Source: Microcaldota archaeon (GTDB taxonomy: Archaea > Micrarchaeota > Micrarchaeia > Micrarchaeales > CABMGC01). Taken from it: a stretch of 42,293 bases of DNA. The notes under the pieces are model-generated. The model saw only the letters and a program-made list of their open reading frames with translations, made no database searches and was not told the origin of the DNA. The stretch's first letter is position 1. Each line of letters starts with the position of its first letter. The position numbers and the translations under genes were made by a program. Shown in pieces: positions 1 through 42,293 of the stretch. The DNA lies in assembly GCA_021848095.1 (NCBI GenBank), contig JAJZMZ010000030.1, forward strand, positions 1 to 42,293. The letters are read 5' to 3'.

Positions 1-294
1 ATACCTTTCATACTGTTTGAGTTTAAGCCTGCTAGATATTGGCTCTTTTGGCAATATTGTGCCTAGCAAATTACCATTCCAGTTTAGTATGGTTACACTT
101 ACGTTGTGTTTCATAAGCCATCTTATACTCTCAAAGGTTATGTTACCAGTATAGCCGTCTATGATAATTGAATCGTGTTTGATTTGGTGAGGGTAGAATT
201 CTAGTCTTTTGTTATCTAGTTTGTTCTGAATGATTAGCCGTCGCTTATCTACGCTTATGTTCGTGCCAAATCCGGAGATTAGTAGTGAGTTCAT
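1..294 (-). CDS. cas1: CRISPR-associated endonuclease Cas1, N-terminal part (runs off left edge)
   Basis: Own reverse translation of 294->1, absent from ORF track: MNSLLISGFGTNISVDKRRLIIQNKLDNKRLEFYPHQIKHDSIIIDGYTGNITFESIRWLMKHNVSVTILNWNGNLLGTILPKEPISSRLKLKQYERY; matches the Cas1 N-terminal beta domain pattern (DSIIIDG-TGNI--E-IRWLMKHN---T-LNWNGNLL). Confidence 0.9.
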   Translation of the reverse strand, partial: MNSLLISGFGTNISVDKRRLIIQNKLDNKRLEFYPHQIKHDSIIIDGYTGNITFESIRWLMKHNVSVTILNWNGNLLGTILPKEPISSRLKLKQYERY

Positions 295-298
295 TACA

Positions 299-1237
299 TC
301 ACTCATATAGCCATTTTTCATTGGTTCTTTTCAAATCTTGATAAGTTGTGGCGGACTGCCTTTGCACACCATCTAGATAATCTAAGGCTTCTCTTTTACC
401 CTCTTTTTGTAGTTTTCTTTCGAATTCTAAAAGGTCGTCTTTGCTATCTTCTATTACTTTAGCAGTAAATTTATTGCCATAAACAACTGACACTAAAGCC
501 TGCTGACTACAGATAAGTAAGTCTTGTTTTAATCGTTCTATTACTTTTTTATCTCTATAAATCCCCAATATCTGAATTAGATTTGGTATTGGGTTATTGG
601 CTTTATTGAAAAATTCCTGCGTTGGATAATTATCTAATAAATTTCTAAGTATTGCAAGAAACTTTCCTTTATTAGATGGATAAAGATGGTTAGAAGCAAT
701 TGCATTGAATAGTATCATTAATAACGTGTTCCTTAATTCATCATCATTAAGCTCGGAGTTTTCTAAACTTCTTTCTAATATATCGGCAAGCACGTTTAGC
801 TGAACTCTATCCAGAAAATATCTCCTATTGTAAGTAAATTGGTAATCTCTAAGTTTCCTTACCCCTAATTTTACATCGTTTGCGTCTTTTGATTTTAACA
901 GTTTAAATATCGCATCCAAATACTTCGTTAAGTCTTTCGTTTCATTTAATGCTATATATATAGCACGCTTGTTTGTATTTTCAATGCCGTATCTATCAAA
1001 CTCGTTGCTTCGGATCGGTACGATCTTTGTTTGTACATTTAACTCGGCACGAAGCCGCCTCTCTACAGTCCTTCGACTAAGTTTTACCTTCTTGACTAGG
1101 TACTTGATCAGTTCCTCTTTTCTAACAATTGGATTGGCGTATAAGGTGTTTGTAAGTTCTATGCCGAAATCTATGTCATTTTCTTGAATATCTATGCCCT
1201 CAGATTTTTGTTTATACTCTGACTTTGCTTTTTTCAT
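299..1237 (-). CDS. Uncharacterized protein, predicted N-terminal winged-HTH and helical C-terminal region; 4 nt upstream of cas1
   Basis: 312-aa ORF; segment KEELIKYLVKKVKLSRRTVERRLRAEL looks like an HTH; TGA at 301-299, cas1 ATG at 294-292. Confidence 0.75.
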   Translation of the reverse strand: MKKAKSEYKQKSEGIDIQENDIDFGIELTNTLYANPIVRKEELIKYLVKKVKLSRRTVERRLRAELNVQTKIVPIRSNEFDRYGIENTNKRAIYIALNETKDLTKYLDAIFKLLKSKDANDVKLGVRKLRDYQFTYNRRYFLDRVQLNVLADILERSLENSELNDDELRNTLLMILFNAIASNHLYPSNKGKFLAILRNLLDNYPTQEFFNKANNPIPNLIQILGIYRDKKVIERLKQDLLICSQQALVSVVYGNKFTAKVIEDSKDDLLEFERKLQKEGKREALDYLDGVQRQSATTYQDLKRTNEKWLYE

Positions 1238-1358
1238 TACGACATCCTTTGTGCTATTTATTAAGACAATTACTGAATAAATATTTAAACCTTTCTATTA
1301 TAGTGTGCGCAGATGCGTAAAAACTGCATTTGCTTTGTAATAATATAAATTTGATTCA

Positions 1359-1892
1359 ATGAGATTTTCAAAAAGAAACAGAAACTTTGAAGACTGGCTA
1401 TTAAATCAAGATAGATATACGAGTTATACAATGCGAATAACTCGACTTCATTCGCTTTATCCCAAAGCAACTCTAGACCAATTAAGAGGTCATGCCAAAT
1501 CAGAGTTAAAAAAACTTAGTAAAAGTATATCTAAACTAGTATACACTAGAGGTTGGAATACATTAAATCCTAAAGAACAATTGGAAAGAGAACGGGCATT
1601 AGAGGTTCTGAGCCGTGCCAGAAGATCCAATCAATCATTATCAAAACTCAGTAGAGAGTATGCTGTGGATATCTTAAGCAGATTAATCTTACTTGGAATA
1701 GGCATGTATATCACAATCTTCATACTATACAGGCAGGTTTTATTCAATACAAATAGTAATATTGTAGTAACTATATTCTTCTGTCTGCTAGCCCTAATAT
1801 GCTTTGAAGGCTTTGGTGTTCCAATATCTAAATTCTTAAATATGGTATTCGATTCTGCTAAGAAGGCTAATGAGCTAGGGAGGCAGTCATAA
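1359..1892 (+). CDS. Uncharacterized protein: HTH-like cytosolic part plus two C-terminal TM segments
   Basis: 177-aa ORF divergent from cas1 operon; EQLERERALEVLSRARRSNQSLSKLSREYAVD segment is HTH-like; hydrophobic stretches LILLGIGMYITIFILY and IVVTIFFCLLALICFEGFGV. Confidence 0.65.
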   Translation: MRFSKRNRNFEDWLLNQDRYTSYTMRITRLHSLYPKATLDQLRGHAKSELKKLSKSISKLVYTRGWNTLNPKEQLERERALEVLSRARRSNQSLSKLSREYAVDILSRLILLGIGMYITIFILYRQVLFNTNSNIVVTIFFCLLALICFEGFGVPISKFLNMVFDSAKKANELGRQS

Positions 1893-1904
1893 ACCTGTGC
1901 ATAG

Positions 1905-2441
1905 TTGCAGTTTATAGGGCGAATCGGTTATGGTTCGGCATTTAATACGTCTGCAGCAACTAAAGAGCCGATAATCCCTCTACTTGCTTACACCAAAAAG
2001 TTAGATGTTGTGCCGTTTAGTCGATTTACTGACTACAAAACAGGCAAAGAGTACACAGATAACACAAAGTTCTACTGGAAACTGTTATCAGAATTCTTGT
2101 TTGCTTATGCAGATCACAATGATAACAAATACGATGGGAGGATTGGAGACCTGAGAAGGAAACAAATCGTTATCAGCGATATAGAACATATTGGCAAGGA
2201 ATCGAATAACCTAGAGGAAAGTGAGGTTATCGGCGTTTCAGATAACGATTACGTCGTCTACGATAACAAAACAGAGCAAAAGATAGCGGATGTTATCAAT
2301 GATATGACTACGAAAGACGCTAGGCGTATTGGATTATCAAAAAGGCACTTGTTTAGGTTGAAGAAAAAGATAAAAAAAGGTAAGAAGATAGTATTAAAGA
2401 AGAAAACTGTGAATAAGTTGTCTAAAGTTGGTGTAAAATGA
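1905..2441 (+). pseudogene. Probable 5'-truncated remnant of a larger archaeal protein with C-terminal HTH
   Basis: TTG-initiated ORF immediately preceded by in-frame TAG (1902-1904); sequence starts inside an apparent domain; C-terminal MTTKDARRIGLSKRHLFRLKKKIKKGKKIVLKKKTVNKL is HTH-like. Confidence 0.5.
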
Positions 2442-2932
2442 GCGATCATTCAGATAGATGTTATGTTCCTTTAACAAAAGAGGACTTGATCGAATTAGCA
2501 TTTAGAGCCATTGAAGTTTTAAAAGAAAAAGGAAAACCTATAAATGATTGTAAATGTATGGTTATATCACAAAATACTGCTAGTCATTATTTATCTCCAG
2601 ATAAAAAAATAGGTTTACATGATTTCGATATAATAGCTTTTTTTACCAATCTAAAAAAAGAAACCCACCAACAACCCATAAAAGGAGACTCTAAGCTAAC
2701 AAAGTTTGGAGATTATTGCAAACAATGTCCAAAATCTGATTATATAGCGAGAAAGATGGATATATTTTGTAAGAATATAAAACTTTTAGAAAATATGAAT
2801 CTAGAAGACTCAGTTAAAGAGTATTTTAAAAATTCAGGAACAAAGTGGATTAAAGAAGTAGGAAAAAGACCAATAGTTTGTATAGTCCCAGAAAAACTCT
2901 GTGGAAAAACTTTATGGTCTCCAGACAATTAA
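2438..2932 (+). CDS. Uncharacterized protein, possibly nucleotidyltransferase-fold
   Basis: 164 aa; overlaps previous ORF by 4 nt (ATGA); motifs LHDFDIIAFF and RKMDIFCKNI, and GTKWIKEVGKRPIVCIVPEKLCGKTLW. Confidence 0.6.
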   Translation: MSDHSDRCYVPLTKEDLIELAFRAIEVLKEKGKPINDCKCMVISQNTASHYLSPDKKIGLHDFDIIAFFTNLKKETHQQPIKGDSKLTKFGDYCKQCPKSDYIARKMDIFCKNIKLLENMNLEDSVKEYFKNSGTKWIKEVGKRPIVCIVPEKLCGKTLWSPDN

Positions 2933-2998
2933 ACATTTTACTACACTTTCTTTCTGCCAACTAATCTTTGGTGCTAAAACTATGTTAGAGAAGGGGGA

Positions 2999-3060
2999 CA
3001 TTTGAGGCTTCTATATATAACCCCCGCACCATTTGAGGCTCTTATATATAACCCCCGCAC
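2999..3060. repeat. Direct tandem repeat, 2 x 31 bp, no spacer
   Basis: catttgaggcttctatatataacccccgcac / catttgaggctcttatatataacccccgcac, 29/31 identical; the only difference is a TC/CT swap. Confidence 0.95.
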
Positions 3061-3100
3061 CTTTATATTTAAGTATAAAAATTTGTTTTTATATTTAGAA

Positions 3101-3490
3101 TTAAGCTCTTTTTGGAACTCCAAGTTGTAACTTTAATTTCTTCTCTATTCTTTGTATATCTGTAACCTCTCCATTTTCGTTATACAACGTTAATGCTTTA
3201 CTTAAAAAATAGGTTGCTTTAGTACTTAATGTGCTGCCTGCAACTTCGTATAATTGAGCAGCTTTTATTTTATGACCTAATTGTTCAGCTACTTCGGCAA
3301 CACTTCCAACTAAAAGAGGTTTGCCCTTAAGATCCATTGCTTTATCTACAATTATACTGAATAAAGAATTTGCAGTAGCTGTATCTTTATTAGCGATAGC
3401 TGTTTTTATCTCAGGTAGTATTATTGATACTTCCGTTGTACTTTTAGTAGTAGGAACTGTAGGTTTATTTAAGCCAAACATTAAACTCAC
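3101..3490 (-). CDS. Small hypothetical protein, TPR-like helical
   Basis: 129-aa ORF; repeated helical pattern with A/Y/L spacing (AAQLYEVAGSTLSTKATYFLSKALTLY). Confidence 0.55.
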   Translation of the reverse strand: MSLMFGLNKPTVPTTKSTTEVSIILPEIKTAIANKDTATANSLFSIIVDKAMDLKGKPLLVGSVAEVAEQLGHKIKAAQLYEVAGSTLSTKATYFLSKALTLYNENGEVTDIQRIEKKLKLQLGVPKRA

Positions 3491-3552
3491 AAAAAATAAT
3501 TAAATATTATCATATAAATGCTTTTCTAAAATTAAATAATTAAATAAAAAGT

Positions 3553-3665
3553 GTCAAACAGCAATATGCTTTCCCACTATTACAGCAGTATTTCATATCG
3601 AAACAGGCTTAGCTTCCGAGTTCGGAATGGGTTCGGGCGTTTCCCTGTTACTGTGACCGTTTGAC
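3553..3665 (-). rRNA. rrf: 5S ribosomal RNA
   Basis: Reverse strand GTCAAACGGTCACAG...CGCCCGAACCCATTCCGAACTCGGAAGCTAAGC...GTTTGAC; canonical 5S core plus GTCAAAC/GTTTGAC terminal helix. Confidence 0.95.
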
Positions 3666-3787
3666 AAGTATATTTAATAAGAAAAGATATATATAGTTTT
3701 TTATAATAGGAGAAGAACTTTAATAATAAACAATTTATGATCTAAATACACAAAAGTAATTTAAATAAGAAGGAGCAAATTTAAAGC

Positions 3788-5125
3788 ATGTACTCAGATA
3801 AACTTGAAATGTTATTTAAAAAAAGTAAGATAGAGATAGGAGACCAAATTAAAGTAAATAATAAGGGAAAGGCACTTGAAGGCATTTTGATGCCAAGGCC
3901 GGAGTTAGGCGATAACAACATAGTAGTAATAAAATTAAGTAACGGTTACAACATAGGCATAAAAATTGAGGAAAAAAGTACAATAGAAAAATTAGCAGAA
4001 CACACTAAAGAGGAGTTTTCTTTTCCTAAAATAAAAAATATTGAAAATTTAAAAAACAGTAACAAAATTTCACTTTTATATACCGGAGGAACAATAGGCA
4101 GTAAGGTAGATTATGTAACTGGTGGAGTTTATATGCTAACTAAACCAGAAGAGCTTTTACACGAAGTACCAGAGCTAAAAAATATTGCAAATATTGAGGT
4201 TAAAAACCTTATGAGTATAGCTAGTGAAGATATTTCTTATTTAGAGTGGCAAAAAATAGCTGATAGCACAGCAGATGCATTAAACGCTGGCTCTACTGGA
4301 GTAGTTATAACACACGGAACAGATACAATGCACTACACATCAGCGGCGCTTAGCTTTATGTTGAAAGACATTAGTGGACCGGTTGTTTTAACTGGCGCTC
4401 AAAGAAGTAGCGATAGAGGTTCTAGTGATGCTTTTATGAACTTAATTTGCTCGGCTAATGTAGCAGCTAATTCAAACATCAAACAAGTAGGAATATGTAT
4501 GCATGCAACACATAGCGATGACTACTGCAACTTCATAAAAGGAACTAAAGCTAGAAAGATGCACACGTCAAGTAGAGATGCTTTCAAGTCAATAAACTCA
4601 ATGGTTCTTGCAAAGGCATATCAAAATGGCAAGGTAGAGGTTCTTGAAAAAAACAAGGATGTGGAAAAAACAAAGAAGAAAACAATTGCAAATACAAAGT
4701 TTGAACCGAAAATAGCATTAGTAGTTTCATATCCTGATTCTGATCCTGGAATATTACAGTATTATAATAAAAAAGGTTTCAAAGGAGTAATAATAGAAGG
4801 AACAGGATTAGGCCATACGCCTGTTTCTACAACTCATAAAGAGTATAACTGGTTATCTTCAATAAAAGATGCAACAAGTTCTGGAATGGTAATAGGAATA
4901 ACTTCACAGTGTATTAATGGTAGAGTAAATGGAAATGTTTACAGAAATGGAAGACTTATGCAGGAAATGGGAGCCATATATTGTGAAGATATGCTTCCAG
5001 AAGTTGCTTATGTAAAGTTAGGATTTCTTTTAGGTAATCACAATAAAAAAGATACAGAAAAATTACTTCCAGTAAATATTGCTGGAGAAATAACAGAAAA
5101 AACTGACATGAATTCAGATGAGTAA
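3788..5125 (+). CDS. gatD: Glu-tRNA(Gln) amidotransferase subunit D
   Basis: Asparaginase-type motifs LLYTGGTIGSKVD, VITHGTDTMHYT; followed immediately by gatE. Confidence 0.95.
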   Translation: MYSDKLEMLFKKSKIEIGDQIKVNNKGKALEGILMPRPELGDNNIVVIKLSNGYNIGIKIEEKSTIEKLAEHTKEEFSFPKIKNIENLKNSNKISLLYTGGTIGSKVDYVTGGVYMLTKPEELLHEVPELKNIANIEVKNLMSIASEDISYLEWQKIADSTADALNAGSTGVVITHGTDTMHYTSAALSFMLKDISGPVVLTGAQRSSDRGSSDAFMNLICSANVAANSNIKQVGICMHATHSDDYCNFIKGTKARKMHTSSRDAFKSINSMVLAKAYQNGKVEVLEKNKDVEKTKKKTIANTKFEPKIALVVSYPDSDPGILQYYNKKGFKGVIIEGTGLGHTPVSTTHKEYNWLSSIKDATSSGMVIGITSQCINGRVNGNVYRNGRLMQEMGAIYCEDMLPEVAYVKLGFLLGNHNKKDTEKLLPVNIAGEITEKTDMNSDE

Positions 5126-6967
5126 ATGGCAAAGAATTTTGATTATGAAAAATTAGGATTTAAATGTGGCCTTGAGATACATCAAAGACTTTCAACTAAA
5201 CATAAGTTATTCTGTGAGTGTTTAGCTAATTTTTTTAACGATAAACAAGTACAAAAAATAGAAAGAAGACAAAGAGCAGTAGCAGGTGAGTTAGGAAAAA
5301 TTGATAAAGCAACAAGTTTTGAAAGTAAGAAAAATAGATTTTTTAATTACCAAGTTTTTGAAAGGAGTAGCTGTTTAGTAGATATTGATGAAGAACCACC
5401 ACATATTCCAAACATAGAAGCTATTAGAAACTCATTAAGTATTTGTACATCGTTTAACTGTGAAGTTCCTGATGAAGTTCAGGTTATGAGAAAGGGTGTT
5501 GTTGATGGAAGTGATCCCAGTGCTTTTCAGAGAACTATGTTAGTAGGATATGATGGAAAAATTATTGTTGAAAATAAAAATATACCAGTAACAACAATAT
5601 TTTTAGAGGAAGAATCAAGCGGAATAGTCAAGAATACAGAGGAGTATGTAGAGTACAGTTTAGATAGATTAGGAATACCGTTGATAGAGATAGATACAGA
5701 TCCTGTAATTAAAACTCCACAAGAAGCAAAGAGAGTTTCAATGGAGATAGGTTTACTTCTTAGATTAACCAATACTGCACAAAGAGGAATCGGTTCGATA
5801 AGACAAGATGTAAATATATCAATAAAAAATGGCTCGCGTGTTGAGATAAAAGGCTTTCAAGAATTAGACAGTATGGATCAAATAATTGATTCAGAAATAG
5901 AACGTCAATTAAGTCTTACCGATATAATTTCTGAGTTAGAAGAAAGAAATGCCAAGGTAGGCCATGCGGTAAATATAACTGACATTTTCAATAATACAAA
6001 GGCAACTTTAATAGCCAATCAAATAAAACAAAATGGAGTTGTAATAGCAGCAAAGTTAATTGGTTTTAAAGGAATAATAGGAAAGGAGTTAACAAATGAT
6101 TTAAGATTGGGAACCGAGTTAAGTGATTATGCAAAAAGTTCAGGCGTTAAGGGAATAATTCATAGCGACGAAAATATGGACAAATATGGCATTACAAAAA
6201 AAGAACTCGATGATATAAGTAAAAAATTGGAGCTAGGTAAGAATGATGCTTTTATAATAATTGCTGAAAAGAAAGACAAAGCAGAGTATGGAATGGAGTT
6301 AGCTCTTGAAAGAGCAAGAGTTGCAATGGTAGAAGTACCCTCAGAAACAAGAGGTGCGGATAGTAAAAAACTTAATACAAGATTTTTAAGACCAATGCCA
6401 GGAAAGTCAAGAATGTATCCTGAAACAGATATCTTGCCAATAGAAATGAATCAAATTTTAAAGGAGTTTAAACCTGAAAAAACAAATGTCGAAAGCATTA
6501 AAAAAACACTTAAAGATGAGATAAAAAATCAACAGTTAGCAGAACAAATGTTATGGTCAAAGGACTTACAACTTTATAGAAAAATAATAAACTCAGTGGA
6601 TGTTTCACCAACTGTTGTTTCTTCAATATTACTTGAAAAGACAAAAGAACTTAGAAGAAGCGGTGTTGAGATAGAAAAACTTAATGAAGAAACATATTTA
6701 GAAATATTCAAAGAGTATGCAAATGGAAGTATAGTTAAAACTGCAATAGGAGAAATAATGTCATTAGTTCCAAAAAATCCGGATGATGTACACAAAATAA
6801 TAAATGATAAATCATTACATAGAATAAAAGGTAAAGAACTTGAAAAAATAATAAAAAGTTTTGACACACAAGATAAAGCAAAACTTTTGAAAGATGTAAT
6901 GAGCAAGTATAGAATGAATATTGAAGGAGAGGAACTTAACTCTTTAATAAATAAAAAAGGTTCTTAA
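5126..6967 (+). CDS. gatE: Glu-tRNA(Gln) amidotransferase subunit E
   Basis: GLEIHQRL, DIDEEPPHIPN, RLGIPLIEIDTDP, GSIRQDVNISI. Confidence 0.95.
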   Translation: MAKNFDYEKLGFKCGLEIHQRLSTKHKLFCECLANFFNDKQVQKIERRQRAVAGELGKIDKATSFESKKNRFFNYQVFERSSCLVDIDEEPPHIPNIEAIRNSLSICTSFNCEVPDEVQVMRKGVVDGSDPSAFQRTMLVGYDGKIIVENKNIPVTTIFLEEESSGIVKNTEEYVEYSLDRLGIPLIEIDTDPVIKTPQEAKRVSMEIGLLLRLTNTAQRGIGSIRQDVNISIKNGSRVEIKGFQELDSMDQIIDSEIERQLSLTDIISELEERNAKVGHAVNITDIFNNTKATLIANQIKQNGVVIAAKLIGFKGIIGKELTNDLRLGTELSDYAKSSGVKGIIHSDENMDKYGITKKELDDISKKLELGKNDAFIIIAEKKDKAEYGMELALERARVAMVEVPSETRGADSKKLNTRFLRPMPGKSRMYPETDILPIEMNQILKEFKPEKTNVESIKKTLKDEIKNQQLAEQMLWSKDLQLYRKIINSVDVSPTVVSSILLEKTKELRRSGVEIEKLNEETYLEIFKEYANGSIVKTAIGEIMSLVPKNPDDVHKIINDKSLHRIKGKELEKIIKSFDTQDKAKLLKDVMSKYRMNIEGEELNSLINKKGS

Positions 6968-7654
6968 ATGGAATATAAAATTATAGGAAACTCTATGCAA
7001 GCATTGAATATAAAGCTTGAAAAAGGTGAGTTAATTTATTCTGATTCTGGAAAGTTGTTAAGTAAAAGTGCAAACATAAAAATGACCCCTAAACTTTTTG
7101 GAGGTATCGCAGGTGCAATTGAAAGAAAATTAACAGGAGCTACTGCAATGCTTACTGAGTTTAAATCAGTAGACGGCAGTGGAAGTATCTCTGTTTCAGG
7201 AGTTTTGCCTGGAAAGATAAAGGAGATCTCATTAGAAGAGGGAGAAGAGTTCATTGCAGAAAAAAATGCTTTCATAGCTGCGCAAGATAGTGTTAAATTT
7301 ACAATACAAGCAGTTGGAATAGGGGCAGCATTTTTTGGAGGAACTGGATTAATACTTCAAAAGTTTGTAGGTCCTGGAAGTGTTTTCATACATGTTACAG
7401 GAGATATAATAGAGTATGATCTTGATGGCACATTGCCAATCGAAGTAGATCCTGGACATATAGCAGGTTTTGATGCTACGCTACAGTATAAAATAAAATT
7501 TGTAGATAATATAAAAACAGCTATGTTCGGAGGTGTAGGATTATTTTTGGCTACTTTTTCAGGAAAAGGAAAGGTAATACTACATAGCGTTTCAAGATTT
7601 AAATTATCTTCAGAAATTTATAGAGAAGGAGAAGAAGTAACAAAAGATAAGTGA
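6968..7654 (+). CDS. AIM24/DUF124 family protein
   Basis: MEYKIIGNSMQALNIKLEKGELIYSDSGKLLS with Gly-rich beta repeats typical of the family. Confidence 0.8.
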   Translation: MEYKIIGNSMQALNIKLEKGELIYSDSGKLLSKSANIKMTPKLFGGIAGAIERKLTGATAMLTEFKSVDGSGSISVSGVLPGKIKEISLEEGEEFIAEKNAFIAAQDSVKFTIQAVGIGAAFFGGTGLILQKFVGPGSVFIHVTGDIIEYDLDGTLPIEVDPGHIAGFDATLQYKIKFVDNIKTAMFGGVGLFLATFSGKGKVILHSVSRFKLSSEIYREGEEVTKDK

Positions 7655-7803
7655 AGTTTTAATCTAATTTTTTAATTAAATTTTAATTATTGATTTATTT
7701 AATTATTTAGATTAATTTATTCTTATTAATGCTTGTAAAAAAATGAATTTATTTATAAGTAGGGTATTTAAACTTTTTTATTGTTATAGTAAATGGTACT
7801 TTT

Positions 7804-8631
7804 ATGATAGATATCATACCGTTAATTTTACAGACACAACCAATATTGAATACATTAGGTAACTCAACTGTTTATTTAAATGCAGCTACTATCTACACTG
7901 AAAATACAATAACAGTGTTGCTTACGCTTTTAACTATTTTAGCACTTTCAATACAAGTAGCTAGAGGTTACTTCTTAAGAGTTTTGAAAAAGTTTACATT
8001 AAGAGTAGCAGCAGATGTATGGTGGCTTATTTACGTAATACTACGTGATGCAAGTATATTCTTGATAGTTTTCTTTGGATTCATGCTTTTTTATCCAGGA
8101 ATATCTCAAGACTTTCCAATAGCAGTACCATTCATGCCTTTAGCTATAGATATATTTGCAATAGCATTAGTAATAATGTTAGTAAAAGATACAGATGAAG
8201 ATATAAAGTACAATAATATACTAACGATATTGATAGCAATAGGTACATTCATGTACATCTTTGGAACATTGTTTGTTACGGAGAGCGCAACGCAACTTGC
8301 AAAGCTTCCACCTACAGTTTCAAACTCTGCGGGAAATATATGGGGTTTCATGAACTTGTACTTTAACTCAATAAACAATCCAGCATTATCAATATACAGC
8401 TTCTATGTTGGAGTAGGAATATTAGTTATTGCAGGTTTAATTGCATTAAAGTATGGATTACAATTTGGAGTTCCTAGAAGTTCAATAATAACAAATCCAA
8501 ACCCAGTAGTGAAAACAACACAACAACCACAAACACAAGATAAAAAACAAATAACACAAACACCAGACAAGAAACAAACAACACAGACAGATACGCAGAA
8601 AACAGGAACAGGACCTAAGCAAACAACGTGA
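7804..8631 (+). CDS. Polytopic membrane protein with Thr/Gln/Lys low-complexity tail
   Basis: Several TM-like stretches then QPQTQDKKQITQTPDKKQTTQTDTQKTGTGPKQTT. Confidence 0.65.
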   Translation: MIDIIPLILQTQPILNTLGNSTVYLNAATIYTENTITVLLTLLTILALSIQVARGYFLRVLKKFTLRVAADVWWLIYVILRDASIFLIVFFGFMLFYPGISQDFPIAVPFMPLAIDIFAIALVIMLVKDTDEDIKYNNILTILIAIGTFMYIFGTLFVTESATQLAKLPPTVSNSAGNIWGFMNLYFNSINNPALSIYSFYVGVGILVIAGLIALKYGLQFGVPRSSIITNPNPVVKTTQQPQTQDKKQITQTPDKKQTTQTDTQKTGTGPKQTT

Positions 8632-8637
8632 TAATAG

Positions 8638-9072
8638 ATGCCATTCCAATACACATTTGATAACAAAGTTTGTATACAATGTGGAATTTGTGGAGATGTT
8701 TGTCCAGTTAATGCAATTGACTTTACAAGAGCAAGGCACAAAAATCCAGAGGATAGTAAAAATACATCAGACAATAAAGAAGATATGACTGAGTTTCCAA
8801 TACAAGTAGATAAATGTATAGGATGTATGATTTGTCCAGAGGAGTGTCCGGTTTCTTGTATTACAATATTAAAAGCAGATAAAGAACCATCTTATGCAGA
8901 AAGACAAGGACCAATGTTAACAGAAGAACCTGCAAAGGATGAGTTCAGTTTATCTAAGTATACAAAGATCAGACCAACAAGAATTAAAACAAAGGATCCT
9001 TGGGGTAAGGTGTATATTTACAAACCTAGAAGAAGAAAATCGCAGACAGGTACTTGGGAAAATATGGATTAA
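8638..9072 (+). CDS. 2x[4Fe-4S] ferredoxin-like protein
   Basis: CIQCGICGDVCP and CIGCMICPEECP. Confidence 0.85.
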   Translation: MPFQYTFDNKVCIQCGICGDVCPVNAIDFTRARHKNPEDSKNTSDNKEDMTEFPIQVDKCIGCMICPEECPVSCITILKADKEPSYAERQGPMLTEEPAKDEFSLSKYTKIRPTRIKTKDPWGKVYIYKPRRRKSQTGTWENMD

Positions 9073-10335
9073 TCAGATAGGTTTTGAGATCATACAAGCA
9101 TAGGAACTATCAACTATCTCAACAGTTACTTTATCCCCAACTGTAAGTTCTTTTGACAAAACAGCAACAGGCCTATAATAAATATCTCTTCCAGAAACTA
9201 AACCATTATTATTCTCAGTTACTACTACTTCTTCTCTCAGGCCCTTGAAATTATTGTACTGTAAAACCTGCATTTCACGTATTTCTCTAGACAATTTTGT
9301 ACTTCTTCTTTTTATTTCGTTTGCATTTATTTGTTGCAATTTAGAAGCCTTTGCATGAGGTCTTTGCCAGAACTTTGAGATGTTAGTAATCGTTGGCTTT
9401 ATTCCAAATAACAGTTCTTCGGTTAACTTGAAATCCTTAATACTTTCAGTAGGATAACCAACTATTATATCCGTACTTATGGTTATATCTGGTATTTTAT
9501 TGCGAATGTAATCAAAGTAATATTGTATGTCATACGTAGTGTAATTTCTTTGCATGTCTTTTAGTATTTTGTTACTTCCAGATTGTATTGGCAGGTGTAA
9601 AAACTTGAATACCTTATCTTGTTTTAGAGCTTCTATCAATGAGTCTAAGTATTTGTGTAAATGCTCTGGATTTAACATACCTATTCTAAGCATGAAATCA
9701 CCATCTAAAGCCGCAGCGTGTAGTGCTAACTCAGCTATGTTTGTTTTTTTATCTGCACCATATGCGCCTATGTCTTGAGAGGTTAGTTCTATTTCATAAG
9801 AGCCATTATTTATAGATCTAGAGATTGCTTTTAAGATTACATTTTCATCGAAGCTTTTTAATGGACCTCTCGCGTATTTAGTTTCGCAAAAAGAACAGCT
9901 ACTCAAACAACCCTCACTGATAGGTATCCTAGCTATTATTCCATTGCTATTTATGAATGAGGGTTTCTCTGCAATTGGAACTTCTTGTCCTTCTGGTACT
10001 AGCGTATTAAGTATCTTTATCGTTTCACTAGTTTTCAATATCTTTGCTGTTGGAGATGCCTTTTTGACTATATTGGGAGTAGCTGAAGCTAAACAACCGG
10101 TAACAACTATGTTTTTGTTTAAATTAGATAATCTTTCTAGCTTGCTTATTATCTTTTGTTCTGTTGGCTTCTTTACAGTACATGTATTAAGAATTATATA
10201 ATCATATTTTCCTGCATCATTTAAACGTAAAGTACCTCTGTCTATTGTATGGCCAGCAGATTGCAGTATGTTGTCCATTACGTCGCTATCCGCATTGTTT
10301 AATGTACAACCGTATGTTTCTATGAATACCTTCAA
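9073..10335 (-). CDS. Radical-SAM tRNA methylthiotransferase, archaeal MtaB/CDKAL1-like
   Basis: MKVFIETYGCTLNNADSDVM, radical SAM CLSSCSFC, LPIQSGSNKILKDMQRNYT, C-terminal TRAM-like. Confidence 0.9.
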   Translation of the reverse strand: MKVFIETYGCTLNNADSDVMDNILQSAGHTIDRGTLRLNDAGKYDYIILNTCTVKKPTEQKIISKLERLSNLNKNIVVTGCLASATPNIVKKASPTAKILKTSETIKILNTLVPEGQEVPIAEKPSFINSNGIIARIPISEGCLSSCSFCETKYARGPLKSFDENVILKAISRSINNGSYEIELTSQDIGAYGADKKTNIAELALHAAALDGDFMLRIGMLNPEHLHKYLDSLIEALKQDKVFKFLHLPIQSGSNKILKDMQRNYTTYDIQYYFDYIRNKIPDITISTDIIVGYPTESIKDFKLTEELLFGIKPTITNISKFWQRPHAKASKLQQINANEIKRRSTKLSREIREMQVLQYNNFKGLREEVVVTENNNGLVSGRDIYYRPVAVLSKELTVGDKVTVEIVDSSYACMISKPI

Positions 10336-10436
10336 GCTATCACTAAATTATGTAAATATAAGTTAAATTATTATTCTATCCTATTTATATATTTTGTTAT
10401 ACATATATTATTGTTATAAATTTTCATAGTGATAGA

Positions 10437-10625
10437 ATGCTTTGCGAAAGATGTGGTAAAGAGATACATAAAAATGTTAATTGTGGCTACTGCAACAGGA
10501 AAATTTGTTATAGTTGTCTTAAAAGCTCAAAAAGAGTTACAAAAGTAGAAAAAGCATTTATATGCAAAGACTGCTGGAGTAACATGAAGAAAAGAAAGAA
10601 GTACAAATCAGCGATAGGAGAGTAA
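10437..10625 (+). CDS. Small zinc-finger protein
   Basis: CxxC pairs: MLCERCGKEIHKNVNCGYCNRKICYSCLKS...FICKDCW. Confidence 0.7.
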   Translation: MLCERCGKEIHKNVNCGYCNRKICYSCLKSSKRVTKVEKAFICKDCWSNMKKRKKYKSAIGE

Positions 10626-10692
10626 TTAGTAATTAATTTCTGTGATTAAAGCTCACATAACTTTATATATCTTAAAATAACTTGTAATTAGT

Positions 10693-11607
10693 ATGAGATA
10701 TCAAAATTCTTTTTATCTTTTAGGTTTATCTGTTTTGTTAGTTATATTACCTTTTTCACACACCGGAGGTTTTTATGCGCCTTCTGGCGGATATGTACAT
10801 GGATTTAATATAAGTAATACAATAATAAAAAATCCTTCAGTAAATTATACAAAACAAAACATAAACTTTAGTAATAATTATTTAATTGGATTATTTGGAA
10901 ATAATTACTATTCAAAGTACATAACTTTTTCAAGTTATAATACATTAAATAAAACAACAAATGTAACCTATAATTATACAGTACCTATGCAAAATGGTAC
11001 AGTTATAGAAAGTAATGCTTTATCTACAAATAATACGCTAGGAAAAAAATTGAAAATACTCATAACAGTTAAAAATAACAAAACACTATCTTACTTTGGA
11101 CCTATTACTGCATATTACCTAAATATAACTGCAGAACAGGCATTGAGTATTGGAGCTAAATATGGATTTATTAATGCAACAATAAATGGAATCGAACCAA
11201 TATATAAAAATTATAGTAAAAACTATTCATATTATTTGGTTTGGAAGATCATAAACAATACGTATTATTATCCAAAATTAACTAACACATCAGAGTATTA
11301 CTCAAAAATTTATAAAGGCATTTATGTAGATATAAACAATGGAAGCGTAGTGGGAGAATTTTTATATAATCCAACAAAAACAGTACATTATTATTCAAAT
11401 AATATTACAGGAGTCGCAGATGCCTTTTCCCTATTTCCATTGAATGTTTACAACTCAACAGCTCAAAAATCTCCATCAGGATACAATAGTACAGTTTCAT
11501 TACAATTCAATCCAAATTATCTTTTAATTGAAATGATATTCATTATTGCAGTTATAATAGTAATTGTAGCATTTGTAATTTTTAAGTATGTAATGCACGG
11601 AAAGTAA
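10693..11607 (+). CDS. Secreted/membrane-anchored hypothetical protein
   Basis: N-terminal signal-like helix, many NxS/T sequons, C-terminal TM (LIEMIFIIAVIIVIVAFVIFKYV). Confidence 0.65.
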   Translation: MRYQNSFYLLGLSVLLVILPFSHTGGFYAPSGGYVHGFNISNTIIKNPSVNYTKQNINFSNNYLIGLFGNNYYSKYITFSSYNTLNKTTNVTYNYTVPMQNGTVIESNALSTNNTLGKKLKILITVKNNKTLSYFGPITAYYLNITAEQALSIGAKYGFINATINGIEPIYKNYSKNYSYYLVWKIINNTYYYPKLTNTSEYYSKIYKGIYVDINNGSVVGEFLYNPTKTVHYYSNNITGVADAFSLFPLNVYNSTAQKSPSGYNSTVSLQFNPNYLLIEMIFIIAVIIVIVAFVIFKYVMHGK

Positions 11608-11620
11608 AAATATACTTAGT

Positions 11621-14600
11621 CTAAAGAATTTTTATTTGAATTACTAACTTTTCTCCTTCTATTTCAAACTCTTTAGTTTCTAACTTTTCATTAGATAATT
11701 CTTTGTACATTTTTTTAGCATTTACATAATTAAGTATCTCATTTTCAAATGATTGAATTGCTTCGCTTAACTCGCCAGAAGTTACATAAAATAACTCAAT
11801 TTTATCTTGTTTTTTAAGTGAATGTTCTTTTCTTAAAAGCTGCACCCTTCTTTCAAATTCCCTGACTAATGCTTCATACTTAAGTTTTTGATCAATATGT
11901 GTATCAACATAAATGAAACCATATTTGAAGTTTATTCCATTTTCGGCTGTTAGTTTTTCTATTACATTGAAGTGAGTTTCGTTAATCTGAACAGGACCTT
12001 TTGATGTATGTAATTCATAGTAACCGTTTTTAGATAACTCTTCTTTGATTTTATTGTAGTCTGCTGATTTTAATGCTTCTGACACTGCGTTACTTTTATC
12101 TTTAAACTCAGGACCTATCTTTGAGAAGTTTGGCTTTATCTCTATTGAAACCGACTCTACTTTCTTTAATACAATTTCTTTAACATTAGTATAATCACAA
12201 ATTAATGAACTAAACTTTGTAACTATACTTTCTAACTCTTGAGAAGAAGTTTCTACTGTGACTTTAGACACAGGCCATCTTAATTTTATCCCAGATTGTT
12301 CTCTGCTATTAAGAATACCTGTTATTATTTCATCAACAATTAAAAAGTCTTTTTCTAAATCTTGATTAATAAAATCCTTTGGAATTTTTGGCCATTTATT
12401 TAGGAATATACTTTCCTTATCTTCGCACATTTTTTTATTTGCTTCTAGATACAAATACTCTGAAGAAAATGGAGTGAATGTAGATATCATAACATTTAAG
12501 TTATATAAAATATAATTCATCAACTCTACATAGTACTTTGCTTGCTTCTTTTCGGCAAAAAGTATTTTCTTTTTGAATATCTTTAGATAAAATCTGCTTA
12601 AATCATTTAATAAAAAGTTGCTGATAGAATTATTTGCAACTTGAATTTTGTAATTTGTAAGTGAATCAGTTACAACTTCTAATGTAGAGGATAATCTTGA
12701 AAGAATCCATAAATCTTCTATATCATTTATTTTTTGTATACTTGGTTTTTTAATTTTAGTTGGAACATACTTTGTTAATGAAGTATATTCATTAAATAAA
12801 TTAAACATATTGTAAAGTGTACTTATTTTCTTTTCAGATTCCTTCATTTCATCTTTTTTAAATTGCAAATCTAACCACTGTGTATGACTAGAGCACCATA
12901 ATCTGTAACCATCTGCAGAAGTTATTTTTAGAAGTTCATCTAATGAAATATAATTCCCTAAACTCTTGTGCATCTCTCTTCCATCATCAGATAAAAGCAT
13001 CCCATCTATAACTACATTTTTGAATGGTGCTTTTCCATAAAGCATAACGCTTATTTTTAAAAGTGTTGAGAACCAGCCACGTAATTGATCCTTACCTTCA
13101 AGTATGAACTGTGCTGGAAATAATTTATCAAATTCTTCTTGTGATAAACTTGCTTTGAATACTATTCCAGAGTCGTACCATACATCAAATACATCACTTA
13201 TTCTGGAACTTTCAGCCCCACATTTTTCACATTTTATTTTTATTTCGTCTATGAATGGTTTATGTAAATTAGTAATTGCTGTTGCTTTTTCTTTATTTAC
13301 AGAATTTGAAATTAATTCTTCTTTTGAACCTATGACTTTATCATTATTACATGAAGAACAATGCCAAATTGGAATAGGTATTCCCCAGTATCTTTGACGT
13401 GCTATACTCCAATCAGGAGAGTTTGTTAATACATCATCCATCCAAGATTTTGCCTCTTCTGGATGCCAAGATACTTTTTTATTTTCACTTAACAATTTAC
13501 TTTTTATTTTTTGAATATTAAAGAACCATTGTTTTGTAACTAAAAATAGAAGTTTTTCTTTACATCTCCAACAATGTGGATAACTATGTTTTACCTTGAA
13601 ATGTCCAAAAAGAACATTCATTGCTTTAAGATCTTCGGTTATTTTCATGTTTGCCTCTTCTGGTACCTTTAAGTTAGCATAAGAACCTGCATCATTATTG
13701 TAATTTCCAGATAAATTAACAGGAGAAAATATAGGGAGATTATTTTTCAAGCCTATCTGATAATCTTCTAGACCATGACCTGGTGCTATATGGACAATTC
13801 CGCTTCCTTCTTGAGATGAAACAAGAGTTTCTGCAGAAACTACTTTATGAACATTCCGTAATTCTTTTTGCTTTGGAACTTTATTTTCCATTGGATTAAT
13901 ATAGAAAAGACCATCTAACTCACTTCCGTAGAACTCTGCTTCTATTATAAAGTTGTCCTTAGAAATCTCAGATAAGTACTCTAAACGTGATTTCATAAAA
14001 ATAAGTGATTTATCATTTACTTTTACTTTTACATAAAGTTCTTTTGGATTTATTGCTACAGCGATGTTAGAAGGCAATGTCCATGGAGTTGTTGTCCATA
14101 TTAAGAAGTAAGTATTTTCAGATATCTCTATTTTAGGTTTTGATAACTCTTTATTAACTTTAAACTCTACAAAAATTGAGTTGTCCGTTTCATCAGAGTA
14201 CTCTACTTCTAAAGTACCTTGTGCAAGAACAGTACCGCAATGAGTACAGTAAAGCATTGGTTTTACCCCAGAGTAAAGTAAGCCTTTTTCATTTATTTTT
14301 TTTAAAATATCCCATGCCGATTCAATAAAAGAATTTTCATATGCCAAATAAGGTTTTTCAAAATCAAGTGATGCCCCGAATCTAATAAAATCTTTAGTCA
14401 TAGATGGAATTAATGAGGTTACATACTCTTTACAATAATTTGTAAAGTTTTCAACACCTATTTTAATTTCTATGTCTTTTTTTGATTTGAGTTCCAAAGT
14501 CTTTTCAACTTTATTTTCTATAGGCAATCCATGAACATCGTAACCTGCTTTGTCATGAACATTAAAACCTTGTAATCTGCGAAATCTAATGTAAATATCT

Positions 14601-14773
14601 TTAATTGATTTAACCCAAATCTGACCGGGATGTAAATAACCACTTGAATAAGGAGGGCCATCTAAAAAATAAAATGATTTATTGTTTTTATTTAATGCTT
14701 TTGTTTTTTCTAAAATATTCATTTCTTTCCAGTATTGAAGTATCTGTTCCTCATTTTTTATGAAATTGAACAT
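11621..14773 (-). CDS. ileS: Isoleucyl-tRNA synthetase
   Basis: PPYSSGYLHPGQ, GYDVHGLPIE, MHKSLGNYISL; ORF open to 14830 but MFNFIKNEEQILQYWKE at 14773 is the likelier start. Confidence 0.93.
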   Translation of the reverse strand: MFNFIKNEEQILQYWKEMNILEKTKALNKNNKSFYFLDGPPYSSGYLHPGQIWVKSIKDIYIRFRRLQGFNVHDKAGYDVHGLPIENKVEKTLELKSKKDIEIKIGVENFTNYCKEYVTSLIPSMTKDFIRFGASLDFEKPYLAYENSFIESAWDILKKINEKGLLYSGVKPMLYCTHCGTVLAQGTLEVEYSDETDNSIFVEFKVNKELSKPKIEISENTYFLIWTTTPWTLPSNIAVAINPKELYVKVKVNDKSLIFMKSRLEYLSEISKDNFIIEAEFYGSELDGLFYINPMENKVPKQKELRNVHKVVSAETLVSSQEGSGIVHIAPGHGLEDYQIGLKNNLPIFSPVNLSGNYNNDAGSYANLKVPEEANMKITEDLKAMNVLFGHFKVKHSYPHCWRCKEKLLFLVTKQWFFNIQKIKSKLLSENKKVSWHPEEAKSWMDDVLTNSPDWSIARQRYWGIPIPIWHCSSCNNDKVIGSKEELISNSVNKEKATAITNLHKPFIDEIKIKCEKCGAESSRISDVFDVWYDSGIVFKASLSQEEFDKLFPAQFILEGKDQLRGWFSTLLKISVMLYGKAPFKNVVIDGMLLSDDGREMHKSLGNYISLDELLKITSADGYRLWCSSHTQWLDLQFKKDEMKESEKKISTLYNMFNLFNEYTSLTKYVPTKIKKPSIQKINDIEDLWILSRLSSTLEVVTDSLTNYKIQVANNSISNFLLNDLSRFYLKIFKKKILFAEKKQAKYYVELMNYILYNLNVMISTFTPFSSEYLYLEANKKMCEDKESIFLNKWPKIPKDFINQDLEKDFLIVDEIITGILNSREQSGIKLRWPVSKVTVETSSQELESIVTKFSSLICDYTNVKEIVLKKVESVSIEIKPNFSKIGPEFKDKSNAVSEALKSADYNKIKEELSKNGYYELHTSKGPVQINETHFNVIEKLTAENGINFKYGFIYVDTHIDQKLKYEALVREFERRVQLLRKEHSLKKQDKIELFYVTSGELSEAIQSFENEILNYVNAKKMYKELSNEKLETKEFEIEGEKLVIQIKIL

Positions 14774-14856
14774 TGAATCTCCACTTAAACGTTTTAGAAT
14801 ATATAAATTAAACTTATTAAACCTTTTCAACTAATTATTATTGCAAAAATATTAGT

Positions 14857-15501
14857 GTGTTTATGAGAAATGCTGACTTAGCAACAATTTTAAGAGTATT
14901 AATGGTATTTTTTGTAGCTTATTTAGTTATATTAAAAATAAATCCAGTATATAGTATAATAATACTATTGCTAGCTTTCTTGTTAGATGGAGTCGATGGC
15001 TATCTTGCTATAAGAGAAGCTAGCGAAGGTAAAGTATCTTTCATTATGTACATAAAAGCTGCTAGTGGAAATCCAAAATATAAAAAAGAAATGAAGGAGT
15101 TGAAGGAAGGTATATCAAAAAAATATCCACATGGTCCTAGAATGGACGTTGCTGGAGATAGAGCAGTAGAGTATGCTCTTTGGGCAGTTTTTACATACTT
15201 AAACATACTACCGTTGTTTGTAATTTTAATAGTTATATTTAGGCACTCTTTCGTAGATGGATTAATGGCTGCAAAAGGAACATCTAATAAAATGAAAAGT
15301 AAGTTTGCAAGAGTTGTTTATTCATCAAATATAGGTAGAGGGGGAATAAACATTGTTAAATTTTTGGCATTTTCTTATTTGATTTTAGTTTATGTATCTA
15401 ATTTTCCAATGATTTATGGATACATATTAACAGGTATTCTTCTTTTGTATATAATTTTAAGAGGAGTAGCAGAAGTTTATGAGGTATTTCAGAATGAGTA
15501 A
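14857..15501 (+). CDS. CDP-alcohol phosphatidyltransferase family protein (variant)
   Basis: DGVDGYLA ... GPRMDVAGDR catalytic half-motifs; multiple TM segments. Confidence 0.75.
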   Translation: MFMRNADLATILRVLMVFFVAYLVILKINPVYSIIILLLAFLLDGVDGYLAIREASEGKVSFIMYIKAASGNPKYKKEMKELKEGISKKYPHGPRMDVAGDRAVEYALWAVFTYLNILPLFVILIVIFRHSFVDGLMAAKGTSNKMKSKFARVVYSSNIGRGGINIVKFLAFSYLILVYVSNFPMIYGYILTGILLLYIILRGVAEVYEVFQNE

Positions 15502-16204
15502 TATAAAACCATATATAAGTGTCATAGTTCCAGCAAAGAATGAAGAAAAGTATATAATGAATGTTTTCAAAGGTTTGAAAACTCAAAGTTTTAAAGATTT
15601 TGAAGTAATAATAATAGATGGTGGAAGTACAGATAATACAGTAAAGATATCAAAAAAGTATGCAAGAGTAATTGTTGATAAAAGAAAGGGTATAGGTAGA
15701 GCTAGAAACATTGGTGCAAAGATTGCTAAAGGTAAAGTGCTTGTTTTCATAGATGCAGATACTATGCCTTCAAAAGACACTCTTAAGGCTTATAAAAATA
15801 TAATAAATGATAAGGTTGTAGCTGCTACAGGTCCGATACTCCCACTTGAAAAAACAAACTTAAGAATAACATTAGGATTTAAATTTGTTTCAATATTTTT
15901 TGTAAAGTTAGCAATAAAAATAGGAAAACCAAGTATAGTAGGTTCAAACTTTGCCATATCAAAAAAGGCTTTTAATAAAATTAATGGCTTTGATGAGAAA
16001 TTGATAACTTATGAAGACTGGGATTTATCAAATAGAGTTAAAAAATATGGGAAGATAGAGTTTGTAGATGACGCAGTTGTTTACACAAGCACAAGAAGGG
16101 TTGAGAAGTGGGGAATTTCTGGCTTCTTTATGTTTCATGTAGGAAACATGATACGCTATAACTTATTCAAAAAGTCAAAGGACCACTATGAAGAAATTAG
16201 ATAA
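15479..16204 (+). CDS. Family 2 glycosyltransferase
   Basis: ISVIVPAKNEEKYI, IIIDGGSTDNTV, FIDADT; true start probably ATG at 15494 (MSNIKPYISVIVPAKNE). Confidence 0.88.
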   Translation: MRYFRMSNIKPYISVIVPAKNEEKYIMNVFKGLKTQSFKDFEVIIIDGGSTDNTVKISKKYARVIVDKRKGIGRARNIGAKIAKGKVLVFIDADTMPSKDTLKAYKNIINDKVVAATGPILPLEKTNLRITLGFKFVSIFFVKLAIKIGKPSIVGSNFAISKKAFNKINGFDEKLITYEDWDLSNRVKKYGKIEFVDDAVVYTSTRRVEKWGISGFFMFHVGNMIRYNLFKKSKDHYEEIR

Positions 16205-16209
16205 ATAAA

Positions 16210-17040
16210 TTAAAATAAAGCAAGAATAGCAAGCGAATTTTCTAAAATATGTGCAACTATTGATGGATATATAGAGTTTGTTTTTTTGTATGCATAACCT
16301 GCAAGTATACCAAATACAGTTGCTGCAGTTATCAAAAGAACAAAAGAAACAAGATCTATTGATGAGTAATAACCAGAGTGTAGTAATCCGAATATAATTG
16401 CGCTAGGAACTATCCCAATTCTTTTGACCAATAACCCTCTGAATGTAATCTCTTCGATTATTGGAGCTATTATTGCCACAAAAAAGTAAAACCATATTGG
16501 TGGTGGAGCTGGAGTATTTTGAAATATTGAACCGGTATTCCCAGTTATATTTGAATTAGTCGCATAGGATAAAAATGATGACAAAATTATTGTAAAAAAT
16601 ACTAATGTTATGAATATTCCCACCCCCAGTAAAAGATTTTTAGGGGTTAATGTATGTAAAGAAAGACCAAGCTCTTTTGCAAATCCTTTGTTCATTTTTT
16701 TAACAAGAAATAGGTATGACAAAACAGTAAGTATAAATGTTAACTCAGTTGCTACTGAAGATGCAGCTTCTAAATTAGGTATTATATTAACAGCGTATAG
16801 AAAACTGAAAACTACATTAGTTAATAATAGAAAAACTAGTCCAAGGAATAAAAATATAATACTGTTAAGTACTTTGCTTTTTATTGAAGTTTTAGTTTTA
16901 AAAGTAAGATCTTTTTTTGTTTTTTTCTTTGAATTTAAGGTATATTTATTTGAAGATAAAGCTTTATTTTTATTATTTTTTGATGTTAATTTTGAGTAAG
17001 GAGATTTCTTTGATTTTAAGTTCTTACTTTTTTTAACTAT
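16210..17040 (-). CDS. CPBP (CAAX/bacteriocin-processing) intramembrane metalloprotease; start codon uncertain
   Basis: EEITFRGLL, FGLLHSGYY, HILENSLA; ORF track starts at TTG 16722 but the frame is open to 17040 and encodes another TM plus Lys-rich N-terminus. Confidence 0.7.
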   Translation of the reverse strand: MVKKSKNLKSKKSPYSKLTSKNNKNKALSSNKYTLNSKKKTKKDLTFKTKTSIKSKVLNSIIFLFLGLVFLLLTNVVFSFLYAVNIIPNLEAASSVATELTFILTVLSYLFLVKKMNKGFAKELGLSLHTLTPKNLLLGVGIFITLVFFTIILSSFLSYATNSNITGNTGSIFQNTPAPPPIWFYFFVAIIAPIIEEITFRGLLVKRIGIVPSAIIFGLLHSGYYSSIDLVSFVLLITAATVFGILAGYAYKKTNSIYPSIVAHILENSLAILALF

Positions 17041-17044
17041 TTAA

Positions 17045-17191
17045 TCACTTTTTAAGTTCAGTATAATGACACTTACCACATGCATATCTATTTGCATGAG
17101 ACGCCATCCTTACTCCACATTTAGGACAAAACTTTTCTGCAGCTTTGTAAGGTGTCGTTTTCTTTGCTTTTGTTTCTTTTTTTTCTGCCAT
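17045..17191 (-). CDS. rps27ae: Ribosomal protein eS31 (S27ae)
   Basis: Below track cutoff: [48 protein letters not shown]; CxxC..CxxC zinc ribbon; adjacent to eS24. Confidence 0.9.
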
Positions 17192-17250
17192 TTAATCAAA
17201 TCTCATTGAATATTAATTTATAATTATTATTGCTTTTCTTCTTTAGCTCC

Positions 17251-17643
17251 TTATTTCTTTTCCTCCTTAGGAGCTTCCTTTTTCTCTTCTTTCTTTTCTT
17301 GCTTTGGTTTTTCTGCCTTAGCCTCTTCTTTCTTTTCCTCTTTTGGCTTTTCTTCTTTTGGTTTTTGTGTTTCTTCTCCCTTAACTGACTTTTCGTACAT
17401 CATCATTTCTTCTTTTTTATTGTAAGAATTAACAGATATGTTACATTCCTGAACTCCGTATTGTTGGTCTATTCTGGTTATAACAGTAAGAGATGGATTT
17501 AAGTTTTGTAATTTACATATCTCTTCTTTTATCTTTCCTTTGCTAGGTGTCTCTCCTTTATAGTAAGCTGTGAAGGTCAACTCATGTCTTTTCAAAAGCT
17601 TATTCTCTTTCTTATTATCTAATTTTAATTCTAAATTTTCCAT
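17251..17643 (-). CDS. rps24e: Ribosomal protein eS24 with long K/E-rich tail
   Basis: LLKRHELTFTAYYKGETPSKGKIKEEICK...YGVQECNISVNSYN; position next to eS31. Confidence 0.85.
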   Translation of the reverse strand: MENLELKLDNKKENKLLKRHELTFTAYYKGETPSKGKIKEEICKLQNLNPSLTVITRIDQQYGVQECNISVNSYNKKEEMMMYEKSVKGEETQKPKEEKPKEEKKEEAKAEKPKQEKKEEKKEAPKEEKK

Positions 17644-18048
17644 CTAAACACTTCCTGTTACTCTAGATATAGCCCGTTTTTCTCCATAAATCATTATTTC
17701 TATCTCTGCACCTGGCTTTACTGTGTTTTGTAAATCCTCAGGTATAGGTATTTCAAATGTTTCATAAGACTCTAAATCCATTATTTGAGCACTATTTCCT
17801 GAAATAGAAACGACTTGTGCTTTTTTCTTACTTATTAATGGTATTTCTATATCCCCGCTGCTAGGTTTTAGTAATGTCCTTTTATTTCCATCAAAAACTC
17901 CTATTCCAGTGATACGCATTTTAGCTGCTCCATGTTTTCCTGGTGCGGATGTTTCTACATCTACCACTCTACATGGGATTCCATCTATAAGAATAAATCT
18001 TCCAGTCTTAACTTCTTTCATTGATGCATATGATATTTCTTCAGACAT
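17644..18048 (-). CDS. eif5A: Translation initiation factor aIF5A
   Basis: GRFILIDGIPCRVVDVETSAPGKHGAAKMRITGIGVFDGNKRTL (hypusination loop PGKHGAAK). Confidence 0.95.
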   Translation of the reverse strand: MSEEISYASMKEVKTGRFILIDGIPCRVVDVETSAPGKHGAAKMRITGIGVFDGNKRTLLKPSSGDIEIPLISKKKAQVVSISGNSAQIMDLESYETFEIPIPEDLQNTVKPGAEIEIMIYGEKRAISRVTGSV

Positions 18049-18148
18049 TTAACCACAGTACTTTCTAATTTCAAAATATGAATTAGTATAGTAGATATTA
18101 TATACAAAAATATTTAAACCCTTTTAGTTTCGGGTTTTTATTTAATAT

Positions 18149-20071
18149 TTACTCTTTGCTTTCTGCGCTCCAGTCTATTTTATCATTATATGAATTATTT
18201 GATTCATAAGAATCAACTGATTTTTTCGATAATGAAATAGGTGATTCATTTGAGAACTCACTTTCTTTCATTTTTGGCTTATTTCCATTTGAAGTTGAAG
18301 GATGATCGTCACCATTATTACCATTAGAAGACCCAGTATCGCCGTTATTTCCTTTGTAATAAGAACTTCCTGAATCATTCTCTTTTGAGCTATACATGTA
18401 ATCATAGTCATCTGATCTTCTTCTGTATAATAAGTAAGCTACTATTATGATTACTACAATTCCTACAATATATAATGGAGGTATTGGCAACTTTATTCCA
18501 GATATTGAAAAGCCTTGATTATTTTGCTGTGGAGAATTTATTTTTAAAGTAACATTGCTAGAACATTGTTGAGGGTATGATGTTACATCACAAGCTACTA
18601 GATTGTAAGTTCCATCTTGCATTAATGAAGTACTATATGTTATATTTCCAATTCCCGTAGCTATTAAATCATTGTTTGCAAATAAAGCGACTTTGTCCAA
18701 ACCGAAATTTGTTGAAGCATATATTGTATTTTTTGTACCATAACTTACATTATAATAATTATTATTTACATTGTCTACATTTAATTGAACTTCTGGAACT
18801 CCTGTGTACGTAGTTGTGTTTATCTGTGGTCTTGCGCTAGGTTGAATTACCTTAATTGCAGAACCACATATCAATAGTTGAGATGTCAATTGAGTGTAAC
18901 CAGATATATTAACTAACTTAATTGAGTAAGCTGAGTCATTTATTTGACCTATATTTACACTTTGTCCTACACCTAAAAAGTAAGAAATGTTATTAACAGA
19001 TACACTAGCTCCATCTTTGGTGAGTAATGTTTCTGCTACCTTGAAATCATGTGAATAGACATTAGTTGTATTATAAGTTCCCTGTGATAAAGTAATAGTA
19101 TTACATATGGGATTTGTTAACGTAGTAGAAGGTTCTTGTTGTGGTATCTGAGTTGTTGGAGATCCTACATTTATGTAAACTAAGTTTGATTTGACTGGTT
19201 TACTATTTGAAACTGCAGAGTCATAAACCATAACATAATACTGAAAATGTCCTGCAGTAAATAAATTAAGGGTTAATGTGTTTGAGTTTGAATTACTTAT
19301 TAGAGCTTGTTGATCGTTAGTGTTATTATACCACATATAAGTATAAGTTCCAGAACCTCCTTTTGCAGTTGCATATAATGTTTGTTGTGATCTTATCGCA
19401 TCATTTGTTACATACGGAGATGCTTTTACTGTAAGTGGTGAGCCAACAACCGTTACCTTAGATATTGCAGAAGTTACTCTGCCTAATGAATCAATAACTG
19501 TAACTTGTACGCTACCATCTTGTGTTGCACTAAATGTACATGTATATGTATCACAAGGCAATGTTATTTGAGCTCCTGAAAGTGGAATAAAGTTCCAGTT
19601 ATAAGTATATGGAGCTGATCCACTTGATACTGAAACTTTCATAGTAATATTTTGTCCAAAATCTGCTGCTTGATTATTTGGGCTGACATATGCAGTAAAG
19701 AAGTTTGGATTTTGAACATATATGTAATTTGTGACGTTTGCTATATTGTTATATTGATCAATAACAGTTAATGTAACGTTACTATAACCAATTGTTGATG
19801 AGTTTCCATTAAAAGTAAGTATTCTTGAATCTCTTCCAACAGGTTGTCCATTTACTGACCATTCATATAAATAAGGAGGATAACCACCAGATACTGAAGC
19901 AGTTACTGTTTCATTATTACCTATTGAAAGTACAGATTGTTGAAAGTTTAATGTTGCTGATATACTTTGAAAAAGTTTAAACGATGTAGCACCTACTGTA
20001 GAAAATAAAAACATTGAAAATAATACTAATAAAAATATATTCTTCGTTTTGTCACCAGCAATGAATACCAT
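18149..20071 (-). CDS. Secreted cell-surface protein with PKD/Ig-like repeats and C-terminal TM
   Basis: Repeats such as GGYPPYLYEWSVNG, GSAPYTYNWNF, GGSGTYTYMWYN; TM LYIVGIVVIIIVAYLLY then Ser/Asn/Asp-rich tail. Confidence 0.8.
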   Translation of the reverse strand: MVFIAGDKTKNIFLLVLFSMFLFSTVGATSFKLFQSISATLNFQQSVLSIGNNETVTASVSGGYPPYLYEWSVNGQPVGRDSRILTFNGNSSTIGYSNVTLTVIDQYNNIANVTNYIYVQNPNFFTAYVSPNNQAADFGQNITMKVSVSSGSAPYTYNWNFIPLSGAQITLPCDTYTCTFSATQDGSVQVTVIDSLGRVTSAISKVTVVGSPLTVKASPYVTNDAIRSQQTLYATAKGGSGTYTYMWYNNTNDQQALISNSNSNTLTLNLFTAGHFQYYVMVYDSAVSNSKPVKSNLVYINVGSPTTQIPQQEPSTTLTNPICNTITLSQGTYNTTNVYSHDFKVAETLLTKDGASVSVNNISYFLGVGQSVNIGQINDSAYSIKLVNISGYTQLTSQLLICGSAIKVIQPSARPQINTTTYTGVPEVQLNVDNVNNNYYNVSYGTKNTIYASTNFGLDKVALFANNDLIATGIGNITYSTSLMQDGTYNLVACDVTSYPQQCSSNVTLKINSPQQNNQGFSISGIKLPIPPLYIVGIVVIIIVAYLLYRRRSDDYDYMYSSKENDSGSSYYKGNNGDTGSSNGNNGDDHPSTSNGNKPKMKESEFSNESPISLSKKSVDSYESNNSYNDKIDWSAESKE

Positions 20072-20199
20072 AGTATATATTTTGTGTTTTTTGATATATA
20101 AAGCTTTGCTATATCTCAATTACTGTATACTTAATTAATAAAAACATTGAATAAAACCAGTAAAACTATAAAAATTTAAAAATAAAAAACAACTTTAAA

Positions 20200-20694
20200 T
20201 CACTTTAGAGCTTTTACAAGGTTGAGTAATTTATCTAACTGCTGATTCCACCCCATAGTCATACCTTGTATTGCAGATGGTGCTTTTGGACCTTCCATTT
20301 TAGTTACAATTAAATCTACAGATAACTTTGTCTTATTGTCGATTTTTTCAAATGTAACAGTAACTTCCTGTTCTATGAAGGTATTACTGCTTCTATCTAC
20401 ATCATCAAGAGCCCCGCTTGTATAGACTAATTTACTATTTGGAATTACCTCTTTGAATGTGCCATTCATTGGCCATTTTATTCCTTCTGCAGGACCAAGC
20501 TCCTTTCCTGCCAACATAACTATATATATTTTACCACCTGGTCTTGCATCCCATTCACAAGTAGGATTTGTTACCCCAGTAGGACCCCACCATTTTTGAA
20601 TCAGATTTTTATCTGTCCATGCCTTCCAAACTAATTCCACAGGTGCATCTAACATTCTCGTTAAATGCAGTTCTTTTATAAGTTCGTTTTCCAT
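20200..20694 (-). CDS. SRPBCC/AHSA1-domain protein
   Basis: LTRMLDAPVELVWKAWTDKNLIQKWWGPTGVTNPTCEWDARPGGKIYIVM. Confidence 0.9.
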   Translation of the reverse strand: MENELIKELHLTRMLDAPVELVWKAWTDKNLIQKWWGPTGVTNPTCEWDARPGGKIYIVMLAGKELGPAEGIKWPMNGTFKEVIPNSKLVYTSGALDDVDRSSNTFIEQEVTVTFEKIDNKTKLSVDLIVTKMEGPKAPSAIQGMTMGWNQQLDKLLNLVKALK

Positions 20695-20698
20695 TATA

Positions 20699-21010
20699 TC
20701 ACTTAGTATTTTCTTTTTGTAATAATTTTTCTAAATTATCTAAACGTGAGTTCCATTGAGTTTCAATTTTTTTAGCCCATTCTTCTACTTCGACAACTTT
20801 TGAGGTATTTATAAAATAAATGTGCTTTTGTGCTTTCTTTTTCATCAAAACAACTTTAGCTTCTAATAATACATTTAGATGTTGAGAAATTGCTTGTGCA
20901 GTAATATTAAATTTTTTTGATATTTCTCCAGAAGTTAACTGACCGTTTATCGCCAGTAACTCCAAGATCTTTCTTCGCCTAGGTTCTGCAAGTACATAAA
21001 AAGTGTCCAT
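20699..21010 (-). CDS. ArsR-family HTH regulator
   Basis: LAEPRRRKILELLAINGQLTSGEISKKFNITAQAISQHLNVLLEAKVV. Confidence 0.9.
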   Translation of the reverse strand: MDTFYVLAEPRRRKILELLAINGQLTSGEISKKFNITAQAISQHLNVLLEAKVVLMKKKAQKHIYFINTSKVVEVEEWAKKIETQWNSRLDNLEKLLQKENTK

Positions 21011-21056
21011 AGTTATATTATAAACTAATTACTTTATAAAGCTTCTGCTTTAATAA

Positions 21057-22175
21057 TCATTTGAGTAACTCGGTTTTAATAATTAGGTCAGAACCAATAA
21101 AATTACCATACAACTTAGATGATTCTAAAAGCAAATTATTTTCTTCTTTTGAAAGTTTTTTAAACATTATATTAGTCAATGCAACTTTATTTCTATAACT
21201 TTGTTTCTTCCAAGTTCCCACAACTTTTCCATTTAAAACAATTATCGGTTTAAAAATTCCATTGCTATGTATTAGTGATAACTTGCCACTTTTAAGTAAA
21301 GACTGTGTATTTTTATCTTCTAGAATTATCTTTCTATCTGAGTAGCTAATTAAATACTCATCAAAAGCAGGAAGTAAGTACACGGAAGGTTCTTGTTTTT
21401 TAACGTTACTGAATTTTTTATTTAAATAAAATACGGTATCTTCAATTTGAGTTGATGTAATTTCTTTTGATAACTCAATACCTAACTTTGCATCAGATGT
21501 TGTTAATCCAGACCACCAAACAAAATCTTTTATTGTTGCAGGACCATGACTTGTAAAGTATGTAAGAGTTAATTTTTTAATTGCTTCTTCTCTAGACATA
21601 ACATTATCTTTTTTAGGTATGCAATCTTCAAGAAGCATAAATGTTTGCTCATTTTCTTGATAACTTCCAAAGCATATTAAGCCATCCCAAGCTGCACGAT
21701 ACAGCATGTGATAGCCAAGATTATTTTTTGATGGAATGCCAGCTTTATCCATTATTGAATACATTTCTTTACGAGATAATTGTTTTTTTAATTTTAATGC
21801 ATTTTTAAAAAGAGTTAATGTTTTTTCAACTGTAGAGTTAGATAAGCCAAGAGATTCATCACGTCTTATTGCTGTTTTATGCAAACGTGGACCGAATAAA
21901 TTTAGCATATACTTTATATCAGAGCTGCGGCCAAAATGAATAGTGCCCCTCATTAACCATGTGCGTATTATTTTATGATTAGATATAACAGTTTCAACAT
22001 CTTTTTTTGTGGTGCCTTTTTTTGATCGTAGTGCAATAGCGTATAATGCAGATTGATAATCTTGTGCTTGAATAGCACCCATAGATGAAACTACATCTTC
22101 AGGAGAGTTGAAAAGATTTGAAGAAATACCTTGTGTCTTTAATCTAATTTCAAGTATATTGTTAAGTTCCATCAA
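21057..22175 (-). CDS. AlkZ/YcaQ-like winged-helix DNA glycosylase family protein
   Basis: MGAIQAQDYQSALYAIALRS (QxQ motif) and IIRTWLMRGTIHF. Confidence 0.85.
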   Translation of the reverse strand: MMELNNILEIRLKTQGISSNLFNSPEDVVSSMGAIQAQDYQSALYAIALRSKKGTTKKDVETVISNHKIIRTWLMRGTIHFGRSSDIKYMLNLFGPRLHKTAIRRDESLGLSNSTVEKTLTLFKNALKLKKQLSRKEMYSIMDKAGIPSKNNLGYHMLYRAAWDGLICFGSYQENEQTFMLLEDCIPKKDNVMSREEAIKKLTLTYFTSHGPATIKDFVWWSGLTTSDAKLGIELSKEITSTQIEDTVFYLNKKFSNVKKQEPSVYLLPAFDEYLISYSDRKIILEDKNTQSLLKSGKLSLIHSNGIFKPIIVLNGKVVGTWKKQSYRNKVALTNIMFKKLSKEENNLLLESSKLYGNFIGSDLIIKTELLK

Positions 22176-22253
22176 TAAATAATAAAAATTAAACTATAAA
22201 GAGTTATCCTTGTTTTTTATTTAAATGATTTATTTATTGAAAAATAAGTATTT

Positions 22254-22327
22254 GCTCCGACTGGGATTTGGACCCAGGTTTAAGCCGTGAGAGGGCTTCG
22301 TCCTTGACCGGGCTAGACGATCGGAGC
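22254..22327 (-). tRNA. tRNA-Glu (anticodon CTC)
   Basis: 74-nt cloverleaf folded by eye: GCTCCGA/TCGGAGC acceptor, GTCT/GGAC D-stem, AAGCC-CTCTCAC-GGCTT anticodon arm, CTGGG-TCCAAAT-CCCAG T arm; no encoded CCA. Confidence 0.95.
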
Positions 22328-22379
22328 TAAGAAAGTATTAAGATATTTGTTGCTAATTATATATAAGTTTTGTGATTGC

Positions 22380-23603
22380 ATGCTAACGGATAAATACACT
22401 CCTAAAACAGTTAACGGAATAATAGGAAATAATGATGCAGTTTCAAAGTTAATTGAGTTTGCAGGAAAAATACACAGCAAAGAAAGACCGAGACCTATGC
22501 TTCTTTTTGGGCCTTCGGGAACTGGAAAAACAGCTTCGGCCCATGCAGTTGCACATGGAAATGGCTTTGAGTTATTAGAGTTAAACGCCAGTGATTATAG
22601 GGATGTTGAAACACTTAAAAAAAGGTTAAAACCAGCAAGTGAAAGTAGAGGTTTATTTAATAAAAATATACTTATTTTACTAGATGAAATAGATGAGTTA
22701 TCTAAAAAATTAGATAGTGGAGCCGAAAAGGTAGTTAGGGATTTAATAAAAACGTCTAAACAACCAATAATATTTACAGCTACTGATTTTTGGAATAGAG
22801 ATATTAATTACTTAAGAATGGCAGTAGATAAAGTAGAGTTTAAGAAAGTAACCCCAGATGAAATAAAAAAACATTTAGTATATATTTTAAAAGAAGAAAA
22901 AATTGATATGAAGAGTAATGTTATAGAAGAGATTTCTATGAGATCTAATGGCGATGTTAGAGGAGCTATTAACGATTTAGAAATGATGATAGACGCAGAT
23001 GAAGCACTAATGGAAAACATAGGTTTGCGTGATAGAAAAATAGAGATCTTTGGCGTTTTGGATAAAATATTTTTATCTAATAACTTTGATATTTCTAGAA
23101 GTGCTATGGCAAGAAGCGATTTGGACATAGGCATGCTAATAAACTGGGTTGATGAAAATATAACCAAAAGATATCCAAGTAGAAGAGATGTTAACGAGGC
23201 TTACAGTAATTTAGCGCTTGCTAGTAAGTATTACGAAAGAGCTTCTAGAACTAATCACTACGAATACTTTAGATATGCTAGTATTCTGGCCTCAGCAGGA
23301 ATATCAATAGCTAATAATGGAAGGACAACAATGCTAAAACAGTATGCATTTCCATCAAATATTAGATACATGAGCAGTACTAAAGAAGAAAGAAGCACGT
23401 TGAATAGCATTGCAGATAGATTATCCCCATTATTACACACTAATAGAAAAAAGATAATTAGTAGCTACTTACCAATATTAAAAATTGCTATAGAAAACTC
23501 AATTAAAAAGTATGGAAAAGATGAAACATTAAGTAAAATAGCATTTAATATGGGTCTATTTGATGATGATGTAGAAACCATCTTAGGAAAGAAGCTTAAA
23601 TAA
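22380..23603 (+). CDS. rfcL: Replication factor C large subunit
   Basis: MLTDKYTPKTVNGIIGN, Walker A GPSGTGKTASAHA, Walker B ILLDEIDEL; ATG at 22380 preferred over 22347. Confidence 0.93.
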   Translation: MLTDKYTPKTVNGIIGNNDAVSKLIEFAGKIHSKERPRPMLLFGPSGTGKTASAHAVAHGNGFELLELNASDYRDVETLKKRLKPASESRGLFNKNILILLDEIDELSKKLDSGAEKVVRDLIKTSKQPIIFTATDFWNRDINYLRMAVDKVEFKKVTPDEIKKHLVYILKEEKIDMKSNVIEEISMRSNGDVRGAINDLEMMIDADEALMENIGLRDRKIEIFGVLDKIFLSNNFDISRSAMARSDLDIGMLINWVDENITKRYPSRRDVNEAYSNLALASKYYERASRTNHYEYFRYASILASAGISIANNGRTTMLKQYAFPSNIRYMSSTKEERSTLNSIADRLSPLLHTNRKKIISSYLPILKIAIENSIKKYGKDETLSKIAFNMGLFDDDVETILGKKLK

Positions 23604-25242
23604 AACTTAATGAAAGCTCGAATGCAGTAGATGGTTCTTCTATTCCAAAATTTCTTAGAACAGTTGGATGTAACTCTCCAAAAACTCCAAGTTCTTTCCC
23701 ATTAATTAAAATTGATGCGCATCTACCCTCTATAAAACTATCGTGTTTGCATTCTGCAATGCTAAAAGAAATTCTTAATGAAAGTAGTATTCCATAAATA
23801 GTACTTTTTATATCATTGAAGTTTTGTTTATTGTTAGTAGAAATACATGCAATATGATAATCTTCTATTGGTTTATTTTTATGCATTGAAAAGATTAAAT
23901 CTAACTCGAAGATCTTTTGCGGTAGCTTTTCATGTTTGCTTAAAGATAAAACATGAAGAAGTGATGGCAGTAGATGTGTACGTGCCATGGTTATATGTGA
24001 AGATTTTGAATCTTTAAGAAGTATGTAATCTTTTTTATTTGGAGTAGGCATTCTCATTTTTGTAAAGTTCTTTTCTTCATTAGTTAGATATGTAGATAAT
24101 GACTCGGTAAACCCAGCTCCTATAAAAGCATCTGAAATTCTATTGAAAATTATAGTGCTATCTAAAAGCTTTCCTTTTATTATAGAAGGTACTGGAGTTA
24201 AAACTATGTAATCGTAACCATATCCTATTGCAATATCTTCGATAACATCTTGTTCATTTAATATATCAATTCTATAAGCAGGTATTGAAAATCTAATTTT
24301 TTTATCTAATAACGCAGCTTCATAACCCATTTTATTTGCAAGAGAAATTATATTTTTTGAACCTATTTTAATTCCGATTTCTGCTTCTACTTGAGATACA
24401 GGAATTGTTATATAATTTTCAGGAAAGTTCAATGAAGTATATTTTTTATCTCCGTCAGAAATATTAATTTGGTATATTTTTGCGCCTAGCTCATGAAGAG
24501 TTATGGCAAGCATTTCATTTATTTTCTTAACTGAGTATTCAGAAGTTCCAGTAACCTCAACAAAAAGATTTGTTGTTTTTTTACTTACTGCGGTACGCTT
24601 TGAATTAATTATTGGTATTAACGCAAGTACACCTTTTGTATCTTCTAAAATAGGAAACATATTTGTTTTTGGTAAAGCTTGCGCATATGCCTTGCCTTTT
24701 TCAGTGTTTTTTAGTACTTCACTGAAAAGTTCAGGTTCTGTGCCTTTTAAATGAATAAACTTTTTATCGCTTGAAAGTTTAAACTCTACAGTTTTATCTA
24801 TAGTGTCATAATCATGTATTCCTATTGATAATTTTTTCCTCATTCTTCCTAATGTATCGGATAATTTTTCAGAAAAATTAAACAAATCAGCTAATGAGTT
24901 ATCATCAAGTTTTATATCCTTTGCAATAAAGCCATGAATGAATAACTTACTTTTTTTAATATTTGAGTTTACAATTAAGTTTAATTCTGGCTGTTTTGAT
25001 TCTTTTATTATATTATAATGAAAATTTCTATTTTCGTGTAGGAAATTTTTTAAGTAACGTGCTAATCCAACGACAGAGAATAAGTCAGGTCTATTGGGAG
25101 TTATTTCTAATGTTAATGAATTTTCTTCTTCGTGTTCTACCTCAATACCTAACTTATAAAGAATATCTTTGAGTTTTTCTTTCTCTAACCTTGAACCTAC
25201 TAAGTCTAATAAATAATCTATATTAAAAATAACATTTGGCAT
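23596..25242 (-). CDS. pheT: Phenylalanyl-tRNA synthetase beta subunit
   Basis: LTLEITPNRPDLFSVVGLARYL, B5-like domain, adjacent pheS. Confidence 0.95.
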   Translation of the reverse strand: MPNVIFNIDYLLDLVGSRLEKEKLKDILYKLGIEVEHEEENSLTLEITPNRPDLFSVVGLARYLKNFLHENRNFHYNIIKESKQPELNLIVNSNIKKSKLFIHGFIAKDIKLDDNSLADLFNFSEKLSDTLGRMRKKLSIGIHDYDTIDKTVEFKLSSDKKFIHLKGTEPELFSEVLKNTEKGKAYAQALPKTNMFPILEDTKGVLALIPIINSKRTAVSKKTTNLFVEVTGTSEYSVKKINEMLAITLHELGAKIYQINISDGDKKYTSLNFPENYITIPVSQVEAEIGIKIGSKNIISLANKMGYEAALLDKKIRFSIPAYRIDILNEQDVIEDIAIGYGYDYIVLTPVPSIIKGKLLDSTIIFNRISDAFIGAGFTESLSTYLTNEEKNFTKMRMPTPNKKDYILLKDSKSSHITMARTHLLPSLLHVLSLSKHEKLPQKIFELDLIFSMHKNKPIEDYHIACISTNNKQNFNDIKSTIYGILLSLRISFSIAECKHDSFIEGRCASILINGKELGVFGELHPTVLRNFGIEEPSTAFELSLSFI

Positions 25243-26720
25243 TAACTCAACTCTCTACTTCTTAACCAGCTTAAATCGCTGTTATAATACTCAGTTATGC
25301 TTTTCATATTTTTGTCCTTAAGCAATAGCATTCTTTCTATTCCAAGACCCCATGCAAGAACTGATATATCTTTTCTTTTAATTCCAGTTATTTCCCTCCT
25401 TATTATTCCAGAACCTCCAATTTCTAACCACTCGCCTTTTTCACCTAACTGTGCAAATATTTCTGCACCAGGTTCTACGAATGGAAAATACGCAGGTTTA
25501 AATCTAATATTTACATTAAATGCCTTATAAAAAGTACTAAGAGTGTCGAAAAGATTTGAAAGTGTAAGATTTTTTCCTATTATTATCCCATCTGTTTGAT
25601 AAAAATCAGCTAAGTGCTTATAATCAATATTTTCATTCCTGAAAACTCTTCCGACAGTAAATAATTTTTTAGGGAGTAATTGATTTTTATCCTTTGCGAA
25701 TTCCTTTACAAATTCTCTAATATATCTTACAGAAACACTTGTCAGTTGAGTCCTTAATACAGCAGATTTTGCTTCGTTATCATTCCACTTGATTTTCCAA
25801 GCCTTTATGTTTGTTTTCTTTATTTGTTTTAAGTATTCTTTTTCATCGATATCTAAAAATTCTGGATTTGAAAGATGAAAAGTATCTTGTGTGTCTCTAG
25901 CAGGATGGTCTTGTGGTACGAATAATGAATCAAAAACCCAAAAAGATGGCTCTATTATTGGTCCGGATATTTCATTAAAACCCATTTGTGAAAATGTTAC
26001 TTTTATATCGTTTATTAAGGATCTTAATGGGTGTCTCATTGAAATTATTTCTGAGGGAACTGCAACTGAAACGTCATATTTCTTAAACTTTAATGAATCA
26101 ATATTTTTATTTAAAATTATTTCTTTTGTTAATTCATCTATGTGTTCAGAATCAGAAAAGTCTTTAAACTCTGAACCTTTTTTAGAAATTTTTATACTAA
26201 TTATATTATTTTTTTCTTTTATTTCCAAAAGTTTTCTTGACTTAAACTCATCTACTGATTTTTTTTCTTCAGAAGTTAGTGTTTTTGGTAAACTGCTAAG
26301 TTTTGAAAGAGAGTTTAAGAATATAGACTCATTTGAAGGCACTTTATGTTTTTCACCTAATTGAGTAATTACTAAAAATCCGTCTTTAACTTGTGCTAAA
26401 TTTTTCTTTATACACCATTGTAAAGCTATTTTATCTTTTTCAAATGTAAGCGTTTTCATCTCTATTTTTTGTTTGGCTTTAAGTTTTTCCAATAATGAAT
26501 CCTCTGGAAGTAATGAATTTGCATAAACTTCACCCTCCGGAAAGAAGGTTATAGTTAGTTCTTTTTCTCTTTCTATATCTATTAAAGAAATGTTACTAAG
26601 ATTTTCTACAGCCCATAATAACTCATCTTTTCCCAAGCTTACCTCAGTCATTAATTGCTCTGGTGTTTTACTTTTACCACTTTGAAGTGATTTGAGTATT
26701 GCTAATTCGTACTTATGCAT
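25242..26720 (-). CDS. pheS: Phenylalanyl-tRNA synthetase alpha subunit
   Basis: HPLRSLINDIKVTFSQMGF, QDHPARDTQDTFHL, GLGIERMLLL. Confidence 0.95.
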   Translation of the reverse strand: MHKYELAILKSLQSGKSKTPEQLMTEVSLGKDELLWAVENLSNISLIDIEREKELTITFFPEGEVYANSLLPEDSLLEKLKAKQKIEMKTLTFEKDKIALQWCIKKNLAQVKDGFLVITQLGEKHKVPSNESIFLNSLSKLSSLPKTLTSEEKKSVDEFKSRKLLEIKEKNNIISIKISKKGSEFKDFSDSEHIDELTKEIILNKNIDSLKFKKYDVSVAVPSEIISMRHPLRSLINDIKVTFSQMGFNEISGPIIEPSFWVFDSLFVPQDHPARDTQDTFHLSNPEFLDIDEKEYLKQIKKTNIKAWKIKWNDNEAKSAVLRTQLTSVSVRYIREFVKEFAKDKNQLLPKKLFTVGRVFRNENIDYKHLADFYQTDGIIIGKNLTLSNLFDTLSTFYKAFNVNIRFKPAYFPFVEPGAEIFAQLGEKGEWLEIGGSGIIRREITGIKRKDISVLAWGLGIERMLLLKDKNMKSITEYYNSDLSWLRSRELS

Positions 26721-26805
26721 AAAAGCCCTTAATTAATTTATATAACAGATAATATTCAATAAATAAGTATTAAAAGATTTGTTGATTAAACCAATATGTG
26801 AAATT

Positions 26806-27705
26806 ATGCTCAAAGATTACCTGATAGAAATTTTTGAACCTTCATTACTTTTTGGACTGCTTTGTTCAAGTGTAGGTTTATTTGCTGCTATTTATTTTAA
26901 AACAATTAATTTGTATTTAGGATTGATAGCGATTCTTGGAGTGATTATAGTACAAATAGCAGTTAATTTGATAGATGACTACGTCGATTATAAGATAGGA
27001 ATCGATAAAGAAACTACAAAAACAAAGTTTAGTGGAGGTAGTATTTTAGTCACAAGTAATAAAGTAACTACAAAAAACATAATAATTATTTCCATTTTTG
27101 CTTTGATAATAGCAGGTTTAATTGGAGTATATATAATTGGATTTTTGAGTAGTTTTGTGATAAACTTCATAATATTAAGTATGATTTTTGGATTTATAGC
27201 TACTGTTTTTTATGCGAGATACTTAACACATGTTCCGTTTTTTGCAGAACCTTTTGTTAGTTTATCATTTGCATATGTAGGATTAGCTGTTTTCGTAGTA
27301 GCAAGTAATAACTTTTTGAATGCGTTAGAACTCTTTTTCTTTGTTTTTATACCTTCTGGAATGCAAGTAGGTGTAGCTATGATTGCAAATGAGTTACCAG
27401 ATAAAAAGGCTGATGAAAAATACGGAAGAAGAAATACAGTCATAATGTTTTCAGATCATAAAAAATCTGGATTACTTTATTTATTGTATTACATTGTTGT
27501 GTTTTTATTAATCTTTGCAGGAATATATATTGGATTTTTACCTATTACATTCTTAATAACATTGATTGTACTTCCAGGGATTTATAAAGTTTGGAAGGGA
27601 ATAGACAGTTATAAAGATCCTGAAACTCATGAAAAGACAATGGGTATTAATACAATTACCGCATTTTTGTTAATAGCTTTATTATCCTTAGCTTTCATAA
27701 TATAA
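26806..27705 (+). CDS. UbiA-family prenyltransferase (MenA-like)
   Basis: NLIDDYVDYKIGID motif, second NELPDKKADEKYGRRN motif, multiple TMs. Confidence 0.88.
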   Translation: MLKDYLIEIFEPSLLFGLLCSSVGLFAAIYFKTINLYLGLIAILGVIIVQIAVNLIDDYVDYKIGIDKETTKTKFSGGSILVTSNKVTTKNIIIISIFALIIAGLIGVYIIGFLSSFVINFIILSMIFGFIATVFYARYLTHVPFFAEPFVSLSFAYVGLAVFVVASNNFLNALELFFFVFIPSGMQVGVAMIANELPDKKADEKYGRRNTVIMFSDHKKSGLLYLLYYIVVFLLIFAGIYIGFLPITFLITLIVLPGIYKVWKGIDSYKDPETHEKTMGINTITAFLLIALLSLAFII

Positions 27706-27716
27706 ATGGTCATTAA

Positions 27717-28571
27717 TTGTACGCAGATGAAAAGGTAGTATTTGTAAAAGAAATTACTAAAGGTATAGAGTTAACTAAAAAAAGGCTTTTGACATTTGGT
27801 AAAAAAGAATTCTTGAATGAACGACTTTCTGATGCTACGACACATTTTCTTAAAAGACAAGGAAAGCTTATGAGACCAGGTTTAGTTTTTTTTGGTGCTC
27901 TTTATTCTGGATTTGGTATAGAAGAAGTAGTTGATTTAGCTGTTTCCATAGAGTTACTTCATACATCATCATTAATACATGATGATTTAGTAGATAAGGA
28001 TTTACAAAGAAGGGGAATAAATACAACACATATTGAGTTCGGGGAGGAGTTAGCTATACTTGCAGGAGATGTTTTGATATCTAAATCAATACAAAACTCT
28101 GCAAAGTACGGAAGAGAAGTTATAGAGTATATGTCAGATACTGCTATGAAGATGTCGGCTGGAGAAACACTTGATTTTGAGTGTCAAAAATCGAAAACGG
28201 TGCCTAGCTTAAATGATTACTTCAGAATTTCTGAGCTAAAAAGTGCATCTTTGATAAAGACCTCAGCTGCTATATTTCCATTTTATAAAAAGTCTGGAAC
28301 AGTTAAAGAGTTAGAAACTTTTGGTTTAAACTTTGGTTTGGCATTTCAAATAAAAGATGACTTCAATGATTATGTAAATGAGAAAAAAGATAGTGATTCG
28401 GATAAATTTAGACCTAATGTAGTTAGTTCATTAATAAATGAGGGAAATAATAAGGAAAGTGCATTAGAAAAAGCAAAAAAACTAAACAAAGAGTATCTTG
28501 AAAGAGCTATAACTGCCTTAAAGAACAACTCAGATGAATTCTTAAAATATTTAAAAATGGCTGAGATATAA
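27717..28571 (+). CDS. Polyprenyl diphosphate synthase
   Basis: LLHTSSLIHDDLVDKDLQRRG (FARM) and FQIKDDFNDY (SARM). Confidence 0.93.
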   Translation: MYADEKVVFVKEITKGIELTKKRLLTFGKKEFLNERLSDATTHFLKRQGKLMRPGLVFFGALYSGFGIEEVVDLAVSIELLHTSSLIHDDLVDKDLQRRGINTTHIEFGEELAILAGDVLISKSIQNSAKYGREVIEYMSDTAMKMSAGETLDFECQKSKTVPSLNDYFRISELKSASLIKTSAAIFPFYKKSGTVKELETFGLNFGLAFQIKDDFNDYVNEKKDSDSDKFRPNVVSSLINEGNNKESALEKAKKLNKEYLERAITALKNNSDEFLKYLKMAEI

Positions 28572-28575
28572 TACC

Positions 28576-29274
28576 TTACTTTCTACCATAAACAATATAC
28601 GCTATTCCTGTTTTTAATTTCAAATATTTTACATCTTTAAATCCAGTATCATTAAGTATTTTAATAAGTCTTTTTTTATTAAATTGATGAATACTTTTTG
28701 ATAACCAAGAATAAGCTTCATAATCTACAAAAAATCCGAATGTTTTCATAAATACAGAGTATACTCTAAAAAATAATCGTTCTGAAAAACTATCTGGCAT
28801 TGCCATATCTAGATATAAAAAATGTGCATTTTTCTTAAGTATTCTCTTTTGTTCTTTTGCAAAAACTTCTAAGTCATCAAGATTTCTAAGTGCAAATCCA
28901 GATATGGATAAATCAAAGTGCTCGTCAGGTAACTTTGTTTTCAGTGCATCTTTTACTTCAAAATTTATATTTTTTATATTAAGTTTATCTGATTTCTTTT
29001 TTCCGATAATAAGCATTTCTTTATTAAAATCTATTGCTGTTATTTGTGAACTTAATTTTTTATTTGATAAGTTTTTGGATAACTCTATCGCCAAATCACC
29101 AGTACCTGTAGCAACGTCTAATATCTCCGGCGATTGAACTTTATCTAATAGCTTTAGAGATAAAGTTACCGCTTCATTTCTCCAATTTTTATCTACTCCA
29201 AAACTAAGCGCATGATTCATAAAGTCGTAATGTTTAGAAACTCCTGTAAAAAGTTTATTTATTCTTTCACTCAT
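28576..29274 (-). CDS. ubiE: UbiE/MenG-type quinone methyltransferase
   Basis: VSKHYDFMNHALSFGVDKNWR, LDVATGTGDLAIEL, SGFALRNLDDLEVFAKEQKRILK. Confidence 0.92.
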   Translation of the reverse strand: MSERINKLFTGVSKHYDFMNHALSFGVDKNWRNEAVTLSLKLLDKVQSPEILDVATGTGDLAIELSKNLSNKKLSSQITAIDFNKEMLIIGKKKSDKLNIKNINFEVKDALKTKLPDEHFDLSISGFALRNLDDLEVFAKEQKRILKKNAHFLYLDMAMPDSFSERLFFRVYSVFMKTFGFFVDYEAYSWLSKSIHQFNKKRLIKILNDTGFKDVKYLKLKTGIAYIVYGRK

Positions 29275-29286
29275 TTAAATACCGAA

Positions 29287-29907
29287 TCATAATGCCAAAA
29301 CAGGGAGTAGAAGTATTATGAACTCTATCCAAAATACATGTGCAAACATTGAACTTATTATCCCATATTTTTCAGCTAAAATACTTGTGATAAAACCAAC
29401 AAATAAAGCAGCAAGAACGAGTATAGGATTTAATGTTGAGATATGTATAAGGCCATAGAACAAAGCTGCACCGGCCCATGGAACTTTTTTGAATAATTTA
29501 GAATGATTTCTTATTAATGCTTGAACTCCTCCTCTCCAGTATATCTCTTCGCATATTCCGATTATAGCAAGTAAAATAAAGAGCAGTATTGTTTGGGCTT
29601 GTAAGTATATCAGAGAGTATACATCTTTTACATACAATACAGTTCCGGTGAGTAATGTTAAGTAGTAACCACCTAAAAAGATTAGGTACAGAATAAATGC
29701 TCCGAGTAAACCGAAAAGTACTCCTTTTATCAGAGCGCCTTGTGTTATTCTTAGTGATTTTTTATATTTTAATAATGTTATTGAAGCAAGTAGTAAAGTT
29801 GAAACTGTCATTGCGTATACAAAATACTTACTAAAAACAATAAAAGTTAAGGGCCATAGAATTAATGGCAATCCTAAATAAATATAATCAAAACTTTTTA
29901 ACTTCAT
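29287..29907 (-). CDS. CPBP-family intramembrane protease
   Basis: CEEIYWRGGVQALI, YGLIHISTLNP; multiple TMs. Confidence 0.85.
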   Translation of the reverse strand: MKLKSFDYIYLGLPLILWPLTFIVFSKYFVYAMTVSTLLLASITLLKYKKSLRITQGALIKGVLFGLLGAFILYLIFLGGYYLTLLTGTVLYVKDVYSLIYLQAQTILLFILLAIIGICEEIYWRGGVQALIRNHSKLFKKVPWAGAALFYGLIHISTLNPILVLAALFVGFITSILAEKYGIISSMFAHVFWIEFIILLLPVLAL

Positions 29908-29909
29908 AT

Positions 29910-30947
29910 TTAAAACCTGTTTTTAAGAATTATTTTTCCGAAAAGATTATGTTTTTCAAACATACTCTGAGCTTTGGATGCTTCTTTGATATTGAATGAT
30001 GAATTAATTATAGGATGTATATTATTTTTTGAAACGAACTCTAAAGCCTCGTCAAACTCAGATTTGCTTGCGTTATGAGTACCTAATATGGAAATGTTTT
30101 TAAGGTATAATTTCCTAACATTTAATGACGATTCAGCCCCAGTAAGAACACCAAAGGAAATTATTCGTGCATTATACGCTGCTAAATCTACAGAGTTGCC
30201 CAATGTAGAACCGAATGACTCTAGTATTATGTCTGCGCCTTTCCCATTAGTAATATTTAGAACTTCTTTGTTTAATTCTTCGATAGGCTTATTACTAGAA
30301 AGTACAGTTACCTTGCCTAGTTTTTTAATTTTATCCTCTTTTTCTGGTGAACTAGACAAGGCTATAACATTCAACTTTAATGCTAGTGAGAACAGTATTG
30401 CAAATATACCGACATTTCCAGATGCACCTCTTACTAGTATAGTTTCTCCTTCAACAGCGTTTGCTAATTTTTTTATATTCCTCCAAGCTAATGGAGCATG
30501 AAGTGGCATAGCGGATAACTCTTCATCTGAAAAACCACTTGGAACAATAGATACACAACTTGATGGTACTGATATTAACTCAGAATAACTACCATTTATA
30601 TGCAAACCTAAACACTTCCATGAAGGACATTGAGCTTCATACCCTGATTTACACTTTTGACATTTGCCACAGCCATAAACAGTATTTACTATAACTTTAT
30701 CCCCTACTGAAAAATTAGTTACATTTTTACCTATAGCTTCTATTCTACCAATTACATCGGAACCAGGAACATGTGGCATGTTAAATTTAAACCCAGGTAT
30801 TCCATTTCTAGTCATTAAATCTAATGTATTTATTGAGGTCATATCAATTCTTATTAAAATATTAGAATCTGAAACCTTAGGATCATCTATTGAAAACTCC
30901 TTTATTACTTCGTAATTTCCATGTTCAGAAAAACCCATGACTTTCAT
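29910..30947 (-). CDS. Zinc-dependent alcohol dehydrogenase (MDR family)
   Basis: PHVPGSDVIGRIEAIG, GCGKCQKCKSGYEAQC, VRGASGNVGIFAI. Confidence 0.92.
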   Translation of the reverse strand: MKVMGFSEHGNYEVIKEFSIDDPKVSDSNILIRIDMTSINTLDLMTRNGIPGFKFNMPHVPGSDVIGRIEAIGKNVTNFSVGDKVIVNTVYGCGKCQKCKSGYEAQCPSWKCLGLHINGSYSELISVPSSCVSIVPSGFSDEELSAMPLHAPLAWRNIKKLANAVEGETILVRGASGNVGIFAILFSLALKLNVIALSSSPEKEDKIKKLGKVTVLSSNKPIEELNKEVLNITNGKGADIILESFGSTLGNSVDLAAYNARIISFGVLTGAESSLNVRKLYLKNISILGTHNASKSEFDEALEFVSKNNIHPIINSSFNIKEASKAQSMFEKHNLFGKIILKNRF

Positions 30948-30956
30948 AAAAATACT

Positions 30957-31529
30957 TTATTGAATTAAATACTTTTGATACTTTTTATTTTTAAATTCTT
31001 CCAATAAATCATATTCTTTCTTTTCTACTTTTTTACCATTTATTATTTTAATGGAGTTATTTAATATAGAATTATTACTACCCAACAACTCGTATACTTC
31101 AGAGTAATTTGTTTTTGCACCATTGCCACAATAATCAATGGCTTCTGAAAGAATATTTTCTCTTAATTTAAATAAAGAATACTTTCTTTTTTTAAGCCTT
31201 TTTTCTAATGCATTCAGATGTGATCGTAAAACAATTACCTTTGCATTTGGCAATTTAATATCTGAAAGAAGATGACCTTCTATTATCACATAACTTTTCT
31301 TTTTCTTCTTTGCAATTTTGATCTCTTTAATAAGCTCAATTTTTAATTTTTGCATATTTATTATATATGCACCATCAAAGTCCTTTTTTGAGTATAACTT
31401 TTTCTTTTTGGATAAATCATTTGAACTTATTAAAACTGAATTTTTAAATACTTTAGAAAGTTTTTTAGATAAAGTAGTTTTCCCTGTTCCAGGAACTCCA
31501 GTAATTACAATAATTTTTGTTTTTTCCAT
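30957..31529 (-). CDS. Fap7/AK6-like adenylate kinase
   Basis: VITGVPGTGKTTLSKKL; IIEGHLLSDIKLPNAKVIVLRSHLNALEKRLKKRKYS. Confidence 0.83.
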   Translation of the reverse strand: MEKTKIIVITGVPGTGKTTLSKKLSKVFKNSVLISSNDLSKKKKLYSKKDFDGAYIINMQKLKIELIKEIKIAKKKKKSYVIIEGHLLSDIKLPNAKVIVLRSHLNALEKRLKKRKYSLFKLRENILSEAIDYCGNGAKTNYSEVYELLGSNNSILNNSIKIINGKKVEKKEYDLLEEFKNKKYQKYLIQ

Positions 31530-32198
31530 TTAATTAACTTGAGTTTGTTTTGAGTTTTTATAAAGATTTATTTCATCAGAAAATGATGATAAGTAGTTAT
31601 TCAATGTAGATTGTGCGTTTTCAATATCTATTATTACACTTTCAGGAGGTTTTATTGTTATTATACGTATTTTATCTCCTGAAAAAATCCATGAACCAAT
31701 AGTATGATCTTTATATTTTGTAGATACTTCTGCAACGTACTTTGAAGAGGATATTAATTTTCCTATAAGCATTTCTAAAGCATTATTGTAAGAATCTACT
31801 ATTATATTTTCCGAGTTATTCTCTTTAATGTCTATTGTGTAAGGTGTTATTAGAGGTATTTTTACTGATTCTGTTTTTTCATTTATTATTGATGTCATTT
31901 TTGAGTAGATTACAGAAATACTTTCTAATTCAGAGTTTAATTTATCATTTTCTGAAGAAAAAGTGTTATTTACTTCTGAAAAATATGTGTTTATAGCTGA
32001 TTGCATTTTTTTAAGAGTAGCATTTGCATCTGGTTTTTTAGCGTATTTAGAGGGATTAGTTAGTACATCTCTAAGAGTTGTATCTGAATTTTTCAATACA
32101 GTATCATCTATTCCTGTTATAAAACTGTCGGTTAACTCGTCCCAATCATTATTATTTTCAGATTTAATATCAGATTTTGTCGCCACAATAAACACCAC
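31530..32198 (-). CDS. Hypothetical coiled-coil-like protein
   Basis: 222-aa ORF between AK6-like and priL; no recognised domain. Confidence 0.55.
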   Translation of the reverse strand: MVFIVATKSDIKSENNNDWDELTDSFITGIDDTVLKNSDTTLRDVLTNPSKYAKKPDANATLKKMQSAINTYFSEVNNTFSSENDKLNSELESISVIYSKMTSIINEKTESVKIPLITPYTIDIKENNSENIIVDSYNNALEMLIGKLISSSKYVAEVSTKYKDHTIGSWIFSGDKIRIITIKPPESVIIDIENAQSTLNNYLSSFSDEINLYKNSKQTQVN

Positions 32199-32279
32199 TA
32201 TTTATAAAATTGAACAGTTATATATAAAATATCTTCCATAATAGTTGTTTTAGGAAGTTATTAGATAATAGATGAAAAA

Positions 32280-33200
32280 ATGCAGGTAAGCCATTTAGAA
32301 GTTGAGTTTGCATACAAATATCCATTTTCGTTAGAGTCAAAAAGAATAATTACTGAAGCTGGTACAAAATTAGATGATAAAATCTTTAATTATGGATTAT
32401 TAAGATTGCAAAGTGCAATTGATAAAAAAGGTTTACCAATAGATAACTCATTATTAGATAGTACAATGTTAACGCATATTTTAAGCTATGTATATGCAAG
32501 AATGATAGTTAGTGCAAATGGAAATCAAGCTGTACTTAAATCATTTTGCCATTATGAAGCTAAACGATCAATAAATGCTCTTTTAGAGGACAAACAAGAA
32601 AATATAGAGAAAGTAACGGAAGAGCTTGGAATAAAAATACAAAAAAATAGTAGCTTTTTCTTAATAAGATTTGAAGATTATTTAAAAAATATGCCAAAAA
32701 CAGAAGAGTTCAGATTAATGAAACAGAACTTAAAGAATGGAAATATAACTATGAATAAAGATGAATTATCCAAATTTTTACTTAAGAGAATAGAGTTAGA
32801 AGTAAGAAAAAATCTTCCAATACCTAAAAAAGATCTTCCTAAAGAAGCATCAGAGTACTCTAAAAAATTAAAAATACCTGTTGAAAAGATAAACATAAAT
32901 CTAAAAGATGATATACGATATGAATGGATAAATAAATTATTATCAAAACCAATAGCAGATGTAAGACACAGAACTGTGAACTTGATACTTGCTCCGTACT
33001 TTACAAATATCTTGGGTTTACAAGAAAGCGAAGCAATTAAACACATAAATAATTACATAAATAAATGTAAGGAGATAAATCCTGACACAAATGTTAATGA
33101 GTCATATATAAGATATCAAGTTAAGTACTCAAAAGAAAAGGGAATGAAGCCTTTATCTTATAAAAAAGCTAAAGAGTTATTAGGGGATGAAATAATTTAA
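32280..33200 (+). CDS. priL: DNA primase large subunit (Fe-S cysteines apparently lost)
   Basis: FAYKYPFSLESKRIITEAG N-terminus; C-terminal RHRTVNLILAPYFTNILGL...YIRYQVKYSKEKGMKPLSYKKAKELLG; only two Cys in the protein. Confidence 0.78.
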   Translation: MQVSHLEVEFAYKYPFSLESKRIITEAGTKLDDKIFNYGLLRLQSAIDKKGLPIDNSLLDSTMLTHILSYVYARMIVSANGNQAVLKSFCHYEAKRSINALLEDKQENIEKVTEELGIKIQKNSSFFLIRFEDYLKNMPKTEEFRLMKQNLKNGNITMNKDELSKFLLKRIELEVRKNLPIPKKDLPKEASEYSKKLKIPVEKININLKDDIRYEWINKLLSKPIADVRHRTVNLILAPYFTNILGLQESEAIKHINNYINKCKEINPDTNVNESYIRYQVKYSKEKGMKPLSYKKAKELLGDEII

Positions 33201-33212
33201 TGTGTGATAAAT

Positions 33213-33344
33213 ATGGTAGCAAAACTATGCCACATTTGCAACAAATTAGCAGATGAAGTTTGTAGGTTATGCGGAAGACCTGTGTGTAAAAAACATAAAA
33301 ATAAGCATAATGTTTGTGACTCTTGTGCAGATGGATTAAGGTAA
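33213..33344 (+). CDS. Small zinc-finger protein (below track cutoff)
   Basis: MVAKLCHICNKLADEVCRLCGRPVCKKHKNKHNVCDSCADGLR; CxxC pairs and CKKH. Confidence 0.7.
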   Translation: MVAKLCHICNKLADEVCRLCGRPVCKKHKNKHNVCDSCADGLR

Positions 33345-33370
33345 TTTTTTAGTAAATTATTTTAAAAACT

Positions 33371-34090
33371 CTATAAGTTATTTTCAGAACTTTGTTCTGT
33401 TGAGTTATTTGAAGTAGGATTTTCTTCTTTTATTATATTGATTGATTCTTCTGATGACAATTTATTTGTTTCAGGAATATCATTTTTATCGTTACCTTTG
33501 TTGTTATTGTTTTGTAGATTATTTTCATCGAGAGTATTAAGAGCATTTTCAGTTATATCTGTATTTGTCTCGTTTGTATTTTCAGATTGAACTTCGGAGT
33601 CATTTCCAGTTGTATTTGTTGATATTTCAGAAGTTGTTTTTTCTGGTTCTTTTTGTTCATTATTTTCATTATTTTCATTGTTTTCTTTATCTTCTTTATC
33701 TTCAGTATTATTTTGAGAAGTATTTTCAGTGTTGTTTTCTGGTTCTTCTTGCGCTTTATTAATTTTATTTTCACTTAATTGTTCATCTTCTTCAACTTCA
33801 TCAGATTTTTTGATCAATTGCACTTCTCCAACCTTAAAATCTTCTGCAGATTTTCCTTCAGGAAATGCGATTGCATTTTGAGCAGCTATAGGTAACTTTA
33901 GCTCTTCTGCTACTCGTTTAAGTTCAGAGATATCTATAACTCTATCAGTAAATAACTCGATATACGCTATATTTCCAGACTTTATTTTTTTAACTGAAAA
34001 TGTTATTTGCTGATACATCCCACTTCTAATTACGCGTATTCTAACTGTACCTCTTTCAAGTATAGCTTTAGAACTATCTGGTATTTCCAC
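33371..34090 (-). CDS. Hypothetical protein, ordered N-terminus and Asn/Glu/Thr-rich disordered tail
   Basis: First ~90 aa look folded; the rest is E/N/T low complexity. Confidence 0.6.
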   Translation of the reverse strand: MEIPDSSKAILERGTVRIRVIRSGMYQQITFSVKKIKSGNIAYIELFTDRVIDISELKRVAEELKLPIAAQNAIAFPEGKSAEDFKVGEVQLIKKSDEVEEDEQLSENKINKAQEEPENNTENTSQNNTEDKEDKENNENNENNEQKEPEKTTSEISTNTTGNDSEVQSENTNETNTDITENALNTLDENNLQNNNNKGNDKNDIPETNKLSSEESINIIKEENPTSNNSTEQSSENNL

Positions 34091-34226
34091 ACTATTACCA
34101 AAAGTATTTTCAAAGAAAAATATTTATGATTAATGTTAAAAAATCTTGTTTTTAATAAAATTGTATTTACAATTAAGTTAACAATATTAAAGATAACAAT
34201 AATAAACTATTCTACTACTTATAATC

Positions 34227-34595
34227 ATGCCTTCGAACTATATAGCGATAGGAATTTTTATCGTTTTATCTCTGATAATACCTTCTTCATTGGTATTGAG
34301 TTCCATATTTTTAGGGCGTAAAAGAGAGGGGAATGAAGTAAAAGAAAAAAACTTCGAAAGTGCAGAAGTTAGTTTGGGTTCTAAAACAAGTATAATGAAG
34401 GAGTACTTCCATTACTTTACAGGATTTTTAGCTTTTGAAATTCTTACTGGATTGATATTGGCATGGGCTTATGTATTAAGAGCAACGACTTATTTAGGCA
34501 GTATTTATTTTATAATATTAATAATTATGGCAATGGTTTTTGAGGTTTTTATTATGCTTTTTTCACTTAAAAGATTTTCAAGTTTGGATGAGTAG
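34227..34595 (+). CDS. nuoA: NADH-quinone oxidoreductase subunit A (divergent)
   Basis: Position upstream of nuoB; FESAEVSLGSKTSIMKEYFHYFTGFLAFEILTGLILAWAYVL resembles the NuoA loop and TM2. Confidence 0.8.
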   Translation: MPSNYIAIGIFIVLSLIIPSSLVLSSIFLGRKREGNEVKEKNFESAEVSLGSKTSIMKEYFHYFTGFLAFEILTGLILAWAYVLRATTYLGSIYFIILIIMAMVFEVFIMLFSLKRFSSLDE

Positions 34596-35153
34596 ATGGA
34601 CGATCAAGAAAAAGTTTTAAACGCAAGACAAGAAATGGATCAGTTAGTTGTTGATTCTTTGAAAGGTAGAAAGATAAAACCAAATGTTGTTTTTTCGAAG
34701 TTATCTGATTTAAGCAAAGTAATGTCAAAAGGAGTAGTGCAATGGTCAAGAGTGAACTCAGTTTGGCCTTTGCAGTTCGGATTAGCGTGTTGTGCAATGG
34801 AACTTATGGATTTTGGTTCTGCAAGAATTGATGCTGAAAGAAAAGGATTTCTTTTGTTTAGAGCAACGCCAAGACAAGCTGATGTAATGTTAGTAGCAGG
34901 ATGGGTAACAAAATCAATGATACCTGAAATAAAGAGATTATATGAACAAATGGCAAAACCAAGATATGTAATAGCTTTTGGAGAGTGTGCAACATGTGGA
35001 GGACCGTGGTGGGAGAGTTACAATATAGTAAAAGGTATTGATCAAGTACTTCCTGTTGATGTTTATGTTGTTGGTTGTCCCCCAAGACCTGAAAACTTGT
35101 TTTCAGCAGTTATGAAGTTGCAGAAAAAGATAGGTGGCGATGTTGAGTATTGA
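34596..35153 (+). CDS. nuoB: NADH-quinone oxidoreductase subunit B
   Basis: GLACCAMELMDFGSARIDAERKGF, GECATCGGPW, VGCPPRPENL. Confidence 0.96.
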   Translation: MDDQEKVLNARQEMDQLVVDSLKGRKIKPNVVFSKLSDLSKVMSKGVVQWSRVNSVWPLQFGLACCAMELMDFGSARIDAERKGFLLFRATPRQADVMLVAGWVTKSMIPEIKRLYEQMAKPRYVIAFGECATCGGPWWESYNIVKGIDQVLPVDVYVVGCPPRPENLFSAVMKLQKKIGGDVEY

Positions 35154-35508
35154 AAAAAAAGATTTAGTTAAAAGTATTGAGCAGGCTTATTCGGAAGGTT
35201 ATACTTATTTAGTTAAAATAACAGCAGTAGATTATGTAAAAACAGTTAATGTAATTTATATTTTAAGATCTTTGGATAAAAATCAGGATAAAATATTAGA
35301 ATGTGAATTAGATCCAGCTAATCTCTCGGTAGAAACAATAACACATATTTATGAAGGTGCAGATTGGTACGAACGTGAAATGCAAGAGATGTTTGGAGTT
35401 AGAATAAATGGAAGAAAAGCAAAAAGATTGATATTAGAAAAATGGGACGGAAAAGGATACCCACTAAGAAAAAGTTTTGAGTGGGGCAAACCTTATGAAA
35501 AGGAGTAG
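35140..35508 (+). CDS. nuoC: NADH-quinone oxidoreductase subunit C
   Basis: YEGADWYEREMQEMFGVRINGRKAKRLILEKWDGKGYPLRKSF; overlaps nuoB end (track start 35134). Confidence 0.93.
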   Translation: MLSIEKKDLVKSIEQAYSEGYTYLVKITAVDYVKTVNVIYILRSLDKNQDKILECELDPANLSVETITHIYEGADWYEREMQEMFGVRINGRKAKRLILEKWDGKGYPLRKSFEWGKPYEKE

Positions 35509-35510
35509 GT

Positions 35511-36611
35511 ATGGCGATAACAAGAATAAATATAGGTCCAGTACACCCAAGCACACACGGAGTAGCTAGGCTAGTAGTAGATTTAGATGGAGATACAATA
35601 GTTAAGGTAGAACCACATATAGGCTATTTACACAGAGGAGTAGAAAAGCTAGTTGAGAATAGAATTTACATGCAATCTCCACCGTATATGGAAAAGATAG
35701 ATTACGTAGCTCCAATGGCCGTAGATGAGCTATATGTTGCTACAGTTGAAAAGGCATTAAATGTAGATGTAAGTGAAAAGGCCTCGTATGCTAGAATAAT
35801 TTTACTAGAGCTACAAAGAATAGCTAGTCATTTATTTTTCATAGGTAGTGTTACTAACGATTTAGGACAGTCATTTACAGGATTTATGTGGGGCTTTATG
35901 GACAGAGACAAGGTCCTAAGACTTTTAGAAAACGCAACAGGTCAACGAATGTTTTATGTCAATATGAGATTAGGTGGTATAAATAGAGAGTTCCCTAAAG
36001 ATTTTGAGTATGAAACAAAGGAGTTTTTAGATTACTTTGAGAAACGATTAAAAGATTATGAAAACTTTATAGAAAAAAATCCAATATTTATTCAAAGAAT
36101 GAAAGGCGTTGGAATTTTGAATTTAGATGATGCAATAAACTTAGGAGTTACAGGACATGTATTGAGAGCTTCAGGAGTAAAGTATGATGTTAGAAAAAAT
36201 AATCCTTATTACAAATACTCAGAACTCAACTTCCATCCAAAAATATTAAGCGATGGAGATAACTTATCAAGATTTAGAATAAGAGTTATGGAAATTAGAG
36301 AGAGTATACGTTTAATAAGAGACTCTTTTTATAAAATGGAAAGTGCCGATGGAAGTATGGTAGGTATGCCCGTTAAGCTTTTCTCCCCTAAACCAACAAA
36401 CAAAATTTCAATAGTTAATAGAGAACTGCCTAGAGGAGAAGGACTCATGTATATGGTTGCAGACGATAAAAAACCATATAGACTTTCGATGAGAGCACCT
36501 ACATTCATAAATTTAGCTGCTTTGAATAAAATTGCCAAAGGACATAAACTTGCAGATTTATTTTCTATATTTGGCACATTAGATATGGTGATGGCTGATG
36601 TTGATAGATAA
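35511..36611 (+). CDS. nuoD: NADH-quinone oxidoreductase subunit D
   Basis: NIGPVHPSTHGVARL, EPHIGYLHRGVEKL, MADVDR C-terminus. Confidence 0.96.
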   Translation: MAITRINIGPVHPSTHGVARLVVDLDGDTIVKVEPHIGYLHRGVEKLVENRIYMQSPPYMEKIDYVAPMAVDELYVATVEKALNVDVSEKASYARIILLELQRIASHLFFIGSVTNDLGQSFTGFMWGFMDRDKVLRLLENATGQRMFYVNMRLGGINREFPKDFEYETKEFLDYFEKRLKDYENFIEKNPIFIQRMKGVGILNLDDAINLGVTGHVLRASGVKYDVRKNNPYYKYSELNFHPKILSDGDNLSRFRIRVMEIRESIRLIRDSFYKMESADGSMVGMPVKLFSPKPTNKISIVNRELPRGEGLMYMVADDKKPYRLSMRAPTFINLAALNKIAKGHKLADLFSIFGTLDMVMADVDR

Positions 36612-37602
36612 TATATTAAATTATTTTTATTCGGGATTAAACTCTTCAAATCTTTTAGTTAGTATACTTTTCATAGCGATATATGCAATTTTAATCTCAA
36701 TAATGATAAGTGTTTTTGCGTATGTATTCGGCTGGGTAGAAAGAAAGATGATTGCAAAGGTACAAAGAAGACACGGACCAAACCGTGTTGGAAAATGGGG
36801 ACTTCTTCAAAATCTTGCAGATTTAGTAAAGTTAATAACAAAAGAAAAAATAATACCAGAAGATGCAGACCCATTACTTTTAAACTTAGCTCCGATACTT
36901 TTAGTAGGAGTAGTAACATTCATAATTTTACTAATGCCATTTTCTTCTTATTTACAGGCTACAAACTTAGGATTAGGATTATTAATTATCTTTGTAATTT
37001 TAGGATTTACACCTATTTTATTATTTATAACAGGTTACGCAACTGGAGGCAAGTTTGCTGAGTTAGGAGCTCAGAGATCAGTACTAATGTTAATAAGCTA
37101 TGAAATACCGATGATAATAGTAGTAGCTACGGTAGGAATAGCCGCTGGGTCATATAACTTAACTAGTATAATGAATATGCAAAGTGGTTTGTTCAATGCA
37201 TTTTTAATGCCCATAGGTTTCTTTATATTTTTTGTAGTTATGCTAGCTGAACTTGAAAGGCCCCCATTTGATTTAAGAGAAGCTGATTCAGAGCTTATTG
37301 CAGGTTGGTTAACAGATGTAAGTGCACCATACTACGCAGTAGCATTAATGTTAGATTATACAAGAATGTTTATGGGTTCGCTTTTAATAGCAATATTATT
37401 TTTTGGAGGATGGAGTGGTCCTATACTCCCAGGAATATTGTGGTTAGTTATAAAGGCATTCGTAATTTCATTGTTTATAATACTAGTAAGAGTAGCAGTA
37501 GTAAGAATGCGTGTTGATAAAATATTGAAAACAGGGTGGATGTACTTACTTCCTTTATCAATAGTAAACCTTTTATTAACCTTAATAATAGTATTAAAAT
37601 AG
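36598..37602 (+). CDS. nuoH: NADH-quinone oxidoreductase subunit H
   Basis: GWVERKMIAKVQRRHGPNRVGKWGLLQNLADLVKL, ERPPFDLREADSEL. Confidence 0.96.
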   Translation: MLIDNILNYFYSGLNSSNLLVSILFIAIYAILISIMISVFAYVFGWVERKMIAKVQRRHGPNRVGKWGLLQNLADLVKLITKEKIIPEDADPLLLNLAPILLVGVVTFIILLMPFSSYLQATNLGLGLLIIFVILGFTPILLFITGYATGGKFAELGAQRSVLMLISYEIPMIIVVATVGIAAGSYNLTSIMNMQSGLFNAFLMPIGFFIFFVVMLAELERPPFDLREADSELIAGWLTDVSAPYYAVALMLDYTRMFMGSLLIAILFFGGWSGPILPGILWLVIKAFVISLFIILVRVAVVRMRVDKILKTGWMYLLPLSIVNLLLTLIIVLK

Positions 37603-37610
37603 TAGATTAA

Positions 37611-37973
37611 ATGATAAAACCAATTATAGAAGTTGTAAAGGCTCTTGGAAAAGAAAGATTTACAGTACAGTACCCAGAAGAAAGAGAGTCATTACCAGAT
37701 AGTTATAGATCTATGTTTAAGTTAGATATGCAGACATGTATTAGCTGTTCCGCTTGCTCAATAATATGTCCAAATCATACAATAACAATGGTAAATACAC
37801 TCACAGATAAAGGACAAAAGGTAATGCCACAGATAGGAATTGAACGATGTTTATTCTGTGCTTTATGTGCAGAGGTATGTCCACCTAAATGCTTGACACT
37901 TACAAAAAATTATGAAGTATTAGAAGCATATGATAAACGTGAGTTGATAAAAAGACCTGAAGAACTCGAGTGA
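37611..37973 (+). CDS. nuoI: NADH-quinone oxidoreductase subunit I
   Basis: CISCSACSIICP and CLFCALCAEVCP within the nuo operon. Confidence 0.93.
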   Translation: MIKPIIEVVKALGKERFTVQYPEERESLPDSYRSMFKLDMQTCISCSACSIICPNHTITMVNTLTDKGQKVMPQIGIERCLFCALCAEVCPPKCLTLTKNYEVLEAYDKRELIKRPEELE

Positions 37974-37977
37974 AAAA

Positions 37978-38454
37978 ATGATTGAAGTTATAAGTTTTGC
38001 AATAGTAAGTTTCATTATATTATTATCAAGTATAATGATATTTTATCAAAAAAGTATAATGAGAGCTGTTGTATTACTTACACTTTCTTTTGGTTCTAGT
38101 TCTTTAATATTTTTTATATTAAATCAAAACTTCATAGCACTTTTACAGCTTTTTATATTTGTAGGAGGTATGTCAACATACTTGATAGTTGCAGTTTCTT
38201 CAGAGTATAAAAAAATTAAGGAAATTGATTTTGTAAAGATCTGTATTGTAGCTGCAGTAATATTTAGTGCTGTATTTTTATCTATTGTTGGAGTAACAAG
38301 TAACAACGCAGTACAAAGTACAAGTATGAGTAGTTATTTTGCTTATACATTTGAAAATTACTTTCCATTAATTTATGCAACAATAGTTATGTTATTTTTA
38401 ACCTCTATGGGAAGTGTATTGATAATAAGAAAGTATGTTAAATTGATGATATGA
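37978..38454 (+). CDS. nuoJ: NADH-quinone oxidoreductase subunit J
   Basis: Five-TM pattern and order in operon; QNFIALLQLFIFVGGMSTYLIVA. Confidence 0.88.
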   Translation: MIEVISFAIVSFIILLSSIMIFYQKSIMRAVVLLTLSFGSSSLIFFILNQNFIALLQLFIFVGGMSTYLIVAVSSEYKKIKEIDFVKICIVAAVIFSAVFLSIVGVTSNNAVQSTSMSSYFAYTFENYFPLIYATIVMLFLTSMGSVLIIRKYVKLMI

Positions 38455-38759
38455 TACCATTATTTTACATTTTAAGTATTTGCGTAGCTCTAGTGAGTAT
38501 AGGAATAGCTGGAGTTGCTATTGAAAAAAACTTCATTACAATAATGTTAGCCATAGAGTTAATATTTTTGGCAAGTACTATTGCGTTTGTTGGATTTTTT
38601 ACTTACTCTGCAACACCAAATGCGTCAGGTTTTATAGGATTAATCACAGTTTGGGCAGTAGCTGCAGTTGAGATAATTTCTTTAATTGCAATATACATTT
38701 ATATGAAAGCTAATGGCTTTGAGTTTGATATAGAACTCCTTTCAAAATTAAAGTGGTAA
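38451..38759 (+). CDS. nuoK: NADH-quinone oxidoreductase subunit K
   Basis: NFITIMLAIELIFLASTIAFVGF; AVAAVEIISLIAI; overlaps nuoJ. Confidence 0.93.
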   Translation: MIPLFYILSICVALVSIGIAGVAIEKNFITIMLAIELIFLASTIAFVGFFTYSATPNASGFIGLITVWAVAAVEIISLIAIYIYMKANGFEFDIELLSKLKW

Positions 38760-38762
38760 GTT

Positions 38763-40526
38763 ATGTTTGTACTTTTTGTTTTATTGCCTTTGTTCGCTTC
38801 GATGATAATAACACAGTTCTTTGAACAAAAGTTTTCTAAGTATATTGCATTAATTGGAGCAGTTATAAGTTTGGCACTTTTTCCATTAATAACTAAAGGA
38901 AGCTTCTCAGTAAATCTCTTAAGCATTGGAAGTTATGTAGTAAGCTTTGCAACAAATGTACTCCCGTTAAATTTAATGTTGTTAGGAATAGTCTTAATCA
39001 TTGCACCTTTAATTATTTTGTATTCCTTTGGATACATGTCAGTCAGAAGTGAACAAAAGCGTTTCTATACAGAGATACTTGCTTTTGAAATTTCAATGCT
39101 TTTATTTTCAGTAAGTTATAGTTTTATAACATTATTCATCGCTTGGGAATTTTTAAGTTTAACAAGTTATTTACTTATAGGATTTTGGAATACAAGAGAA
39201 ATAGCAAACACAGCAGCAAGAAAAGCAATAACAACTGTATTCCTAGGAGATTTATGTATTTTAGGAGTTATAGCAATATTACTTTCAACAGTTGGTTCAG
39301 TTACATTCAGTAATGTATTTTCATTTATAAAGACAAATCAAAGTATAGCTCTTTTAATCTCTGTACTTCTTGCAATAGCAGTATTTACAAAATCTGCACA
39401 GTTTCCGTTTAGTGAGTGGTTGCCAGATGCAATGGAAGGCCCTACGCCAGTATCTGCTTTCTTACATTCTAGTACTATGGTAAAGGCAGGTGTATTTTCC
39501 ATACTATTACTATTTCCAATATTTTATGCAAGTAATTTATTAGGTGTTATTTTTGTAATTGCATTGATAACTGTATTATTATCAACATTAAATGCTTTAA
39601 AAGAAAAACATATCAAAAAAGTTATTGCTTACTCGACAATACAAGAGTTAGGATTAATGATGTTAGCTTTTTCAGGAGGAGCAATAGCTGCAGGAGTTTA
39701 CTTTTTCTTTGCTCAGAGTTTCTACAAAGTTTTACTTTTCTTTAGTTCAGGAGTAGTTATGGAATCTACAGATAAAATAAGTTTAGATGAAACTTCAGGA
39801 TTAAAAGTAAATAAAGTAATTTATATAACTACATTATTCGGAATATTGGCATTAGCTGGTTTCATACCATTTGATGGATTCTTTGCAAGCATAGGAATGA
39901 GTTCTTCATTTTACAACAATATAATAGTTTATGTAGTATTGAATATTTTTGGCATAATGACAAGTTTGTATTCATTCAGATGGCTATTCTTAAACAGCAA
40001 GAAAACAACACCTTATGCTAAAATAAAGTATAAATCAATATCAAAAAGTATTGAGTTAAGTATGATAATAAGTAGTGTACTCATATTGATAGCTTCTGCA
40101 AGTTTCTTCTATTTAATAAAACCAGTTTTAGGTGGAACGTATAGTAACTTTACATTACAAACACTTAACCCATTAGATGTAATAATAGAAACAATTCTAG
40201 CAGTTTCAGGATTAGTTATTGCATATATAGCAATTAAGAAATCAGTATCTTTAAAATCAAGTTTATTGATAAAATTAGTAAACAATGGAATAATTGTAAA
40301 TACAGCATATATGTACATTACAAAAGGAGTTTATGCAATTTCAGAAGGATTTTCATACTTTGAAGAGGGATTATCTAGTTTATTTGATAGCTTTGGAAGA
40401 GGAGTTGTAGATTTAGGAAAAATTATAAGAAAGGTATCAGTAGGAAATATAAATAATTACGCATTAGTTCTTTCAGTAGGAATGATACTTTTATTCTTGT
40501 TTATATTTGTATTAAAAGGTGTATGA
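38763..40526 (+). CDS. nuoL: NADH-quinone oxidoreductase subunit L
   Basis: FTKSAQFPFSEWLPDAMEGPTPVSAFLHSSTMVKAGVF. Confidence 0.96.
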   Translation: MFVLFVLLPLFASMIITQFFEQKFSKYIALIGAVISLALFPLITKGSFSVNLLSIGSYVVSFATNVLPLNLMLLGIVLIIAPLIILYSFGYMSVRSEQKRFYTEILAFEISMLLFSVSYSFITLFIAWEFLSLTSYLLIGFWNTREIANTAARKAITTVFLGDLCILGVIAILLSTVGSVTFSNVFSFIKTNQSIALLISVLLAIAVFTKSAQFPFSEWLPDAMEGPTPVSAFLHSSTMVKAGVFSILLLFPIFYASNLLGVIFVIALITVLLSTLNALKEKHIKKVIAYSTIQELGLMMLAFSGGAIAAGVYFFFAQSFYKVLLFFSSGVVMESTDKISLDETSGLKVNKVIYITTLFGILALAGFIPFDGFFASIGMSSSFYNNIIVYVVLNIFGIMTSLYSFRWLFLNSKKTTPYAKIKYKSISKSIELSMIISSVLILIASASFFYLIKPVLGGTYSNFTLQTLNPLDVIIETILAVSGLVIAYIAIKKSVSLKSSLLIKLVNNGIIVNTAYMYITKGVYAISEGFSYFEEGLSSLFDSFGRGVVDLGKIIRKVSVGNINNYALVLSVGMILLFLFIFVLKGV

Positions 40527-41909
40527 GTGGCTTCGTTTGAGAGTTTAGGTATTTTATTTTCAATTATGTTATTCGGTAATTTATTTTTAGCATTATTTTC
40601 TAAAAAGAAGTTACATTTGATCTTTAATTTGTTAATCTTTTCAGCAATAATAATTTTTGTTCTTTATTTATACATCAATAATGCCACATACTCATTATTG
40701 AACTTATTTTCATTAAATCCATTTTCTGAATTTTTCATCTTCTTATTTACATTAGGAGCTATGTTGATAAGTTTACTGTATTTTGGTTTTTCAAAAAAAT
40801 ATAATGAACTTTCATTATTTCTTTCATTTTCACTTTTAGGAATGTATGCAGTATCTATGTCAAACTCAATTCCAGGTATTTTTATTGGATTAGAGATGAT
40901 AAGCATACCTACTGTTTTTTCAATTCTTTTATCTAAAAAAAGCCTTGAAGCTGCAACAAAACTTTTTATAATGGCAGCTATTTCAATAGCAATATTTTCT
41001 TTTGCTATGGCAATGAGTTATGGAGGAGTAAATACAATATCAATCATAGAATCACAGTACTCATTAATTATGCTAATTGCTTTTGTATTATTTTTAATAG
41101 GATTAGGATTTGAAGCTTCAATTTTTCCATTTAATGTTTTAATACCAGATGTATACGAAGGTTCTCCTTCATATGTAACTGCATTAATGGGAAGCATGAA
41201 TAAAAAAGCGGGATTTGTTGCGTTGATTCAAATAGTAATACTTATGTTCACAGCATTTCATTCTGCTTTTGAAATAATTGCAATAGTTGCTGTTTTCACT
41301 ATGTTTTATGGAAATATAGGAGCACTTGTTCAAAAGAATTTAAAGAGAATTATGGCCTATTCTTCGATATCGCAAGCAGGTTATATTTTAATAGGAGTTG
41401 CAACAGCCACAACATATGGAATTTCAGGTTCATTATTTCAAATATTTGCACATATGTTTATTTTTATAGGAATAATGGCAATAATAATAGTTCTAGAACT
41501 TAAAAACAAAAAAACAATAGACGATATAGTAGGATTATATAAAGAAAGTCCATTCCTTGCTGTTGCATTAAGCATATTTATGTTGTCATTAGTTGGTTTG
41601 CCTTTAACAACAGGATTTGTTGGAAAGTTCCTCATATTTTTAAGTGCAATATCGGCAGGTTTAGCAGTGCTTACATTTTTAGGAATAATAAATAGTATAA
41701 TATCACTTTATTATTACTTGAAGATACTTTTAAGTGTGTATGCAAATGGAAAAAGAAAGGTAAGAATATTAGTAAACAAAACCGCAGTTACGGTTATAGT
41801 TATTTGTTTAATAGTAACAATACTTTTTGGAGTTTATCCGCAACCATTCATAAACTTTATTAACTCTGCTTCATCGTATCTTTTTACCATTGCTGGAAAG
41901 GGTTTGTAA
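40527..41909 (+). CDS. nuoN: NADH-quinone oxidoreductase subunit N
   Basis: FPFNVLIPDVYEGSPSYVTALMGSMNKKAGF; MAYSSISQAGY; SLVGLPLTTGFVGKFLIF. GTG start. Confidence 0.85.
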   Translation: MASFESLGILFSIMLFGNLFLALFSKKKLHLIFNLLIFSAIIIFVLYLYINNATYSLLNLFSLNPFSEFFIFLFTLGAMLISLLYFGFSKKYNELSLFLSFSLLGMYAVSMSNSIPGIFIGLEMISIPTVFSILLSKKSLEAATKLFIMAAISIAIFSFAMAMSYGGVNTISIIESQYSLIMLIAFVLFLIGLGFEASIFPFNVLIPDVYEGSPSYVTALMGSMNKKAGFVALIQIVILMFTAFHSAFEIIAIVAVFTMFYGNIGALVQKNLKRIMAYSSISQAGYILIGVATATTYGISGSLFQIFAHMFIFIGIMAIIIVLELKNKKTIDDIVGLYKESPFLAVALSIFMLSLVGLPLTTGFVGKFLIFLSAISAGLAVLTFLGIINSIISLYYYLKILLSVYANGKRKVRILVNKTAVTVIVICLIVTILFGVYPQPFINFINSASSYLFTIAGKGL

Positions 41910-42042
41910 AAATGGAAGGTATTTGTTTAGGGCCTTTTTAATTTTATGATTAGTAAGAGTTTATATTAATAACAATTTGTTTGGGTTTACTTCATTAATA
42001 TTAAAATACTTAATTAAAATGCTTAGTAAAGTAGTAAAGTAC

Positions 42043-42293
42043 TTAGTGTAACAATACGAAAGGTATTATTCCTAAAAGAATAGAGAAGAATAATAAGAAT
42101 ATTTCAGAGTAGAAGACACTTTTTATAACATAACCATTAGGAGTTGCTCTGCCATTTAGGAATACACGTTCTATTACCCAAAACATCACACTTCCTAAAA
42201 GGATTATGCTAATTAAAGGAATTAAACCGAATAGGCCAAATGCTGTAAATACTGCTCCAAATATTAATATATCAGCTATAAAACCTATTGTAA
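42043..42293 (-). CDS. Membrane protein, C-terminal part (runs off right edge)
   Basis: Own translation: TIGFIADILIFGAVFTAFGLFGLIPLISIILLGSVMFWVIERVFLNGRATPNGYVIKSVFYSEIFLLFFSILLGIIPFVLLH*; no internal stops. Confidence 0.7.
   Translation of the reverse strand, partial: TIGFIADILIFGAVFTAFGLFGLIPLISIILLGSVMFWVIERVFLNGRATPNGYVIKSVFYSEIFLLFFSILLGIIPFVLLH

Follow-up and report, generated by a model that had tools for sequence, protein, structure and literature searches.

A described counterpart of part of the gene analysed here is PriX of S. solfataricus, whose residues D70, R72 and R74 hold the triphosphate of the initiating nucleotide; alanine mutants of these residues have initiation abolished or crippled and extension spared (PMC5700102). 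An engineered PriL-X chimera shows full priming activity together with PriS (PMC5700102), and in the S. islandicus strain CHI-deltaX the chimera replaces priL plus priX and supports growth, the strain being more sensitive to DNA damage (PMC12019639). PriX has been called specific to Sulfolobales, and the same survey reports no detectable similarity between PriX and PriL (PMC9258230). A review assigns ARMAN-2 a canonical two-gene primase (PMC6349945), and cluster-1 DPANN are said to have canonical priS and priL (PMC7414124). It has been debated whether primase needs its 4Fe-4S cluster as a redox switch for priming or has it as a structural prop only. In open papers, the archaeal case against a redox role comes from an engineered chimera.

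In this study we analysed a window of 42,293 nucleotides from a Microcaldota archaeon (contig JAJZMZ010000030.1) and conclude that one of its genes, priLX (Table 1), is very probably a natural fusion of a PriL N-terminal domain with a PriX-type domain, the latter standing in place of the 4Fe-4S domain, and that its product is the sole large subunit of the replicative primase. The NCBIfam PriL model NF002588 matches residues 12-222 (E 2.4e-22), up to about the end of the model's N-terminal domain, and the Pfam model PF04104 (DNA_primase_lrg) aligns to residues 126-209 below its cut-off and over its first 79 positions only. Residues 213-301 are recognized by the NCBIfam PriX model NF033412 (E 1.9e-30, 105.2 bits against a cut-off of 50), and the Pfam PriX model PF18689 also matches (E 2.3e-12, 47.5 bits against a cut-off of 25). 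The top sequence match in the PDB is an engineered S. solfataricus protein, 5OFN chain B, entitled 'DNA primase large subunit PriL,PriL-X fusion protein', and the next ones are PriX itself (4WYH, 5OF3_C). An alignment of 45 relatives served as input to AlphaFold. The resulting model reaches a mean pLDDT of 93.9 and a pTM of 0.72, a value too low to define how the two domains sit relative to each other, and it contains a low-confidence linker near residues 201-210. Foldseek searches with this model return the PriL of the S. solfataricus core primase (1ZT2), the PriL chain of PriSLX (5OF3), the chimera and PriX (4WYH). The modelled N-terminal domain superposes on 1ZT2_D with 3.2 A over 205 columns (TMt 0.75), and the C-terminal domain on PriX 4WYH with 1.7 A over 86 columns (TM 0.75 on the target), which indicates that the PriX globular fold is present. 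Structure prediction and alignment to PriL and PriX, as proposed in a preliminary description of this DNA, thus depict a protein with a PriL-like N-terminal domain and a PriX-like C-terminal domain.

Table 1. Coordinates of priLX, its domains and selected residues, and the neighbouring small ORF within the window.
Feature	Position	Strand	Description and basis
priLX	32280..33200	+	306 aa; PriL N-terminal domain plus PriX-type C-terminal domain; probable cluster-free primase large subunit
PriL N-terminal domain	32280..32882	+	residues about 1-201; NF002588, sub-threshold PF04104, Foldseek to 1ZT2_D
PriX-type C-terminal domain	32913..33191	+	residues 212-304; five helices, without 4Fe-4S ligands; NF033412, PF18689, 4WYH
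D227-V-R229-H-R231	32958..32972	+	equivalent of PriX D70/R72/R74; putative initiating-NTP triphosphate site; alignment, D, R and R each 132/132
C263	33066..33068	+	invariant Cys of the PriLX family (132/132), outside the cluster ligand positions
V281	33120..33122	+	Cys in 128/132 relatives; alignment of 132 PriLX
43-aa Cys-rich ORF	33213..33344	+	zinc-ribbon-like; directly downstream of priLX, conserved neighbour

D227, R229 and R231 of priLX align with the three residues of PriX that hold the initiating nucleotide, and each is invariant in 132 PriLX sequences. Further residues invariant in the family are W216, A238, P239, Y240, C263, T270, Y279 and Y283. The PriX residue Y103, which buttresses R72, aligns with I260, adjacent to the conserved Y259, and PriX D140 falls outside the part aligned to priLX. 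As to the iron-sulphur cluster, a canonical PriL combines its N-terminal domain with four cysteine ligands in the C-terminal domain, and priLX has the former and lacks the latter. In a reference alignment of 43 PriL proteins from other families of the phylum, comprising 42 with the cluster and one outlier without it, the four ligand columns hold Cys in 42, 42, 39 and 41 sequences, and the Micrarchaeales proteins show no conserved Cys of the ligand pattern. The preliminary description had stated that the ligand places are free of Cys and that the whole protein has two Cys, and the reading frame contains exactly these two, C90 (FCHYE) and C263 (NKCKE), of which neither is a cluster ligand. Positions 263 and 281 are nearly invariant Cys across the order, yet the protein of the window has Val at 281. 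It could be argued from the Cys at position 263 in all and at position 281 in 128 of the 132 sequences that these two residues bind Zn or a 2Fe-2S cluster in PriLX instead of 4Fe-4S. However, a pair of Cys is all there is, separated by 18 residues and sitting in neighbouring helices, and the only other Cys of the window protein, C90, is unconserved. Because the window protein is without one of the two conserved Cys, we consider such a metal site improbable.

Of 295 sampled genomes of the phylum, 139 have the PriX domain above the cut-off of its model, all of them in the family of the window (f1) and one other family (f2) of the same order, which, judging from the names of relatives, should be Micrarchaeales. 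Except for fragments and for a few that run on beyond one end or the other, the frames carrying the domain in these families are about 310-350 aa long. The same fusion of PriL N-terminal domain and PriX is found in 132 of the 132 aligned Micrarchaeales sequences, from both families and with complete genomes included. Named relatives with the fusion are all Micrarchaeota assemblies, a few of them labelled Marsarchaeota MAGs, and include the complete Ca. Micrarchaeum sp. A_DKE. Since the architecture recurs in 132 sequences from different genomes, some of them single-contig or complete, chance and assembly error are excluded. One PriLX per genome is the rule. Two PriLX copies or fragments per assembly were seen in G278 (L100, L101) and G127 (L088), and could be due to contamination or duplication. 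No other PriX besides priLX was found in the window's own genome, no PriLX on plasmids, and no PriX on viral contigs with S. solfataricus PriX as the query. PriS is encoded separately by a single intact gene, a 393-codon frame on contig C18 with the motifs FDLDATD and GYHVHI.

The families of the phylum also differ in what PF04104 detects, namely a full PriL reaching the cluster domain in other families and only the N-terminal part in f1 and f2. At E 0.01, however, this model overlooks the four-Cys PriL in most of another Micrarchaeota order and is thus blind to some divergent proteins, so absence was tested a second time, the query being aligned Fe-S C-terminal domains that represent both kinds of PriL. 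Neither PF04104 nor this more sensitive alignment found a second Fe-S PriL in the window's own genome. In a survey of 114 genomes of the order, each at least 80% complete, the alignment likewise detected no Fe-S domain of PriL. Its sole match in the own genome (G000:C17, E 0.08) is a 146-aa regulator-like ORF and not a PriL, and the weak matches across the order to an ORF of ~100 aa represent an unrelated small protein. The genome of the window is 91% complete, and a four-Cys PriL could sit in its unassembled part, with priLX being a paralogue. Against this, no four-Cys PriL was found in the 114 genomes, single-contig ones included, and a genome usually carries one PriLX, which makes such a hidden gene hardly conceivable. 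A second PriL, with the four Cys, was one of the observations that the preliminary description had named as contradicting its reading, and it is absent from the own genome and these relatives. That reading, a PriX-like, cluster-free domain as a replacement, has been borne out by the profiles, the solved structures, the residues of the NTP site and the absence of a four-Cys PriL.

To trace the history of the fusion, a maximum-likelihood tree of N-terminal domains was used, with bootstrap short of full convergence. All PriLX form one clade (100/100), from which it follows that the PriLX form arose once, and this clade groups with Fe-S PriL families, apart from a second order (100/98). Since four-Cys members stand on both sides of the tree, the cluster was already there before PriLX and disappeared on its stem, provided that the root is not inside PriLX. 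Most PriL in the second order have four Cys. In its family f15, however, the PriL of three genomes (L183, L184 and L185 from G062, G272 and G069) have lost all four ligands and kept the EGKRYYG stretch. The same is seen in L189 (f17, G258), which is possibly truncated, and L196 misses one ligand. The AlphaFold model of L184 (pLDDT 86.8) is PriL-like, and the C-terminal domain of the f15 type is closer to Fe-S PriL than to PriX, with no PriX-type domain present. Ligand loss with the PriL-type domain kept suggests that the cluster was lost more than once in the phylum.

Where the PriX-type domain came from is a separate question, for which the PriX side of our comparison was one Sulfolobales sequence, S. 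solfataricus PriX (87 aa). A profile built from the C-terminal domains of PriLX gives 48.8 bits against this PriX (hhalign E 6e-14) and up to 13-14 bits against Fe-S PriL domains of the same phylum. By hhalign, the PriLX and PriL C-terminal domains match at 87-90% over about 50 columns with a 'YQ' motif common to both, and S. solfataricus PriX against the Fe-S PriL C-terminal domain gives 0.3%. In addition, the Fe-S-domain alignment weakly matches the PriLX C-terminal domain at the exact place in several genomes (G011, E 0.004; G064, 0.016; G002, 0.036; G098, 0.043). At the level of sequence, the PriLX C-terminal domain is a bridge between PriX and PriL, being weakly similar to Fe-S domains where the PriX of Sulfolobus is not. 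These weak matches, the shared YQ motif and the ligands lost in place in other Micrarchaeota would all be expected if the organism's own PriL Fe-S domain eroded in place, with its likeness to PriX being convergent or Sulfolobales PriX being derived from such a domain. We give this explanation a little under an even chance, and it has to face a match to PriX far stronger than that to the PriL C-terminal domain. The difference is such that a shared origin with PriX can hardly be denied, whichever way the domain moved.

The strong PriX match may also mean that a stand-alone PriX of the Sulfolobales type moved laterally and was fused to the PriL N-terminal domain in the ancestor of Micrarchaeales, replacing the Fe-S domain. 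The N-terminal domain does track the radiation of Micrarchaeota and the C-terminal domain looks foreign to the phylum, and Micrarchaeales and Sulfolobales both inhabit acidic sites. However, the PriLX C-terminal domain keeps traits of PriL, the YQ motif among them, that are absent in Sulfolobus PriX, which fits better if PriLX stands nearer to the source, and we find this transfer into Micrarchaeales rather doubtful. A further scenario, which we offer tentatively and as somewhat unlikely in its entirety, is that no living protein is closer than PriLX to the source of PriX. A PriL C-terminal domain would have lost its cluster within the chain and later become the free subunit of Sulfolobales by lateral transfer, with cluster loss recurrent in Micrarchaeota and having occurred independently at least once more outside Micrarchaeales.

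Whatever its origin, the fusion suggests how the enzyme could work. The PriL N-terminal domain is expected to dock on the separate catalytic subunit PriS, and the C-terminal domain, on its short flexible linker, would hold the triphosphate of the first NTP by D227, acting through a metal, and by R229 and R231. The PriX-type domain could then swing to the active site of PriS for the first dinucleotide to be formed, and would remain on the 5' triphosphate while the primer is extended. Priming would proceed without an iron-sulphur cluster and without redox switching through one. It is from homology to the S. solfataricus enzyme and from the engineered chimera that we infer these roles of PriLX in NTP binding, primer initiation and 5'-end holding. 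The 43-aa zinc-ribbon-like protein encoded downstream may be a partner of the primase. The same ORF pattern lies just downstream of priLX in 68/80 and 42/51 loci (about 84%), two sets that may share genomes, as against 0/40 loci of Fe-S priL and 47/1600 random windows (about 3%). Its matches to zf-HIT and C5HCH are weak and below cut-off.

The PriX domain as such was already known, and it is the natural fusion across a whole lineage that is real here, its function being deduced. At NCBI, NF033412 is classed as a domain model; PriLX and S. solfataricus PriX score alike with it, so its curators may have seen the fusion. Among the open papers searched, none names both 'PriX' and 'Micrarchaeota'. 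The PriX discovery paper, by Liu et al. in 2015, reportedly announces a phylogenomic analysis of PriX in its abstract and may contain such a mention. For the debate on the cluster, a whole archaeal order of the same design means that evolution made and kept a cluster-free primase, and it provides many natural sequences and enzymes to test. PriLX also corrects the view that PriX is confined to Sulfolobales (PMC9258230) and the attribution of a canonical PriSL to Micrarchaeota (PMC6349945, PMC7414124), and it offers the sequence-level link from PriX to PriL that went undetected in one survey (PMC9258230).

Compared with known primases, PriLX most resembles the engineered PriL(1-211)-PriX(42-154) of S. 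solfataricus (PDB 5OFN, PMC5700102), a single chain in which the globular domain of PriX comes directly after a PriL N-terminal domain, likewise without an Fe-S domain and with PriS separate. The chimera, however, was built in the laboratory, whereas PriLX is natural, is the sole large subunit across a whole order and has no PriX N-terminal tail, the part by which PriX is tethered to the PriL C-terminal domain. With PriX of Sulfolobales (4WYH, 5OF3) the PriLX C-terminal domain shares its fold, the lack of a cluster and the D-x-R-x-R NTP site. In contrast, PriX of Sulfolobales is a separate protein that accompanies a four-Cys PriL as third subunit, and no such PriL was found where PriLX occurs. 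The invariant Cys and the YQ motif of PriLX are both missing from S. solfataricus PriX. Canonical archaeal PriL (PF04104, PRK02249) has the N-terminal domain in common with PriLX, and presumably the docking to PriS, but carries a four-Cys 4Fe-4S C-terminal domain. The preliminary description had pointed to Nanoarchaeum, a comparison that is not apt. Nanoarchaeum and other cluster-2 DPANN also have a primase gene fusion, but there PriS and PriL form a single gene (PMC7414124, PMC6349945), whereas PriLX joins the PriL N-terminal domain to a PriX domain and leaves PriS separate. PriCT-1 and PriCT-2 of mobile-element primases, relatives of the PriL C-terminal domain and PriX that have been proposed as counterparts of PriL (PMC5862659), have the catalytic domain as their fusion partner and belong to mobile elements, while the C-terminal domain of PriLX is fused to the PriL N-terminal domain of a cellular primase.
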